From Desulfitobacterium metallireducens DSM 15288 (GTDB taxonomy: Bacteria > Bacillota > Desulfitobacteriia > Desulfitobacteriales > Desulfitobacteriaceae), in assembly GCF_000231405.2 (NCBI RefSeq), contig NZ_CP007032.1, positions 992,001 to 1,056,000 of the forward strand: a DNA stretch of 64,000 nt, given 5' to 3'. Of this stretch, positions 1-64,000 are shown one piece after another. The notes below the pieces were generated by a model. The model saw nothing but the letters and a program-made list of their open reading frames with translations, ran no database searches and was not told the DNA's origin. Every line of letters begins with the position of its first letter. Positions within the stretch are counted from its first letter, which is position 1. A program made the translations under genes and the position numbers.

Positions 1-17
1 TCAAAACTGGGTATACT

Positions 18-58
18 CTTAATTACTAGATCAGTAAGTTACTAATCTAGTAATTAAG
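18..58. repeat. 14-bp perfect inverted repeat upstream of the first gene
   Basis: CTTAATTACTAGAT (18-31) is exactly complementary to ATCTAGTAATTAAG (45-58) with a 13-nt spacer. It ends 31 bp before the first start codon. It is AT-rich and has no following T-run, so it looks more like an operator or an mRNA leader hairpin than a terminator. The upstream context lies outside the window. Confidence 0.6.
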
Positions 59-88
59 TAGCAGGACGACTATTTTTGGAGGTTAATA

Positions 89-571
89 ATGATGAAAATA
101 CCCACAACGTTAAAACATAAACCGGTTATTGTATCAGAAAACTATGAAGATATTGATGGGAGATATGCTTATAATACAGATGCCAAAGGTCTTTCGTTAG
201 GATTAGCACAATGGAATGATCGAGGAAAGGTCGATATTTCCGCCAAAGTTTGGAGATATACAGGAGAAAAATGGTCTAGACAATCTGAGGAATTACCCCT
301 TCATCGCGTACTTGATCTCGCCATTCTTGTTTGCCGAACTAAACTTCATTTTCGAGAAGCTTACCGGTATGAGAAATTATATGACCCAGCAAATTCGATG
401 ATCGATAGAGTAGGATTACAGGGCGATGCAATGACAGTGGCTGTTTGTACAGATAATGAAAAAATTGATGAAGACATTAAATTGTTTAGCCAAGTGCTTA
501 GTGATGATGATGAACTCATTGGCGAACGCTTACGTACTCTATCCAGAATATTGAAGGAGATGGGGTATTAA
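89..571 (+). CDS. conserved small soluble protein, DUF6530-like
   Basis: 160 residues, no signal peptide or membrane segment. The opening (IPTTLKHKPVI) and the segment GLSLGLAQWNDRGKVDISAK look like the DUF6530 family as I recall it; function is unknown. GGAGG at 79-83 sits 5 bp before ATG 89; ATG 92 is an equally possible start. It is followed by a 1-bp gap and a GIY-YIG gene, so the two probably form one transcript. I give no function. Confidence 0.65.
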   Translation: MMKIPTTLKHKPVIVSENYEDIDGRYAYNTDAKGLSLGLAQWNDRGKVDISAKVWRYTGEKWSRQSEELPLHRVLDLAILVCRTKLHFREAYRYEKLYDPANSMIDRVGLQGDAMTVAVCTDNEKIDEDIKLFSQVLSDDDELIGERLRTLSRILKEMGY

Positions 572-572
572 G

Positions 573-923
573 GTGGATCGAAAAAAAGAATTAAAGCTGC
601 AATACAAGCAAATGAGACCCGATATGGGACTATTTATTATTCGTTCGCAAATGAACAGCAAATGTTATATAGAAGCGAGTCAGAATTTAAAGGGTGCGAT
701 GAATAGCTCTCAGTTTAAACTGGAAGGCAACTCTCATCCTAATCGGGAGTTACAAAAGGAATGGAATGAGCAAGGGGCAGAGAATTTTATGATTGATATT
801 CTTGAAAATCTTGAATATGACAAAGATGAATCGAAGAGTGATTATAGAGAAGATTTAGTTTTGCTCCGAATGACCTGGGAAGAAAAATTGATTGAAGAAA
901 ATATGGAGTTTTATAAAAAATAA
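573..923 (+). CDS. GIY-YIG nuclease family protein
   Basis: 116 residues starting at GTG 573, with GAAGGAGATGG at 553-563 as ribosome site inside the end of the previous gene. The protein contains a GIY-YIG-like core in which GLFIIRS and CYIEASQNLKGA stand for the two motif strands, followed by NRELQKEWNEQGAENF, typical of short stand-alone members found in Firmicutes. Such domains usually cleave DNA, but many small members have no known substrate. It is translationally linked to the DUF6530-like gene. Confidence 0.7.
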   Translation: MDRKKELKLQYKQMRPDMGLFIIRSQMNSKCYIEASQNLKGAMNSSQFKLEGNSHPNRELQKEWNEQGAENFMIDILENLEYDKDESKSDYREDLVLLRMTWEEKLIEENMEFYKK

Positions 924-930
924 ATATACA

Positions 931-959
931 TAATACAAGTGGAAGAAATCCTTGTATTA
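931..959. terminator. weak hairpin after the GIY-YIG gene
   Basis: TAATACAAG (931-939) pairs with CTTGTATTA (951-959), loop 11 nt. No T-run follows, and the right arm carries the likely -35 box of icd, so it may be an operator as well as, or instead of, a terminator. Confidence 0.4.
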
Positions 960-980
960 AGATACAATAACTATTATAAA
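952..980 (+). promoter_or_regulatory. sigma-A promoter of icd
   Basis: TTGTAT (952-957), 17-bp spacer, TATAAA (975-980). Lies 67 bp before the icd start codon. Confidence 0.6.
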
Positions 981-998
981 ATACATAATTGTTATGTC

Positions 999-1013
999 GT
1001 ACAATGATTGTAC
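999..1013. promoter_or_regulatory. palindrome downstream of the icd promoter (possible operator)
   Basis: GTACAAT-G-ATTGTAC is a perfect 7-1-7 palindrome about 18 bp downstream of the -10 box and 33 bp upstream of the icd start. Its position fits a repressor site; the regulator is unknown. Confidence 0.45.
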
Positions 1014-1046
1014 TTCGAAATAATTGGAAACCTAAGGAGGAAGAAA

Positions 1047-2255
1047 ATGCAGAAAATCCAAATGAATATTCCCTTGGTTGAAATGGATGGGGATGAGATG
1101 ACAAGAATCATCTGGAAATCCATCAAGGAAATTTTGCTACGACCCTATATCGAATTAAAGACAGACTACTATGATCTTGGACTCCAGAAACGAGATGAAA
1201 CAGAGGACAAAATCACAGTTGATGCAGCGAATGCGACCAAGAAATACGGTGTGGCCGTTAAATGTGCAACGATTACCCCGAATGCTCAGAGGATGGAAGA
1301 GTATAATCTTAAACAGATGTGGAAAAGTCCGAATGGGACGATCAGAGCGATCCTCGATGGAACCGTTTTTCGGGCTCCAATTATTGTGAAGGGTATACAA
1401 CCTTTGATTCCAACTTGGAAAAAACCGATTACGATTGCCCGTCACGCTTATGGCGATATCTATAGAAATGTTGAATATAGAGTCGGTGAGCCCGGAAAAG
1501 CTGAGCTTGTTTTTACCAATGAAAAAGGGGAAGAAACGCGCCAGACCATTTTTGAATTTAAAGATAAGGGCGTTCTCATGGGGATGCATAATATTGACCG
1601 CTCTATTGAAAGCTTTGCACGAGCTTGTTTTAATTACGCTCTTGATGTGAAGCAGGATTTGTGGTTTTCAACGAAAGACACGATTTCCAAAAAATATGAC
1701 CATACCTTTAAAGATATTTTCCAAGAAATTTATGATCAGGAATATAAGCAAAAATTTGAAGAAGCGAAGATTGAATATTTCTATACGTTGATCGATGATG
1801 CTGTTGCTCGTGTTATTCGCTCTGAAGGGGGCTATATTTGGGCATGTAAAAACTATGATGGCGATGTTATGTCAGACATGGTGGCAACTGCCTTTGGAAG
1901 TCTAGCTATGATGACGTCCGTACTCGTTTCACCGGAAGGTAATTATGAGTTTGAAGCAGCACATGGTACTGTTACACGCCATTATTACAAGCATCTTAAA
2001 GGGGAAGAAACATCAACGAACTCTATGGCTACACTTTTTGCTTGGACGGGCGCCTTAAAAAAACGTGGAGAACTTGATGGATTGATGGATTTAGTTGAGT
2101 TTGCCAACCAATTAGAGGAAGCTTCGTTGAAAACAATCGAAGCAGGAATTATGACGAAAGATTTGGCTCTTATTGCAGATATCCCTAATAAACGAGTTGT
2201 TAATACAGAAGATTTTCTCTTGGAAATCAAGAAGACCCTCGATAATATGCGTTAA
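1047..2255 (+). CDS. icd: NADP-dependent isocitrate dehydrogenase (eukaryote-like homodimer type)
   Basis: 402 residues. Oxidatively decarboxylates isocitrate to 2-oxoglutarate with NADP, feeding glutamate synthesis. The reading frame is open from a TTG at 1008, but ATG 1047 is preceded by AAGGAGGAAG and gives the family's usual N-terminus ([20 protein letters not shown]). Visible family hallmarks are [16 protein letters not shown], the substrate-loop region KSPNGTIRA and [18 protein letters not shown] near residue 265. It is the IDH1/IDH2-like subfamily, not the E. coli type. Own promoter in front and a hairpin terminator behind, so monocistronic. Confidence 0.95.
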
Positions 2256-2273
2256 ATGAAATTAATTGGATTT

Positions 2274-2313
2274 AAAAAGCTATGTTGGCATGTATGCCTT
2301 CATAGCTTTTTTT
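2274..2313 (+). terminator. intrinsic terminator after icd
   Basis: AAAAAGCTATG pairs with CATAGCTTTTTTT around a 14-nt loop; strong T-run. Confidence 0.85.
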
Positions 2314-2342
2314 ATTAGACAAGGAAGTTAGATGAAAGGATA

Positions 2343-2351
2343 TGATATAAT
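2343..2351 (+). promoter_or_regulatory. extended -10 promoter element
   Basis: TGATATAAT (TGn followed by TATAAT), about 50 bp before the glycosyltransferase start. No good -35 box was seen, as is usual for extended -10 promoters. Confidence 0.5.
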
Positions 2352-2399
2352 GAAATTGGATGAGAATGGAAATGCAAGCGTTGATTTGAATGGATAGGA

Positions 2400-3536
2400 A
2401 TGATGCAATTTTTGAATATGAAGTCTCAAAAGACAATACGCGTTAACAGCGCGGTTATTATCCCGGCGTTAAACCCAATACTCGCTTTAACTGACTTTGT
2501 ACGAGCCTTGCTAGAGCGTGGTGTACCAAAGGTTATTGTTGTAAATGACGGTAGTGATAGTTCGTATAATCCTATTTTTCATGAGATAGAACAGATGGAG
2601 CACTGTACAGTGCTTGTTCATGAAGTGAATCGTGGCAAAGGGAAAGCCTTGAAAACAGCATTCACCTATATTATTGAACACTACTCTTATTTGGACGGCG
2701 TGGTTACAGCTGATGCTGATGGTCAGCATACGGTAGAGGATGTTTGCAAGATTGCAGAGAGGCTGTCGTTAAAGGAAAATTCCCTTGTTTTAGGTGTGCG
2801 GAATTTCAAAGAGTCTAATGTGCCCTTACGCAGTTATATGGGTAACCTGATGACTGGCTTTCTTTTTCAGTCCCTCTATGGATATAATTTGCAGGATACG
2901 CAAACTGGTCTTAGAGGTATACCCATACGTGAGCTTATATGGATGGTTGAGACGAGTGGGGAGCGCTATGATTATGAAATCAACGTGCTGATTAAAGCAA
3001 GACACCATAAAGTCAGCTTTTCAACGGTGCCTATTCAGACGGTTTACTTCGATAACAATTCTGGTTCACATTTTAGTACGGTAAGGGATGCGATCCCAAT
3101 TTTCCTACGCCTTTCCTCAGGGCTTATCCAGTATTCCGGAGCAACGATAGTAACCGGATTTATTGATATAGCAGGATTTTTTGTATTGAATAGTATTATC
3201 CTCGCTAATCTATCTGCGCCTGTACGGATTTTGCTAAGTACAGGTATTGCTCGTTTTATGTCTTCTATCTTGAATTTTTTCATGAACCGGAGAATCATTT
3301 TTGCCGACAAAGGCAAACTGGTAAGCTCGGCAGTTCGCTATTATATTTGGGCAATTATATTAATGATAATTTCTTCTAGTCTGGTATATACAATTAGCCT
3401 GTTTTGGGGGATCAATGAATCAATTATTAAGCTTATCATCGATATTGCATTAGGGTTTCTTAGTTATCAGGTTCAGTTGCGCTGGGTTTTTCGGGACACG
3501 GAGAGTATTGATGCGAATGATTATTTTTCAAGGTGA
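2400..3536 (+). CDS. membrane glycosyltransferase: GT2 domain fused to GtrA-like domain
   Basis: 378 residues. An N-terminal family-2 glycosyltransferase (residues about 17-225) shows VVNDGSD (47-53) and the metal-binding ADADGQH (104-110), followed by the DTQTGLRG motif of polyprenyl-phosphate sugar transferases. Residues about 240-365 form four hydrophobic segments of the GtrA type, ending in QLRWVFRD. Such fusions load a sugar onto a lipid carrier and move it across the membrane for wall or lipid decoration. Its stop overlaps the next gene's possible GTG start, and an acyltransferase follows, so the pair may build a glycolipid (inference). Start ATG 2400 or 2403; the ribosome site is weak. 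Confidence 0.85.
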   Translation: MMQFLNMKSQKTIRVNSAVIIPALNPILALTDFVRALLERGVPKVIVVNDGSDSSYNPIFHEIEQMEHCTVLVHEVNRGKGKALKTAFTYIIEHYSYLDGVVTADADGQHTVEDVCKIAERLSLKENSLVLGVRNFKESNVPLRSYMGNLMTGFLFQSLYGYNLQDTQTGLRGIPIRELIWMVETSGERYDYEINVLIKARHHKVSFSTVPIQTVYFDNNSGSHFSTVRDAIPIFLRLSSGLIQYSGATIVTGFIDIAGFFVLNSIILANLSAPVRILLSTGIARFMSSILNFFMNRRIIFADKGKLVSSAVRYYIWAIILMIISSSLVYTISLFWGINESIIKLIIDIALGFLSYQVQLRWVFRDTESIDANDYFSR

Positions 3537-3541
3537 AAAAA

Positions 3542-4255
3542 ATGAATGATAAAATTAGCAAAAACATCTATAAATTTTCGCGTTTTTGTATCCGCTGCTT
3601 TTCTTCGAGATATCGGGTTTGTCTATCGGAGAAAAATATAAATGATACAGGCATACCTGTAGTTTATGTGGTGCATCATCAGAACTTGCGAGGCCCGATT
3701 CTCAGCATAGCTTGGCTTAATATTCCTGTGCACTTATGGGTTCTGAGTGTATTTAGCGATCAACGAACATGCTTCCGCCAATTTTATGATTATACTTTTA
3801 CCCAGCGCAGGGGTATCCCAAAGGGACTGGCCGCGGTTATCGCATATCCAGTATCAGTTTGGGTATCGGGAATAATGCAGGGGATGAATGCGATTCCTGT
3901 TTTTCGCGGTTCAAGAGCCATTGCTAAGACATTTAATCAGAGTCTTAAAGCTTTGATTAACGGAGAAAATCTATTGATTTGCCCAGATATTGACTATACA
4001 GATCCAGGTCCACATATGGGGGAAATGTATGATGGATTTCTTGACTTAGAACGATATTATATAAAGCGAACCGGTCATCATCTCGCTTTTATTCCATTAT
4101 ACATTAGCAAACGTGAACATTGCATCTATGAAGGAAAAGCGGTTTATTTCCACACGGTGGGCGATTTTAAAAATGAAAAGAAAAATGTATACGATCGATT
4201 GATGCAAGAATTTTCGCGTTTAGAAAATCGGTATGGGTCAGGTCTAATGTCGTAA
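3542..4255 (+). CDS. PlsC-like lysophospholipid/glycolipid acyltransferase
   Basis: 237 residues from ATG 3542, which has AAGGTG six bases before it; a GTG at 3533 overlapping the previous stop codon is the alternative. HHQNLRGP near the N-terminus resembles the acyltransferase H(x4)D/N block, and NAIPVFRGSRAIAK resembles the second PlsC block that binds the acyl acceptor's phosphate. The usual HxxxxD acid is replaced (HHQNLRG), so the assignment is to the superfamily only. It is coupled to the glycosyltransferase and probably acts at the inner face of the membrane on the same lipid. Confidence 0.7.
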   Translation: MNDKISKNIYKFSRFCIRCFSSRYRVCLSEKNINDTGIPVVYVVHHQNLRGPILSIAWLNIPVHLWVLSVFSDQRTCFRQFYDYTFTQRRGIPKGLAAVIAYPVSVWVSGIMQGMNAIPVFRGSRAIAKTFNQSLKALINGENLLICPDIDYTDPGPHMGEMYDGFLDLERYYIKRTGHHLAFIPLYISKREHCIYEGKAVYFHTVGDFKNEKKNVYDRLMQEFSRLENRYGSGLMS

Positions 4256-4303
4256 AAAAGCGAAATATTGTCGATAATTCATCATAATTTGTTCAACCTT
4301 TTT

Positions 4304-4312
4304 TGGTATAAT
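4304..4312 (+). promoter_or_regulatory. extended -10 promoter for the flavin electron-transfer genes
   Basis: TGGTATAAT (TGn-TATAAT), 80 bp before the first gene of the flavin cluster. Confidence 0.5.
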
Positions 4313-4392
4313 AATATAAATGCTTTTATCCTTTAATGACCAGAAGATTTCTAGGGATAAATCGATTTGAATACGGTGGTGAAAATGTTAAC

Positions 4393-4791
4393 ATGAAAAA
4401 ATTAGAAAAAATAATTGTCGCAGTTATTTTATTATTAAGTATTTTGTCAATGGGGATTATGATGATTTCAAAACCAAACAATCAAGATGGAATTATCGTT
4501 ATTCAAGTGGACAATAAAGTGGTTAAGAAAGTCGCATTGAATTATTCGAGTGAAGTCAAAACTTATGAGTTTAGCTTTAATGGCAATATTGCCTCAATTG
4601 AATCTAAAAATGGAAGTGTAAGATTGCTTGAAATGAGCGATGAACTTTGTCCAAATCATATCTGTTCAGATACCGGCTGGATAAATCAATCTTATCAATC
4701 TATTGTTTGTCTTCCAAATCAGATCATAATAACAATTGAAGGAGGTGAAGCAGATAAAGAGAATAAAGGTCAAATCGATATCGTGATTTAA
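4393..4791 (+). CDS. membrane-anchored NusG domain II protein, EetA-like
   Basis: 132 residues from ATG 4393 (the frame is open from 4336 but the first 19 codons lack family character). One N-terminal membrane helix (residues about 6-27), then an extracytoplasmic NusG domain II with the typical DELCPNHICSDTGWI and IVCLPNQIIITI segments. Two cysteines in CPNHIC and one in VCLPN could be redox or metal ligands. In Listeria a protein of this type (EetA) is part of the extracellular electron transfer locus and partners the Gx protein EetB; the same pair occurs here around apbE. Confidence 0.8.
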   Translation: MKKLEKIIVAVILLLSILSMGIMMISKPNNQDGIIVIQVDNKVVKKVALNYSSEVKTYEFSFNGNIASIESKNGSVRLLEMSDELCPNHICSDTGWINQSYQSIVCLPNQIIITIEGGEADKENKGQIDIVI

Positions 4792-4852
4792 ATCTTCAGT
4801 GAGAAACTTCTAGTTGCACAATTAAGTTATTGCAGAAGGGGCTGAATTGTAG

Positions 4853-5941
4853 TTGAACTTGAAAAAACAAATCGGAAAAAGGTTGGCTTCAATAGTACTT
4901 GTTATCATGGCTGCCGGAATATTAACAGCGTGTAGTTCGAACACGAATTCCAACTCTACTTCAAAATCAAACGATGAAGCATATACAGCCGATGGGTTTG
5001 CAATGGGGACAGTTATCTCGCAAAAGATTTATGGCACGAATGGAGAATCTACTGCCAATGAGACTATGGAGAAAATAACAGATTTGGAAGCCCTTCTAAC
5101 CTTTAATGCGCCTGAAGGCGATATCTATAAACTTAACGAAAATGCAGGAAAAGCGAAGGTTGAATTGAATTCGGAAACGATTAAAATATTGAACAAAGCG
5201 CAACGCATTTCGGAACTGAGCGGAGGTGCCTTTGATGTGACAGTAGGCCCAGTCGTAAAAAGCTGGGGTATTGGAACTGAAAATGAACGGATTCCAACGC
5301 CAGAGGAAATAAAAGATCTACTTACCCTTATTAATTATAAAGACTTAGAAGTGGATGGAAATTTAGCTTCTTTAAAACGAGCCGGTCAACAGGTGGATCT
5401 AGGAGGCATTGCCAAAGGCTATGCAGGAGATGTTGCGAGGGATATCTATAAAAAGAACGGTATCCGATCTGCTTATATTAATCTTGGTGGTAATGTTGTA
5501 ACCCTTGGTAATAAGCCTGATGGAAGTCCATGGACTGTAGGAATTCGTAATCCTCGGCCTAAGGCGAACCAAACGAGTGGTCAGCAAATCGTGGGTACCG
5601 TTACCGTAACTGATAAAGCGGTAGTAACAGCAGGAGATGACCAGCGCTACTTTGAAAAAGATGGCAAACGTTATCATCATATTATTGATGCACGCACAGG
5701 ATATCCTGCTCAGTCAGACTTGATGAGCGTTACTTTAATCACAGATTCATCCTTTAATGCGGATGCGATTGATACGGCAGCTTTTATCTTAGGCTTAGAG
5801 AAAGGCAGGGAACTTATCCAAAAGCAGGGTGGAATTGAGGCGGTTTTTATTACGAAAGATAAAAAAATCTATGTCACCGAAGGTCTAAAGGAAAATTTTG
5901 AGTTCCTTGACGAAAGTAATGAATATCAATATGTTAAATAA
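4853..5941 (+). CDS. apbE: FAD:protein FMN transferase lipoprotein
   Basis: 362 residues, TTG start with GAAGGGG upstream. The signal peptide ends in a lipobox, ILTAC, with the lipid cysteine at residue 27, so it is anchored on the outer face of the membrane. ApbE hallmarks are VDLGGIAKGYAGD (about residues 181-193) and HHIIDARTGYPA with D/T near 279-282 that hold Mg and FAD. The enzyme takes FMN from FAD and attaches it to Ser/Thr in exported proteins. An obvious substrate, a lipoprotein with the acceptor motif DVTSGAT, is encoded four genes on. Equivalent to FmnB of the Listeria locus. Confidence 0.93.
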   Translation: MNLKKQIGKRLASIVLVIMAAGILTACSSNTNSNSTSKSNDEAYTADGFAMGTVISQKIYGTNGESTANETMEKITDLEALLTFNAPEGDIYKLNENAGKAKVELNSETIKILNKAQRISELSGGAFDVTVGPVVKSWGIGTENERIPTPEEIKDLLTLINYKDLEVDGNLASLKRAGQQVDLGGIAKGYAGDVARDIYKKNGIRSAYINLGGNVVTLGNKPDGSPWTVGIRNPRPKANQTSGQQIVGTVTVTDKAVVTAGDDQRYFEKDGKRYHHIIDARTGYPAQSDLMSVTLITDSSFNADAIDTAAFILGLEKGRELIQKQGGIEAVFITKDKKIYVTEGLKENFEFLDESNEYQYVK

Positions 5942-6032
5942 GATGATGTGGATTTTGGCTAAGGCGTGATTAGGGGAGAGATTAAAGGAGAATTTGAATG
6001 ATCAGCATTCTGACTAAAGTAGGTAATCATAG

Positions 6033-6551
6033 ATGAACAAAAATAAGAAATATGCACTGATTATTATACTCGTGACCAATGCGATCCTAATTTCATTTCT
6101 AGAATCGTTTATACCCATCCCTATTCCTGTACCTGGAATTAAGCTGGGACTCGGAAATATTATTACGATGATTGCTGTTGTATTTTTGAGCTGGAAGGAT
6201 GTTCTTTTCATTGTAATCGTACGTAGTTTTGTAGTCGCAATACTAACAAGGGGTGTGATGATGCTCGCTTTTAGTTTGAGCGGTGGCATCCTGAGTGCTC
6301 TTGTTATGTTGTTGCTGTATAAAAAACTTTCGAGGTTTTTGAGCATTAAAGGGATAAGTATTGCTGGAGCTATAACGCATAACACAGCACAAATTGTGGT
6401 GGCATCGTTTATTTTGGGACAAGTTGTTATTTTATATTATCTTCCTGTGCTCATAATTTCTGCAGTAATTACAGGCTTAATTACAGGAAGTATAGGCGAA
6501 ATGGCAATCAATGAGATAAGAAAAAAAGAGGTTTTTAAAGATGAAAAATAA
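6033..6551 (+). CDS. Gx transporter family membrane protein, EetB-like
   Basis: 172 residues, five or six hydrophobic helices. FIPIPIPVPGIKLGLGN near the N-terminus is the signature of the family often annotated as heptaprenyl diphosphate synthase component I, which resembles ECF-transporter substrate-binding (S) subunits. Paired with the NusG-II protein it corresponds to EetB of the flavin-based electron transfer system. A quinone or flavin-related ligand is plausible but not shown. The next gene starts 16 bp later. Confidence 0.8.
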   Translation: MNKNKKYALIIILVTNAILISFLESFIPIPIPVPGIKLGLGNIITMIAVVFLSWKDVLFIVIVRSFVVAILTRGVMMLAFSLSGGILSALVMLLLYKKLSRFLSIKGISIAGAITHNTAQIVVASFILGQVVILYYLPVLIISAVITGLITGSIGEMAINEIRKKEVFKDEK

Positions 6552-6566
6552 GCAGGAAGAATTGCA

Positions 6567-7370
6567 TTGGCCATGTCAAGTAATTCAACTTTAACAAATC
6601 TAAAACAGGCCCAAAGCGCTGAGAGATCGGATATGGATGGGCTTATTAAGTTTATTCTAGCCACACTCCTTGCTATCTTGCCTTTTTGGGTTCAAAATAT
6701 GATGAGTTTTGGCGTTCTAACTATTTACTTAGGAATTATGACTCTAGCATCGAAAATAAAGCCAAAAACTTTATTAATCAGTGCGACCTCGTATGCGATC
6801 ATCGTCCTGATTCCTTACCTTTTTGGCCTATTAATGAATACCCTTATCTACTCGCTTTCTAACAATGCGTTATTTGCGAATCAACAAGGAACCTATGAAA
6901 GCTTTCTAAGATTATTCCGATTGTTTATTATTTGGTATGTAAGCATCCTGTACTTCCATTCAACCCCGATTAAGACGGTGTTGGGGATGCTGGATAAACT
7001 CCTGAAGCCTTTGAAATTACTGGGGGTACCTGTAGAGGACTACTTAAAAGTGGTCATGTGCGTTGTGATTGAGCTTAAATCGATGGGAGTTGAAGTAAAG
7101 AATAGTTTAGGAGAAAGTATGCGTTCAGTTATGGGAGAAGGTGGACGATGGTTTAAAATAAATGTAAAAGGGATTGCTCAGATTATCGTTTCCTTAATTG
7201 TGGATTCCTTTGGGAAATTAGAGAAGATAGAAAGTTTTGTGGAGAAAGTTAATCCTGAAGAGTTATATTATTATTGCTTTAAACTATCCAAAAGAGATGT
7301 GGTCGTAGTATTGAGTTTCATCATGCTTGTATCTCTGATGTGGATGATTGAGATAGGATATTTTGTCTAA
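6567..7370 (+). CDS. EcfT-like transmembrane protein, possible flavin-export subunit (FmnA-like)
   Basis: 267 residues from TTG 6567, with AGGAAG 8 bp upstream; ATG 6573 is the alternative. Several hydrophobic helices in the first half, then a long amphipathic region (ESMRSVMGEGGRWFKINVKG) resembling the coupling helices of the EcfT/CbiQ family, and one more helix at the end. In Listeria an EcfT-like protein, FmnA, works with the flavin S-subunit to bring FAD outside for ApbE. No EcfA ATPase gene is present nearby. Family assignment is from overall pattern. Confidence 0.65.
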   Translation: MAMSSNSTLTNLKQAQSAERSDMDGLIKFILATLLAILPFWVQNMMSFGVLTIYLGIMTLASKIKPKTLLISATSYAIIVLIPYLFGLLMNTLIYSLSNNALFANQQGTYESFLRLFRLFIIWYVSILYFHSTPIKTVLGMLDKLLKPLKLLGVPVEDYLKVVMCVVIELKSMGVEVKNSLGESMRSVMGEGGRWFKINVKGIAQIIVSLIVDSFGKLEKIESFVEKVNPEELYYYCFKLSKRDVVVVLSFIMLVSLMWMIEIGYFV

Positions 7371-7379
7371 ATTATTTTC

Positions 7380-7408
7380 TTGACATAATATGTAGGATAT
7401 GGTAAATT
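7380..7408 (+). promoter_or_regulatory. sigma-A promoter of the flavinylated lipoprotein gene
   Basis: TTGACA (7380-7385), 17-bp spacer, TAAATT (7403-7408). It gives the lipoprotein gene its own start site and a leader of about 250 nt. Confidence 0.65.
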
Positions 7409-7663
7409 CAAAATTGAGCCAAGTTAGTTGCAATTTGCCATGAGTAGTTTAAATCGTGCTTATTCGTATTTTCACTAATGGATTTATAAGTGAAGATTAA
7501 CAATTTAGGTACTTACTTTTCCAAGTTAACATACAATATTGCCCGGATTAATAAAATAATCACTGGAAGGAGGCATTATTTTACTAATCTATTTATATCT
7601 TTAATTGTGGAGGCTAGGAGAACATAGGTAAGTACAAAAGAAAGTTGTGTAGGAGGGCTATTG
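7409..7663 (+). other. long 5' leader of the flavinylated lipoprotein gene
   Basis: About 250 nt without an evident gene between promoter and start codon. It holds a long-range 8-bp complementarity, GTACTTAC (7509-7516) with GTAAGTAC (7628-7635), and a small dyad TCACT/AGTGA around 7470-7494. A second Shine-Dalgarno-like GGAAGGAGG lies near 7564-7572, with no good ORF behind it. It does not match the FMN riboswitch consensus. May be a regulatory or stabilising leader. Confidence 0.4.
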
Positions 7664-8419
7664 ATGAAAAAAGTAAAGGCTATTACAACTGCTTTGGTTT
7701 TGACTACGGCATTGTTAGTAGGGGGGTGCGGTGCATCTCAGACAGCACAGGCTCCTGCGGCTCAGGCACAAAAAGAAGTTAAACTCTTTCAAGGATTAGG
7801 TCAAACAGCGAATCTTCGTGTTGGACCTGGTACGGATGCAAATGGCGGACAAGTTTATACGATAAACTATACAATGGCTGATGCGATCTTTGATCAGGAC
7901 GGAAAAGTTGTTCATGTCTCCTTTGATGGCTTAGAAGTATTTTCGCCAAATGATAAAGAGCATGTCGCTGGCGGCGCACCAATATTCTCAGGATTCCCTG
8001 GTCAAGCGGGTTATCTCACCGCTGCAGCTGCCACGGAAGACAGCGCCAAGAAAGAACTTGCAAACTGGCAATCAAAAATTAATCGCGGCGACAAAGCCTA
8101 CGGTTTGGAGAGTCAAATAGGCGGTTGGTCAGTTCAAATGAATAAATTTGGAGAATTCATGAAAGGCAAAACAGTGGCAGAAATTAAAGACTGGTTTGCT
8201 AAAAACGCTTCTGACCTTAATGGTCGTCCGTTAACTGAAAAAGCGACAAAACCTGAGGATGTCGCAAAGTATGGTAAGCTTTCAGCGGATGAGAAGAAAG
8301 CACTTGCTGATGTAACATCAGGTGCAACGATTAGTCTTAAGGATGCACATGGTGATTACATAGGAGCACTTGAAAACGCTTATAAAAACAAAGTCGAAGT
8401 TTCAGTCCCCGTTAAATAA
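7664..8419 (+). CDS. secreted FMN-binding lipoprotein, PplA-like electron carrier
   Basis: 251 residues from ATG 7664, AGGAGG seven bases before it. Lipobox LVGGC, lipid cysteine at residue 22. The mature protein carries one ApbE acceptor motif, DVTSGAT (216-222); Thr222 is the predicted FMN attachment site. The second half resembles FMN-binding domains; the first half contains a TANLRVGPG...YTINYTMADAIFDQDGKVV segment of the repeat type found in PplA-like proteins. PplA of Listeria has two such sites; only one is seen here. Likely hands electrons from the membrane quinone pool to outside acceptors (inference). Confidence 0.85.
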   Translation: MKKVKAITTALVLTTALLVGGCGASQTAQAPAAQAQKEVKLFQGLGQTANLRVGPGTDANGGQVYTINYTMADAIFDQDGKVVHVSFDGLEVFSPNDKEHVAGGAPIFSGFPGQAGYLTAAAATEDSAKKELANWQSKINRGDKAYGLESQIGGWSVQMNKFGEFMKGKTVAEIKDWFAKNASDLNGRPLTEKATKPEDVAKYGKLSADEKKALADVTSGATISLKDAHGDYIGALENAYKNKVEVSVPVK

Positions 8420-8441
8420 TTATTCATGGAGCTGACGTAAT

Positions 8442-8496
8442 GAGAGGGTATTCCCAAACGGTAATTTTTATTATCATTGGGGATACCCTCATTTAT
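8442..8496 (+). terminator. intrinsic terminator closing the flavin cluster
   Basis: GAGGGTATTCCC pairs with GGGGATACCCTC around a 24-nt loop, followed by a T/A-rich tail. Confidence 0.75.
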
Positions 8497-8563
8497 ATAT
8501 ATAGAAGCTTCTAATTATCTTTGGGGTATGCTTTGTCACCATAATCTTGTAGATAGAGGGACG

Positions 8564-8608
8564 GTTCTTCTGTCTTGATTAAAATAGATTTTGTTTATAT
8601 ACTAATCT
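8564..8608 (+). repeat. interspersed repeat, copy A (upstream of degV)
   Basis: The stretch beginning GTTCTTCTGTC and ending ATATACTAATCT is similar over about 45 bp to copy B at 9594-9642 (GTTCCTCTGTC...ATATACTATTCT). It is preceded by GAGGGACG, so the block reads GGGACGGTTCTTCTGTC, a string of the type I know from dispersed repeats of Clostridia. Confidence 0.5.
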
Positions 8609-8635
8609 TGGAATGAGCGATGAGAGGAAGCTAGA

Positions 8636-9493
8636 ATGGCAGTACAAATTTTAACAGATAGCACAAGTTATTTAAGTGAAGAGATCAGAAAAGAGCTGGA
8701 TATTAGAGTCGTTTCCTTAGGCCTATCCTTTGGCAATGAAAGTATGAAGGAAACTGACATTGATAATGAGAGCTTTTATCAAATGATGGCTCAAAAGGGA
8801 ATCCCGACTTCTTCACAACCTTCTGTTGGAGATTTGGAAAAAGAAATGATAAGTGGAGTTGAAAAGGGAGATCAGCTATGCTGTATTTTTATGTCCTCTG
8901 AGATGAGTGGTACATTTTCTACAGCACAGCTTGTTAAGGAAATGGTTTTGGAGAAATATGAGGATGCAAAGATTGCGGTTATTGATTCGAAATCTAACTG
9001 CATGCAACTCGGCTTCTCAGTCATTCAGGCTGCTAGGACTGCGAAAGCGGGAATGTCATTAGAGAAGGTTTCGCAGGCAGCGCTTGAAAATATAAATAAA
9101 AGTCGGTTCTTATTTATCCCAGAGAATCTTGATTATCTCAGAAAAGGCGGTCGAATAGGTGGGGCCAGTGCCTTGCTAGGAAACCTCTTTAAAATTATTC
9201 CAATATTGACAGTAGAAAATGGAAAAACCTCAGTGCTAATGAAGGTAAGGACAAAAGGAAATGCTTTGCGAGCTATGGTAGATCAAGTGGTCAAGGATAT
9301 CAGCGAGAAGGGGCTAGGTGAAATTGCGGTTGAGCATATAAATTGCAAACAAGAGGCAAAAGAATTGGCAAAAGTGATTAAAGAAAAACTAAACGTCAAC
9401 ATCGATATCATGGATATAGGGCCTGTTATTGGATTACATGTAGGCCCGGGAACACTCGGAATCGTTTATTATACCCTAAAAGATATCAGATGA
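8636..9493 (+). CDS. DegV family fatty-acid-binding protein
   Basis: 285 residues, ATG with GAGGAAGC upstream. N-terminal ILTDSTSYLSEE, MSSEMSGTFSTAQLV and C-terminal VGLHVGPGTLGIVYY are the DegV signature blocks. DegV (FakB-like) proteins bind a fatty acid and present it to the kinase FakA; no fakA gene is in this window, so which lipid and partner it uses is open. Flanked by two copies of an interspersed repeat. Confidence 0.9.
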   Translation: MAVQILTDSTSYLSEEIRKELDIRVVSLGLSFGNESMKETDIDNESFYQMMAQKGIPTSSQPSVGDLEKEMISGVEKGDQLCCIFMSSEMSGTFSTAQLVKEMVLEKYEDAKIAVIDSKSNCMQLGFSVIQAARTAKAGMSLEKVSQAALENINKSRFLFIPENLDYLRKGGRIGGASALLGNLFKIIPILTVENGKTSVLMKVRTKGNALRAMVDQVVKDISEKGLGEIAVEHINCKQEAKELAKVIKEKLNVNIDIMDIGPVIGLHVGPGTLGIVYYTLKDIR

Positions 9494-9517
9494 AAGAAAA
9501 GATTTTGATGGTATAAA

Positions 9518-9545
9518 ACCCCTCCAAGTTCTGGAGGGGTTAAAT
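9518..9545 (+). terminator. intrinsic terminator after degV
   Basis: AACCCCTCCA pairs with TGGAGGGGTT around a 5-nt loop. Confidence 0.75.
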
Positions 9546-9593
9546 ATTTTGCTTATATTTTAAGAAGTTCATACTTGGGGCTTCCCAAGTATT

Positions 9594-9642
9594 GTTCCTC
9601 TGTCTGCCTTGAACAAAACGTGATTTGTCGATATACTATTCT
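9594..9642 (+). repeat. interspersed repeat, copy B (downstream of degV)
   Basis: Similar to copy A at 8564-8608, same orientation. The rest of the 9546-9787 spacer holds GAATCGTCCCCGTGT (9747-9761), close to the complement of the GGGACGGTTC core, and no gene. A weak promoter may lie near TTGTAT (9672-9677). Confidence 0.5.
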
Positions 9643-9787
9643 CAGGTAATCTTTAGTATTATTTGCGTAAATTGTATTAATAAAAATAGAGAATACATAA
9701 TAAATGGAACAGTAATTCTAGGATAGATTAAAGAGATAGACATAAGAATCGTCCCCGTGTATACGTGTTGAAGAAAGGTTGATGACG

Positions 9788-10969
9788 ATGATATCAAGAA
9801 CAATGCAAGAGCAGGTGAAGAACAGCTCGATTATTCGTGCCATGTTTGAAGAAGGGAAAAGACTGGCAGCGATTTATGGAACTGAAAATGTATATGATTT
9901 TAGTCTGGGAAACCCGAGTGTTGAATCGCCTGCAGAAGTAAAAAAGGCAATTTTAGAGGTTGTTAATGAAGAAGATGCGATAAGTATTCACGGTTACATG
10001 AATAACTCAGGTTATGAAGACGTAAGAGCTGCGATTGCAAAGTCCATCAATGATAAATTCAGCACTTCGTTTACCCATAATAACATCGTTATGACTGTTG
10101 GCGCGGCAGGCGGGTTAAACGTTGTTTTTAAAACTTTACTCAATCCCCAGGATGAGGTCATTACGTTTGCCCCGTTTTTTGGTGAATACAGAAGCTATGT
10201 AAAAAACTATGAGGGAAAATTAGTTGTCGTTGCTCCTAATACGGTTGATTTTCAACCTAATCTTGAAGAACTTAAAGACAAGATCACCCTTAATACGAAA
10301 GCGGTGATTATTAATTCACCTAATAATCCCACAGGTGTTATTTATTCAGAAGCTACTATCATTAAGCTGTCGGAAATACTGAAAGAGAAGCAGAAGGAAT
10401 TTGGGATAGAGATTTACCTCATTTCTGATGAACCCTATCGTGAGCTGGCATATGATCATGCTGAAGTGCCTTATCTTACAAAATACTATGAGAATACAAT
10501 AGTCGGATACTCTTTTAGTAAATCCCTTTCTTTACCTGGCGAAAGAATAGGCTATCTCGTGATTCCAAATCAGGTAACGGATCACGAAGATGTCATTGCA
10601 GCAGCGAATATCGCAACTCGTATTCTAGGTTTCGTAAATGCTCCATCCTTATTTCAGCGGGTCATCGCTAAGTGTTTAGATGCGAAGGTGGACCTTGCAA
10701 CCTATAATCGGAATCGTGAACTTCTTTATAACGGACTTTTGTCGTACGGATACGAATGTATCAAACCTGAAGGGGCTTTTTACATGTTTGTAAAGACACC
10801 CATTGAGGATGATGTTGAGTTTTGCAATTTGGCTAAGAAGAAAAATATCCTCGTTGTACCCGGTACTTCCTTTTCCTGTCCAGGATATATTCGAATTGCC
10901 TATTGTGTCGCTTATGAGACAATCGAGAAAGCCTTACCAGGCTTTAAGGCTTTGATTGAAGAATTGTGA
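9788..10969 (+). CDS. PLP-dependent class I aminotransferase
   Basis: 394 residues from ATG 9788. TTG 9779 and ATG 9782 are also in frame, but GAAAGG at 9773-9778 is best spaced for 9788. Fold-type I motifs: INSPNNPTGVIYSE, SDEPYRELAY and the PLP lysine in SFSKSLSLPGERIGY; a conserved late arginine lies in GYIRIAYCV. The amino acid substrate cannot be named from sequence alone. Upstream of a metallo-hydrolase and a flavodoxin-ferredoxin protein on the same strand. Confidence 0.9.
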   Translation: MISRTMQEQVKNSSIIRAMFEEGKRLAAIYGTENVYDFSLGNPSVESPAEVKKAILEVVNEEDAISIHGYMNNSGYEDVRAAIAKSINDKFSTSFTHNNIVMTVGAAGGLNVVFKTLLNPQDEVITFAPFFGEYRSYVKNYEGKLVVVAPNTVDFQPNLEELKDKITLNTKAVIINSPNNPTGVIYSEATIIKLSEILKEKQKEFGIEIYLISDEPYRELAYDHAEVPYLTKYYENTIVGYSFSKSLSLPGERIGYLVIPNQVTDHEDVIAAANIATRILGFVNAPSLFQRVIAKCLDAKVDLATYNRNRELLYNGLLSYGYECIKPEGAFYMFVKTPIEDDVEFCNLAKKKNILVVPGTSFSCPGYIRIAYCVAYETIEKALPGFKALIEEL

Positions 10970-11012
10970 GTTATTCCTTGCAAAGGAATAAGGAAAAACA
11001 GAGGAGATTGGG

Positions 11013-11921
11013 ATGAAACTAATACAAGTTAGAGGGAATACGTTTTGTATCGATACCGGAATGACAGCAATTCCTATTTATAAAATAAATGATGAAGAAA
11101 TTATTATGTTGGATACAGGATGGGTGAAGGAGAGAGAAGGAATTGAAAACCTTCTTGAGGAAAATAGCCTTAGAATAGTGGGTATAATTAATAGTCATGC
11201 CCATATCGACCATATCGGAAATAATGATTGTTTCAAGAAAAAGTATAACTGCCTGATTGCGATGTCAGCTTTTGAAGCGCTTCTTTGCAGTTCGACAGTC
11301 ACTCTTAAAACGTACTACAGTAGCCAAACCTTGTCTGAGGTTGAAAAGCATTTTGGACATATGGTTTGTGATACAGATATTATGATCGAGGATAACCAAA
11401 ATAAAATATATGTCTGCGGCATCAAATTTAAGATATTTCATACTCCAGGACATAGTCCTGCCCATATCTGTATTATTACGCCAGATAATGTAGCCTATCT
11501 TGGGGATGCTCTCATCAGCTATGAAGTGATGGAGGGGGCTAAAATGCCCTATGCATTTATCCTAAGAGAAGATCTAAAAAGTAAAGAAAAACTTTATGAC
11601 TTAAAATGCACCAAATATATAGTGGCCCACAAAGGGATATATAGTGATCAAGATATTACAAAACTGATTACTGATAATCTTAATTTTTATAAACAGCGCG
11701 CGGCCAAAATATATTCGCTCATCGAGGAAGCTATGACCCTGGAAGATATCACGAAGGCCGTCCTCAAGAGTTTCAACATCAGTATAGGGAGCATCTCTCG
11801 ATATGCTGTGATCGAGAGAATGTTAAGATCTTATGTTGAATATCTGAATGAATCAGGAATGATTAGCTTAAAGATGGAAAAAGGGTTTCTAAAATACTCA
11901 AAAGGCAATACTGATTTATAA
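11013..11921 (+). CDS. MBL-fold metallo-hydrolase
   Basis: 302 residues. HxHxDH motif at residues 62-67 (HAHIDH), a later metal histidine in FHTPGHSPAHIC and an aspartate in YLGDALIS. The C-terminal ~90 residues form a helical tail of the type added to BLACT/LACTB2-like hydrolases. Ribosome site GAGGAGATTGGG. Substrate unknown; glyoxalase-II or thioesterase type chemistry is possible. Follows the aminotransferase by 43 bp. Confidence 0.85.
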   Translation: MKLIQVRGNTFCIDTGMTAIPIYKINDEEIIMLDTGWVKEREGIENLLEENSLRIVGIINSHAHIDHIGNNDCFKKKYNCLIAMSAFEALLCSSTVTLKTYYSSQTLSEVEKHFGHMVCDTDIMIEDNQNKIYVCGIKFKIFHTPGHSPAHICIITPDNVAYLGDALISYEVMEGAKMPYAFILREDLKSKEKLYDLKCTKYIVAHKGIYSDQDITKLITDNLNFYKQRAAKIYSLIEEAMTLEDITKAVLKSFNISIGSISRYAVIERMLRSYVEYLNESGMISLKMEKGFLKYSKGNTDL

Positions 11922-11946
11922 TTTTAGAGAAATATTCAGATTATTC

Positions 11947-11955
11947 TGTTATAAT
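11947..11955 (+). promoter_or_regulatory. extended -10 promoter
   Basis: TGTTATAAT (TGn-TATAAT), 51 bp before the GTG start of the next gene. Confidence 0.5.
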
Positions 11956-12006
11956 GAGTTGGGAATACTGGGTGAGGTGTATAAGTCGCAGAGGAGGCCG
12001 ATCATT

Positions 12007-12825
12007 GTGAATAAAAGGATCAATACGCTCTATTTTAGTGCAACTGATACGACGAGAAAAATTGTAACCAGCATAGCCGAGGAACTGGCAAAACATCGTG
12101 AGAAGGGAAAAACAATTCGGAATATGGATTTTACCTTACCGGAAGGAAGAAAAGCTGCCGTCTCTTATGAAGAAGACGATGTTGTTATTATCGGAATCCC
12201 TGTTTATGCGGGAAGAGTTCCTAATGTATTACTGAAATATTTAAATTCAATTCAGGGTAATGGGGCATTAGCGGTTGCAATCGTCGTTTATGGGAACCGA
12301 AATTATGATGATGCTTTAATCGAATTAAAAGATATCCTTGAATTAGATGGCTTTAAAGTCATCGCAGCCGCAGCGTTTATTGGAGAACACGCCTTTTCTA
12401 AAATACTGGCTCAAAACAGACCTGATGAAAAAGATAGCCTCTTTAGCCGAGAATTCGCAAAACAAATCGATAAAAAAATGACAACACAAGTTGAAATTCA
12501 ACCTATTGTTGTCAATGGAAATAAACCCTATCGAAACTATTATATGCCTAGGGATAGACAAGGCAATCCTGTTGATATTCGAAGGGTTACGCCCAAGACG
12601 AATAGCAATTGTACGGATTGTAAACATTGTGTCAATATTTGTCCTATGGGCTCCATTGATTCTGAGGATCCTTCTAAATTAATTGGGATTTGCATTAAAT
12701 GTGGAGCATGTGTTAAAAAATGCCCTGTAAATGCTAAGTATTATGAGGATCAAGATTATTTAAGACACAAATCCGAATTAGAAATAGAGTTTGCTCGACG
12801 GAGAGAGCCTGAGTTATTTATATAA
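12007..12825 (+). CDS. EFR1-type flavodoxin-ferredoxin fusion protein
   Basis: 272 residues from GTG 12007, GAGGAGG at 11991-11997; an in-frame TTG at 11959 lacks a ribosome site. N-terminal flavodoxin-like half starts TLYFSATDTTRKIV, the FMN phosphate loop. The C-terminal half holds two 4Fe-4S clusters: NCTDCKHCVNICP and ICIKCGACVKKCP. Soluble low-potential electron carrier of the EFR1 family, common in anaerobic Firmicutes; partners unknown. Confidence 0.9.
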   Translation: MNKRINTLYFSATDTTRKIVTSIAEELAKHREKGKTIRNMDFTLPEGRKAAVSYEEDDVVIIGIPVYAGRVPNVLLKYLNSIQGNGALAVAIVVYGNRNYDDALIELKDILELDGFKVIAAAAFIGEHAFSKILAQNRPDEKDSLFSREFAKQIDKKMTTQVEIQPIVVNGNKPYRNYYMPRDRQGNPVDIRRVTPKTNSNCTDCKHCVNICPMGSIDSEDPSKLIGICIKCGACVKKCPVNAKYYEDQDYLRHKSELEIEFARRREPELFI

Positions 12826-12845
12826 TGAAAGCATCAATAAAGTTA

Positions 12846-13403
12846 TTAATAAAGTCCAAGGTGATCAAGTAGAATTTTGAGTCCCATGGCAATGAGAATA
12901 AGGCCACCTGCAAACTCGGCTTTAGATTTGAATTTCGTTCCGAACACATTGCCGATTTTTACACCCACAAAAGAAAATAAGAAGGTAGTAATACCAATCA
13001 CGGAAACTGCTGGAAGAATATTGACTTGTAAAAAGGCAAAGGTTACGCCAATAGCCAAGGCATCAATACTCGTTGCAAGAGATAGGACGGTCAGGTCTTT
13101 AATGTTAAAGGAGTCGTCAATCTCATCGTAACCCTCTCTTGATTCTCGAATCATATTGATACCGATAATGGATAGCAGGACAAAGGCAATCCAGTGGTCA
13201 ATCGAGGTAATGCTAGCTTTGAACTGAGTGCCGAGAAGATAGCCGATGAGTGGCATTACGGCCTGAAAAGCGCCAAAGAAAAGACCAACTGTTAGAGCTC
13301 GCTTGTAACTCATTTTTCTCAGAGATAATCCCTTGCAGATGGCAACCGCAAAAGCATCCATCGATAATCCAATGGCTATGATTAATAGTTCAAAAAATCC
13401 CAT
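12846..13403 (-). CDS. mntP: manganese efflux pump MntP
   Basis: 185 residues, six membrane helices. The MntP/DUF204 duplicated motifs [14 protein letters not shown] near residues 13-26 and [14 protein letters not shown] in the second half carry the conserved aspartates that pass Mn(II). Exports excess manganese. The long leader on the same strand contains a yybP-ykoY manganese riboswitch and a hairpin terminator, which supports the assignment and predicts induction by Mn(II). Confidence 0.93.
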
Positions 13404-13452
13404 GTTATAACTCCTTTTTTACTTTTTAGTGTTTGTATTTAGTCTACCCAAC

Positions 13453-13497
13453 AAGAAAAGACTCAAGTATAGCGAAATCTATACTTGAGTCTTTGAG
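13453..13497 (-). terminator. terminator of the manganese riboswitch
   Basis: Read on the minus strand, AAGACTCAAGTATAG pairs with CTATACTTGAGTCTT, followed by TTCTTG. It lies between aptamer and mntP and forms the off-state stem of the expression platform; its upstream arm touches the aptamer's closing segment. Confidence 0.8.
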
Positions 13498-13629
13498 TTT
13501 CTCAACAAAGGCACATGTATAGCAAGGCCGCGCTACACATGAGTCTCATTCATTAAGGTAAGCCAGACCCCAAAAGGTCAGTATGTTGACTTACCACACA
13601 GCGATGCTGTGCAAACTACTCCCTCACGG
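13495..13629 (-). ncRNA. yybP-ykoY (Mn2+) riboswitch aptamer
   Basis: On the minus strand the leader reads GAGGGAGTAG, then GTCAACATACTGACC, GTCTGGCTTACC, ATGAGACTCA and CCTTTGTTGAGAAACTC, the order and sequence of the conserved yybP-ykoY elements. This class senses Mn(II) and commonly precedes mntP. Assignment is by eye, not by covariance model. Confidence 0.88.
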
Positions 13630-13644
13630 AATGTTTAATTTCGT

Positions 13645-15195
13645 TTAATATAGTGTGTTAACTTGCTTATAATTTTGGGCGAAACGAGATGCTAAGTCTT
13701 TTGCAATCGAATCGAATTCGTTTTTATCTGTCCAAGTATTGCGGGGGTTTAGGATTTCACTAGGAACTCCATCTACATGGTCAGGCACGAATAAGCCAAA
13801 TGTGGGATCAGCGGTGAAGTTCGCCTGTTCAATCGAGCCATTGAGTGCTGATGTAATCATGGCTCGAGTATAAGCTAACTTAATTCGCTTACCCGTTCCA
13901 TAAGATCCACCGGACCAACCCGTATTCACGAGGTAAACTTTTGTGTCATACGTTGAAATCCTTTCGCCGAGCATTTCCGCGTATACGCGGGGTTCGAGCG
14001 GAAGGAACGGGGCTCCAAAACAGGTGGAAAAAGTTGCCGTTGGTTCAGTAATGCCGCGTTCTGTTCCCGCTAATTTTGAGGTATATCCCGAGAGAAAATG
14101 ATACATAGCCTGTTCTTTAGATAATTTTGAAATAGGAGGTAATACTCCAAAGGCATCAGCAGTTAAGAAAAAGATTACTTTAGGCTGTCCTGCGACGCCG
14201 GGTATAACCGCATTTCCTATATGTTCAATAGGGTATGCTGCACGGGTATTTTCCGTTAATGATTTGTCAGCATAATCGGCATGCCGAGTCTCTAAATCGA
14301 GAATAACATTTTCAAGAACAGTCCCATATTGAATGGCATTCCAAATTTGAGGTTCTTTTTCTTTGGAGAGGTCAATACACTTGGCATAACATCCACCTTC
14401 GAAATTGAAAACCCCATCTTCACACCAACCATGTTCATCGTCGCCAATCAAACGTCGCTCTGGATCAGCTGAGAGTGTTGTTTTACCTGTGCCGGATAAC
14501 CCAAAGAAGAGGGCGACATCGCCACTTTTTCCGATATTTGCAGAGCAATGCATTGAGAGGGTCTTTTGAAGGGGTAAATAGTAATTCAACACGCTGAAGA
14601 TGGATTTTTTCATTTCGCCAGCATATTGAGTTCCTCCGATTAAAATGACGTGTTTCTCAAATGAACAGATGATAAAGGCTTCTGAATGTGTGCCATCGGT
14701 TTTGGGATTCGCTTTAAAGCCAGGAACTGCAATAATTGTAAAACCGGGTTGATGACTTTCTAATTCCTCTTCAGTCGGTCGAATAAAGAGTTGATGGACA
14801 AAGAGGTTTTGCCAAGCATATTCATTAATAATTCGAATGGGCAAACGATATTTCTCATGGGCACCGGCGAATCCGTCAAAGATAAAAAGTTCACGTTCTT
14901 TAAGATAGAGTTTAACTTGATCGTACAGATTTTCAAAGCAATCTGTAGAAATTGGGCGGTTTACAGTGCCCCAAGCGATCTGATTATGTACTGAGGGTTC
15001 ATCGACAATAAATTTATCCTCAGGTGAACGGCCTGTATATTTTCCTGTACTTACACGCAAAGCTCCTGAAGAAGCGAGAACTCCTTCTTTGCGAGCGAGA
15101 GCTGTTTCGACTAATTCAGATACGGACAGATTATAGTGTATCTTCTTCGACGTAAGGGTTTCGCTAACCTCGATGGGCTGAGCGCTAGTATTCAT
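13645..15195 (-). CDS. pckA: ATP-dependent phosphoenolpyruvate carboxykinase
   Basis: 516 residues from ATG 15195 (GGAGC before it); the frame stays open to 15312 but the added 39 residues are not family-like. Interconverts oxaloacetate and PEP with ATP/ADP in gluconeogenesis. Visible: [21 protein letters not shown], kinase loop [11 protein letters not shown] (232-242) and the metal site LIGDDEHGW. Substrate arginine in the GRSPEDKF region. Monocistronic, with an inverted repeat over its promoter. Confidence 0.97.
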
Positions 15196-15247
15196 AGGAT
15201 GTTCTGCTCCTTTTTTTGAAATATTAACAGAATATTGTATACGCACT

Positions 15248-15310
15248 ATTATAACAACACATTGAGGAATAAGTACATACTTTTTAATAAAAAAATTATA
15301 TTTATTCCTC
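15248..15310 (-). promoter_or_regulatory. pckA promoter with overlapping 9-bp inverted repeat
   Basis: A TATAAT (minus strand, 15248-15253) lies 52 bp before the start codon. GAGGAATAA (15264-15272) and TTATTCCTC (15302-15310) are complementary, one arm inside the -35/-10 spacer and the other about 30 bp further upstream. This fits two half-sites of a regulator, perhaps for carbon control (inference). Confidence 0.45.
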
Positions 15311-15345
15311 ATAAATTGTTCGAATATTTAAAACTACAATAATTA

Positions 15346-15391
15346 AAAAGCTGTTGCACTTGAACATAAATTTTCCCGGGCAACAGCTTTT
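15346..15391 (-). terminator. intrinsic terminator after the P-type ATPase gene
   Basis: AAAAGCTGTTGC and GCAACAGCTTTT pair around a 22-nt loop; T-run on the minus strand. Confidence 0.75.
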
Positions 15392-15398
15392 GCGCTAA

Positions 15399-18053
15399 TT
15401 ACAGCTGCTTTTTTCGTTTAAAGGATTTGAGAAGTTCATTGATGAGAAGGGGAACTAGAGCAAAGGCGATAACGATGAACCAATCTCGAGCGGAAAGCCA
15501 TTGAAGTTTAAAGGCGTGAGATAGAAAAGGTACAGATATCATGCCTAGCTGGAGGGCCAAGCCTACGACGATAGCACCTATAAGATACTTATTAGAGAAT
15601 AAGCCAATGGTGGAGATAGACTTGGAAGGATTACGTATGCTTAAGGAGTAGAAAAGTTGTGAAGCTGCAAGAACAACGAAGGACATTGTTCGAGCATAAG
15701 TTAAGACTCTTTCAGGGATATTTTTGGAATTTAAGTTATAACCATATTCGCTCAGTCCGAAGTAGAAGGCGAGCAGAGTTAGAATACCAATTAGCGTTCC
15801 GCCGATGATCGCTCGCTTTCCAGCACCCAGTGCAAAAAAGCTCTCTTTCGGGTTACGTGGTTTCATTTTCATCACATCTTTATCGCCGGGATCAACTCCT
15901 AAAGCAATAGCAGGGAGAGTATCTGTAATTAAGTTAATCCATAAAATTTGTGTAGGGAGGAGGGGAACTGGCCAAAAGAAAAGAACGGAGAGGAAGATCG
16001 CAATAATTTCTCCTAAATTACAGGAAAGTAAGAAAATTACGGACTTTTTAATGTTGCTATAGATATTTCTTCCTTCTCTTATCGCATGAACAATCGTGGT
16101 GAAATTATCATCTGTTAAAATCATATCGCTGGCACCTTTAGCAACATCCGTACCTGTAATCCCCATCGCGACTCCGATATCAGCACTTTTGAGCGAAGGA
16201 GCATCATTAACCCCATCACCGGTCATAGAGACAATGTTCCCCTGTGTCTTGAAGGCTTTAACGATCTTCACCTTGTGTTCAGGGGATACGCGCGCGAAGA
16301 CTCGAAATTCATTGATTCTCTTGGCAAATTCTTCATCAGAAAACGTATCAATCTCAGCACCGGTTAAGGATTGCTCAAGAGATTCAGCAATCCCTAATTT
16401 TTTAGCTATCGCTACAGCTGTGTTTTTATGATCACCTGTAATCATGATTGGTGTAATTCCCGCATGTTTAGCTTCTTTAATGGAATCTTTTACTTCTAAT
16501 CGTGGGGGGTCGATCATTCCCACGAGTCCGATGACCGTTAAATCCTGTTCCATTTCTTCAGGCTCGAGGATTCGATCCGTATCTTTGAAAGCTGCCCCTA
16601 GAACTCGTAATGCATCATCTGACATTTGTTCAGCAGTTTTTAAGTATTCGTGCTTCATCTCTTCAGTTAAGGGAACGAGTTCACCGTGGATTAAAGCATT
16701 TTTTGAAATTCTTAAGATATTATCAATCGCACCTTTAGTATGAACACGGTATCCCTTTTCTTCTTCATTGAGCGTTGACATGAGTTTACGATCCGAATCA
16801 AAGGGCTTTTCACCAACACGCTTATATTCAGAATCTAAAGAGCGTTTAGAGAGGCTATAGCGATCTCCAAGAACAACAAGAGCAATTTCCGTGGGATCGC
16901 CTGTTCCTTTACTATTTTCATAGGATGCATCCGAGCATAAAATAAATGTTTTCAGTAATTCTTGGGTGTCTTTATCAGCTACTAACTCAAGTCCTTGTGC
17001 GGGAATATCGAAGAGATTATTTAAAGTGTAATGTTTAACTACGGTCATCTTGTTTTGGGTCAGAGTTCCTGTTTTATCGGAACATATAATATTTACTGAA
17101 CCTAAAGTTTCAACAGCTGGAAGTTTTTTTACAATGGCATTTATCTTTGACATTTTAGTTACACCGAGGGCTAAGACAATAGCGACGATCGCCGGAAGTC
17201 CTTCTGGAATTGCAGCTACGGCTAAACTAATTGCAGTTAAGAACATTTCGAACAAATTTCGCTTTTGAAAGAAACCAATGATAAACATTAAAACACAGAT
17301 ACCGATAGCGAGATATCCTAATATCCGACCAAGTTCATCCAGCCTTTTTTGCAGAGGAGTCATTTCTTCAGTATCTTCATCTAATATCTTGGCAATTTTA
17401 CCGATTTCGGTTTCCATAGCTGTCGCAACGACAACCCCCTCACCTCTACCATAGGTTGCGAGAGTAGACATAAAGGCCATGTTGGACTTATCGCCCAAAG
17501 GTGTTTGGGGATCTGCATGTATAGCTTTTGCATCTTTTTCGGAGGGGACAGATTCTCCGGTTAAAGCGGATTCTTCAATTTGCAGATTTGCACTTCCAAT
17601 GAGTCTCAGGTCTGCAGGGATGAAGCGGCCCGCATCAATGACAATGATATCTCCAGGGACGACTTCTGCGGAGCGGATTTCTCTCACTTTACCATCGCGG
17701 CGAACGAGGGAGCGTGGGGTCGTCATTTGCTGAAGCGCTTCAATCGCTTTTTCAGCCTTATATTCTTGAAAGACTCCAATCGCCGCGTTTAAAATGACAA
17801 CGAACAGAATGATGATAGCATCAACATATTCTCCAATAATTAAGGTGATGACTGCCGCTCCAAGGAGGACATAGATAAGCATATCTTTGAATTGGGCGAA
17901 AAATAAAGAAATTAAGCTTTTCTTCGGCTTACCTTTCAGTTTGTTTTCACCATACTTTTGCAGCCTGGATTGAGCTTCTTGCGCAGTAAGTCCTAGGGCT
18001 GGGTCGACGTCAAGCTTTGTGAGAACGTCTTCTTGAGATTTTGCGAACCACAT
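15399..18053 (-). CDS. P-type ATPase, Ca2+ (SERCA/PMCA) type
   Basis: 884 residues, full length. N-terminal cation-ATPase domain (KLDVDPALGLTAQEAQSRL), actuator TGESVPSEKD, phosphorylated Asp326 in CSDKTGTLTQNK, nucleotide and hinge motifs MITGDHKNTA and SMTGDGVNDAPSLK, ten membrane helices. Membrane helix 4 VAAIPEGLPAIV and helix 6 NLITDTLPAIALG are the P2A calcium-site motifs. Likely exports Ca2+ (possibly Mn2+). AGAGGTGT ribosome site. Not visibly part of an operon. Confidence 0.92.
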   Translation of the reverse strand: MWFAKSQEDVLTKLDVDPALGLTAQEAQSRLQKYGENKLKGKPKKSLISLFFAQFKDMLIYVLLGAAVITLIIGEYVDAIIILFVVILNAAIGVFQEYKAEKAIEALQQMTTPRSLVRRDGKVREIRSAEVVPGDIIVIDAGRFIPADLRLIGSANLQIEESALTGESVPSEKDAKAIHADPQTPLGDKSNMAFMSTLATYGRGEGVVVATAMETEIGKIAKILDEDTEEMTPLQKRLDELGRILGYLAIGICVLMFIIGFFQKRNLFEMFLTAISLAVAAIPEGLPAIVAIVLALGVTKMSKINAIVKKLPAVETLGSVNIICSDKTGTLTQNKMTVVKHYTLNNLFDIPAQGLELVADKDTQELLKTFILCSDASYENSKGTGDPTEIALVVLGDRYSLSKRSLDSEYKRVGEKPFDSDRKLMSTLNEEEKGYRVHTKGAIDNILRISKNALIHGELVPLTEEMKHEYLKTAEQMSDDALRVLGAAFKDTDRILEPEEMEQDLTVIGLVGMIDPPRLEVKDSIKEAKHAGITPIMITGDHKNTAVAIAKKLGIAESLEQSLTGAEIDTFSDEEFAKRINEFRVFARVSPEHKVKIVKAFKTQGNIVSMTGDGVNDAPSLKSADIGVAMGITGTDVAKGASDMILTDDNFTTIVHAIREGRNIYSNIKKSVIFLLSCNLGEIIAIFLSVLFFWPVPLLPTQILWINLITDTLPAIALGVDPGDKDVMKMKPRNPKESFFALGAGKRAIIGGTLIGILTLLAFYFGLSEYGYNLNSKNIPERVLTYARTMSFVVLAASQLFYSLSIRNPSKSISTIGLFSNKYLIGAIVVGLALQLGMISVPFLSHAFKLQWLSARDWFIVIAFALVPLLINELLKSFKRKKQL

Positions 18054-18181
18054 AATATTACACCTCTCTTATTTTGGTATTCTTTACAAACTTATATAAA
18101 AATATTTTTTTCGTTCTAACTAAAAATATGTTAAAAATAGGAAGCGTTTTTTTCTACTTTGTGGTAGCTCTTAGGTAAATA

Positions 18182-18190
18182 TGCTATAAT
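18182..18190 (+). promoter_or_regulatory. extended -10 promoter
   Basis: TGCTATAAT, 54 bp before the DUF1905 gene start. Confidence 0.5.
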
Positions 18191-18244
18191 AAAATAATTT
18201 TAATTTATGTACTTCAGTATTTTTTGGAAAGAGGTCAATTTGAC

Positions 18245-18514
18245 ATGAGCAAGGTCTATGAATTTGAAGCGGAGATTAAGAAGGTACCCGATATTGACGG
18301 AGCCTATATCGAAATCCCCTTCGACGTTAAGGCAGAGTTTGGGAAAGGACGAGTACCCGTAACAGCTACTTTCGATGGCGAAGTATATGAGGGAAGTCTT
18401 GTTAAAATGAAAACGCCTTGCCATATCTTAGGTATTAGAAAAGATATTCGAGCAAAGATGGGTAAGCAGGCTGGAGATACAATCAAGGTTATTATTCAAG
18501 AAAGAGCGAAGTAG
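18245..18514 (+). CDS. DUF1905 domain protein
   Basis: 89 residues from ATG 18245 (AAGAGG upstream; an in-frame TTG at 18224 is less likely). [20 protein letters not shown] and [18 protein letters not shown] are typical DUF1905 beta-barrel segments. Function unknown; soluble, no cysteine cluster. Confidence 0.8.
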
Positions 18515-18613
18515 AAATAAGCGTATCCCCTTATATTAGTAATCTATATCCTAGTTGATGTGAAAATATATGAAATTTAATGAGATGAAATATAGGTTAG
18601 GTGAAAGAAGATC

Positions 18614-19516
18614 ATGATTAACTTTAAAAAAGTAGAGCTCAAAGACAAAATGTGGATTGAACCGTTACTTGAGACAGCTGATTTGAAAGGTTGTCATCAA
18701 AATTTTACAAACATATTTGCCTGGTCAGAAATTTACAGGTATCAAGTGGCCCAGGTTAATGGTTACCTTGTGGTTAAGAGTGGTCATATCGTCAATGAAC
18801 CGGCTTATTTCTGGCCAGCAGGTTCAGGGGATATCAAGGACGTTTTGGATGAGATGAAACAAGATGCGGTAGACCGTGATTATGAATTTATTTTAGCGGG
18901 AATCTCGCCTGAGAATGTGGAAGAGTTGCGACGCTTATATCCTGATAACGTTGAATATAAAGAAGCTCGCGACGCTTTTGATTATGTGTATTTGTTAGAT
19001 AAGCTTATCTCTCTCTCGGGTAATAAGCTCCACTCGAAACGGAATCATATTAATCGGTTCAAGGAAAATAATAATTGGAGCTTTGAACCGATCACTATAG
19101 AGAATTTAGCTGAATGCTGGGAGATGAATAAAGCCTGGTGTAAGGCGAACAAATACGAAGAAGATGAACAGCTCGTAGAAGAATTGTGCGCCGTTCGTCA
19201 ATGCTTTAATAATTTTATGACGTTGGGGCTAGAGGGTGGACTCCTGCGTTTGGATGGAAAAATTATTGCCTTTACGATGGGAGAAAAGCTAAACTCTGAT
19301 ACTTTTGTTACTCATATTGAAAAAGCCTTTGGTGAGATACAGGGCGCTTATCAGATGATCAACCGTGAGTTTGCGGTTCTGATCAAAGAAAAGCACCCTG
19401 AACTAATCTATATCAATCGTGAGGAAGATATGGGTTATGAAGGGTTGAGAAAGGCCAAGTTGTCTTATCACCCCGTCAAAATGGAGGAAAAGTTTTGGGC
19501 GAAGTATATCCAATGA
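18614..19516 (+). CDS. DUF2156 / GNAT-like aminoacyl-transferase family protein
   Basis: 300 residues. The family has two GNAT-like folds as in lysyl-phosphatidylglycerol synthase C-terminal domains and FemX-type transferases. Recognisable: TNIFAWSEIYRY near the N-terminus, HSKRNHINRFKENN in the middle, and YINREEDMGYEGLRKAK near the C-terminus. Soluble. Its stop overlaps the next gene's start (ATGA), so the two are co-translated. Confidence 0.8.
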   Translation: MINFKKVELKDKMWIEPLLETADLKGCHQNFTNIFAWSEIYRYQVAQVNGYLVVKSGHIVNEPAYFWPAGSGDIKDVLDEMKQDAVDRDYEFILAGISPENVEELRRLYPDNVEYKEARDAFDYVYLLDKLISLSGNKLHSKRNHINRFKENNNWSFEPITIENLAECWEMNKAWCKANKYEEDEQLVEELCAVRQCFNNFMTLGLEGGLLRLDGKIIAFTMGEKLNSDTFVTHIEKAFGEIQGAYQMINREFAVLIKEKHPELIYINREEDMGYEGLRKAKLSYHPVKMEEKFWAKYIQ

Positions 19517-20400
19517 TTAACGTTAGGCTGGCCCAAAGTGGCGAGATTGTTCGACAAAAAGAAATATGGAAACGATGTTTCGGAGATGCGGATTCGTTTA
19601 TCGACTTTTATTACGATAACCGATACAAGGCGGAGGATACGGTTGTGTTGCTTGACAAAGGTCAAATCGCAGCAATGCTGACTCAGATTCCGATCCGTGT
19701 TGTAACTCAAGATCAACGAAGCTTGAATTCAGCAATGTTTTATGCAATTGCCACTCATCCTGACGATCAGCACAGAGGTCTTGCCACTCAAATCATTGAT
19801 TTCAGCAACCAATTTCTGGGGCAAACTCAGAAAGAACTTTCAGTGCTTGTCCCTGCAGGAAAGCCCCTTTTTGACTTCTATCGTAAATTGGGATATCAGG
19901 AAGGTTTCTATATTCGGGAATCTGTTCTTCAGGGCAACGAGCTTGATCCTTTTGCTCTTCACAAAATAAGCCCCTGCAGAATTTCGGCCATAACTCCCGA
20001 AAAGTATAATCAAAGGCGAGATCAACAACTTAAGGGTAAGCTCTATGTTGCCTATAATGATGAAGAAATTGCCTATCAGAAGAAGCTTTCACAAATGTCA
20101 GGAGCAGAAATCTACGCTCTCGACTGTGGAGAAGGACAAGGCTGTGTAGCTATCGAACGCGTGACGTACGATAAAGTACTCATCAAAGAGATATTAATTT
20201 CTGGAGAGCTTATTCCAAATGCACTTAAAGAAATTGCTTTACACATATCGGCCAAGGAGTATGTCGTGCGTACACCTACCTACTTAGGGGAGAATTTAGG
20301 AGGCTCCATTCATCCATTTGGAATGTTTAAGATGCAGCGAAAAAGTGACGTTGAGATTACGCCTGAAGCTTCCGGTTATCTAGGCTTGGCGTTTGATTAG
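19513..20400 (+). CDS. GNAT family N-acetyltransferase, Eis-like
   Basis: 295 residues from ATG 19513, overlapping the previous stop codon by 4 bp. The acetyl-CoA binding segment is ATHPDDQHRGLATQII, followed by the Eis-type segment SVLVPAGKPLFDFYRKLGY. A second half resembles the Eis/SCP2-like extension. Acetylates an amine, target unknown. Twelve bases before DAHP synthase, so co-transcribed with it. Confidence 0.82.
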   Translation: MINVRLAQSGEIVRQKEIWKRCFGDADSFIDFYYDNRYKAEDTVVLLDKGQIAAMLTQIPIRVVTQDQRSLNSAMFYAIATHPDDQHRGLATQIIDFSNQFLGQTQKELSVLVPAGKPLFDFYRKLGYQEGFYIRESVLQGNELDPFALHKISPCRISAITPEKYNQRRDQQLKGKLYVAYNDEEIAYQKKLSQMSGAEIYALDCGEGQGCVAIERVTYDKVLIKEILISGELIPNALKEIALHISAKEYVVRTPTYLGENLGGSIHPFGMFKMQRKSDVEITPEASGYLGLAFD

Positions 20401-20411
20401 GAGGAAGAAAG

Positions 20412-21440
20412 ATGAGTATGAAATTTATTAAGAGAATACCGACGGCTGAAGAGGTTTTAGAGCATATTCCCATGCCGAGTCATATTCAGGAGATCAAAAA
20501 GAAACGAGATCAAGAAATTAGAAACGTTTTTGCGAATCAAGATGATCGTTTTCTCCTGATTGTTGGCCCATGTTCTGCAGACAATGAAGATTCGGTGTGT
20601 GAATATATCAGTAAGCTGGCAGAAGTTCAAGAAAAGGTTAAAAAAGAGCTCTTAATTATCCCGAGAATCTATACCAATAAACCACGCACGACAGGTGAAG
20701 GGTATAAGGGAATGATGCATCAGCCTGATCCTGAAAAAAAACCGGATTTATGTGAGGGAATCAAAGCTATTCGAAGATTGCACCTTAGAGCCTTATCTGA
20801 ATCCTACATGCCGGCAGCTGACGAAATGCTCTACCCTGAAAATTACAGCTATCTTGCCGATGTTTTGGGATATATTGCAATTGGAGCGCGCTCTGTAGAA
20901 AATCAACAGCACCGACTTACGGTAAGTGGTGTAGATACACCAGTAGGAATGAAAAATCCAACAGGTGGGGATATATCCGTCATGTTGAACTCGATTTTTG
21001 CGGCGCAACATCCGCACTCTTATATCTATAATGGTTGGGAAGTAGAATCGACAGGTAATCCGTATACGCATGCTATTTTAAGAGGGGCAGTCGATCGGAA
21101 CGGAAGAAATATTCCAAATTATCATTATGAAAATCTTACGTATCTGGCAAAAGAATATGAAAAACTAGAGCTTCATAATCCGGCTATTATTGTTGATGTC
21201 AATCATGCTAATTCAATGAAATGTTTTTATGAGCAACCTAGAATCACCAGGGAAGTCTTAATGAGCAGAAAGTATGATATAAACCTTCAGAAGATGGTTA
21301 AAGGTTTAATGATTGAGAGTTATCTTGTGGAAGGGAACCAAGGCATCGGTGAAAATATTTACGGGAAATCAATAACAGATGCCTGCCTGGGCTGGGAGGA
21401 TACAGAAAAACTCATTTATTACATTGCGGAGAATAAGTAA
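20412..21440 (+). CDS. 3-deoxy-7-phosphoheptulonate synthase, AroG/AroF type
   Basis: 342 residues. First step of the shikimate pathway: PEP plus erythrose 4-phosphate. Class I-alpha motifs: LLIVGPCSADNEDSV, IPRIYTNKPRTTGEGYKG, AIGARSVENQQHR and VDVNHANS. Strong AGGAGGAAG start. Sits after two acetyltransferase genes and before a terminator, away from other aro genes. Confidence 0.95.
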   Translation: MSMKFIKRIPTAEEVLEHIPMPSHIQEIKKKRDQEIRNVFANQDDRFLLIVGPCSADNEDSVCEYISKLAEVQEKVKKELLIIPRIYTNKPRTTGEGYKGMMHQPDPEKKPDLCEGIKAIRRLHLRALSESYMPAADEMLYPENYSYLADVLGYIAIGARSVENQQHRLTVSGVDTPVGMKNPTGGDISVMLNSIFAAQHPHSYIYNGWEVESTGNPYTHAILRGAVDRNGRNIPNYHYENLTYLAKEYEKLELHNPAIIVDVNHANSMKCFYEQPRITREVLMSRKYDINLQKMVKGLMIESYLVEGNQGIGENIYGKSITDACLGWEDTEKLIYYIAENK

Positions 21441-21449
21441 CTGACTCTA

Positions 21450-21503
21450 GAAACGACCTGCGAGAAAGAATCACTTGATCCTTCTTCATAGGTCGTTTCT
21501 ATT
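21450..21503 (+). terminator. intrinsic terminator after DAHP synthase
   Basis: AAACGACCT (21451-21459) pairs with AGGTCGTTT (21490-21498), T-rich tail. Confidence 0.7.
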
Positions 21504-21601
21504 TGATTATAAGCATAAGACGACATAGAATTTACAAACTGTCGAGAATAACCTAAAATTGGGGTGTAACGATTTATTGAAGACAGAGGAGAGTATTAAG
21601 C

Positions 21602-22666
21602 ATGAAAGAATATATACAAAAGGTTGCGGTTACTCTATTGGTGATTTTGGCCTTTGTTTTCGTACCACTGTTTTTCTACTCCATATTTCCGCATTTTACA
21701 CCTTTTATTATCGCTTTCCTTTTTGCTTTACTCTTAGAACCGTTTAATCTATGGATGGTGAAGAAATTAAAGATCAGTTGGCCGATTGCAGTAAATATCT
21801 CATATTTTCTTTTCTTTGGTGGGGTTATCCTCCTCACCTATTTCCTCTCGACCAAACTGATCCGAGAAGTCCTTGAGTTAATGAAATATATACAGAGAAA
21901 TATCCCAGAGATTCAAACCTGGTTTTCTGATGTTTTTCAGCAGATTCATGAATTTACCCTTTTCCTTCCTCCTGAAATGGGGATGCAAATCGAACAGATC
22001 TATACAAACTTTATGCAGCAATTATCGAATTTGAATCTTCTTTCAAGTCTCGGTGCTTATACGTTTAACCTGACCGCTGCAATTCCTAATTTTTTCATTG
22101 TAATGATTATTTTCTTCATTTCGCTTTATATGATGAGCCTCGATCTAAAGAAGATTAAAAGTAAGTTCTTCTCATTTTTTAAGGATACCTCTAAGCCAAA
22201 AGTCGAAGTCGTTCTCTCAGACTTACGCAATGCTACAGTTGGTTTCTTACAGGCCCAGGTCATTTTAAGTACGATTACCTACCTGGTAAGCCTTAGCGGT
22301 TTACTTATCCTTGGTGTGCGTTATGCCATGGCCTTAGCACTCCTTATCGTGATTGTAGATATTTTACCGATTCTGGGTACAGGCTCTGTGCTCGTCCCTT
22401 GGGGATTGTTTTCAATGGCTTTAGGAGATATATTTCTCGGGGTAGGGTTGATTGTCTTATTCCTCTTAATTACGGTTTTGCGCCGCATTATCGAACCGAA
22501 GATTCTGGGAGTGAGAATTGGCTTAAATGCATTAACCACGCTGATTTGCATTTGGGTTGGATTCAAAGCAATGGGAATAGCTGGAGTTTTCCTATTCCCA
22601 TTGCTTCTCATTCTCTACAAAGCATTAATCAAGGCCAAAGTGATTCAGTTTAGGGTAAAAATCTGA
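21602..22666 (+). CDS. AI-2E family transporter (UPF0118)
   Basis: 354 residues, seven or eight membrane helices in the usual 3+5 arrangement around an amphipathic middle (residues 80-140). LSGLLILGVRYAMALALLI, DILPILGTGSVLVPW and IIEPKILGVRIGLNAL are family blocks. Members export small molecules or Na+; substrate unknown. Ends 10 bp from a convergent radical SAM gene. Confidence 0.9.
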   Translation: MKEYIQKVAVTLLVILAFVFVPLFFYSIFPHFTPFIIAFLFALLLEPFNLWMVKKLKISWPIAVNISYFLFFGGVILLTYFLSTKLIREVLELMKYIQRNIPEIQTWFSDVFQQIHEFTLFLPPEMGMQIEQIYTNFMQQLSNLNLLSSLGAYTFNLTAAIPNFFIVMIIFFISLYMMSLDLKKIKSKFFSFFKDTSKPKVEVVLSDLRNATVGFLQAQVILSTITYLVSLSGLLILGVRYAMALALLIVIVDILPILGTGSVLVPWGLFSMALGDIFLGVGLIVLFLLITVLRRIIEPKILGVRIGLNALTTLICIWVGFKAMGIAGVFLFPLLLILYKALIKAKVIQFRVKI

Positions 22667-22676
22667 ATGCATTAAT

Positions 22677-23552
22677 TTATAGTCCGCGCCACGTTTCAGG
22701 TCTTAACAGTTCCTTGCGATGTTGTTCTATGACGTTAGTTAATTTCGAGAGTAAGGCATCTTTTTCTTCGGGGAGATGCGCTTTGAGCGTTAGGTAATTC
22801 GAAGCGTGATTACTTCGGTAAATACAATTATGGACTTCGAGATGCTCAATCATAAGCTTTAGTTCTTCGAGGATTTCCCAGGGATTAAGGAGCTTGAAGG
22901 TTCCTGCTACCATTTGTCGCCTGAGTGGAGCTTCAGGGTCAAGCATCAAGGTTAAGGTTCCAAAGTATTGAGGATCGATGGCACTCACGACTTTGGCTGT
23001 TTCAAGTGCATGCTCTTTTGTTAACGCTGTACCCCCAAGACCTGAGATGACTGTGCAAGATAAAAGAATACCACTAGCAACAATGCGTTGCCCTGCGTTG
23101 ATCATCTCCTGAGGGGTCACGCCTTTTTTTATGTGCTGAAGAACCTCGGCGCTTCCGCTTTCGATACCTAAGTAGACGATGTGCAATCCATGTTGCTTGA
23201 GGAGGCTTAGTTCTTCGGGAGATTTTGCTAAGATATCCAAGGGTCCGCCATAAATGCCGACCCGTTTCAGATGTGGAAACCTTGCATAAATTTTCTTGAG
23301 AATATCCACTAAGAGTTCAGTCTCGAAGGTGAGAGCATCCCCGTCAGCAAGAAAGATCCGTTCGGCGAAGGGGTATAAAGAGGCTCCCTCCTCAATTATT
23401 ACGTCTATTTCTTCGCGCTTCTTTTGACGGAAGGTTTTGCCTTTATACATGCTACAGAAGGTACATTGATTATGCTTGCAACCCACGGTGACCTGTAGAA
23501 TGAGACTAGAGGATTCACTCGGCGGACGGTAAATTGAGCCTTCATAAAACAT
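22677..23552 (-). CDS. radical SAM protein, Elp3/YhcC-like
   Basis: 291 residues. The cluster motif is VGCKHNQCTFCSMY (C-x4-C-x2-C near residues 29-37), followed by FLADGDALTF and LGIESGSAEVLQHIKKG. These belong to the Elp3/MiaB/NifB-like radical SAM group; the C-terminal part has no extra cysteine cluster. Substrate unknown. ATG with GGAGTACGAG upstream. The CDF gene follows upstream on the same strand with 27 bp between. Confidence 0.85.
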   Translation of the reverse strand: MFYEGSIYRPPSESSSLILQVTVGCKHNQCTFCSMYKGKTFRQKKREEIDVIIEEGASLYPFAERIFLADGDALTFETELLVDILKKIYARFPHLKRVGIYGGPLDILAKSPEELSLLKQHGLHIVYLGIESGSAEVLQHIKKGVTPQEMINAGQRIVASGILLSCTVISGLGGTALTKEHALETAKVVSAIDPQYFGTLTLMLDPEAPLRRQMVAGTFKLLNPWEILEELKLMIEHLEVHNCIYRSNHASNYLTLKAHLPEEKDALLSKLTNVIEQHRKELLRPETWRGL

Positions 23553-23579
23553 AAATTCTCGTACTCCTTTATCATTAAA

Positions 23580-24752
23580 TTAGGTGTTGCTCGCTACAAC
23601 CGAATCCACAACGATACTGACATGATTCTGCGCCGCCATGAGCCTTTTCGAAATGGTTTGGCTTATTCCTTTGTACTCAGATTCTTTGATATCTGAAGGG
23701 ACGACAATACTAAAAATGATGTTAGTCTTATGTAAGCCTTCAGTAATTCGAATATGCTGTACGCAGAATTGGTCGTTTATTTTTCGAACTTCTTGATTGA
23801 CAAAAACATTAACTTGTGAAAGCTTTTCAGTATTTGTTGAGAGTGGATCGATGTGAACGACCATATTAATACCCAGTTGATTGGAAATTTGATCTTCCAG
23901 ATCATCAACGATGGAATGAGCTTCGATAGTACTAATCGTATCAGGAAATTCTGCATGGATGGACGCGAGGATTCTTCCTGGTCCATAATCGTGAACTTTT
24001 AGGTCATGAGTACCGACGATATATTGTCCGCTACTAACCCTAGTTTTGATATCCTGAACCAGAGCTGAATCGGGAGCAGAGCCGAGTAGTAAATTGATGG
24101 TGTCTTTTGCAATTTGTAAGCCTGTATATAAGATTAATACAGAAATAGCAAGACCGACAATTCCATCAATTGAAAAATTGAAATAATGGCTGATCAGGGT
24201 TGTTAAAAGGACCGCACTTGTAGCCAAAACGTCATTAAGACTATCGAAGGCTGTGGCATTTTGAATACTGGAATTTATTGTTTTGCCAATATATCTATTG
24301 TAGGAAAACATCCAGAGTTTAACCAAGATTGAAAATGCTAAAATGATGATCAAGGCTGAGTTAAATACGACTTTTTCCGGAGCGAGAATTTTACTAATAG
24401 AACTCTTAAACAACTGAAAGCCCACTGAAAAAATAAGGAAAGAGACAACGAGAGAGGAAATATATTCGAATCTTCCATGGCCAAAAGGATGCTCAGGGTC
24501 GGGGGGACGATTACTCATTTTCGCTCCGATGATTGAGATTAAGGATGAGCCTAAGTCAGAAAGGTTATTAAATGCATCAGAAATAACAGCGATACTATTA
24601 CTCAGCATACCTATTGTTAATTTGAGAATAAAAAGCAAGAGGTTGCAGATGACGCCTAAGATCCCGCCTAATACGCCATAAGCTTCACGAACCTTTTTGT
24701 CTTGAATTGCTTCGTAATTATTTATAAATGTTTTGACGATTAGCTTAATCAC
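23580..24752 (-). CDS. cation diffusion facilitator family transporter
   Basis: 390 residues from GTG 24752 (GGAGGA upstream). Six membrane helices; metal site motifs SDAFNNLSDLG and HPFGHGRFEY in the first half and ATAFDSLNDVLATSAVLL in the fifth helix. The cytoplasmic C-terminal domain is longer than usual (about residues 215-390) and seems to contain two ferredoxin-like segments. Exports divalent metal (Zn, Fe, Mn or Co); metal cannot be told from sequence. Confidence 0.9.
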   Translation of the reverse strand: MIKLIVKTFINNYEAIQDKKVREAYGVLGGILGVICNLLLFILKLTIGMLSNSIAVISDAFNNLSDLGSSLISIIGAKMSNRPPDPEHPFGHGRFEYISSLVVSFLIFSVGFQLFKSSISKILAPEKVVFNSALIIILAFSILVKLWMFSYNRYIGKTINSSIQNATAFDSLNDVLATSAVLLTTLISHYFNFSIDGIVGLAISVLILYTGLQIAKDTINLLLGSAPDSALVQDIKTRVSSGQYIVGTHDLKVHDYGPGRILASIHAEFPDTISTIEAHSIVDDLEDQISNQLGINMVVHIDPLSTNTEKLSQVNVFVNQEVRKINDQFCVQHIRITEGLHKTNIIFSIVVPSDIKESEYKGISQTISKRLMAAQNHVSIVVDSVVASNT

Positions 24753-24897
24753 AGCAATCCTCCGATTTTGATTTTTTTTTGTAAATCTGGCAAAAGGATG
24801 GTCTTAAGTATAATTAAATTTAGAATGAAGTAACAATGATGGTAGTATATACAATGACGAAATGAACATTATAGGTCTATTGAGAGGAGGTCGAAAA

Positions 24898-25980
24898 GTG
24901 AAAAAGCTTCCTTTATACGTAGGTATTCTTTTCTCGTTCTTTATTTTAAGCGGTTGTACCAATAAGAATTCGGTCTCTCAAGAGAACAAGAACAACTCAG
25001 CGCTTTATTCAGGGGTTCAACAACAAACGATTAATGACTATTTCAGCTATCCGAAAAATACCCGCTATATTTATACGGGTCAAGGCAATGAGTATGCCTC
25101 TTATACCGCCTATGTGGACTATATCAATGAAAACCGTGTACAACTTAGATCAAATAACGGGGGCACTGAAATGGTTAAAGTGTTAGAAAAAAAGGATGGA
25201 GAGCTGATTCAACTTCTTGCTCGGGGTGAAACATATTTTCGTGAGAATTTCACGCAAAATCTAAGCTTAAGTAGCGCTGAAAGTAAAAGCAAAGGCGAAA
25301 TTCTCTTAAAAGAACCGATTGTAAAAGGGACGACGTGGACCCTGACGGACAATCGAAAACGCACAATATCCAATGTTGAGGTTGACGTCACCACTCCTAC
25401 GGGTAACTACAAAGCCGTTGAAGTGATGACAGAAGACACCGGGGGGAAGACGCTTGACTATTATGCTCCAAATGTTGGATTAGTTAAAATGGTTTTTAAT
25501 TCCAATGGATCAGAAGTTTCCTCAAGCTTAAGCCAAATCGAGAAAAATGTTCCTCTCATCCAAAACGTGAAGTTTTACTATCCTAATGGCAATGATGGAA
25601 AACTCTATTTTACGAATAAGAAGCTTTCCTTTAACACCAACGATATCACGAGACAGATCTTAGAGAAGGAATTTAAAAATCCACCCCAGGGGAATCTCGG
25701 TAAAGTCATGGGGGTTAATGCTAAAATCAATAGTCTTTATCTCAATCAAGACAATCGAGTATATATCGATTTAAGTCAAGCATTTGTGAGTGAAATGAAT
25801 GCAGGCTCAGGGTATGAAAGCATGATTTTGCAAAGTGTAGTGAATACAGTTGGCGGTTACTACGGTGTAGACAAGGTCTATTTAACAGTCAATGGAAATC
25901 CCTATGTTTCAGGACATATCGAGATGAAAAGGGGAGAGGATTTCAACGTCAATTTGAGAAACAGTGTGGAACTGAAGTAA
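24898..25980 (+). CDS. GerMN-domain lipoprotein
   Basis: 360 residues from GTG 24898 with GAGAGGAGG at 24882-24890. Lipobox FILSGC. The C-terminal third (about residues 225-345) is a GerMN domain with LYFTNKKLSF, INSLYLNQDNRVYIDLSQAFV and YYGVDKVYLTVNGNP, as in spore germination protein GerM and sporulation membrane proteins. The middle (TYRYIY-like YIYTGQGNEYASY) is a beta-rich domain. Likely acts on the outer face of the membrane, possibly in sporulation. Confidence 0.85.
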   Translation: MKKLPLYVGILFSFFILSGCTNKNSVSQENKNNSALYSGVQQQTINDYFSYPKNTRYIYTGQGNEYASYTAYVDYINENRVQLRSNNGGTEMVKVLEKKDGELIQLLARGETYFRENFTQNLSLSSAESKSKGEILLKEPIVKGTTWTLTDNRKRTISNVEVDVTTPTGNYKAVEVMTEDTGGKTLDYYAPNVGLVKMVFNSNGSEVSSSLSQIEKNVPLIQNVKFYYPNGNDGKLYFTNKKLSFNTNDITRQILEKEFKNPPQGNLGKVMGVNAKINSLYLNQDNRVYIDLSQAFVSEMNAGSGYESMILQSVVNTVGGYYGVDKVYLTVNGNPYVSGHIEMKRGEDFNVNLRNSVELK

Positions 25981-26019
25981 TAAATGAGGCATCTGTGCAG
26001 AGCAGGTGCCTCATTTATT
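25979..26019. terminator. bidirectional terminator
   Basis: AATAAATGAGGCA (25979-25991) pairs with TGCCTCATTTATT (26007-26019), between convergent genes. Confidence 0.85.
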
Positions 26020-26026
26020 ACTTCAG

Positions 26027-26902
26027 TTATGGTGAGTGGGTGTTTAGCACGGTTTTAATCATACTCCGCGTATTGATCCGAAAGGCATCGATTGGTTGCT
26101 CTGAGCGACTCTCTTCGTCGCGAAAGACCTCTTCATATTCTAATAAAATTTGTTCTTCATTATATCCTAATTCAGCATAGTGGAGGATGAAATAGCGACT
26201 CTTTTCTGCTGATTCGATACAATTTTGCCAATAGTTCATTATAGAGTGTGAATCGACGAGCCCGTAATGGGGAGAATAGATGAATTTAGGATGAAGGGCC
26301 TGACATTTTTTTATAGATTCAATTGCCTGGGAATAGCTGACTAAGAAACCGGGATAGATCTTCCCGGAGTGGCTCAATACTCCACACGATTCGCTGACAA
26401 AGAGAATTTCGTGATTGATTAAAAATGAGAGCGTACAACGGGTGTGCCCTGGTGTTTCGAGGACCTGAATAGTGGAATGACCTAAATCAAAACGATCTCC
26501 TTCGGAAATTACGTTGTCGATTTTCATGAGATCATTGTTGTAATCTTCAATTAATCCTTCCGAGTATACTTTAGCAGCCTGAAGACTCAATTCTCGGATG
26601 GCTTTAAGAGCATTGTGGCGTTTTAAAATACTTTGATCGTGTTCAGCACCATACACTTTGAGTTCAGGCCATTCCACTCTTAAGAAGGGAATAGCACCGA
26701 TGTGATCATAATGCGAATGGCTAAGAAAGACACAATCTAAGGGACGGTTGGAAAGAATCTCTTTGATGTTGTGAATCAGATTCGAAGCAGAATAAGCCAT
26801 GCCGCAATCCACTAATGCTGTTTTTTGATCACCCACGATTAAATAAGAATCGCCGCCTCTTCCACCTCTGACAGGATATATGTTGTTCATTTGAATTTTC
26901 AC
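26027..26902 (-). CDS. MBL-fold metallo-hydrolase
   Basis: 291 residues, HxHxDH at residues 62-67 (HSHYDH), later metal ligands in LETPGHTRCTL and SPHYGLVD. Start GTG 26902 as listed; ATG 26890 is equally possible and no strong ribosome site decides. The helical C-terminus (ILLEYEEVF region) resembles the other helix-tailed MBL protein at 11013. Substrate unknown. Confidence 0.82.
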   Translation of the reverse strand: MKIQMNNIYPVRGGRGGDSYLIVGDQKTALVDCGMAYSASNLIHNIKEILSNRPLDCVFLSHSHYDHIGAIPFLRVEWPELKVYGAEHDQSILKRHNALKAIRELSLQAAKVYSEGLIEDYNNDLMKIDNVISEGDRFDLGHSTIQVLETPGHTRCTLSFLINHEILFVSESCGVLSHSGKIYPGFLVSYSQAIESIKKCQALHPKFIYSPHYGLVDSHSIMNYWQNCIESAEKSRYFILHYAELGYNEEQILLEYEEVFRDEESRSEQPIDAFRINTRSMIKTVLNTHSP

Positions 26903-27101
26903 TTTCTACGTTCTATCTTAAATAATCATGTCTAGAATATATTGCAAATTTTATCATAGAGATACGAGAACTTCAATTAAATGAATAGAAGTTTCAACAC
27001 ATCACTTTTAAGCAAACTTTCAGTTTCCGCTCAGTCAGGATTAAGGTTGAACGATCATAATTACGTCAGAACAAAGTTCGGATTTGGAGGTTATCGGTCG
27101 G

Positions 27102-27920
27102 ATGCTAAAGAATAAAAATATCGTTAAATTAATCCTGGATGGAGTTATTGCAGTAGCGTTTGCGTTACTCTTTAATGCAAAAGTCATGGGGGGACTTTTT
27201 TTTCATGAAAGTGTGGGTCTGGGAATCGGAGTTGGCTTTTTAGTACATATCTTGCTTAATGCTCAATGGATCAAAACCGTAACGCTAAGGCTTTTTGACC
27301 GGAAGCTGCCAGGTAAAGCACGCTTGGGTTATTTCCTGAACATATTGCTTTTTATAGCCATGATCGCAGTTATTGTAAGTGGATTCATGATTTCCAAGAT
27401 CATTTTCCCTGGTTTCCGTGCAGTGGATCAACACGGGTTTAAAGCTCTCCATCTTGGTGTGTCTTATCTCACACTAATTATCGTAGGTGTGCACGTCGGA
27501 CTTCATTGGCAATGGATTGCAGTGATGATGAAAAAAGTATTCAAGGTCCAATCTACGAGCTTGATGCGTGTCTTAGCTAGAGTCGCTTTGGCTTTGGTAA
27601 TCTTTTTCGGAGGCTTCCAAATTCTTGATACTCAAGTCGCTCCCCAAATCTCTCAGTCGGGAACAACGATGACTTCGAACTCAAGGCAAATTCCGCCTGA
27701 AGGAATTGAGGGAAAATTTAAGGGTGAATTAGAGGGGAAAGAACTTGGCCGTGGAAAACTTGAGGCAGTACCAGGTGGAGAATTTGAAGAGAGAGACGAT
27801 AAATTAAGTACATCAAGTTCTGCAGGAACTATCCTCAGATTCTCTGGAATCATCGGGTTCTTCGCTTTAATCACATATTTTGTTGAAAAGTTACAGACGA
27901 GAAAAATGGTTAGAATTTAA
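27102..27920 (+). CDS. DUF4405 membrane protein with charged C-terminal extension
   Basis: 272 residues from ATG 27102 (GGAGG at 27086-27090). Four hydrophobic helices carry paired histidines (HESVG, LVHILL, HGFKALHLG, VGVHVGLHWQW) of the DUF4405 / cytochrome b561-like haem-binding type. A polar extracytoplasmic stretch rich in Gly/Glu/Lys (GKFKGELEGKELGRGKLE) precedes a last membrane helix. May pass electrons across the membrane (inference). Its last 30 bp overlap the end of a convergent gene. Confidence 0.78.
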   Translation: MLKNKNIVKLILDGVIAVAFALLFNAKVMGGLFFHESVGLGIGVGFLVHILLNAQWIKTVTLRLFDRKLPGKARLGYFLNILLFIAMIAVIVSGFMISKIIFPGFRAVDQHGFKALHLGVSYLTLIIVGVHVGLHWQWIAVMMKKVFKVQSTSLMRVLARVALALVIFFGGFQILDTQVAPQISQSGTTMTSNSRQIPPEGIEGKFKGELEGKELGRGKLEAVPGGEFEERDDKLSTSSSAGTILRFSGIIGFFALITYFVEKLQTRKMVRI

Positions 27921-28688
27921 AAGATGAGAGCTTCCTAACTCTTCGAAAAATAGCGTTTCGATGAAATCGCTTTTGATCTTCTCAAAACTTTTATGAGTTG
28001 CCTTGACCCAGCCGAAACGATCGTGTTCTTTATTAGGCAAATGGATAATCGATATTTGCTGAGGGTGGATGTATTCCTTTATCACGATTCGTGCCGAAGG
28101 TAGGGCGATATAAGGGAAGGGAGCAATAAGGCAATTCAAATTCTCGGCTCTAAGGTTAAACTCACTAAAATTCTCGCGCACGGGGCTGGCATCTCCAACG
28201 TGCATAAGCTTTACGCCATCATATTCAATCAGGTAAGCAAAATTATGGACATCGTCATAGCCTTTACCCATGTGGAGCATCGAGAAAATCCGGATATCAA
28301 TTCCCTTTAAGGTGAGCTTTTCCTCATGGTACAGCTCGGTGTTTAATTCGACTAGATTATTTTCATTGTCGGAAGCATACGCTTTGATTTTAGAAATCAC
28401 TTCAGGGGTTGAGAAAATTATCGTTTGGGGATTGCTTTTTCGAAACTCATGGATACCGAGGGGATCGAAGTGATCAGGATGATGATGTGTGATCAGCATA
28501 AGATCCAGGTTATCAAAAGGGGGAATGCCCCCTTTTATTTTTTGCGCAATTTCAGGCGGGGGGTCCTTGTATAATGGCTGCCGAGAATGACACAAGCCGT
28601 CGATGAGTATTTTCTTATCTTTAAGCTGGATTAGAACGCCAGCATTGGAGACATAGGTTATCGTATTGACTTCCGTTCTGAGATCCAT
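27891..28688 (-). CDS. MBL-fold metallo-hydrolase, UlaG-like
   Basis: 265 residues. ITHHHPDHFD gives the HxHxDH ligands at 68-73; LMHVGDASP supplies the aspartate. This simple form lacks the helical tail of the other two MBL proteins in the window and resembles the UlaG-like/RomA group. ATG with GGGGGAATAG upstream. Tail-to-tail overlap of 30 bp with the DUF4405 gene. Confidence 0.85.
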   Translation of the reverse strand: MDLRTEVNTITYVSNAGVLIQLKDKKILIDGLCHSRQPLYKDPPPEIAQKIKGGIPPFDNLDLMLITHHHPDHFDPLGIHEFRKSNPQTIIFSTPEVISKIKAYASDNENNLVELNTELYHEEKLTLKGIDIRIFSMLHMGKGYDDVHNFAYLIEYDGVKLMHVGDASPVRENFSEFNLRAENLNCLIAPFPYIALPSARIVIKEYIHPQQISIIHLPNKEHDRFGWVKATHKSFEKIKSDFIETLFFEELGSSHLLNSNHFSRL

Positions 28689-28761
28689 AGCTATTCCCCC
28701 TGGTTCACGTATATTTTAATCATAACATTAATTGCACCAGGAGGGAGGAGAGTTGTTTTTG

Positions 28762-30225
28762 CTATTGATAGATCCACTCGACCCAATAGGCCAAAAAAAT
28801 GAGTGTAAATAAAAGAGATGGGGGGATAACTCGGAGCGTAACGCTGACATAATCCTTCCAGAGAAGTTTAATGTTGTGCTGTTTTAGAATGTTCAACCAC
28901 ATTAACGAAGCAAGAGTCCCAATTGGCAAGATTAAGGATCCCATGTCACTGCCAATTACACTGGCGAGATAAGCAATCTTCAGCGTGTAAGGATCGAGTT
29001 GCATGCTTGTTAAGGTTAGTGTTCCTATTAATAAAGCCGGATGATTGTTGAAAAATATCGACATTAGCGAGATGAGTGATCCCATGGCTAAACTGGCTTT
29101 GAAGAAGTCCCCATAAACTAACGGGTGGAAGACGTTTACTAACCAATGGGTTAAGCCGATGTTGTTTAAACCATAGATGATAACGTACATCCCGAAAGCA
29201 AAAACGAAGATGTGCCAGGGAGTCTTTTTCAATAAATCGGCTGGGGAGATTTTGAAAAATAACCATCGCCAACTGAGCAGGAGTAAGGAACCCATAACAG
29301 CAACCCACGAAATGGGGATTCCCAAATATGAACCTACAAAAAGGCTGATCCTCACAAAAAAGACAAAGAGAAGAATATTCCGCATAAAGGCGTTGCGGTC
29401 TTTTAGGTGAGGAGGTTGAAGCGTAGGGTGAGGTTGAGGGAGCAGGTGAGGAGGGACAGGATGATCTCCCGGAGTAGTATCATGGGGAGGATGTGGATGC
29501 GGAGGATGAGTTTGAAAAGGAAGGCGCCGCACCTTATGAAGAGGAGGTCCATTCAAGTACGTCTCGAAGAGTCCTGCTTTTAGCGTAGGTAATTTACGCG
29601 GTAATTGATGGTAAAAAAGAAGAAACAAAAGGGATAATAGAACGAGTAAGCCGAGGATCGCTGGGATAAACATCATTAAAGTATACATATACAATGTTGT
29701 TTCGACGATTTTTAAGGAGATCAAGTTAACAATATTGCTGACGCCGATGGGTGCGCTGGAGGCTGTGGCGATCAATGCCCCTGAGATGAGATAGGGAATT
29801 TTTTCGCTATTTTTAAAATGGAGTTTATCGAGAAGGATGAGCAGGATGGGGGTAGTAATCAAGATACTCCCGTCATTATTAAAGAAAAGCGTCATTAGAA
29901 AGCAAATTAAATTCACGTACCAGAAAAGACGGATTCCTGAACCGTTTGATCTAGCGGCTAAACCTTCAGCTGCCCAATAAAAGAATCCAAAGCTTTCTAA
30001 GACATTGGCCATCACGATCGTTGCAATGATTGTGATGGCAGCACTGCTGATTGTGGCGCCGATCGTGCCTAAATCTTCGAAGGATACACTTCCGCTAAGA
30101 ACGATTAAGAAAGCTCCAACGGTAGCAGGTATTGCTTCGTTTAACCCCCGCGGTCGCCAGATCACTAAAATCATGGTGAGCAAGAATGCCATGATCGTAA
30201 GAAAGGTCATGACTAATTCTGGCAT
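28762..30225 (-). CDS. ArsB/NhaD-like (IT superfamily) permease with His/Pro-rich central loop
   Basis: 487 residues, about 11-12 membrane helices in two halves, each with the superfamily's re-entrant motif: FFNNDGSILITTPILL in the first and FFNNHPALLIGTLTL in the second. ASSAPIGVSNIVN and GSDMGSLILPIGT are the following conserved segments. An oxyanion, arsenite or Na+ exchange role is possible. The central cytoplasmic loop, residues 240-273, has 8 His and 14 Pro in 34 residues, unlike relatives I know. TTTGGAGG start; a 53-residue membrane protein gene lies directly upstream. Confidence 0.85.
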   Translation of the reverse strand: MPELVMTFLTIMAFLLTMILVIWRPRGLNEAIPATVGAFLIVLSGSVSFEDLGTIGATISSAAITIIATIVMANVLESFGFFYWAAEGLAARSNGSGIRLFWYVNLICFLMTLFFNNDGSILITTPILLILLDKLHFKNSEKIPYLISGALIATASSAPIGVSNIVNLISLKIVETTLYMYTLMMFIPAILGLLVLLSLLFLLFYHQLPRKLPTLKAGLFETYLNGPPLHKVRRLPFQTHPPHPHPPHDTTPGDHPVPPHLLPQPHPTLQPPHLKDRNAFMRNILLFVFFVRISLFVGSYLGIPISWVAVMGSLLLLSWRWLFFKISPADLLKKTPWHIFVFAFGMYVIIYGLNNIGLTHWLVNVFHPLVYGDFFKASLAMGSLISLMSIFFNNHPALLIGTLTLTSMQLDPYTLKIAYLASVIGSDMGSLILPIGTLASLMWLNILKQHNIKLLWKDYVSVTLRVIPPSLLFTLIFLAYWVEWIYQ

Positions 30226-30249
30226 GTCTTTTCCTCCAAATAATAATTA

Positions 30250-30411
30250 TTATGAGGTTCTGATCCTTGTTTCCGCTGTCGTTCTCGTAGCATTTCTATC
30301 AAGATCAACTTGGGTGTTATCGCTCATTTGTTCAGAGTGAGCATGGACTGGGGGCTTTAAGAGAACGTACAATAAGATCCCAGATATAGAAATAATTGCG
30401 GCCACAAACAT
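30250..30411 (-). CDS. small single-helix membrane protein (53 aa)
   Basis: ATG 30411 to TAA 30250, preceded on the minus strand by GAGAGGGTGAAACC. The protein begins MFVAAIISISGILLYVLL, one membrane helix, followed by a short polar tail with HAHSEQ. It ends 24 bp before the permease start, so the two are probably co-transcribed and this may be a small partner subunit. No family recognised. Confidence 0.55.
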   Translation of the reverse strand: MFVAAIISISGILLYVLLKPPVHAHSEQMSDNTQVDLDRNATRTTAETRIRTS

Positions 30412-30530
30412 GGTTTCACCCTCTCTCGTGTGGAGGATATTTTTTCATAGATCGTCCTTTATTACTGTAGAATACGCTAAGAAATAGACTTGTGTGCTTG
30501 GCTAAATCAAGCAACGTAAGACGCGATATT

Positions 30531-31391
30531 CTATTTTGCTTGCTTAGCGTGGATCAAGTTTAAGAGCCAGCGTTTGAAGCCTAATCGAGGGGAAACAGGA
30601 GGTGCGGGTGGAGTGGGTTTGCGTCCATAGATCAAGCCAAATCCAAAGTAACCTTGGGTTCTCCTCGTGAAACTCACATTTTTTTGCAACCTGGGTATTA
30701 ACCCGGGCTGTTTGCTTACTTTGTCAGCTAGATCTTTGATTAAGATCCAATCCTTCTTAAGCTCACTCGCAATTAGGTTCCCATTGTTTTTTAAAGGTTG
30801 TGGGTTTTTGATTTCTACATTCTGAAATCCCGCTTCGGTTATTGAGTGACACCATTCTTCAAAGGATAGAGGATTGGTGCTTGGTCCAAAGCACTCTGCC
30901 AGTTGGGGTTTGAGGGGGGCGGGTAACTCATGAAGCAAGGCCATTTCGAGATCGGCGACCTGACCTTCAGGCTTGAGCACGCGGTAGAACTCTTTGTACA
31001 CCTGGACTTTATCTAAAAATACGGTTATTGATTCAGCAATGACCCAATCAAAAGAATTTTCGGCGAAAGGCAAGTGGGCAACATCGGCCACCCTAAATTC
31101 TATAAGGTGTGATACCCCTTCTTTTTTCGCTCTTTGGGTGGCTTTTTCAATCATCTGAGGACTAATATCGATTCCTATTATTTGGCAACCTGTCGTCTTA
31201 GCGAGATGACAGGCTGTAAGTCCACTACCACATCCGGCGTCAAGTACATATGATTCAGACTTGATCTGTACTGTTTCTAAATTCAACTTAGTTGCAGGGA
31301 AACCACCGGGGTGGGAGCTACCAATGCCTAACCATGCCAGTAGTTCAAAATAATTCATATCTTCGACTCTCTTGTTCTCAACAGAAACCAT
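30531..31391 (-). CDS. class I SAM-dependent methyltransferase
   Basis: 286 residues. Motif I VLDAGCGSG (49-57), motif post-I GIDIS, motif II VADVAHLPFAENSFDWVIAE. UbiE/Coq5-like methyltransferase-11 type. C-terminal tail KPTPPAPPVSPRLGFKRW is basic and proline-rich, perhaps membrane-associated. AAAGGAGGGGAG ribosome site. Substrate unknown. Confidence 0.88.
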   Translation of the reverse strand: MVSVENKRVEDMNYFELLAWLGIGSSHPGGFPATKLNLETVQIKSESYVLDAGCGSGLTACHLAKTTGCQIIGIDISPQMIEKATQRAKKEGVSHLIEFRVADVAHLPFAENSFDWVIAESITVFLDKVQVYKEFYRVLKPEGQVADLEMALLHELPAPLKPQLAECFGPSTNPLSFEEWCHSITEAGFQNVEIKNPQPLKNNGNLIASELKKDWILIKDLADKVSKQPGLIPRLQKNVSFTRRTQGYFGFGLIYGRKPTPPAPPVSPRLGFKRWLLNLIHAKQAK

Positions 31392-31528
31392 GAAGTCTCC
31401 CCTCCTTTCCCAATATCATGGTATTATATTCCAGGAAAAGATGATTTGTAACATCAGTCGGTGTAATCCTTGATAGAATTTCATAAATTTAAAATAATTA
31501 TTAAAAAGGTTTGATTATTTAAAGCTTG

Positions 31529-31537
31529 TGTTATAAT
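31529..31537 (+). promoter_or_regulatory. extended -10 promoter of the pirin gene
   Basis: TGTTATAAT, with TTGATT at 31511-31516 as a poorly spaced (15 bp) -35 box. Confidence 0.55.
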
Positions 31538-31592
31538 TAATCATACTTATAAGAGAGTCTTAATAATTTAAGAATTTAAGGAGGTTCGTCGA

Positions 31593-32435
31593 ATGAGCAA
31601 TATTCGAACTATTAATAAAATTATTACCGGGGAAAGGGCAACCGATGGTGCTGGCGTAAAGTTAGTCAGAGTTATTGGCTATGATGATACTCAAGATTTT
31701 GATCCCTTCTTGATGATGGATGCCTTTGATTCTGTTAATCCAAACGACTATACTAAAGGTTTCCCGTGGCATCCTCATCGAGGAATAGAAACAGTTACCT
31801 ATCTTATCAAAGGAGATATAGAACATGGGGATAACCTAGGGAACAAAGGAAGTATTCTTGATGGAGATTGTCAGTGGATGACAGCTGGTTCAGGAATTAT
31901 TCATCAAGAGATGCCGAAACGGAGTGAGTGGTTGTTTGGAGTTCAACTATGGCTTAATCTACCTGCTAAAGATAAAATGGTTTCACCACAGTATAGAGGA
32001 ATCCAAAAGCACGATATTCCTATCGTGGATGAGGAAGATTCCAAAGTCCATATTATAGCGGGAAACTATAAGGGAATACCAGGTGCACTGGAAGGAGATT
32101 ATGTTAAACCTCTCTATTTTGATGTAGAAGTAAAGAAAGATAGGGAATGGACTTTCGAAACGGAGGAAGATTCCACCTTATTCATTTATATTCTTCAAGG
32201 AGAAGGTTTCTTTGATCCCCAGAATGAAGCGTTTATTTCGGAAAAGCATGCGGTCCTATTTAATAAAGGAAAAGATTTCCGAGTAAAAGCTTCAAATCAA
32301 GGAATTCGGTTCTTACTTTTATCCGGGAAACCACTCAAAGAGCCTATTGCCTGGGGTGGTCCAATCGTGATGAACACAAGAGAAGAGCTGGATCTTGCGT
32401 TCAAAGAACTCAATGAGAATAAATTCGTCAAATAA
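31593..32435 (+). CDS. pirin family protein
   Basis: 280 residues, two cupin domains. Metal-binding histidines in HPHRGIETVTYLIKGDIEH and the following GSGIIHQEMP motif are intact. Some bacterial pirins act as quercetinases or bind redox enzymes; role here unknown. AAGGAGG start, own promoter, strong terminator. Confidence 0.92.
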   Translation: MSNIRTINKIITGERATDGAGVKLVRVIGYDDTQDFDPFLMMDAFDSVNPNDYTKGFPWHPHRGIETVTYLIKGDIEHGDNLGNKGSILDGDCQWMTAGSGIIHQEMPKRSEWLFGVQLWLNLPAKDKMVSPQYRGIQKHDIPIVDEEDSKVHIIAGNYKGIPGALEGDYVKPLYFDVEVKKDREWTFETEEDSTLFIYILQGEGFFDPQNEAFISEKHAVLFNKGKDFRVKASNQGIRFLLLSGKPLKEPIAWGGPIVMNTREELDLAFKELNENKFVK

Positions 32436-32510
32436 GTAATAAAAGCTGTTACGCAACGTTATTTGCTAAACAGGTGTTTCATCGAAGTCGCTAAGAAATT
32501 TCAATAAAAA

Positions 32511-32558
32511 GGGAGATCACTACTACTTAAGAAGTAAGTGATCTCCCTCGATTTTTTT
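32511..32558 (+). terminator. intrinsic terminator after pirin
   Basis: GGGAGATCAC (32511-32520) pairs with GTGATCTCCC (32538-32547), followed by TCGATTTTTTT. Confidence 0.88.
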
Positions 32559-32567
32559 GTTGGGTTA

Positions 32568-32813
32568 TTATTTAGTTTTCTTTTTTTTCTTTTTTTGTCC
32601 GGGTTCAGATCCTTTAAAGCTCACGGCCCCATGGGGACAACTTTTGATACAAACCCCACAGGCGACGCATAAATCTGGATTTACATAAGCGGGTCCTCGA
32701 CTAAGAAAACCTAATTTCTCCTGGGTGATCGCTTTCTCGGGGCAAGAACGTTTAGAAGGACACAACGGTGAACGATCACATTTTATGGGATCAACATATG
32801 CTGCTTTACTCAC
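32568..32813 (-). CDS. small ferredoxin-like 4Fe-4S protein
   Basis: 81 residues from GTG 32813 (AGGAG 8 bases upstream); GTG 32822 is in frame but too close to that site. One full 4Fe-4S motif, CVACGVCIKSCPHG, plus an N-terminal block CDRSPLCPSKRSCPEKA with three cysteines and spacing unlike a standard cluster. Ends in a run of lysines (KKKKKK). Electron carrier; the family appears in several Clostridia with unknown partner. Next to a YkvI permease gene on the same strand. Confidence 0.8.
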   Translation of the reverse strand: MSKAAYVDPIKCDRSPLCPSKRSCPEKAITQEKLGFLSRGPAYVNPDLCVACGVCIKSCPHGAVSFKGSEPGQKKKKKKTK

Positions 32814-32901
32814 AACTCCCACTCCTATCTATTTAGTGGATATATACCTGATGGGGGTATTGCTACAAGCATACTATAAAACGTGCAAAGTGACAATGCG
32901 G

Positions 32902-34056
32902 TTAGGATAAAGCATCATGAATTATCACTTTTTTTAACGTTAAATAAATTACTGCAACAAGAATAAAGACCATAATCGTCGGTGAGCCCCATTCGACATT
33001 GACGAAGTATTGATAAAGGAATGTTCCAAAAGCCGCGATGAGGATGCCTAACGTATTGAGCTTTGAGCTCTGCCCTTTATAATGGGTAAGATACTCGATA
33101 AAGACGATCGTGTAGACTGGAATGAAGACACTGCCGATCATCAGTAGAAAGCTTTCGAAGTTTTCGATCGGGAAGACAAAAGCAATCATAAGAGAAATTA
33201 ACGAATAAAGGACAATCATTAGATTTTCGTTTTTAAATGGAAAGAGTTGTTTAGAGGAAATGACAGCCGAATAAATATCCATAAAAGCAGTTGTCACCGT
33301 AGCAATGATGATGATAAAGCCAGCGATAAACTTCATATTGCTCTGCACGATATATTCGATAACATCCATCCCCGTATGGAGAGTAATGAGGAAGCCTAGA
33401 AGATACATAAGCATACTGCCGATAAAGTAGCCGATGAAGCTGGAGAGAACGACCCCTCTTTTGCTTTGCCCATTTTTAGTGTAATCTCCAATGAGTGGTA
33501 GCCAGGAAATAGGCATGGCAATGGAGAGTTCCACCGCAGTCGCAAAATTCATCTGTCCAGTTATTGGAGGGAGGGATTGCATATCAATGCGGAAAAAGAT
33601 CATGACGCTCAGGACAAGCAGAATAAGGACAAAAATATCATTGAGGGCTTTGGAATAGTTATTAAAGAAAAAGGCCCAGATTAAGACGGCAAAGCCCATT
33701 ATAATCATGGAGACCGGTAAAGATAGATTAGCGATTCCGCCAAAGGCTCTTCCCGCTTGGATAATCATGACTGTACCCCAACCAATGAGTTGGAGAACAT
33801 TTAGGAAAGCAATAACTTTTACTCCTACTGGCCCCAGGGAGTCGCGGACTTTTTCCATGGCTGTTTTACCGCTTTGAAAAGAGATATAACCGCCAAATGC
33901 CAGAAGCAAAGTGCCAATCAGGTGTCCGATAAGAATAGCAGCTAAGCCTTTCGCCAGTCCTAATGGAGCGGTTAGCCCCCCGGTATAAATTTCAGAAATT
34001 GAAATGGCTGCTCCAGCCCATAAAAGAAACATTGATGAATTCTTAATCTTCTCCAT
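32902..34056 (-). CDS. YkvI-type permease under thiamine riboswitch control
   Basis: 384 residues, about 10-11 membrane helices, with the LeuT-fold look of the YkvI group (SMFLLWAGAAISISEIYTGG at the start, helix 1 broken by SEIYTGG; SIAMPISWLPLIGDYTKNG near the middle). ATG with AAAGGGTTG upstream. The leader on the same strand carries a TPP riboswitch and a terminator, so the gene should be expressed when thiamine is short. That makes uptake of thiamine or its precursor HMP the likely job (inference from regulation, not from the protein). Confidence 0.85.
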   Translation of the reverse strand: MEKIKNSSMFLLWAGAAISISEIYTGGLTAPLGLAKGLAAILIGHLIGTLLLAFGGYISFQSGKTAMEKVRDSLGPVGVKVIAFLNVLQLIGWGTVMIIQAGRAFGGIANLSLPVSMIIMGFAVLIWAFFFNNYSKALNDIFVLILLVLSVMIFFRIDMQSLPPITGQMNFATAVELSIAMPISWLPLIGDYTKNGQSKRGVVLSSFIGYFIGSMLMYLLGFLITLHTGMDVIEYIVQSNMKFIAGFIIIIATVTTAFMDIYSAVISSKQLFPFKNENLMIVLYSLISLMIAFVFPIENFESFLLMIGSVFIPVYTIVFIEYLTHYKGQSSKLNTLGILIAAFGTFLYQYFVNVEWGSPTIMVFILVAVIYLTLKKVIIHDALS

Positions 34057-34189
34057 TTGTGTTCAACCCTTTCTGTTATAGAACTTAAAATGTATTAGTG
34101 CGAGTAATTTCTGTTATCAAGTCAACAGTCTGAGCACCATTTAATGCTCCATTCTATCTTCCCCCCCCAACAACCTGTTTAAGAAAATA

Positions 34190-34214
34190 AAAAGACTTAC
34201 CCGAGGGGTAAGCC
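34190..34214 (-). terminator. terminator of the TPP riboswitch
   Basis: On the minus strand CTTACCC (34206-34212) pairs with GGGTAAG (34196-34202), followed by TCTTTTTATTTT. Located between aptamer and gene, as expected for an attenuator. Confidence 0.75.
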
Positions 34215-34236
34215 TATTCCTATCTTTGAAATCCAC

Positions 34237-34340
34237 ATTTACGCGGACAGTCTTCAGCATCCCTACGCTGGTGTTAACCAGATCAGGTTCTAAGGGTTAA
34301 GATGATTCTTTCTCAGCTCCCGACGGAGCACCCCCTGCAC
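34237..34340 (-). ncRNA. TPP riboswitch (THI element)
   Basis: Minus strand reads GGGGGTGCTCC, GCTGAGA, ACCCTTAGAACCTGATCTGG, TTAACACCAGCGTAGGGA. These are the conserved THI-box segments in order (CUGAGA, ACCUGAUCUGG, GCGUAGGGA). The remaining bases of the 34057-34433 spacer hold the attenuator and no gene. Confidence 0.95.
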
Positions 34341-34433
34341 TATTCAATTATATAGAACTCTGAGGAAAATTATAAGTCTCTTTTTGATGATTGTAAATAG
34401 GTGATTTACGATAACGTTATATTCTAACCATTC

Positions 34434-36131
34434 TTAACCGAGCGAGGAAAGGAGTTGACCTTCTTCCATCCTCCTATTTGTTATGAAATTAAAAAACTCT
34501 TCGCCGGAGAGTGGGGTACTCAATAAAAAGCCTTGAACCACGTTACATCCCATGTCTGATAGAATAGAAAATTGCTCAGGCGTTTCTACACCTTCGGCGA
34601 CTGTGGAAAAGTTAAGACTCTTGGCCATAATCAGGAGAGCTTTTAACATTGCTCTATCGCGCACTTCGAAGGCGATATCCTGAATGAAAGATCGGTCTAT
34701 TTTTATGGTGTGGACAGGGTATTTCTTCAGATAACTTAAGGAGCTATAGCCTGTTCCAAAGTCATCAATCGCAATCTTTATGCCTATGGACCTAAGATTG
34801 TTCAATATACGGATCATCTCTTCAGGGTTAGAAAGAGCGACACGTTCAGTAATTTCTAGTTCAAGAAATTGCGGTTCGAGCCCTGTCTCGGCAAGAATTT
34901 GCTGAATCTTTTGATAGCAATGACACTCTTCCAACTGGATGCAGGAGATGTTGACTGCGACAATGATCATATGTCCGGCATCATGCCATCGTTTCGCTTC
35001 TTGGACAGCTGATCTTAACACCCATTCTCCAATCGGAATGATGATTCTTGTTTCTTCAGCTATAGGAATAAATTCGTTAGGTGGGATCAGTCCCATTTTT
35101 GAATGGTTCCAACGAATTAAAGCTTCAGCGCTGGTTACTTCTCCTGTCTTAGCATCACATAGAGGTTGATAAACAACGGTAAATTCATTCCGTGCTAAGG
35201 CACTTTTCAAACCGGATGCTAAGCGAGTCTGGCGTAAAAGTGCCTTGCCCATTTCGGGTGTAAAAAAGGTATAATTGCCGTTGCCACGTGCTTTAGATTG
35301 ATACATTGCAATATCGGCATGTTGGAGCAGCATGGAGGGGTCAATACTATCTTGAGGGTAGAGCGCAATTCCTAAACTTGCTGATATTTTATATTCCAGC
35401 GTATCTAGTATTATCGGTTGTTCTATGGTTGAAAGGATAGCTTGGGTGATGTTCGTGACTTCCTCAGGTGAGGAAACGCCATCTAAAAAGATGATGAATT
35501 CGTCTCCGCCTAGGCGCGAAATAAAATCTTCTCCCCGAATAATTTGTTTTACACGCTGAGCAATTTCGAAGAGGACTAAATCTCCGATGCGATGTCCTGC
35601 CGTGTCATTGAGATTTTTAAACTGATCTAAATCACAAAAAATTAAGGCAAACATTCGATCTGTGTCCTTAGCTTCTTGGAGCGCTTCATCCATCCTTTGC
35701 TCAAACGCACGGCGATTAGGAAGAGCAGTTAAGGTATCGTGATTAGCCAAGAATTCAAGATCTTGACTGAGTTTCTCTAATTCGATTTGCTTTTTTTCCC
35801 TATGCCGCATTAAGAATCCAATACTCAGGGTTACTGTGGTTATCGCGATGGCAATTGCGAAAGTAACATTAAAGTTATTAAAGCTATATTCTTCTGGGTG
35901 AAGGAAATATTCATGAAGCTCATAAGAAGACTGCAATAGCACACAAAAGAGTCCGGTCAAGATGCCCGTTTTATAGCCATGATAAAAGAGAACTAAAATG
36001 GGAGGTAATAAATAGAGAATCCACATCATTTCATAGATGCCTTCAGGAGAATCATTGATTAAGGGAATAATGAGGAGAATGAGAATAAAACTGTACAATA
36101 ATATTTTCTGAGACATTCTATTTTTTATCAT
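34434..36131 (-). CDS. membrane GGDEF-EAL protein (cyclic-di-GMP turnover)
   Basis: 565 residues. Three or four N-terminal membrane helices (residues about 8-105), GGDEF domain with intact RLGGDEFIIF and an RGED inhibitory site five residues before it, then an EAL domain with SAEALIRWNH, DDFGTGYSSLSYL and KIDRSFI. Both domains look catalytically complete, so it may both make and break c-di-GMP; many such proteins act mainly as phosphodiesterases. Stand-alone gene. Confidence 0.93.
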   Translation of the reverse strand: MIKNRMSQKILLYSFILILLIIPLINDSPEGIYEMMWILYLLPPILVLFYHGYKTGILTGLFCVLLQSSYELHEYFLHPEEYSFNNFNVTFAIAIAITTVTLSIGFLMRHREKKQIELEKLSQDLEFLANHDTLTALPNRRAFEQRMDEALQEAKDTDRMFALIFCDLDQFKNLNDTAGHRIGDLVLFEIAQRVKQIIRGEDFISRLGGDEFIIFLDGVSSPEEVTNITQAILSTIEQPIILDTLEYKISASLGIALYPQDSIDPSMLLQHADIAMYQSKARGNGNYTFFTPEMGKALLRQTRLASGLKSALARNEFTVVYQPLCDAKTGEVTSAEALIRWNHSKMGLIPPNEFIPIAEETRIIIPIGEWVLRSAVQEAKRWHDAGHMIIVAVNISCIQLEECHCYQKIQQILAETGLEPQFLELEITERVALSNPEEMIRILNNLRSIGIKIAIDDFGTGYSSLSYLKKYPVHTIKIDRSFIQDIAFEVRDRAMLKALLIMAKSLNFSTVAEGVETPEQFSILSDMGCNVVQGFLLSTPLSGEEFFNFITNRRMEEGQLLSSLG

Positions 36132-36313
36132 TTTGATTAAGCCTTTCTTTGTCAGATCAAATGTGCCATTGTGTAAAACATGGCAACTTTAATTTTTCGA
36201 CACCATTTGTAAAAGTCCTCTAAGTATTCTTCACAAAAATTTAAAACTCTTCGAAGCAATTATGGTGTATATTAGAGATAATTGCTGAATATTAGCGAAG
36301 AGAGGAAGTTAAC

Positions 36314-37363
36314 ATGGGTACTACAGGAATTCCCGGGTCTTCACGTCAGACGGTGCAACCACGACGGTTACAAGGAAAACCTGCAGGGGTTTATCATTAT
36401 AGTCGCAAGAAGAGGCGGCTGCGGCGAATTGGTGCTAAGAGCGTTACGATGATTGCTCTTCTTTCCCTCATCTTTATCGGATTCCGATTTGCCCCTTTCC
36501 AACCTTTTGAGGGGTTACGCAATTTATGGGTGACTACAGCTATGACGACGTTAAACCATCAATACTTGGCAACCTGGTTTTTCAGTGAAGATGAGATTCA
36601 AAAAATTATGGATAGTAATCAAGCGGCTAATCTAGGAAATTCGAATCCTTCGGCCATCAATACTTTAGGTACAAATAAAGATAAAGGAATTGATTTGGTC
36701 GACATTAGTCAAAAAGGGTTTAAAGGATATTTACTTAAGGTCAAGGATCCCTCACGAGTTAAAGTTGCAGCAACGCAGTATCTTGGGACGCGGGGAGAAA
36801 AGGCCGAAGAGATAGCGAAGGAAACGGGAGCTGTTGCAGTCATCAATGGAGGAGCGTTTAGTGATCCGGAAGGGAACGGGAGCGGCGGAAATCCTTTGGG
36901 TATTCTCATCTCGAATGGGAAAATTATCCATAAAGATAATTTGAATCAATATGATCTGATTGGAATGGACCGTAACAATAAACTGATCTTGGGGCATTAT
37001 ACTTTTGCGCAAATTCAGAAGATGGGTATTCGTGACGCAGTCTCGTTTGATCCTTTTCTTGTCGTTAATGGTAAACCTGCGATCACCCAAGGCGATGGGG
37101 GATGGGGAATTGCTCCACGGACAGCGATTGGACAAGCCCGGGATGGCACAATCTTGATGCTGGTCATTGACGGACGTCAAGTCGGTTCGGTCGGGGCTAC
37201 TCTCAAAGACGTTCAGGATATCATGCTCAAGCAGGGTGCTTATAATGTAGCTAATCTTGACGGAGGTGCTTCATCTGTGCTCTATTATCAGCAGCAGATG
37301 GTAAACAGTCCATCAAGTAAGTATGGGGATCGCCATCTACCCTCGTTCTTTATTGTGAAGTAA
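36314..37363 (+). CDS. phosphodiester glycosidase (NAGPA) family exopolysaccharide-type protein
   Basis: 349 residues, ATG with GAGGAAG upstream. Basic N-terminus with one membrane helix (about residues 45-60), then a NAGPA domain: AVINGGAFSDPEGNGSGGNP, ILMLVIDGRQVGSVGATL and NLDGGASSVLYY near the end hold the catalytic Asp/Gly-rich motifs. Extracytoplasmic; related proteins cut sugar-phosphodiester linkages in wall polymers. Confidence 0.88.
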   Translation: MGTTGIPGSSRQTVQPRRLQGKPAGVYHYSRKKRRLRRIGAKSVTMIALLSLIFIGFRFAPFQPFEGLRNLWVTTAMTTLNHQYLATWFFSEDEIQKIMDSNQAANLGNSNPSAINTLGTNKDKGIDLVDISQKGFKGYLLKVKDPSRVKVAATQYLGTRGEKAEEIAKETGAVAVINGGAFSDPEGNGSGGNPLGILISNGKIIHKDNLNQYDLIGMDRNNKLILGHYTFAQIQKMGIRDAVSFDPFLVVNGKPAITQGDGGWGIAPRTAIGQARDGTILMLVIDGRQVGSVGATLKDVQDIMLKQGAYNVANLDGGASSVLYYQQQMVNSPSSKYGDRHLPSFFIVK

Positions 37364-37387
37364 ATGAAAAAAGCGATGTAATTCACG

Positions 37388-37427
37388 GAAGCACACTTAA
37401 TTTATAGTGTGCTTCTTAGTATTTTTA
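37388..37427 (+). terminator. intrinsic terminator
   Basis: GAAGCACAC pairs with GTGTGCTTC (10-nt loop), followed by TTAGTATTTTT. Confidence 0.78.
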
Positions 37428-37607
37428 TAAGGAAATCCCAAGGCCTTTCTGACATCTATTAGGTATATTATTAACTTACTTTTGTCATAGTCCTGACAAA
37501 GTTTTGACACAATCATCGGTTAGACTAAAAATATAAAAGGAATTCAAGCAAAAACAAAATAGGAAAGTGAAATATTAGTAAAAGAGTAAATTTGGGGGGC
37601 GTTTATT

Positions 37608-38066
37608 ATGATGAGATATGGATTAGGTACAAATCATGGTTATGCCACGGGCTGGGCAAGTGGAGGTACAATTATTCTTATCTTTTTAATGGTGATAGTA
37701 TCAATTGCGGTCTTTAGTTTTTCAAATGACTATTTTAAGAAAAAAAATCATCCTAAACATAACAAGCTTTTAAAAATACTTGAAGATAAATATATAAACG
37801 AAGAAATCAGTGATGATGATTACATTGAAAGAAACAGTCTACTCGATGATGAGTATTTGCTCCATTCAGATAATCCTGCAATAATGCAACTTAAAGAGCA
37901 ATACGCAAAGTGTGAAATTGATTCCCGCGAATATATCAAAAGGAAAAAAGAATTAAGTGAACGCAGAAATCAATTTGCTCTGGATATCCTCAGAGAGAGG
38001 TATGCCAAGGGTGAAATTTCTTCAGAAGAGTTTCGAAAGATAAAAGCAGATATCCAATATGATTAG
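37608..38066 (+). CDS. membrane-anchored SHOCT-domain protein with three repeats
   Basis: 152 residues. One membrane helix (about residues 18-40), then three tandem SHOCT-like motifs: LKILEDKYINEEISDDDY, MQLKEQYAKCEIDSREY and LDILRERYAKGEISSEEF, ending DIQYD. SHOCT motifs mediate oligomer contacts. Function unknown. Confidence 0.78.
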   Translation: MMRYGLGTNHGYATGWASGGTIILIFLMVIVSIAVFSFSNDYFKKKNHPKHNKLLKILEDKYINEEISDDDYIERNSLLDDEYLLHSDNPAIMQLKEQYAKCEIDSREYIKRKKELSERRNQFALDILRERYAKGEISSEEFRKIKADIQYD

Positions 38067-38158
38067 TAATAATCCAAACCTAGTGATTTTGCGTATTTAG
38101 ATGACCTTTTTAGGGACATGATGAGTCTTGAAAAATAAATTAGGTTTACTGTTATAAC

Positions 38159-38196
38159 AAGAAAGAAGGTAGCATTTTGAAGCTACCTTCTTTCTT
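38159..38196. terminator. perfect 15-bp hairpin, bidirectional terminator
   Basis: AAGAAAGAAGGTAGC (38159-38173) pairs with GCTACCTTCTTTCTT (38182-38196), 8-nt loop, between convergent genes. Confidence 0.85.
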
Positions 38197-38212
38197 AACT
38201 TACGTAAGTTAA
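38195..38212. repeat. 18-bp perfect palindrome
   Basis: TTAACTTACGTAAGTTAA, abutting the terminator hairpin and 22 bp from the end of the CGGC gene. Could be a protein site; no function assigned. Confidence 0.4.
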
Positions 38213-38233
38213 AATGGCTAACATGATTGGAAG

Positions 38234-38566
38234 CTAATGAGTATAATCTATTAGTCTTATAGTATCACCAATCTTTTTAGAAATTGCTTGTTTCATTTGT
38301 TCGGCATGTGGACAAGGAAAGCCAATAGGATTTCCTCTTGTAATACAGGAAGCTAATACAATTGTGTCAGCACCACGTTTAATCATTTCTGTAGCCCGAG
38401 TAACCGCTTTTTTTCCAGGACAACCCCCACAGGTATTTACTCCAATTACTTCGATATCTTCTTCCACATTTGCAAAGGCAAGTTTCTTTTCCTTCATAAC
38501 TTTAAAATCGGTCGTAGCAGGACACATGTCCTCAGTTTGCATACATCGAATTAATCCAACCTTCAT
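38234..38566 (-). CDS. CGGC domain protein
   Basis: 110 residues from ATG 38566 (TGGAGG before it); the longer frame to 38647 is not supported. MKVGLIRCMQTEDMCPATT, NTCGGCPGKK and LASCITRGNPIGFPCPH carry six or more cysteines in the CGGC family pattern, thought to bind metal. Divergent from the LysR gene, which may regulate it. Confidence 0.82.
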   Translation of the reverse strand: MKVGLIRCMQTEDMCPATTDFKVMKEKKLAFANVEEDIEVIGVNTCGGCPGKKAVTRATEMIKRGADTIVLASCITRGNPIGFPCPHAEQMKQAISKKIGDTIRLIDYTH

Positions 38567-38751
38567 AAATAGTTCCTCCAAATTCATAACTTCTCTGCCA
38601 TAATTAACTACCGAAAGAACAAAACTTGGGAGCCGAGCAACCCTCAAACTGAATAGGTAATTAGTAACATCATATTGTTAAGATACCACACCAGGAGCTA
38701 TAATGGTTATGCATTGTTATCATAAATCTTATACTAAAGGAGTATAGCCTT

Positions 38752-39621
38752 GTGGATATACAACAGTTTAGAGCCTTTCGCGAAGTAGCACGACAGCGAA
38801 GCTTTTCTGGAGCAGCAAAAGAATTATTTCTTAGCCAACCTGCGATATCACGTCAAGTAGCTGCTTTAGAGACTGAGATAGGATTACCGCTGTTTGTTCG
38901 TATGGGCAATAACATTTCTCTGACTGATCCCGGTCGGAGGCTTCTGATTTATGTAGATGACATTCTCCTTAAACTTGACCAAGCTGAATCTGTCATCAGG
39001 GATTTAAAGGACTTAGAAAGCGGTACAGTTATTGTTGCAGCTGATAATTATTTAGGTAAATACTTTTTGCCACGCTTTATCGGTGAGTTTCATCGCCGCT
39101 ATCCAACCCTTCAACTTCATTTAATTACTCATCCGCAAGAAAGTTTAGTAGGCCTGTTAGCGAATGGGCAAGCAGACTTAGCCTTTTTCTGCGGGGAACC
39201 AAAACGGAATTTACCGCTTACGTTCGAACAACTATGTACAGAAGAACTTTGTTTTGTAGCTCCTGGGTCACTCAATCTTGATATTGCCGGCAATATTGAA
39301 AAATATGCTCCTTTTCTATTTCCGCCGAAAAGTTCCTCTTTTGGCGAGGACTACGAACTTTTGTTGCCTGTATCTATTGATCGCACCAATTCACTAATTA
39401 CCATTGAGTCTCTTGAAGGAATTAGAACGCTTCTTAATGAAGGCTTTGGGTGTAGTATATTACCGAAGAACCTTATTCATTGGGAACTCGAAAAAGGCTT
39501 CTTGCAATCCATGCCGATTGGACTTGAATGCCCTGTGATTCTCACCTATCCAAAGGATACCCGGCTTGCTCATCCCGTTCTACTTTTTATGGGGGTTATT
39601 CATAAAATGTTATCAATTTAG
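38752..39621 (+). CDS. LysR family transcriptional regulator
   Basis: 289 residues, GTG start, GGAG 9 bases before it. N-terminal winged helix-turn-helix (residues 1-60: SFSGAAKELFLSQPAISRQVAALE), C-terminal periplasmic-binding-type effector domain. Divergent to the CGGC gene across 185 bp, the classic LysR arrangement. Effector unknown. Confidence 0.9.
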   Translation: MDIQQFRAFREVARQRSFSGAAKELFLSQPAISRQVAALETEIGLPLFVRMGNNISLTDPGRRLLIYVDDILLKLDQAESVIRDLKDLESGTVIVAADNYLGKYFLPRFIGEFHRRYPTLQLHLITHPQESLVGLLANGQADLAFFCGEPKRNLPLTFEQLCTEELCFVAPGSLNLDIAGNIEKYAPFLFPPKSSSFGEDYELLLPVSIDRTNSLITIESLEGIRTLLNEGFGCSILPKNLIHWELEKGFLQSMPIGLECPVILTYPKDTRLAHPVLLFMGVIHKMLSI

Positions 39622-39660
39622 CTTAGAACTCGAAAATTATCGTAAAATAATGAACAAAAA

Positions 39661-39669
39661 TGATATAAT
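39661..39669 (+). promoter_or_regulatory. extended -10 promoter
   Basis: TGATATAAT, 43 bp before the LapA-type gene. Confidence 0.5.
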
Positions 39670-39711
39670 GACCTTACAAATTTGACTTGGAAATAACAAA
39701 GGGGGATTAGA

Positions 39712-40020
39712 ATGTTTTTATTAATTTTAACGTTGCTTTTTGCGTTGCTTGTCGCTATATTTGCGGTCCAAAATGCTGCCCCAGTCTCGATAAATTTATT
39801 TTGGATAACAACACAGGTCCCTTTGGTTCTCGTCATTTTAGGCTCGGTGCTCGCAGGAGCAGTAATTGTTGTTTTGATTGCTATGTGGCGGAAAATACGT
39901 CCCAAAAAGAAAAATAAGGGTATGTCCATAGTACCGGTAGAAGAAAAGAACATGGATTCGAAAGAAAATAATTTCTCAGAGCAAGTTACTATGAAACAAT
40001 TTACGCCAGAAGAAAAATAG
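39712..40020 (+). CDS. LapA-domain (DUF1049) membrane protein
   Basis: 102 residues, AAAGGGGGAT start site. Two membrane helices: LLILTLLFALLVAIFAVQNA and VPLVLVILGSVLAGAVIVVL, with AVQNAAPVSINLFW between, the LapA signature. Basic then acidic cytoplasmic tail. Envelope protein of unknown role. Confidence 0.85.
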   Translation: MFLLILTLLFALLVAIFAVQNAAPVSINLFWITTQVPLVLVILGSVLAGAVIVVLIAMWRKIRPKKKNKGMSIVPVEEKNMDSKENNFSEQVTMKQFTPEEK

Positions 40021-40117
40021 ATTCAGTATATTCTTAAAATTTAGAAAAGATTTAATAGAAAGAAGGAAATTCATTCTAGAGTCGCGAATACAATATGAAA
40101 ATAGTGAGAATTAACAA

Positions 40118-40172
40118 GACCATGGAGGTCTGACCCTACAGAGGGTCGCTCTATGGCCTTTTTCTTTTTTTC
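40118..40172 (+). terminator. large hairpin with T-run before cbiQ
   Basis: GACCATGGA pairs imperfectly with TCTATGGCC, closing an inner GACCCT/AGGGTC hairpin, then TTTTTCTTTTTTT. Either the terminator of the LapA-type gene or an attenuator for cbiQ-cbiM. The leader before it (40021-40117) matches no riboswitch class I know. Confidence 0.72.
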
Positions 40173-40208
40173 TGAAAATAAGCCGAATAGCAAAGAAGGG
40201 AGAACAGG

Positions 40209-41147
40209 ATGGAACTTCCAAGCTGGTTAAGTGAGATGAGCCCCGCAGTGCAACTTGACGTTGGTGGGGGGCGACGTAAAAGAAATTTCATCGAGAAGAC
40301 GCTGAAAGATATCGTTAGCTTTCTCAGTGATGCATTTTTCTCAGAAAAAATCGCGTTGAGAAAAGGCTTTTTACAAGGGCTAGATCCTCGCGTTAAAGTA
40401 TTGTCCCTAATTTTTCTCTTGGTCGCCGTTAATCTTTGCTCAAATCTTGGTTTGCTCTGGATCTTCTATTTTATTCTACTCGCGATTGCGGTACTTTCAA
40501 AACTGCCATTTCGACTAATGCTTTCTAGAGTTTGGTTAGTCATTCCTTTGTTTACAGGGATCATGGTGTTTCCCTCACTCTTTAACTGGGTACGACCAGG
40601 TGATCCGCTATGGGTCATTGGAAATTTTGGACATCCCTTGCGCTTCGGCCCACTTGTTTTCCCGGCAACTCTAGCTGTGTCGAAGCAGGGGGTAGCAGGA
40701 GGAATCTTACTCATTAGCCGAGTAGGTATCTCTGTTTCTTTAGCTATGGTGTTGACCCTTAGTACACGCTGGATGGATATTCTCAGGGCTTTGCGTTCGT
40801 TCTTTATCCCGCGTATCTTCATCAGTACGACAGAGATGACTTACCGATATATTTTCGTCTTAATTAAAGCGATGGAGGAAATTTTTATTGCGCGCAAGGC
40901 TAGGGATGCAGGACAGTCCTCAGTGAAGGAACAACGGAGTTTTATAGCAACTACGATGGGTGGATTGTTTGGCAAGTCTTTACAAATGAGCGAGGAAGTG
41001 TACAGCGCGATGGTTGCTCGTGGCTATACAGGAGAAATGCGCATGATTCATCAGAAAAGCATGGTCTGGCAAGATATTTTCATTTTGATGGTTGCCCTTC
41101 TGGCAGGACTAATTATGATTGCAACTAACAAAGTCCTAGGAGGGTGA
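40209..41147 (+). CDS. cbiQ: ECF transporter T component for Co/Ni
   Basis: 312 residues. Six-helix CbiQ/EcfT family with LQGLDPRVKVLSLIFLLV at the N-terminal helix and the coupling motif ARKARDAG near residue 235 together with MVARGYTGEMR. Energy-coupling membrane subunit of a metal ECF importer. CbiM follows 34 bp later; no CbiO ATPase gene is adjacent. Confidence 0.88.
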   Translation: MELPSWLSEMSPAVQLDVGGGRRKRNFIEKTLKDIVSFLSDAFFSEKIALRKGFLQGLDPRVKVLSLIFLLVAVNLCSNLGLLWIFYFILLAIAVLSKLPFRLMLSRVWLVIPLFTGIMVFPSLFNWVRPGDPLWVIGNFGHPLRFGPLVFPATLAVSKQGVAGGILLISRVGISVSLAMVLTLSTRWMDILRALRSFFIPRIFISTTEMTYRYIFVLIKAMEEIFIARKARDAGQSSVKEQRSFIATTMGGLFGKSLQMSEEVYSAMVARGYTGEMRMIHQKSMVWQDIFILMVALLAGLIMIATNKVLGG

Positions 41148-41181
41148 AAGAAAATAGTCATCAATGAGGAGGAGTGTTATT

Positions 41182-42207
41182 ATGCATATTCCTGATGGTT
41201 ATCTGAGCCCACAAACTGATGCAGTCTTAGGAATTGCAAGTGCGCTTGCCGCAGCAGGTGCGGCCTATCAAACCTCTCATTCGCTTAAAGCCAAATACAT
41301 ACCCTTGCTTTCTATAGGAGCAGCGTTTTCATTTGCGATCATGATGTTTAATATTCCTATTCCCGATGGAACGACGGCTCATGCCACAGGGGGTACTCTT
41401 TTGGCAATTTTACTCGGGCCCTGGGCAGCGATGGTAGGAGTTACCATAGCCTTAGTTTTGCAAGCTCTTTTCTTTGGAGATGGCGGAATACTGGCTTTGG
41501 GAGCGAACATATTTAATATGGCAGTGATCTTGCCCTTTGTTAGTTATGGTATTTATCAATTCATCGCGGGTAAGAGTAATGTTCAATCCAAACGTCAATG
41601 GATTGCTGCCGCTATTGCGGGGTATATCGGCCTCATAACAGCAGCCTTTTTTACAGGAATTGAGTTTGGGTTACAACCTCTCCTCTTCCATGCTGCAGAT
41701 GGAACTCCGCTTTATAGTCCTTATGGATTAAACATAGCTGTACCCGCTATGCTTCTCTCTCATCTATCGATTGCAGGTCCTGTTGAGGGACTAATTACGG
41801 CGTTGGTTGTACGATATTTGCAACGAACTAACCCGGCAATGCTTCAATTAAGACAGTCTGAGGATAAATCAACTAAGGATTTCCGTTACGGTAAACTTGT
41901 GCTGGGGATCGTTATTATGGCCCTGCTTACGCCCCTAGGACTTTTGACTTCGGGAACGGCGTGGGGGGAATGGGGAAGTGAAGCTTTAAAGTCTCAACTT
42001 GGATTCTTACCTAGTGGATTTCAGAAATTAAACGACTTATGGCAACACGCGATTTTCCCCGATTATGGTGTCGTAGGATATGATCAAACGTTCTGGCAAC
42101 AGGCTTTGGGATATCTATTATCTGCTTTTTTCGCGCTAATCGTTATTGGAACGATTACAATCCTCATCCAGCGTTTTGTGCGAAGGTCGGAAAAAGAAAT
42201 AAATTAA
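41182..42207 (+). CDS. cbiM: Co/Ni ECF transporter substrate-binding subunit CbiM/NikM with C-terminal extension
   Basis: 341 residues from ATG 41182 (GAGGAGGAG upstream; an in-frame ATG at 41164 is disfavoured). MHIPDGYLSPQ is the metal-binding N-terminus, with the initiator Met and His2 contributing to the site; PDGTTAHATGGTLLA is the second motif. After seven helices the C-terminal region (LLTPLGLLTSGTAWGEWG... to the last helix) resembles a fused PDGLE/NikN-type domain. Takes up cobalt or nickel. Confidence 0.88.
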   Translation: MHIPDGYLSPQTDAVLGIASALAAAGAAYQTSHSLKAKYIPLLSIGAAFSFAIMMFNIPIPDGTTAHATGGTLLAILLGPWAAMVGVTIALVLQALFFGDGGILALGANIFNMAVILPFVSYGIYQFIAGKSNVQSKRQWIAAAIAGYIGLITAAFFTGIEFGLQPLLFHAADGTPLYSPYGLNIAVPAMLLSHLSIAGPVEGLITALVVRYLQRTNPAMLQLRQSEDKSTKDFRYGKLVLGIVIMALLTPLGLLTSGTAWGEWGSEALKSQLGFLPSGFQKLNDLWQHAIFPDYGVVGYDQTFWQQALGYLLSAFFALIVIGTITILIQRFVRRSEKEIN

Positions 42208-42247
42208 TTTATATAGGAATAACTGCAAATTTAATGTAAAATAAAGA

Positions 42248-42280
42248 AAAATGCATGAAAATACTTCATGCATTTTTTCT
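42248..42280 (+). terminator. intrinsic terminator after cbiM
   Basis: AAAATGCATGAA pairs with TTCATGCATTTT around a 5-nt loop, T-run. Confidence 0.85.
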
Positions 42281-42315
42281 TAACACTGTTCTTAGGCCGT
42301 CTAGGAGGAAGAAAA

Positions 42316-43215
42316 ATGTCACTTGAAGAAGCAAGTCAAAAGATCTTTGACAGTTTAAAAATTGTAGACAAGATGTATGAGCATATTCGGCTTATCGATC
42401 CTGTCACGAAGAAAATCATCGCCTCCTATGGGGAAGATCTGTCTAGAGCGGGTGCTGAATGTTTTGCTTTATGGAAAAAAGGAAAGAGCTGCGATAACTG
42501 TGTTTCTATGCGTGCTTTTAATGAGGATCAAACTATTGTCAAAATAGAATATACACCTGATAAAATATTTATGCTTACTGCGATCCCCGTTGAATTAGAA
42601 AATCAAAAAGTTATTGTTGAAATTCTTAAGGATACGACTCAAAGTATGATTTTCCAAAGTGGAGATTCGCCAGCTTCCTCCTCGATTGTTTGTGGCATCA
42701 TTGATAACCTGAATAATATCGCCCTACGAGATCCATTGACTGGAGTAAATAACCGGCGTTTCATTCAAGAAAAGTTACCTGTCAATCTCGTTTTAGCCTC
42801 AACTTCGAATCAAAGCTTATCTTTAATCATGGTTGATATTGATTTCTTTAAGAAGATCAATGATACCTATGGCCACGTCGCTGGAGATTTTGTTCTAAAA
42901 CGCTGTGCGGAGATAATTGCAAATTGTGCTAAACGGGAAACTGACTGGGTAGCACGTTATGGTGGAGAAGAATTTTTAATTTGTCTTCCAGGAGCAAACT
43001 TGGAAAGTGCCTGTGAAATTGCTGAACTTATGCGCAAGACCATCGAAAATGAAGTAATTCAATGCGATAAAGAGACGATAAAAATAACGGCCAGTTTTGG
43101 GGCGTGTTGTACTACCCCTTGTTCAGGTGAAACAGCTAAACAGTTGATTGAGCGTGCGGATCAAGCCCTTTATGTGGCTAAAGAGCAGGGCAGGAATACG
43201 GTGGAATGGGTATGA
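42316..43215 (+). CDS. diguanylate cyclase with cysteine-bearing PAS-like sensor
   Basis: 299 residues from ATG 42316 (TAGGAGGAAG). The N-terminal PAS-like region has a cysteine set, C49, C59 and C62 (GKSCDNCVSM), typical of a group of redox- or metal-sensing regulators. The C-terminal GGDEF domain has GGEEF at 216-220 with the inhibitory site RETD five residues before it. Soluble; synthesises c-di-GMP in response to an unknown cue. Confidence 0.9.
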   Translation: MSLEEASQKIFDSLKIVDKMYEHIRLIDPVTKKIIASYGEDLSRAGAECFALWKKGKSCDNCVSMRAFNEDQTIVKIEYTPDKIFMLTAIPVELENQKVIVEILKDTTQSMIFQSGDSPASSSIVCGIIDNLNNIALRDPLTGVNNRRFIQEKLPVNLVLASTSNQSLSLIMVDIDFFKKINDTYGHVAGDFVLKRCAEIIANCAKRETDWVARYGGEEFLICLPGANLESACEIAELMRKTIENEVIQCDKETIKITASFGACCTTPCSGETAKQLIERADQALYVAKEQGRNTVEWV

Positions 43216-43278
43216 CTACATTCCGAAGTAGATATAATATGTACGCTTCATAAATTTTAAAAAAAGGAGAAAAAGTAC

Positions 43279-43716
43279 ATGTGGAAAGAATTTAAAGAAT
43301 TCGCGTTGAAGGGTAACGTTGCCGATCTAGCGATCGGTGTTGTAATTGGTGGTGCGTTTGGGAAAATTGTGACCTCTCTTGTCAGCGATATCATTATGCC
43401 GTTAGTTGGGTTGTTATTAGGAAAAGTAGATTTCTCAAATCTGTTCATCACGCTTGGAAGCGGGCATTTTAATACGATCAAAGAAGCGAAAGACGCAGGA
43501 GTCGCAACTTTAAATTATGGACTTTTCATCAATAACATTATTGACTTCTTGATCGTTGCTTTTTCTATTTTCTTTGTGATTCGGCAATTAGGACGGTTTA
43601 GTAAGAAGAAAGAAGGGGGACCTGCAGCTCCAACGACAAAAACGTGTCGATTTTGCTGTACGGATATTCCAATTGAAGCGATTCGATGTCCCCATTGTAC
43701 CTCTGAACTTAAGTAA
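43279..43716 (+). CDS. mscL: large-conductance mechanosensitive channel with C-terminal zinc ribbon
   Basis: 145 residues, AAAAAGGAG start. MscL core [24 protein letters not shown] and second helix [17 protein letters not shown]. The C-terminus carries a CxxC...CxxC zinc ribbon (C123, C126, C137, C140) instead of the usual helical bundle. Releases solutes on osmotic downshock. Confidence 0.93.
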
Positions 43717-43831
43717 TATTCTGAAATATCTTGAAAAAATATGGTTTGAGAGCAGGAATTTAGTCCGATCCAATAGAATATTGAACAAGATTGCACAAGT
43801 CGCAGTTTAAGGAATGTAAGGAGGATTTGAA

Positions 43832-44176
43832 ATGAAAAAGTATTTATGTCCAGGTTGTGGGTATATTTATGATCCCGCGTTAGGTGATCCTGAAGGGGGT
43901 ATTGCCCCGGGAACTGCGTTTGAGGATATTCCGGACACTTGGGTTTGTCCTTTATGCGGTGTAACAAAAGCTGAATTTGAAATTGTCGCTGATGAGAAAC
44001 AAGAAGCTTCTAACACGACGCAGTATATTTGCACAGGTTGCGGATATGTTTATGATCCTGTTCAAGGTGATCCTGATGGAGGTATTGCTCCTGGAACTGC
44101 ATTCGAGGATATTCCAGATGATTGGGTTTGTCCTTTATGCGGCGTAACAAAAGCTGAATTTGAAGTGGTTAAATAA
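43832..44176 (+). CDS. tandem rubredoxin (two domains)
   Basis: 114 residues, AGGAGG start. Two almost identical rubredoxin domains, iron cysteines C6/C9/C39/C42 and C67/C70/C100/C103, joined by a linker of about 14 residues ([13 protein letters not shown]). The repeated part [14 protein letters not shown] occurs in both. Electron carrier, two Fe centres per chain, probably in oxidative-stress or redox chains of an anaerobe. Confidence 0.95.
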
Positions 44177-44188
44177 TGATCTGAGGGG

Positions 44189-44214
44189 AGCGGGCTATTG
44201 GCCCGCTTTTTATT
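44189..44214 (+). terminator. intrinsic terminator after the rubredoxin gene
   Basis: AGCGGGC pairs with GCCCGCT around a 5-nt loop, T-run. Confidence 0.8.
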
Positions 44215-44230
44215 TTGCGATTGTTTCATA

Positions 44231-44259
44231 TTGCATATTCTAGGCAACCCTATTATAAT
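44231..44259 (+). promoter_or_regulatory. sigma-A promoter of the zinc uptake operon
   Basis: TTGCAT (44231-44236), 17-bp spacer, TATAAT (44254-44259). Confidence 0.75.
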
Positions 44260-44271
44260 AGTTAAATGCAA

Positions 44272-44292
44272 TGCAAATGCGAATGATTTGCA
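44272..44292. promoter_or_regulatory. probable Zur operator
   Basis: TGCAAAT-N7-ATTTGCA dyad just downstream of the -10 box, at the expected transcription start. Fits a Fur-family site; the operon's last gene encodes a Fur-family protein. Confidence 0.7.
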
Positions 44293-44318
44293 AATCTCGG
44301 TTCAGGGACGGTTGTTGA

Positions 44319-45260
44319 ATGAAAAAATTACGGGTAGGATTCTTGGGTTTAGTTTTAATTTTAAGTGCATTGGTTTTTACAGGATGTGGTGCGAACAGCA
44401 CAGCAGATTCCCAAGGAACGGGCTTTGCTTCAAATGGAGATAAGAAACTCACAGTCTACACCACCGTTTATCCGATGTATGATTTAACACAGAAAATCGG
44501 GGGCGATAAGATTCAACTTAAGAATCTTGTCCCAGCCGGGACAGAGCCGCATGACTGGGAGCCGACGCCTAGTGATATGGCAGCTTTAGAGAAGGCTGAT
44601 GTCTTAATTTATAATGGTGCAGGGATGGAACCCTGGTTGGATAAAGTATTAAAATCACTCAACCCTGAAAAATTAGTGACTGTTGAGGCGACTCAAGGCC
44701 TTACTTTATTGAATAGCCAGGATGAGACGAAGAAGTTGGCTACAGACCCGCATGTTTGGTTAGATCCAATGCATGCCAAACAAGAGATGGGAGCCATTAA
44801 AGATGCCCTTGTCACGGCAGACCCAGCGAATCATGCTTATTATGAAAAAAATTATGTGGAGAATGCTGCACATTTTGATCAATTAGACCAAGAATACAAA
44901 GTGGCTGTTTCACAGTTCAGTAAAAAAGATATTGTGGTTGCACACCAAGCCTTTAGTTATTTATGTAATGCTTATGGGTTGAATCAGGTTGCTATTGAAG
45001 GGCTTGCCGCCGATTCTGAACCTTCTCCGGCAAGAATGGCGGAAATCGTAAAGTTTGTTCAAGAAAAGCAACTTAAATATATCTTCTTTGAAGAACTGGT
45101 CAGTCCTAAGGTTGCGCAGACGATCGCGCAAGAAACGGGAGCGTCCACGGCTGTTCTTAACCCCTTTGAAGGATTGACAGAGAGTGATCAACAAGCAGGA
45201 AAAGATTATTTCTCCGTCATGCGGGATAACCTTGAAGTTCTAAAGAAAGCATTGCAGTAG
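44319..45260 (+). CDS. znuA: zinc ABC transporter substrate-binding lipoprotein
   Basis: 313 residues. Lipobox VFTGC, lipid cysteine 23. Cluster A-I fold with metal ligands in GTEPHDWEPTPSD, DPHVWLDP and VVAHQAFSYL, and DSEPSPARM near residue 230. ZnuA/TroA family; zinc is favoured by the operon's Fur-family regulator, manganese cannot be excluded. First gene of znuA-znuC-znuB-zur. GGGACGGTTG precedes the start in place of a good ribosome site. Confidence 0.92.
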   Translation: MKKLRVGFLGLVLILSALVFTGCGANSTADSQGTGFASNGDKKLTVYTTVYPMYDLTQKIGGDKIQLKNLVPAGTEPHDWEPTPSDMAALEKADVLIYNGAGMEPWLDKVLKSLNPEKLVTVEATQGLTLLNSQDETKKLATDPHVWLDPMHAKQEMGAIKDALVTADPANHAYYEKNYVENAAHFDQLDQEYKVAVSQFSKKDIVVAHQAFSYLCNAYGLNQVAIEGLAADSEPSPARMAEIVKFVQEKQLKYIFFEELVSPKVAQTIAQETGASTAVLNPFEGLTESDQQAGKDYFSVMRDNLEVLKKALQ

Positions 45261-45269
45261 GGAAGAACA

Positions 45270-46046
45270 ATGGAAAAGATAATAGAAGTTAATCATTTGA
45301 ATTTTGGCTATAATGATAATTTAATCTTAAACGATATCTGCTTTACTGTGGATAAAGGGGATTATTTAGGAATCATTGGAGCGAATGGGACGGGAAAAAG
45401 CACTCTAATTAAACTTTTACTTAAGATCATGGAACCACTGAGTGGAGAGATAGAGGTGCTTGGCGAGAATATTGAAACATTCAAACGCTGGGATAAGGTT
45501 GGATATGTATCGCAAAAGGCGAACTCCTTTAATAGTAGTTTTCCAGCTACGGTTGAAGAGGTTGTGGCCGCCAATCTTTATTCCAATATTGGTCTTTTCC
45601 GATTTCCCAATAAGTCGCATATGAAAAAAGTCTATGCGGCCCTTGAGCTTGTCGGGATGCAGAATTACGGAAAACGATTGATCGGCAATCTTTCCGGCGG
45701 CCAGCAACAAAGAGTATTTATCGCGCGTACCCTTGCAAATGATCCGGAGATCTTGTTTTTAGATGAGCCAACGGTGGGGATTGACGCTCGCTCGGAAGAA
45801 GCCGTTTATGGTTTATTGGGGCGACTGAATCAAGAATTAGGTCTAACGATTGTGATGGTTACTCATGATATTAGTGCGATCACCATCCACGCCAATAAAT
45901 TGGTTTGTTTGGGTGAGAATGGCATGTTCATCCATGATCCAAAAGAAGGGATTACTGCAGAGTTTGCGACGGAACTTTATGGTTACAGTGTCAACCTGCA
46001 TAATCACGATTGTAAAAATTGTTATAGAGGAGTATCTCAATGCTAG
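45270..46046 (+). CDS. znuC: zinc ABC transporter ATPase
   Basis: 258 residues. Walker A GANGTGKST, signature LSGGQQQRV, Walker B EILFLDEPT, H-loop VTHD. C-terminal tail with HNHDCKNC could bind metal. Overlaps znuB by 7 bp. Confidence 0.93.
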   Translation: MEKIIEVNHLNFGYNDNLILNDICFTVDKGDYLGIIGANGTGKSTLIKLLLKIMEPLSGEIEVLGENIETFKRWDKVGYVSQKANSFNSSFPATVEEVVAANLYSNIGLFRFPNKSHMKKVYAALELVGMQNYGKRLIGNLSGGQQQRVFIARTLANDPEILFLDEPTVGIDARSEEAVYGLLGRLNQELGLTIVMVTHDISAITIHANKLVCLGENGMFIHDPKEGITAEFATELYGYSVNLHNHDCKNCYRGVSQC

Positions 46047-46864
46047 ACATTTTTCAATATGATTTTATGCAACGTGCTTTTATTACCGGAATTCTAATAG
46101 CAATAATTACACCCTGTATTGGAGTCATCGTTGTGCTCAAAAGACTTTCAATGACGGGAGACGCGCTTTCCCACAATTCTCTTGCTGGTGTGGCGGCTGG
46201 TTTGGTTCTAGGGGTAAATCCTATTTTGGGGGCAGTTGTGTTTTCTATTGTGGCAGCCTTCGGAATTGAAAAAGTCCGTAAATCCTTCCCCCAATATTCG
46301 GAGATTGCGATAGCGATTATAATGTCAACGGGGATTGGACTGGCGGGTATTCTTTCCGGTTTTGTTAAAAATAGCGCCAATTTTAATAGTTTTCTTTTCG
46401 GAAGCATTGTGGCGATTAGCGATTTTGAGCTCTATATGGTGATTGCTTTAAGTATCATTGTAATTTTGGCCTTTACCCTTTTATTTAAAGAGTTATTTTA
46501 TATGACGTTCGATGAGGAATCGGCGCGGCTTGCGGGGATCCCGATCAAAGGGATCAACTTTGTTTTCACCTTGTTGACGGCTGTGACGATATCGGTTTCA
46601 GCACGGACAGTGGGAACGCTAGTCATTTCCTCGTTAATGGTATTACCGGTTGCAACAGCAATGCAGATTGCCCAAAGTTATAAGCAGACTGTTGTCTATG
46701 CTATCCTTTTCGCGTTGTTCTTCACAATAGCTGGACTCTATATTTCCTATTATGCTAACTTTAAACCCGGAGGTACCATTGTTCTCGTCGGGGTACTGAC
46801 ACTTATTATTGTTTTACTATCTAAGAACGTCTCACATAAAAAGCTTGTCAAAAAAACGGCCTAA
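46040..46864 (+). CDS. znuB: zinc ABC transporter permease
   Basis: 274 residues, eight or nine membrane helices. ABC-3 family: MTGDALSHNSLAGVAAGLVLG near the N-terminus, and ARLAGIPIKGINFVFTLLTA containing the coupling helix. Overlaps znuC. Confidence 0.93.
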   Translation: MLDIFQYDFMQRAFITGILIAIITPCIGVIVVLKRLSMTGDALSHNSLAGVAAGLVLGVNPILGAVVFSIVAAFGIEKVRKSFPQYSEIAIAIIMSTGIGLAGILSGFVKNSANFNSFLFGSIVAISDFELYMVIALSIIVILAFTLLFKELFYMTFDEESARLAGIPIKGINFVFTLLTAVTISVSARTVGTLVISSLMVLPVATAMQIAQSYKQTVVYAILFALFFTIAGLYISYYANFKPGGTIVLVGVLTLIIVLLSKNVSHKKLVKKTA

Positions 46865-46907
46865 GGTTGTCTCTGAAAATCTTTGAATAGAATTTTGTGG
46901 AATAGGG

Positions 46908-47354
46908 ATGATTTTGTTGCAGGAAAATAAAAGTGATATTGATGATCTTCTCCTTAAGGAAGGCGTTAAACGCACTAAACATCGTATAGCGATACTTGAA
47001 ATTCTCGAGCAATCAGAGACGCCCTTAACAGCAGATGAGATCTTTTTAATATTAAAAGAGAATAATACCTCGATTTGGCTTTCGACCATTTATAGAACAT
47101 TGGAAATGTTGACCGAAAAAGAGGTCGTTCGAAAGTCAACGATCATGGGTGAAGATAAAGCACGCTACGAAATTAAACAGGATGCTCATAAACATTGTTT
47201 CGTTTGTGTGACCTGTCATAAGATGATTCCGTTGATGGATTGCCCTCTCGAAGAATTTGAGGAAAAATTAAAGGATAAAATGGATTTCGATGTGACGGGT
47301 CATAATCTTGAAATTTATGGCTATTGTCATGACTGCAAACTTATGAAACGATAA
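46908..47354 (+). CDS. zur: Fur-family regulator, probably Zur
   Basis: 148 residues. N-terminal winged helix (LKEGVKRTKHRIAILEILEQ; LSTIYRTLEMLTEK), C-terminal dimer/metal domain with CVTCHKM and CHDC cysteine pairs holding structural zinc and HKHCF histidines. Named Zur from its place at the end of the znu operon and the dyad over the operon promoter; Fur or PerR identity is not excluded by sequence. Confidence 0.85.
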   Translation: MILLQENKSDIDDLLLKEGVKRTKHRIAILEILEQSETPLTADEIFLILKENNTSIWLSTIYRTLEMLTEKEVVRKSTIMGEDKARYEIKQDAHKHCFVCVTCHKMIPLMDCPLEEFEEKLKDKMDFDVTGHNLEIYGYCHDCKLMKR

Positions 47355-47359
47355 TAAGG

Positions 47360-47395
47360 AGAGCTCCGCATCAAGTTGCGGAGCTCTGAGTTTTT
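47360..47395 (+). terminator. intrinsic terminator after zur
   Basis: AGAGCTCCGCA pairs with TGCGGAGCTCT around a 6-nt loop, then GAGTTTTT. Confidence 0.88.
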
Positions 47396-47594
47396 ACCAT
47401 TCGATATGCTCGGTGTAGTCCTTAAATCCTCGCGTTTTTCTGCCTATACTTTCTACCCTTGAGTTATCCTCGCTCATTACACTCATTTCACTAGTTCCCC
47501 TATTCCTTCTGAGTTCACGAATAAGCAGAACAATCATGATAACAGCCAACTCTGCTTCGATGAGTCTATTTCCTTCAAGAAGATTATCGCTCAT
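47394..47594 (-). CDS. unknown small protein, one helix (66 aa)
   Basis: ATG 47594, AAGGGGTG upstream. One hydrophobic segment, IEAELAVIMIVLLIRELRR (residues 12-30), then a polar tail. The segment resembles that in the 63-residue protein at 47806-47997 (IETELAIVIVLLTLILLE), so they are probably paralogues. Its stop overlaps the zur terminator. No family recognised. Confidence 0.6.
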   Translation of the reverse strand: MSDNLLEGNRLIEAELAVIMIVLLIRELRRNRGTSEMSVMSEDNSRVESIGRKTRGFKDYTEHIEW

Positions 47595-47744
47595 CTCTTA
47601 CACCCCTTTGAACAATCTACCACATCGATTATAGAGTGGTGATATAAGATGAGAGGAGAGGGGTGAGCGTTTTCTTACATATCCTATTTTAGAATATGTA
47701 CAAGTATAGGTTTGCGTTACATATGTTCTAAGATTTCTTTGGGA

Positions 47745-47808
47745 TAATCAGTTGAACTAAGTTAAGGCCTAGGCATTAGCCTAGGCCTTAACTTAGTTCA
47801 ACTGATTA
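47745..47808. repeat. perfect 30-bp hairpin
   Basis: The left arm (47745-47774) and right arm (47779-47808) are exactly complementary, with the 4-nt loop ATTA; the inner arm begins GCCTAGGCC. It includes the stop codon of the 47806 gene and has no T-run on either side, so it is not an ordinary terminator. Confidence 0.85.
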
Positions 47809-47997
47809 CCATCTGCTTCCGCTGTCCTTTTTGTCTTTGTTATTATCTTCTTTGTTCTTATTTTTGTCCCTATGGCCGTCTTCCTCTTCAAAAGCATCTT
47901 CAAGAAGGATTAAAGTTAATAATACGATAACAATGGCGAGCTCTGTCTCGATTACCCCAAGTTTCGGGTCGCTTTCTTGCTTTTCGTTTTCACCCAT
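47806..47997 (-). CDS. unknown small membrane protein with charged tail (63 aa)
   Basis: From ATG 47997 (AAAGGAG upstream); the longer frame to 48090 lacks support. GVIETELAIVIVLLTLILLE is a membrane helix, followed by EDAFEEEDGHRDKNKNKED and a Lys/Asp/Asn-rich end. Paralogue of the 47394 protein. The stop codon lies within the 30-bp hairpin. Confidence 0.6.
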   Translation of the reverse strand: MGENEKQESDPKLGVIETELAIVIVLLTLILLEDAFEEEDGHRDKNKNKEDNNKDKKDSGSRW

Positions 47998-48173
47998 AGC
48001 GTTCTTCTCTCCTTTATTAAATTGGAATAAAATGGATGCGTCTGGTATATCGTATTCATTATGTCCACACGATGTTAAAGAAAAGGACATATTTTAGGAT
48101 GAAGTCGCACCAAGTTGTCTCTCCAGACATACCCTAAAGTATCACCAAAGCTCTTTTCTGGGGGGGATTATAA

Positions 48174-48329
48174 ATGGTGGTAGGTTTCTTAATATCATTA
48201 AGCGGTTGCCTTCTGTATTGGCTATTAAAACCGCCCGCTTTCCAAGAATCTTTTATTCAGGAAAAAGAGGTAGAATTGCTCAAGCAACCGTTAGTCGATT
48301 TTGAAACAGGCTTTGGTGTACCCCAATAA
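48174..48329 (+). CDS. unknown small membrane protein (51 aa)
   Basis: ATG 48174 to TAA 48327-48329, with GGGGGGG just upstream. VVGFLISLSGCLLYWLL is a membrane helix; the polar tail KEVELLKQPLVDFETGFGVP follows. Oriented against its neighbours; a terminator follows at 48358. Too short for confident calling but has a site, a helix and a terminator. Confidence 0.5.
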   Translation: MVVGFLISLSGCLLYWLLKPPAFQESFIQEKEVELLKQPLVDFETGFGVPQ

Positions 48330-48357
48330 ATTTTTTTCGATGATCCCAATTTAGCTG

Positions 48358-48390
48358 AAAAAGGAGTAGCGTTCAGTGCTACTCCTTTTT
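48358..48390 (+). terminator. intrinsic terminator
   Basis: AAAAAGGAGTAGC pairs with GCTACTCCTTTTT around a 7-nt loop. Confidence 0.82.
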
Positions 48391-48397
48391 CAAATGA

Positions 48398-48422
48398 AAG
48401 GGTAGGAAAAGTTCCTACCCTT
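48398..48422 (-). terminator. hairpin after the 48433 gene
   Basis: AAGGGTAGGAA pairs with TTCCTACCCTT around a 3-nt loop; it follows the minus-strand gene. Confidence 0.65.
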
Positions 48423-48432
48423 TATCTAGGGA

Positions 48433-48702
48433 TTATTGAGATACGAACGTAATCTGTTGAATCGGGATCCGAACAACCGGACGAAGGCCATCAATGGGTT
48501 TGCCCATATTGGCAAAAAGTTGTGCATTGGTCAATAAGGCTACTCCATCTTGGATTCCGCCGAAGTTGCCGACCCAGAAACTTGCATCCATACCAATGCC
48601 CAATCGAGTACCAATAGGATAGGTGTCAAATAAGCCCACGATTGGTGAAACAGGGCTGAGTGGTAATCCAACAGGTGCTCCGAAGGGTGATCCAAATAGC
48701 AT
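48433..48702 (-). CDS. unknown small Pro/Gly-rich protein (89 aa)
   Basis: ATG 48702, AGAAAGGGG upstream. N-terminus MLFGSPFGAPVGLPLSPVSP, rich in Pro, Gly and hydrophobic residues; no signal peptide cleavage site or cysteine. C-terminal VRIPIQQITFVSQ. Composition recalls coat or inclusion proteins of spore-formers, but no family is recognised. Confidence 0.55.
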   Translation of the reverse strand: MLFGSPFGAPVGLPLSPVSPIVGLFDTYPIGTRLGIGMDASFWVGNFGGIQDGVALLTNAQLFANMGKPIDGLRPVVRIPIQQITFVSQ

Positions 48703-48836
48703 ATGGTTAATCCCCTTTCTTTCTATTTGCCACAGGAGTGGCGCATAAGATCAGAGGTGGGATTAGATTGGATGCATTTGGAAGATTACGTCTAATTTAG
48801 GTTATGTCCGAAGGACTAGAGATGTGACATCCTGGT

Positions 48837-49739
48837 TCATTGTCCTTTTAGCTTAGCGACGAGATCGATTAGATCCTGTGGCCATGGCGCACGGAAGATG
48901 ACCCATTCGCCGGTTGCAGGGTGATTAAAAGCATAGAGAAAGGAGTGGAGGGCTTGACGATGCATGAGGAGACGCTCTCCGCCGTATAAGTCATCCCCAA
49001 TGAGCGGGTGGCCTAAGGCTTGACAGTGAACCCGGATTTGGTGAGTACGTCCCGTCTCTAAACTGAATTTAATTAAGGTTGCCTGGGGATAACGAGCCAG
49101 CACTTGATAACGGGTTAGGGCCGGCAACCCATCAGGGGAAATGTTATGCTGAATAAAACTTCCCGGAACCAAGCCGATCGGCAGATCGATAACTCCTCGT
49201 TTTTCTTGAACATGTCCGTGAACCATACCGATATAATATTTATGAATGAGTTTGTGCTCAAGTTGATAAGCTAATTGTTGATGAGCAAAACGGTTTTTGG
49301 CAATGACCACGATTCCAGAGGTATTTCGATCGATGCGGTGGACGGGACGAAAAGGATGGGGGGTGCCTTTCAAATTCCAATACCCGACGACTGCATTACC
49401 TAAAGTTCCTGTAGGATAACGAGGAGTTGGATGGACGACTTGACCGGGCGGTTTGTTCGCGATGAGTAAAAAATCATCCTCAAAAAGAATATCAAGCGGG
49501 AGATGCTCCCCAGGAATATTCGGCGGTTCGTCCATTTGAAGCTGCAGAGCAAGGATATCACCAGCCTTCCCCCGAGTGGAAAGGTAAGTAAATTCTTCGT
49601 TGACCCATGCTCGTTCACCTTGCTTTAGCTTTTGCAGCAAGTTTCTAGAGAAATGAAATTTGCGCGCAAGGATATCTTGGTATTTTTTCCCTTGGTCTTG
49701 TATTTGCAAGGTATACTCCCAAAGATCGTCTTTTAGCAT
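48837..49739 (-). CDS. RluA-family RNA pseudouridine synthase
   Basis: 300 residues. N-terminal S4-like region (residues about 14-60), catalytic Asp in HRIDRNTSGIVVIAKN, RTHQIRVHCQALGHPL near residue 227. Converts uridine to pseudouridine in rRNA/tRNA. AAAAGGAGC start. Specific site not assignable. Confidence 0.9.
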   Translation of the reverse strand: MLKDDLWEYTLQIQDQGKKYQDILARKFHFSRNLLQKLKQGERAWVNEEFTYLSTRGKAGDILALQLQMDEPPNIPGEHLPLDILFEDDFLLIANKPPGQVVHPTPRYPTGTLGNAVVGYWNLKGTPHPFRPVHRIDRNTSGIVVIAKNRFAHQQLAYQLEHKLIHKYYIGMVHGHVQEKRGVIDLPIGLVPGSFIQHNISPDGLPALTRYQVLARYPQATLIKFSLETGRTHQIRVHCQALGHPLIGDDLYGGERLLMHRQALHSFLYAFNHPATGEWVIFRAPWPQDLIDLVAKLKGQ

Positions 49740-49839
49740 GATAGCTCCTTTTTTAGCAGGAAAATCTGCAATTTAGAGAGAAATATATGGAGAAATAGAG
49801 TATTGTCTAAGAAGGGCACATAAGAAGGAAGGAATTCAG

Positions 49840-50955
49840 ATGAAAGACATACGTGTGGAACAATTGGCAGATAACATTATTAACTACTCGATTGGCTTAA
49901 AGCCAGGCGAGAAAATTTTGATCGAAGTAAATGGACTGGAGATTCCTTTAGCACAAGCTTTAGTGAGGTATGCTTACCAAGCGGGTGGAGTTCCTTTTCT
50001 TACTGTTCATAATCATACCTTACTCCGGGAAATTCTCAAAGGAATTTCCAAAGAACAAGCACAAGCGATGGCTTGTTGGGATTTAGCACAAATGAAAGAG
50101 ATGCAAGCTTATGTGGGTATCCGGGCAGGAGAAAATGCCAATGAATATGCAGATGTGCCTGCAGATAAGATGAGAATCTATCAATCTTATTATTCAAAAC
50201 CAGTGCATTCTGATCAACGCGTACCTTATACCCGTTGGGTCGTAATGCGTTATCCGAATGCAGCAATGGCTCAGTCCGCGAATATGAGTATTGAAGGGTT
50301 TGAAGACTTCTATTTTAAAGTCTGTAACTTAGATTATCAAAAAATGTCGCAGGCGATGGATCCTTTAAAGGCGTTAATGGATCGTACGGACAAGGTGCGG
50401 ATTGTCGGCCCAGGAACCGATTTAACGTTCTCTATTAAAGGATTAGACGCGATTAAGTGCGATGGACATTTGAATATTCCTGATGGGGAAGTGTATACTG
50501 CACCCGTAAAGAATTCAGTTAATGGACGGATTTCATATAATACTCAGGCGGTTTATCAAGGTTTTACCTATGATTCGATCGTTTTAGAATTTCAAGATGG
50601 AAAAATTATCAAGGCGACCGCTAATGACACTGAACGGATCGAAGACGTCTTTAACACGGATGAAGGGGCGCGCTATGTCGGTGAGTTCGCTATTGGAGTC
50701 AATCCCTACATTCTCACACCGATGAAGGATACGTTATTCGATGAGAAGATCGATGGCAGTTTTCACTTTACGCCAGGGTCCTGTTATGATGACTGTTCAA
50801 ACGGCAACAAATCCGCGATTCATTGGGATTTGGTCTGCATCCAACGTCCAGAATATGGTGGTGGAGAAATCTATTTTGACGATGTTTTAATTCGTAAGGA
50901 TGGACGGTTTGTGATTCCTGAGTTGGAAGGGCTCAACCCGGAAAATCTCAAGTAA
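49840..50955 (+). CDS. M29-family aminopeptidase (thermophilic aminopeptidase type)
   Basis: 371 residues, AAGGAAGG start. Binuclear metal motifs: DLTFSIKG and the segment HLNIPDGEVYTAPVKNSVNG near residue 207, and HWDLVCIQRPEYGGGEIYFD near the C-terminus. Cleaves N-terminal residues, usually with Co/Zn. Followed by a hydroxyacid dehydrogenase and lipid kinase on the same strand. Confidence 0.9.
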   Translation: MKDIRVEQLADNIINYSIGLKPGEKILIEVNGLEIPLAQALVRYAYQAGGVPFLTVHNHTLLREILKGISKEQAQAMACWDLAQMKEMQAYVGIRAGENANEYADVPADKMRIYQSYYSKPVHSDQRVPYTRWVVMRYPNAAMAQSANMSIEGFEDFYFKVCNLDYQKMSQAMDPLKALMDRTDKVRIVGPGTDLTFSIKGLDAIKCDGHLNIPDGEVYTAPVKNSVNGRISYNTQAVYQGFTYDSIVLEFQDGKIIKATANDTERIEDVFNTDEGARYVGEFAIGVNPYILTPMKDTLFDEKIDGSFHFTPGSCYDDCSNGNKSAIHWDLVCIQRPEYGGGEIYFDDVLIRKDGRFVIPELEGLNPENLK

Positions 50956-50996
50956 CAAAGCGCAGGTGAAGTTTTCGAAAGATGGAGGTTATTTTC

Positions 50997-51935
50997 TTGA
51001 AAATCATCAGTACGATGTCACTGAAACCTGAACAGCTTGATCAAGCAAAAGCAGTTCGTTCAGACCTGAATATAGAAGTGAAGAAGCAATTTACAGAGTG
51101 TGATGCGCAGGTCGAAGGCTTGTTAACTTATGGTTGGGATGTTACGGAGCAAACGCTAGAGCTCTACCCCAATTTAAAATGGATTCAAGCGATGGCTGCT
51201 GGAGTGGATCAACTTCCGCTTCATGCTTTTGCCTCCAAGGGAATTCTCTTGACGAATGTTCGCGGTGCCCATTCCATCCAAATGTCGGAGCATGTGATTT
51301 GGTGTATCCTGAACCTATTAAGGCAGGGAAAAACGGTAATGTACCAGCAAGAACAAAAGGTCTGGAGTGCTAAACTTAAAATTGATGAAATGTATGGAAA
51401 AACGGTCTGTATCGTCGGCGCAGGGACGATCGGAGCAGCAGTCGCAGAAAAATGCCATGCTTTTGGAATGACGGTTTGGGGGATATCCCAAAGTGGGAAA
51501 AGTCATCTGGGCTTTGATCGTGTCGCAAAGTTAGAGGATTCTGAAGCGTTTTTAAAAGAGAGCGATATTGTCGTTGCGCTTCTCCCCCTAACCTCACAAA
51601 CAAAACATTTTTTCAATGCTGAGCGTTTTAATCAAATGAAGGATGGCGTCTATTTTATCAATGTAGCAAGGGGATCGGTTGTGGATGAAGAAGCCCTCTC
51701 AGAAGCTTTGCAAACAGGAAAAGTTCAAGGTGCTGCTCTAGATGTCTTTGTAACCGAACCTTTGCCAGAAACGAGTCCCTTCTGGTCAATGGATCAAGTA
51801 TTTCTTACCCCACATATTGCGGGAAGATCTCCTCAATATACGCAAAGGATGTTCGAGGTCTTCCTGAAAAACATCAAAGAATACCCCAATACAAGCGCAA
51901 TGATTAATGCTATCAATCTCGAAAATGGCTACTAA
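50997..51935 (+). CDS. D-2-hydroxyacid dehydrogenase
   Basis: 312 residues from TTG 50997 with GGAGG at 50984-50988; an in-frame ATG at 50982 sits on the ribosome site. NAD-binding motif VGAGTIGAAVAEK, catalytic Arg in FINVARGSVVDEE, His in FLTPHIAGRS, with the family's substrate-binding half first. Substrate unknown. Confidence 0.88.
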   Translation: MKIISTMSLKPEQLDQAKAVRSDLNIEVKKQFTECDAQVEGLLTYGWDVTEQTLELYPNLKWIQAMAAGVDQLPLHAFASKGILLTNVRGAHSIQMSEHVIWCILNLLRQGKTVMYQQEQKVWSAKLKIDEMYGKTVCIVGAGTIGAAVAEKCHAFGMTVWGISQSGKSHLGFDRVAKLEDSEAFLKESDIVVALLPLTSQTKHFFNAERFNQMKDGVYFINVARGSVVDEEALSEALQTGKVQGAALDVFVTEPLPETSPFWSMDQVFLTPHIAGRSPQYTQRMFEVFLKNIKEYPNTSAMINAINLENGY

Positions 51936-51989
51936 AGCGCAAAGCAGTGATATATCGGCTTCGCGAATAATCCCAATTTAAGGAGTCGG

Positions 51990-52874
51990 ATGATGAGTCA
52001 AAAGAAATTACGGTTAATCTACAACCCTTATGCAGGTCGACGAAGGATGGTAAACCAACTGGATGAAGTGATTCGTATCTTTCAAGAAGGCGGATATGAG
52101 GTGCGCGTTCACCGGACAAAGTCTCCAGAAGATATCGAACACACTGCGGCCCAATCTAAGGACGTGGATACCCTTGTTATTGCTGGTGGAGATGGAAGTG
52201 TCCATCAGGTTGTAAATGGTCTGATGAAAATTCCGGCAGAAAAACGTCCAGTTCTGGGAATTCTACCGGTCGGGACGGCAAATGACCTTGCTTATGCGAT
52301 AAAATTGCCTAAGTCGATACCTGCGGCGTGCAAAGTGATTGTCCAAGATAAGACGTTTGAAATGGATTTAGGAAAGGTCAATGAACGTTATTTTGTTAAT
52401 GTGGCCAGCGCAGGAATGCTCACTGATGTTTCGACCAAAGTGGACATCCGTGTGAAGAACAGTCTCGGCCAGTTAGCTTATTATTTAAAAGGAATTGAAA
52501 CCCTTCCGAGTTTTCGCCCTTTTCACGTGGAATTTGCACATGAAGGACGTAAGTATTCAGAGGATGCCTTACTTTTACTGGCGGTCAATGGCTTATCGGT
52601 AGGAGGATTCAGACAACTTGTGCCTAGAGCATCACTAATCGACGGAAAACTTGATTTTCTGCTGGTTAAACTGGGTGGCTGGCCAGAAACGATGCGATTG
52701 CTGTTAAAGGTGGTCGGTGGAGGAAAAGTTGAATGCGACAAAATCATTCATTTTCAGACCGAATATGTTCGGGTCACCTGTGATCGTGAATTAAGTTCAG
52801 ATCTTGATGGCGAATTAGGACCGGATAGTCCTTGGGAAATCGCGATTGGTCCTAAAATAAAGGTCCTCTGTTGA
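51990..52874 (+). CDS. YegS/DgkB-type lipid kinase
   Basis: 294 residues, AGGAGTC start; ATG 51990 or 51993. RLIYNPYAGRRRM, the nucleotide loop GGDGSVHQVVNG, GILPVGTANDLAYA. DAGK_cat family; phosphorylates diacylglycerol or a related lipid. Close to the dehydrogenase and the CCA gene. Confidence 0.9.
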   Translation: MMSQKKLRLIYNPYAGRRRMVNQLDEVIRIFQEGGYEVRVHRTKSPEDIEHTAAQSKDVDTLVIAGGDGSVHQVVNGLMKIPAEKRPVLGILPVGTANDLAYAIKLPKSIPAACKVIVQDKTFEMDLGKVNERYFVNVASAGMLTDVSTKVDIRVKNSLGQLAYYLKGIETLPSFRPFHVEFAHEGRKYSEDALLLLAVNGLSVGGFRQLVPRASLIDGKLDFLLVKLGGWPETMRLLLKVVGGGKVECDKIIHFQTEYVRVTCDRELSSDLDGELGPDSPWEIAIGPKIKVLC

Positions 52875-52897
52875 AATAAGCGGAAGGGAGGATTTCA

Positions 52898-54475
52898 ATG
52901 ACTCCTTCACAAAAAGAGCTTCTGACAAAATTGAGTGAGATCACCCGCATTTATTTTGTCGGAGGAGTAGTACGAGATCAACTTATGGGATTGGTGGCGA
53001 AGGATGTTGATGTTGTAACTGAGCTTGACTTGGAGGAACTCAAGCAGAAGTTAGAAAGCTGGGGCTATCATCCACAAAAGATTGGTGCTAAATTTTTAAC
53101 GGTCAGCGTTTTTTTGGATGGGGAGCGTATTGATTTTACCCATCTCACGCAGAACCTAGAAACAGATGCTCTTCGCCGCGATTTCACAATCAATGCGATT
53201 TATCAAGATTGCCGAAGTGGAGAAATTCTGGATCCCCTAGGTGGCCAGCTGGATTTGCGGGAGAAACGACTTCGAGCTTGTGGCAATGCTGTTGAGCGGA
53301 TGAGGGAGGACCCCATTCGAATCTTGCGGATGGTTCGCTTGAAGGTCAAATACCAGTTGACTCTTGTGGAAGAAACGAAAAAGGCTGCCTGTGAATTGAT
53401 GGAGACCTTGATAGGGATCGCGAGTGAACGGATTACAGAAGAACTGGGGCGGATCCTGGTTCTTGATTCTGTGGAAGAAGCACTGCGCCTCCTAGAAGAG
53501 ATTGGCTATTGGCAGTCTTATTTACCGGAACTTGCACGCTTAAAAGGGTTGGTTCAAAATAAATATCATGTTAAAGATGCTTGGGAGCATACGCTGCATG
53601 TCGTACGGAATACCCCACCACAAATTCTCTTGCGTTTAGCGGGGCTCTTTCATGACATCGGAAAATGGGAAACAGCCAGCCGAGAATGTTACGTCTGGGG
53701 TAAATTAGAAGACTTAGAAAAAGAGTTTTATATCAACGAGTTTCAGATCCTGGGCAAGAAACTTCAGCGGTACCGTGGACAGTATGTGGAAGTTCATGGT
53801 GCTCGGCTGGATTACTATCCTCATAAAATTCAAGTTAAACATATTCGCAAAGTTGCAGGAAGAAAAAAAGGGTTCGAATGGGTGGTAGATGGGAAACGGC
53901 ACTTTCTCGGTCATGAAAAAGAGAGCGCTCGTTTGGCTCATCAGATTTTACCGCGCTTTCGCTTTTCGATGATCCTTGGCGAAGGTCCAGCTGGAGAGAA
54001 GGAACTGCTATGGTTAATTGAAAATCATATGAGTGGAACGTTAACATTTATGTCGGAATTAAGAGGAGATCAAAATATTGCTCACCTTCAGGACAAAGTG
54101 CGGCGATTTGCTTGGGAAAAAGGGTGGAATGGTCGAGAGTATCAACGGGAACGTGTTTTTCATTTATTGGATTTATGGCGTGCGGATTTTTTCGGAGGAA
54201 AACAACGTGAATCTCAAGATGAGGAAATCTTTGATAAACTTCAAGCTGAGATAAGAGTCGCTGTTGAATACTTAGAGCAACGAAAACAGAAATTAGACTG
54301 GACTCTTTTAGAGAAGTTTACGCGTGAGAAAAAATTGGTAGGCAAAGCGATTGGTGAGTTTAAAGACTACGTTCTTATTTCGGTTATGCTCAATGAGAGG
54401 TATCAACCGGATAATCGAGCTTTTCTAGAAAAAGAGTATCAGAAGTTCAGCTTAAAGAATACAATTGCCTATTGA
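52898..54475 (+). CDS. cca: CCA tRNA nucleotidyltransferase with HD domain
   Basis: 525 residues. Pol-beta NTase: GGVVRDQLMG near residue 18 and the metal pair in KDVDVV; RRDFTINAIY; ERMREDPIRILRMVR. HD phosphohydrolase motif FHDIGKWE near residue 250. Adds or repairs tRNA 3' CCA. The C-terminal half is longer and less typical than in E. coli, so nucleotide specificity (A- or C-adding alone) cannot be told. Confidence 0.9.
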   Translation: MTPSQKELLTKLSEITRIYFVGGVVRDQLMGLVAKDVDVVTELDLEELKQKLESWGYHPQKIGAKFLTVSVFLDGERIDFTHLTQNLETDALRRDFTINAIYQDCRSGEILDPLGGQLDLREKRLRACGNAVERMREDPIRILRMVRLKVKYQLTLVEETKKAACELMETLIGIASERITEELGRILVLDSVEEALRLLEEIGYWQSYLPELARLKGLVQNKYHVKDAWEHTLHVVRNTPPQILLRLAGLFHDIGKWETASRECYVWGKLEDLEKEFYINEFQILGKKLQRYRGQYVEVHGARLDYYPHKIQVKHIRKVAGRKKGFEWVVDGKRHFLGHEKESARLAHQILPRFRFSMILGEGPAGEKELLWLIENHMSGTLTFMSELRGDQNIAHLQDKVRRFAWEKGWNGREYQRERVFHLLDLWRADFFGGKQRESQDEEIFDKLQAEIRVAVEYLEQRKQKLDWTLLEKFTREKKLVGKAIGEFKDYVLISVMLNERYQPDNRAFLEKEYQKFSLKNTIAY

Positions 54476-54552
54476 AAAGGGTATACTTGATTTAACTCAT
54501 GTTTAAGTTAAAATTTCAATAGATAGAATTATGAGTAAAGGGAGTGGAATTT

Positions 54553-55206
54553 GTGGAAAAACAGTGGCGGTGTACAGTATGTGGTTATATTCATACAGGA
54601 GAAAATCCCCCAGAAACATGTCCAGTATGCGGTGTAGATGCAAGCCTTTTTGAAGAGGTGATTGATTCTCAACCACAAGGACAAGCTCAAGTAAAGGCTC
54701 CTCGGGCATCCGAGCAATTGAACATCAAGAGTTTTACCCCTGAAGAGGCTATTCGTAAAGCCCTCTATAAAATTTCCTATGGACTCTATATAATTACTGC
54801 TCAATTTGAAGAAAAGGATAATGGACAGTGTGCGAACACCTGCTTCCAAATCACCTCAGATCCAGCTCGTATTGCAATTGGTATTAATAAAAATAATTAT
54901 ACCCACGAGCTCATCTCGAAGAGTGGGTATTTTGGAGTTTCCATCCTCGACCAACAAGGACAGGAATTTGCCCGTAAGTTTGGGTATCGTTCAGGTCGAG
55001 ACGTGAATAAGTTTGAGGGTGTTTACACCCATCGTGGAGAAACCGGCGTGATGTTATTAGATGATGTAACTGCAACAATGGAAGCCCGAGTGATTGGGCA
55101 ACTAGATGCAGGCACACATACCTTATTCCTAGCAGATGTAGTAAATGGGGAGCTCTTAAATGAGGGAGAGCCCATGACTTATGCTTATTTCCGGGCGACG
55201 AAATAG
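54553..55206 (+). CDS. rubredoxin-flavin reductase fusion
   Basis: 217 residues from GTG 54553 (AGGGAG 9 bases before); GTG 54544 is in frame but too close to that site. An N-terminal rubredoxin of the rubrerythrin type (WRCTVCGYIHTG; CPVCGVD) is followed by an FMN-binding flavin reductase domain (YGLYIITAQFEE; CFQITSDPARIAIGI). Same parts as high-molecular-weight rubredoxin of acetogens, in the reverse order. Probably reduces oxygen-detoxifying flavoproteins. Confidence 0.9.
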   Translation: MEKQWRCTVCGYIHTGENPPETCPVCGVDASLFEEVIDSQPQGQAQVKAPRASEQLNIKSFTPEEAIRKALYKISYGLYIITAQFEEKDNGQCANTCFQITSDPARIAIGINKNNYTHELISKSGYFGVSILDQQGQEFARKFGYRSGRDVNKFEGVYTHRGETGVMLLDDVTATMEARVIGQLDAGTHTLFLADVVNGELLNEGEPMTYAYFRATK

Positions 55207-55302
55207 ATTTTCGGAAGAAGGTTAAAGGCGATAGAATTACAAGAACAACTCTCTTGGAAAGCACGTTTCCGCGAGGTAGCAGAAAGCTTAGGTTTCATAA
55301 AA

Positions 55303-56310
55303 GTGGGATTCACGGGAGCTCAACCGCTGCTCGATCTTACTCAATATTTGAAAGGAACTGAAAAAGAGGGATGTTTTACCCCGTTCGTGGAAGCGGATAT
55401 CACCTTGAGAACAGATCCTCAAGCAGTTTGGGCAGCATGTAAAACAGTGGTTGTTTTGGCGTATCCTTTACCCCTGACATCGAAGTCTCAACCGAACGAA
55501 GGCGTACTTGCACGTTCATCAGTAGGGGAGGATTATCACCACGTTTTACACTCAAGATTGGACAAACTCCTTCAAAAGTTAAGAGAAATAAATTGGCCTT
55601 CTGAACAGATTCAACTCCAAGTGGATACGGGTCCACTAAATGAACGCGGGTTTGCGCTTCGCTCAGGCTTAGGTTGGGCTGGGCGTAATCAGCAACTAAT
55701 CGTTCCTGGGGTGGGTTCTTTTGTTGCCCTCGCACTAGTGTTTCTGGACCAAGAGCTTCCTCCAGATGAGCCAATGGATAATCTGTGTGGAACCTGCCAA
55801 AAGTGTATCCAATCTTGTCCTGCACAAGTTTTAGGAAAAGAGCATTTTGTAGCTACTCAGTGTTTATCCTTCCTGACGCAGAGTAAAGAAAGATTATCGG
55901 ACGGGCAAGCAAAAAGTTTGGGTCAGCGTCTTTTTGGGTGTGATACGTGTCAGGAAGCTTGCCCCCATAATCAAGGTTTTTTAAGACGTGAGGAAGAGGC
56001 ACAGAACAAAGTACAAAGACAAAGCTATAATCGAACTGAAGGTGTCAGCTATAGCGATGAAGCAACGTGTCTGAGACGAGGCGCAGATCTCTATGAAGTT
56101 TTGAACTTGACAAAAGCCCAGTTTAACGAGCGGTTCCGTTGGACTGCTGCCGGGTGGCGCGGTAAGGGGATTTTGCAAAGAAATGCCTATCGGATCATGG
56201 AGAATCTTCAGGACGAAAGGCGAATTGCCTGGCTAAATGAAAACAAGGATAACCAAACTCTACCTCTCGTTCTGAGGCAGGAATTGATGGGAAAAAATAA
56301 AGATAGATAG
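55303..56310 (+). CDS. queG: epoxyqueuosine reductase (N-terminus unclear)
   Basis: 335 residues from the first standard start (GTG 55303). Cobalamin-dependent; reduces epoxyqueuosine in tRNA to queuosine. Visible: two 4Fe-4S sets, CGTCQKCIQSCP and CDTCQEACPHN, joined to an N-terminal B12-binding part (NERGFALRSGLGWAGRNQQL). The family's N-terminal helix is missing at this start but is encoded in frame upstream (ELQEQLSWKARFREVAESLG). AGAAGG at 55215-55221 is best spaced for an AUA codon at 55231; see findings. Confidence 0.9.
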   Translation: MGFTGAQPLLDLTQYLKGTEKEGCFTPFVEADITLRTDPQAVWAACKTVVVLAYPLPLTSKSQPNEGVLARSSVGEDYHHVLHSRLDKLLQKLREINWPSEQIQLQVDTGPLNERGFALRSGLGWAGRNQQLIVPGVGSFVALALVFLDQELPPDEPMDNLCGTCQKCIQSCPAQVLGKEHFVATQCLSFLTQSKERLSDGQAKSLGQRLFGCDTCQEACPHNQGFLRREEEAQNKVQRQSYNRTEGVSYSDEATCLRRGADLYEVLNLTKAQFNERFRWTAAGWRGKGILQRNAYRIMENLQDERRIAWLNENKDNQTLPLVLRQELMGKNKDR

Positions 56311-56322
56311 TGCATTTTGTGT

Positions 56323-56356
56323 TCCCTCGGGCAGCAGTTCCGAGGGGATTTTTCTG
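56323..56356 (+). terminator. intrinsic terminator after queG
   Basis: TCCCTCGGG pairs with CCGAGGGGA; T-run follows. Confidence 0.8.
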
Positions 56357-56379
56357 TAGGGGCGCCGTACATTTACGCA

Positions 56380-56409
56380 TAAAAGAGCAGGCTAATGTTT
56401 TGCCTGCTC
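56380..56409 (-). terminator. terminator of the KGTGKG repeat gene
   Basis: On the minus strand GAGCAGGC pairs with GCCTGCTC around a 9-nt loop, followed by TTTTATG. Confidence 0.72.
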
Positions 56410-56440
56410 AGAAGTGGGAAAGTTCCTCAATACCATACGA

Positions 56441-56671
56441 TTATCTTTTACCGGTACCTTTACCCTTACCAGTACCTTTACCTTTACCGGTACCTTTGCC
56501 CTTGCCGGTACCTTTACCTTTACCGGTACCTTTGCCATTGCCGGTGCCTTTACCTTTACCAGTACCTTTTCTTCTTCTAAAGCCTAGTGCTACTGGGTTT
56601 GAACTTAAAAACTCATCAAGGCCATTTCTTTTTAATTGTTCGATTAGCTCGCGTATTTGATCCTGTTGCAT
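56441..56671 (-). CDS. small protein with lysine-glycine-threonine repeat tail; possible spore-coat CotG analogue
   Basis: 76 residues from ATG 56671 (AAAGGTGG upstream). Residues 1-34 form a short helical segment (QQDQIRELIEQLKRNGLDEF) plus NPVALGFRRR. Residues 35-76 consist almost only of Lys, Gly and Thr in six to seven copies of KGTGKG. Divergent from cotH with CATAnnnTA -10 elements on both sides. In Bacillus, cotG, a Lys/Ser-repeat coat protein phosphorylated by CotH, is also divergent from cotH. Thr, not Ser, is the available acceptor here. No known family. Confidence 0.65.
   Translation of the reverse strand: MQQDQIRELIEQLKRNGLDEFLSSNPVALGFRRRKGTGKGKGTGNGKGTGKGKGTGKGKGTGKGKGTGKGKGTGKR
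56449..56570. repeat. 18-bp tandem repeat encoding KGTGKG
   Basis: Six full and one partial 18-bp units on the plus strand, consensus TACCGGTACCTTTACCYT, starting at 56449, 56467, 56485, 56503, 56521, 56539 and 56557, one mismatch or more each. In frame, so copy-number change would leave the protein readable. Confidence 0.9.
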
Positions 56672-56709
56672 TTTACAACCACCTTTATATAAATTCCTTT
56701 TAGGTGTTG

Positions 56710-56718
56710 TATTCTATG
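56710..56718 (-). promoter_or_regulatory. sporulation-type -10 element for the repeat protein gene
   Basis: Minus strand CATAGAATA fits CATAnnnTA of sigma-E/sigma-K. No clear -35 element; short consensus, so chance matches are common. Confidence 0.4.
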
Positions 56719-56777
56719 AAAATATATATTAGCTTGTTCCAGTTTCTAATGTTTTTTATCAAATGAATCTTCATTCT

Positions 56778-56786
56778 CATATAATA
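56778..56786 (+). promoter_or_regulatory. sporulation-type -10 element for cotH
   Basis: CATATAATA fits CATAnnnTA of sigma-E/sigma-K. Lies 30 bp before the cotH start. Confidence 0.4.
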
Positions 56787-56815
56787 ATTGAAAGACCAGG
56801 TGAGGGAATGATGAT

Positions 56816-57901
56816 ATGCAACATGACGGCCTTCTTACATTGAATATTTTAATTAAGCCTGCCGACCTTAAAGCATTACAACGTGACGTGTGGAACGAAG
56901 AATATTTTCCTTCCAAACTAGTAGTAGATAACATTCCTTATGAAATAGGTATCACTTATCGAGGAGATCACATACGCAGATTCCGCAAAAAATCGTACAG
57001 AATCGATTTTGGCGGATACAATAAGGACTTTCAAGGACGTGAAATTCACCTTAACGCTGAATACCGCGATCCCTCATTAATTCGAAATAAGCTATCCTTT
57101 GATTTTTTTCAATCCATTGGGAGTATTTCGCTGGAATGCAAGCATATTTTTCTAGAGCTTAATGGAAGGCCAAAAGGCGTTTATTTACAATTGGAATCGG
57201 TCGATGATTTGTTTTTACAAAAAAGAGATTTGCCCTATGGTCCTATCTTTTATGCAACGACTTATCATGCTAATTTTTCATTACTAACCCCTAGTAATAA
57301 TCCGAAACCCTCGCTCCTTTCTGGATATGAGCGAAAAGTCGGGAACGATGAGGACAATTTTGATTTAGAAGCGCTTATATATAAAGTGAATACTATTCCA
57401 CGAAGCGGTTTTAGTGAAGAAATTGCTAGGCATTTGGATATTGAAAAATATTTATTGTGGTTATGTGGTGTAGTCTGCACGCAAAACTTTGATGGTTTCA
57501 TTCATAATTATGCCCTATATCAAAATGGGGAAACGAAATTGTACCAGATGATTCCCTGGGATTACGATGCAACATGGGGCAGGGATTGGAATGGAAAAAT
57601 TATGGAGTATGATGAGGTTCCTATCAAAGGCTTTAATACACTCACTGCGCGTCTTCTTGATGTAAGGGATATCCGCAATCAATACCGGCTTCACTTGGAA
57701 GAAATTTTGGAAACCTCGTTCACAGTTGCGGCTTTAGAACCCCAGATTATAAATCTCCATAAGCAATTACGTCCCTATTTATCGTTAGATCCTTATAAAA
57801 AAAAGTCCATCAATCTGTTTGATAGCGAACCGGAATTAATCCTTCAATTTATTTCGGATCGAAATAGCTATCTACGGAATCATCTTAACGATTTAATATA
57901 A
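56816..57901 (+). CDS. cotH: CotH-type spore coat protein kinase
   Basis: 361 residues; ATG 56816 with GAGGG 9 bases before. CotH kinase fold: GITYRGDHIRRFRKKSYRIDF at the N-terminus (written here in part: RGDHIRRFRKKSY), ELNGRPKGVYLQLESVDD, the catalytic NFDGFIHNY (N224-Y232) and metal-binding WDYDATWGRD (248-257). CotH phosphorylates coat proteins CotB and CotG in Bacillus. Upstream, a Lys/Thr repeat gene is divergent; downstream, a SET-domain gene follows after 15 bp. Confidence 0.88.
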   Translation: MQHDGLLTLNILIKPADLKALQRDVWNEEYFPSKLVVDNIPYEIGITYRGDHIRRFRKKSYRIDFGGYNKDFQGREIHLNAEYRDPSLIRNKLSFDFFQSIGSISLECKHIFLELNGRPKGVYLQLESVDDLFLQKRDLPYGPIFYATTYHANFSLLTPSNNPKPSLLSGYERKVGNDEDNFDLEALIYKVNTIPRSGFSEEIARHLDIEKYLLWLCGVVCTQNFDGFIHNYALYQNGETKLYQMIPWDYDATWGRDWNGKIMEYDEVPIKGFNTLTARLLDVRDIRNQYRLHLEEILETSFTVAALEPQIINLHKQLRPYLSLDPYKKKSINLFDSEPELILQFISDRNSYLRNHLNDLI

Positions 57902-57916
57902 AAGGGGGTAAGTGCG

Positions 57917-58288
57917 TTGCAAAAGACTACTATGAAAACCACCGAGAAATATGGTCGAGGAATATTCGCAAGCCGTAATATAAAAAAGGATGAATTTATT
58001 GAGGAAGCACCTGTAATCGTTTTACCAGAAAACGAGTGGAAACTGATGAAGAAGAGCATACTCTCAAACTACGTCTTCCGTTGGGAAGAGCATAAAGGTC
58101 TCGCTCTGGGGTATGGCTCATTATACAATCACTCCTACACTCCTAACGCGAGATATTACACCAATATTGAAAACCAATCGATTGACTTCTATGCATTGGA
58201 GGATATTCAGGAGAATGAGGAAATTACCGTTAATTATAACGGGGATCCTGAGGATCAATCTTTATTATGGTTTGAAGTTATAGAATAA
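57917..58288 (+). CDS. small SET-domain protein, putative lysine methyltransferase
   Basis: 123 residues from TTG 57917, GGGGG 9 bases upstream (ATG 57932 is the alternative). SET motifs: GRGIFAS (13-19), NHSYTPNARYY (71-81), EEITVNYNG with Tyr107. This is a minimal single SET domain without pre- or post-SET, as in bacterial/viral-type SET proteins that methylate lysines using SAM. Fifteen bases after cotH, hence same transcript. Confidence 0.88.
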   Translation: MQKTTMKTTEKYGRGIFASRNIKKDEFIEEAPVIVLPENEWKLMKKSILSNYVFRWEEHKGLALGYGSLYNHSYTPNARYYTNIENQSIDFYALEDIQENEEITVNYNGDPEDQSLLWFEVIE

Positions 58289-58525
58289 AAGGGACGAACA
58301 GGATTTCAACATGATAATTAGAAGAAGATGAATATTACGGTTTTAGAGAGCCACTATTCCAGATGTCACTGAGCCATCTCTCTGGAAAAAATGATCCACT
58401 GCTCCGGACAGAGAGCCACCCGAATTTCCTTGAGTTTGTGGAGAGTGTGGGCAAGTTCTTTTGAGAAAGACCCAAAAGGGCTTGTCCTCACTCTCCACAG
58501 CTCTCTAAACTAGAGTAAGGTTTTG

Positions 58526-59269
58526 TTATTCCTGTATTCCTTTGCGTTTACGCATGGAATCTTGGCCATCGATCAAGATTGTATAGGAATCATGAACAAT
58601 TCTGTCCAAGATGGCATCAGCTAAAGTATCCTCACCAATTTTGCCATGCCATCCGGCGGGTGAAAATTGAGAACTGAAAATGGTTGATCCCTTTTTGTGT
58701 CTCGCTTCCACGATTTCTAAAAGATCACGTGCTTCACTATTACCCAGTGGAACGAGTAACCATTCATCTAGAATGAGCAGACTGACTTGCTTGTATTGCT
58801 TCATTACTTTTTTGTAGATACCTTCTCCTCGTGCTACTGCCAGTTCATTCAGTAAATCGGGAAGCCGAATATACTTCACTGTATAGAAGTTGCGGCAGGC
58901 GGCAATACCGAAGGCACAGCTGAGATAGGTTTTTCCTGCGCCGGAAGCACCAAGGATAATGATGTTGTGTTTTTCTTGGATGTAAGTACATGTTGATAAC
59001 CGAGCGATTTGTGCTTTGTCCAATTTCCTATCCGCATGATATTCAATATCCTCAATGCACGCTTGATTAAAGTAAAGATCGGCTTTGCGGATGAGGCGAG
59101 TGAGTTTATTGTTCTTACGCCTTGCCCATTCCGTGTCCACCATGAGCCCGAATCGTTCTTCAAAATTTAATGCGGTATAGGATGGATCTTGAAGTTGTTG
59201 GCGAAATGATTCTGCCATAGCAGTGAGTCGCATTTCATTAAGCTTGCCGATTGTTGTTTCGTTAACCAT
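58526..59269 (-). CDS. istB: IS21 helper ATPase
   Basis: 247 residues, DnaA/DnaC-type AAA+ ATPase. Walker A GASGAGKTYLS (107-117) and Walker B LLILDEWLL. Helper of the IstA transposase. Starts at ATG 59269, overlapping the istA stop (TAATG). Confidence 0.95.
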   Translation of the reverse strand: MVNETTIGKLNEMRLTAMAESFRQQLQDPSYTALNFEERFGLMVDTEWARRKNNKLTRLIRKADLYFNQACIEDIEYHADRKLDKAQIARLSTCTYIQEKHNIIILGASGAGKTYLSCAFGIAACRNFYTVKYIRLPDLLNELAVARGEGIYKKVMKQYKQVSLLILDEWLLVPLGNSEARDLLEIVEARHKKGSTIFSSQFSPAGWHGKIGEDTLADAILDRIVHDSYTILIDGQDSMRKRKGIQE

Positions 59270-60810
59270 TATGAATTCCTCCTGTAGTAGTCTGCGCCTC
59301 GGGTAAAACCAAAGCTGTTAGAGGATTTCTCAGGGTTAACCGGCTCTTCCTTGACGATTTTGTCTTGTCCCGTTTTGATGATGGTCTGAATGCTTTTGTA
59401 GCTGGGGTTGGGTGTGTAGGAGAGTGCTTTTTCACAGGCTGCTTCTAAGCGACTAACCGAGTATTTATTTGCTAGTTTGAGTAAACCCATACAGCTTTTG
59501 TAGCCTTGTTGTTCTATACGGTGAGAAGACAAGATTGCCTTCACTACCACGGCGGTATGTTTACCAACGTTTTCTGCCCAAAATACGAAGCGTTCGCCAT
59601 TCCATGCTGTATACTTTTGATGGTCTTCCGGCATATGTTCCGTAACTGTGCTGTATTGTCCGGGACGACCATGCAAGCGAGGATGGGAACATATCCGGTG
59701 ATTATTAAAAAACACTTCAACTACATAACGGGTGATTCGGACATCGACTTTGTGTTTGATGTATTCATAAGGGACGCTGTAATGCATTTTCTCTACAGTA
59801 ACATGATAGTTAAATTGGACGGTGGCAACCTTCCAAACTGCTAATTCATAGGGTACTGCGGGAAGAGGTAGTAACAGGGCTTTCTCTTCTTCTCGAAATA
59901 CGCTCTGACGGCTTCCCGTTTTCTTCTGAAACGGTTTACTGTTGAAGGCCTCCAGTTTCTCTCGTATCGCCAGGTTAAGTTCTGGAAGAGAAAAGAATTG
60001 TTGACGACGGAGAGCCGCAACGATCCAGGTGGAAATGGTGCCAACCGTCCCTTCAACACTGGGTTTATCCTTGGGCTTTCTTACCCGAGCAGGAATAACA
60101 GCGGTCCCATAGTGCTCGGCCATTTCGTGATAAGACTTGTTGATTATAGGCGTATACCATGAGGAGCGTTCCACACCGGTCTTCAGATTATCCGGTACAA
60201 GAATCCGTGTAACGCCTCCAAAATACTTGTAGGCATTGACATGAGCTGTAATCCAGGATTCTTGGCCTTGATTCAGAAAAGCTTCCACATAAGCATATTG
60301 ACTGTACGGTAGAACAGCTACAAATATGTAGGCAGCAATGCTCTCTCCTGTATCCGTATCCACGAGGCTTGCCGTTTGGCCTGCCCAGTCGACCTCCATT
60401 TGTTCGCCAGGCTTTCGTCCGATATGCATGGTCGCTTTGGTCTTCGCCACATACTGCTGATAATGGTAGCAAAACTGAGTATACATGAGGGGAATCTCAT
60501 TGCTGAGTCTGCAGGATTCGCAGTATTCATTCCAAAGCAGACTGAGCGTTACTCCGCTTTTCGCCATTTCTTTATGAATGTACTCATTATCCGGGCGCTT
60601 TCGGGTAGGAGGTAATGTGGATTCAGGATAGAAAAGCTTGTGCAATTCACCATTCGTCCGATCTGGGTTTAACGGCCAAGTAATATTAAGCTCGTTGGAT
60701 CGTTTCACCACCTTGGCAACAGTGTTGCGTGAGCATTCGCAGCTCACTGCGATGCTGCGTTGACTGATTCCTTGGCTAATTAGCCGAAGAATCTCTCGAT
60801 AATTGGTCAT
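59269..60810 (-). CDS. istA: IS21 transposase
   Basis: 513 residues. N-terminal helix-turn-helix (SQRSIAVSCECSRNTVAKVV), DDE core with Asp141 (MEVDWAGQ), Asp207 (LVPDNLK) and Glu253 (SVEGTVG). Complete. Confidence 0.95.
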   Translation of the reverse strand: MTNYREILRLISQGISQRSIAVSCECSRNTVAKVVKRSNELNITWPLNPDRTNGELHKLFYPESTLPPTRKRPDNEYIHKEMAKSGVTLSLLWNEYCESCRLSNEIPLMYTQFCYHYQQYVAKTKATMHIGRKPGEQMEVDWAGQTASLVDTDTGESIAAYIFVAVLPYSQYAYVEAFLNQGQESWITAHVNAYKYFGGVTRILVPDNLKTGVERSSWYTPIINKSYHEMAEHYGTAVIPARVRKPKDKPSVEGTVGTISTWIVAALRRQQFFSLPELNLAIREKLEAFNSKPFQKKTGSRQSVFREEEKALLLPLPAVPYELAVWKVATVQFNYHVTVEKMHYSVPYEYIKHKVDVRITRYVVEVFFNNHRICSHPRLHGRPGQYSTVTEHMPEDHQKYTAWNGERFVFWAENVGKHTAVVVKAILSSHRIEQQGYKSCMGLLKLANKYSVSRLEAACEKALSYTPNPSYKSIQTIIKTGQDKIVKEEPVNPEKSSNSFGFTRGADYYRRNS

Positions 60811-61009
60811 TTGATGACCTCCTATGAATGTATTTACACTCCTCTCTCGGGTGTATAACTACATTCTAATAAGAAGTTTCATCAAGTGGCTCACAATCCG
60901 GAAGGGTGGCTCTAAAAATCCGGAGCTGTGGCTCTCACAGTCCGGAAGCATGGCTCATTTTGCTCCGTAATATTCAGAAGAAAACGAAGAATCTTCCTAA
61001 AAGAGAAAA

Positions 61010-61040
61010 ACAGCCTCTTCCTATACTGGAAGGGGCTGTA
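61010..61040 (-). terminator. terminator after the aminotransferase gene
   Basis: CAGCCTCTTCC (61011-61021) pairs with GGAAGGGGCTG (61028-61038) with one mismatch; T-run on the minus strand. Confidence 0.6.
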
Positions 61041-61095
61041 TGCGTTAGTGGAAACGCTTTGCGTTGCAGGTACAATAAAGGGTCTGTAGTAAGCT

Positions 61096-62256
61096 TTACA
61101 GCCTTTTTTGAACGAATCGTTCCATGCGTTTCAACGCTTCTTGTAATTGTTCGGTTGAATAAGCGTAAGAACAGCGAATATGACCTTCACCTGAGGGGCC
61201 AAAGGCAGTCCCCGGGACAACGGCAACTTTTTCTTCTTGAAGGAGTTGCTCAGCAAAATCTTCTGAGTTTAAGCCTGTGGAAGTGATATTCGGGAAGACA
61301 TAGAAGGCGCCAAGGGGCTCAAAACATGTAAGTCCCATCTTGCGGAAACCATGCACCATTAAACGTCTCCGTCGATCATAGGTTGCCACCATTTCAGCTT
61401 TAGCGCTTCCAGCGGAACGTAAAGCTTCAAGAGCAGCAAATTGAGCAGTAATTGGCGCGCAAAGCATCGTATATTGATGAATTCGGGTCATCGCTTGAAT
61501 AAGATCAGGATGCCCTGCAGCATATCCAATTCGCCATCCTGTCATGGCATATGATTTAGAAAAGCCACTAATATGCATAGTCCTGTTTTTCATTTCAGGT
61601 AGACTGGCAAAAGCCGTGTGCGTTCCTTCATAAGTCAAATCGGAATAGATTTCATCGGATAAAACAATGAGGTCATGCTCAGTGACAAACTGCGCGATGG
61701 GTAGATAATCCTCGCGTGTCATGATGGCGCCTGTTGGATTATTGGGGAAGGAGAGAACCAATAATTTTGAATTTGGAGTATAGGCTTTCTCCAAATCTTT
61801 AACTCTTAAACGGAAGCCGTCTTCTGCGTGAGTAGGGACATAATTTATTTCAGCCCCTGCTAACGTAGCACAAGGAGCATAGGATACATAAGCAGGATCA
61901 GGAATTAAGACAGCGTCACCAGGACCGAGAAGGGCACGCATGGCAAGGTCAACGGCTTCACTGGCCCCAACGGTAATGAGAATCTCATGATTTGGATCAT
62001 ATTCGACTCCTAGATTATGAGACATAGTATAGGAGAGTTCTTCACGGAGTTCAATAAGACCGGAATTGCTCGTATACATGGTTTTTCCTTGCTCAAGCGA
62101 GAATATGCCACTTTCCCGAACCGTCCAGGGGGTTACGAAATCGGGTTCCCCAACGCCAAGAGAAATGACGTTTTTCATCGTTGAGACTAGATCAAAGAAT
62201 TTTCGAATACCCGAGGGTGGAAGATTTCTCGCGATGGGTGAAAGATATTCATTCAT
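61096..62256 (-). CDS. PLP-dependent aminotransferase, MalY/PatB or AAT type
   Basis: 386 residues. GVGEPDFVTP, SFPNNPTGAIMT, SDEIYSDLTYEG and PLP lysine in SGFSKSYAMTGWRIGY. Class I aminotransferase of the aspartate/aromatic group. Overlaps the Lrp regulator gene by 4 bp (ATGA), so co-translated; the regulator probably controls it. Substrate unknown. Confidence 0.9.
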   Translation of the reverse strand: MNEYLSPIARNLPPSGIRKFFDLVSTMKNVISLGVGEPDFVTPWTVRESGIFSLEQGKTMYTSNSGLIELREELSYTMSHNLGVEYDPNHEILITVGASEAVDLAMRALLGPGDAVLIPDPAYVSYAPCATLAGAEINYVPTHAEDGFRLRVKDLEKAYTPNSKLLVLSFPNNPTGAIMTREDYLPIAQFVTEHDLIVLSDEIYSDLTYEGTHTAFASLPEMKNRTMHISGFSKSYAMTGWRIGYAAGHPDLIQAMTRIHQYTMLCAPITAQFAALEALRSAGSAKAEMVATYDRRRRLMVHGFRKMGLTCFEPLGAFYVFPNITSTGLNSEDFAEQLLQEEKVAVVPGTAFGPSGEGHIRCSYAYSTEQLQEALKRMERFVQKRL

Positions 62257-62747
62257 GGAGAAACCACAAGCCGTGCAAGCGCTTCTTCCTCTCCCATGAG
62301 TTCAACACCGTCTTGTTTATAACGACGAAGAACAAAATGTGTGGCTGTGCTTTGAATATGCTCGAGCGGAGCAAGCTTTTCGGAAACGAAAAGCGCGACT
62401 TCCTGCATTGTTTTTCCTTCAATCATTAGAGTGAGATCAAAGCCTCCGGACATAAGGTAAACCGCTTTAATCTCTGGGTATTTTTGCAAGCGCTTGGCAA
62501 TTTTATCAAAGCCAAACCCACGTTGAGGAAGAACCTTAACCTCGATGAGGGCAGAGACATCTGGAGCTCCAGTGCGCTCCCAATTCACAAGGGGTCGGTA
62601 AACAAGGACCCGGTCGTCTACCCACTGCTGGATACGACCTTCAATATATTCTTTAGATAATCCAGTTTGGATAGCCAGTTCATCTGGAGTTAGACGACTG
62701 TTCTGAGAAATAAGCTCAAGTAAGTTACGGTCTTCGTTTGAAAACAA
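62253..62747 (-). CDS. Lrp/AsnC family transcriptional regulator
   Basis: 164 residues, TTG start with AAAAGGAGGAG. N-terminal helix-turn-helix (SRLTPDELAIQTGLSKEYI), C-terminal RAM domain (ALIEVKVLPQRGFGFDKIAK; VYLMSGGFDLTLMIEG). Feeds directly into the aminotransferase gene. Responds to an amino acid, unknown. Confidence 0.92.
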   Translation of the reverse strand: MFSNEDRNLLELISQNSRLTPDELAIQTGLSKEYIEGRIQQWVDDRVLVYRPLVNWERTGAPDVSALIEVKVLPQRGFGFDKIAKRLQKYPEIKAVYLMSGGFDLTLMIEGKTMQEVALFVSEKLAPLEHIQSTATHFVLRRYKQDGVELMGEEEALARLVVSP

Positions 62748-62842
62748 GTTCGGCTCCTCCTTTTAACAAAAACTGAATTTTTAATATATAATTTTATAAT
62801 ATCATGACGTCTGTGCTACTACAAGATAATAGAAAACAAAAC

Positions 62843-62872
62843 TTGGGCATCGAAGCTATTTTGGGGTATAAT
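62843..62872 (+). promoter_or_regulatory. sigma-A promoter before the FmdB gene
   Basis: TTGGGC (62843-62848), 18-bp spacer, TATAAT (62867-62872). Confidence 0.55.
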
Positions 62873-62920
62873 AGGTTGATGCGTGTGATGACTGCGAATT
62901 AATGGAGGTTGGGAAATGAA

Positions 62921-63139
62921 ATGCCAATCTATGAGTTTAAATGTCCAAGTTGTGGAACGAAGTTAACGCAGCTGTGCAAAATGGGTGAATTGGGACAGGA
63001 CTTAACCTGCTCTGAATGTAAACACCTTGGACTAACGCGCCAACTTTCCGGATTTTCAAGTCCGGGTATTGCTGGAGCAAGTGGTACAGGCGGTTGCTCG
63101 ACTCACTGCGGGGGTAATTGTTCAGGTTGTCACAGTTAA
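62921..63139 (+). CDS. FmdB-type zinc ribbon protein
   Basis: 72 residues from ATG 62921. FmdB motif PIYEFKCPSCGTKL plus second pair CSECK; a glycine/cysteine-rich C-terminus (GGCSTHCGGNCSGCHS) adds several cysteines. Small regulatory or metal-handling protein; function unknown. Followed by trmL. Confidence 0.88.
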   Translation: MPIYEFKCPSCGTKLTQLCKMGELGQDLTCSECKHLGLTRQLSGFSSPGIAGASGTGGCSTHCGGNCSGCHS

Positions 63140-63161
63140 AAGGAAAGGACTGTCGAAGTTA

Positions 63162-63623
63162 ATGCTAAACATCGTTATGGTCGAACCGGAGATTCCCCCG
63201 AATACAGGGAATGTAGCTCGTCTTTGTGCGGTTACCGGGGCGACACTTCATCTTGTTAAACCTCTAGGTTTTGAAATTACTGATAAATATATGAAACGAG
63301 CGGGCTTGGATTATTGGGATCAGCTTGATCTTCATATCTATGAAAACTTTGCTCAATTTGAAGAAATGAATCCTTCAGGGCCGCGCTATTTAGCAACGAC
63401 TAAGGGTTCACGTCCCCATACGGATGTTCAATTTGAACAGAATGGTTATTTCTTATTTGGTAAAGAAACAAAAGGGCTCGCCCCTGAGATTATTGCTAAG
63501 TATCCGGAAACGGCGATTCGGTTACCGATGCTTCCGAATGCACGGTGCTTGAATTTATCAAACTCAGTCGCGATCATCGCGTATGAGGCTTTACGTCAGT
63601 GGGGTTATCCGGGACTTGTCTAA
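63162..63623 (+). CDS. trmL: tRNA (cytidine(34)-2'-O)-methyltransferase
   Basis: 153 residues from ATG 63162; an upstream in-frame extension to 63069 overlaps the FmdB gene and is not family-like. SPOUT fold: PPNTGNVARLCAVTG, FGKETKGLAPEI, RCLNLSNSVAIIAYEALRQ near the C-terminus. Methylates the wobble base of tRNA-Leu. Length fits the family (about 155). Confidence 0.93.
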   Translation: MLNIVMVEPEIPPNTGNVARLCAVTGATLHLVKPLGFEITDKYMKRAGLDYWDQLDLHIYENFAQFEEMNPSGPRYLATTKGSRPHTDVQFEQNGYFLFGKETKGLAPEIIAKYPETAIRLPMLPNARCLNLSNSVAIIAYEALRQWGYPGLV

Positions 63624-63688
63624 AGCAACCGAACAATATAGTATGAAACTGGAATCATAATAATAAAACAGATTTCGGAGGATAGATC

Positions 63689-64000
63689 ATGAGTTATGTT
63701 TGGACATTTATCCTTGCCCTGTTGATCGCAGTTTTGGCTACTCCAATTTCAATGATTTTAGGTCATCGTTGGGGTGCCATCGCGATTCCGGGAGGACGAC
63801 ATGTTCATAAAAGACCGATACCCCGAATTGGTGGATTAGCAATCTATGCCGCCTTTTGGCTTGCAATCGTGTTTACACAAAGCTGGAATTCAGACCTTTC
63901 TGGTTTATTTGTCGGAAGCACGATAATTGTAGGGGTAGGTCTTTGGGATGACATAAAAGACATGCGGCCCTTGACCAAACTCTTTTGGCAAATCGCTGCG
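63689..64000 (+). CDS. MraY/WecA-family polyprenyl-phosphate sugar-1-phosphate transferase (partial)
   Basis: First 104 codons, cut by the window end. Ribosome site GGAGGATA. IPGGRHVHKRPIPRIGGLAIY is the family's first cytoplasmic motif (given here as HKRPIPRIGG), and GVGLWDDIKDMRP holds the conserved DD pair. Probably WecA/TagO-like, starting teichoic-acid or polysaccharide synthesis by adding GlcNAc-phosphate to undecaprenyl phosphate. Confidence 0.88.
   Translation, partial: MSYVWTFILALLIAVLATPISMILGHRWGAIAIPGGRHVHKRPIPRIGGLAIYAAFWLAIVFTQSWNSDLSGLFVGSTIIVGVGLWDDIKDMRPLTKLFWQIAA

Follow-up and report, generated by a model that had tools for sequence, protein, structure and literature searches.

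CytX is a long-predicted importer of hydroxymethylpyrimidine (HMP), the pyrimidine precursor of thiamine, and is often TPP-controlled; the name reportedly goes back to the comparative-genomics prediction of Rodionov and colleagues in 2002. The role of CytX as an HMP importer has been predicted from gene clusters (PMC5874261), and an HMP importer predicted by comparative genomics is attributed to Rodionov et al. 2002 where that work is cited in PMC3766115. In Neisseria meningitidis the leader of cytX is repressed by thiamine in a reporter (PMC7237195), and the specificity of a SAR11 CytX homologue is left open by PMC11452348. Our literature search turned up no study in which transport by a bacterial CytX was measured directly.

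The locus described here lies in a window of 64 kb, the whole stretch of DNA that was analysed, which forms part of a complete 3.18-Mb genome (G000). It very probably represents a transcription unit of one gene, coding for a CytX-type (NCS1) HMP importer and controlled by a TPP riboswitch. Along the minus strand from 34400 to 32900 a promoter-like site, the TPP aptamer, a terminator, a ribosome-binding site and a gene of 384 codons follow one another. The next gene downstream encodes a pirin (31593-32435) and is found on the opposite strand, so that cytX stands as a unit of its own. The features are as follows.

34369..34397, minus strand: candidate sigma-70 promoter TTTACA-17-TATAAT, with 11 of 12 consensus bases.
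34243..34345, minus strand: TPP riboswitch aptamer (THI element), matching RF00059 at full length with 73.5 bits.
34330..34335, minus strand: P2 5' strand GGGGGU of the aptamer, the candidate upper antiterminator strand (predicted alternative pairing).
34193..34215, minus strand: intrinsic terminator AGGCTTACCC-CTC-GGGTAAGTCT followed by TTTTATTTTC; 10 pairs, a loop of 3 and a T-rich tail.
32902..34056, minus strand: cytX, NCS1-family permease of 384 aa and putative HMP importer (TIGR02358, PF02133, CodB structure 7qoa).

A cmscan search of the whole window returned a single Rfam match, the aptamer at 34345-34243 (E 1.4e-12, against a gathering threshold for RF00059 of 54.3 bits), in which all 105 model positions (1-105) are matched; a genome-wide search gave the same match. 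This bears out the TPP riboswitch claimed in an earlier note on this DNA. The attenuator named there is likewise supported by the terminator at 34215-34193, which has a 10-bp stem and is present in the computed minimum-energy fold of the leader, a fold that is more stable than those of shuffled sequences (z -2.36). The span then assigned to the two elements, 34190-34340, covers both aptamer and terminator but was given no strand, and all of these features lie on the minus strand. The candidate promoter ends 23 nt upstream of the aptamer, in a region where promoter-like sites show no excess (4 observed, 4.4 expected by chance). Elsewhere in the genome a weak TPP-like element of 48.2 bits, below the cut-off, is found at L036:5403-5511 (G000:C1:492402-492510), outside the window; no gene of appreciable length follows it closely on the same strand, and it is possibly an orphan or decayed riboswitch.

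The arrangement of the leader is likely to represent transcription attenuation in which binding of TPP allows the terminator to form. Single-sequence folding of a transcript stopping just before the 3' arm of the terminator predicts that GGGGGU (34335-34330) pairs with ACCCCU (34209-34204) with a probability of 0.64-0.73. From this we infer both the antiterminator and the direction of control. When TPP is low, the P2 5' strand of the aptamer would pair with the ACCCCU stretch in the terminator's 5' arm and loop, and RNA polymerase would read through into cytX. When TPP is ample, the bound aptamer would hold P2 closed, allowing the terminator to form and switching cytX off.

The permease gene begins with an ATG at 34056, preceded by the ribosome-binding site AGAAAGGG. 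Its product passes the NCBIfam model TIGR02358 ('putative hydroxymethylpyrimidine transporter CytX') with 332.9 bits against a cut-off of 309.85, and it also matches Pfam PF02133 (NCS1; 58.6 bits, cut-off 23.5), the scope of which takes in permeases for cytosine, purines, uracil, thiamine and allantoin. On these model matches the protein is assigned to the CytX family, of which it is a divergent new member, the family itself being already named; the sequence families are enough to show which class of fold it has. A second permease in the window, an ArsB-like protein at 28762-30225 (minus strand), contains a proline/histidine-rich stretch in its middle (HPPHPHPPHDTTPGDHPVPPHLLPQPHPTLQPPHL) that splits the ArsB match in two; none of the other reading frames at this break is ArsB-like.

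A survey of 61 genomes, consisting of this genome and 60 relatives, identified CytX above the cut-off in 22. The earlier note had proposed looking for THI elements ahead of YkvI-like genes; applied to CytX, which is the family concerned rather than YkvI, such a survey shows that 17 of the 21 relatives' genes have a TPP aptamer in the flanking sequence retrieved. All but one of these 21 adjoin thiD, thiM or thiE, mostly in the order thiD-cytX-thiM-thiE, and no aptamer was found at any of the seven below-cut-off NCS1 paralogues examined. A public genome collection, in which relatives were found by an alignment-based search (a single-sequence search returned none), gave a TPP aptamer at 16 of 20 CytX loci scanned and, at 70 of 80, a thi gene no more than about 2.5 kb away. 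A search of plasmids for CytX relatives yielded distant matches only, with Neisseria cytX at 33%. ThiC, the HMP synthase, is kept in 17 of the 21 CytX-bearing relatives; in this group, therefore, CytX does not go hand in hand with HMP auxotrophy.

In the genome under study no match to ThiC was found with either TIGR00190 or PF01964 at E <= 10, and each of these models finds ThiC in 13 of 14 control genomes. The genome does contain a thiD-thiM-thiE operon, coding for enzymes of HMP and thiazole salvage, behind a separate TPP riboswitch at G000:C1:607.6-610.1 kb; this operon lacks cytX. A profile search found no ThiT above the cut-off in the genome, a ThiT-like match of 15.5 bits being rejected as it is below the cut-off and falls inside a neighbouring GGDEF/EAL gene. 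The genome search for ThiG gave no convincing match: those obtained were short, partial and weak and were rejected, and the best two fall in 295-320-aa reading frames that probably encode TIM barrels of another kind. Taken together, the missing ThiC, the weak ThiG matches, the lack of a ThiT above the cut-off and the salvage operon make the genome look dependent on an external supply of either HMP plus thiazole or thiamine. HMP taken up by CytX would be phosphorylated by ThiD and then joined by ThiE to the product of ThiM, the enzymes being supplied by the separate TPP-controlled operon.

Elsewhere in the genome, outside the window, a divergent TPP riboswitch (56.4 bits) and a terminator-like hairpin are followed by four genes (L035:7233-12379; G000:C1:610.2-615.4 kb). 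These encode a LuxE-like acyl ligase (PF04443), a LuxC acyl-CoA reductase (PF05893), a short-chain dehydrogenase and a 517-aa fusion of an AIR-synthase/ThiL-like domain with ThiN. As a speculation, such a set would perform a carboxylate-to-alcohol reduction under TPP control, which would fit the reduction of an oxidized thiamine or thiazole (acetate form back to hydroxyethyl). Among the papers listed, titles and abstracts contained nothing relevant on a link between luxE, luxC and thiamine, and this operon looks more novel than the cytX locus. The only other full-length copy of the fusion among the 61 genomes, 81% identical, is found in a relative directly behind its own TPP riboswitch with no luxE or luxC between (L077:6181-7953; G017:C10). 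No ThiL scores above the cut-off in the genome (G000:C1:613918-614784 and 2465396-2466097, outside the window), and the best match is the AIRS half of the fusion (98.7 bits, cut-off 184); the fusion may therefore supply the last step to TPP. A further AIR-synthase-type frame, at G000:C1:898303-899100 and also outside the window, contains one in-frame TGA and is probably a selenocysteine-containing SelD.

The CytX of the window is 37-41% identical to the CytX proteins of relatives from its own family and order; for the salvage enzymes, identity to the copies of Desulfosporosinus-like relatives is ~76-80% (ThiD), ~66-71% (ThiM) and ~63-70% (ThiE). The nearest CytX proteins found, two at 54% identity, come from metagenome-assembled genomes labelled Clostridium sp. 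and Bacillota, and both are encoded within TPP-thiD-cytX-thiM-thiE operons. The simplest reading of these comparisons is that the cytX of the operon was lost and its role taken over by another copy, diverged and probably acquired, that has a riboswitch to itself. Given this divergence, and a score only 23 bits over the TIGR02358 cut-off, the substrate could have shifted. It is possible, though unlikely, that the divergent protein, uncoupled from the salvage operon and under its own riboswitch, carries a B1 vitamer other than HMP, either thiamine or a pyrimidine arising from breakdown, for example amino-HMP.

Import of thiamine itself, or of thiamine together with HMP, would let the permease replace the absent ThiT-type transporter. 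The inclusion of thiamine permeases in PF02133 and the distance of this protein from other CytX proteins are both in keeping with such a role. We nevertheless consider it quite improbable, as the nearest relatives and most CytX genes sit with thiD, thiM and thiE, which handle HMP and thiazole and not thiamine, and CytX is found in genomes without ThiC (PMC5874261). The earlier suggestion of a likely thiamine or HMP importer is supported, with the CytX family and the salvage-gene context favouring HMP, which by inference is the most likely substrate; uptake is presumably cation-coupled.

A cytosine or purine permease of the ordinary kind, placed behind a TPP riboswitch by chance, would account for the weak matches to the cytosine permease model (54.8 bits) and to CodB, but that score is far under the cut-off of 326 whereas the CytX cut-off is exceeded, and TPP aptamers were found beside CytX genes but beside none of the NCS1 paralogues examined, making this explanation very improbable. 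That the permease is of YkvI type, a poorly defined group to which the riboswitch would then give a substrate, is scarcely credible: YkvI-type and CytX/NCS1 permeases are all membrane proteins and are thought to have a LeuT-type fold in common, but no YkvI-type family (COG3949) appears among the curated or Pfam matches of the protein, all of which are NCS1 families, with CytX the best of the curated ones. Since the CytX and NCS1 models are passed, no substrate can be assigned to YkvI from this locus and the novelty once claimed for it falls away; the family assignment is corrected and a false lead removed.

The HMP importer preferred here adds a clean case from this group: in a genome without a detectable ThiC, a diverged cytX is located away from the salvage operon and is likely to have a transcriptional TPP switch of its own. 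It would also lend itself well to measuring transport by a bacterial CytX directly. Compared with known systems, CodB (7qoa) is the only solved relative by sequence and belongs to the same superfamily, but the match over 312 residues has an E value of only 1.3e-5. The Arabidopsis protein PLUTO is an NCS1 homologue of CytX with reported HMP transport; unlike CytX it is a plastid protein, 23% identical to a Pyrococcus CytX, and it also transports nucleobases (PMC5874261). The TPP-cytX-thiO-thiE operon of N. meningitidis similarly places a TPP riboswitch directly before cytX, although there cytX is first in an operon with a proposed translational platform (PMC7237195), whereas here a clear terminator precedes a single gene. 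The locus resembles the CytX family as defined by TIGR02358 in exceeding its curated cut-off, in being under TPP control and in belonging to a genome equipped for HMP and thiazole salvage; the cytX of most relatives is found inside thiD-cytX-thiM-thiE, whereas that of the window stands alone behind its own riboswitch.
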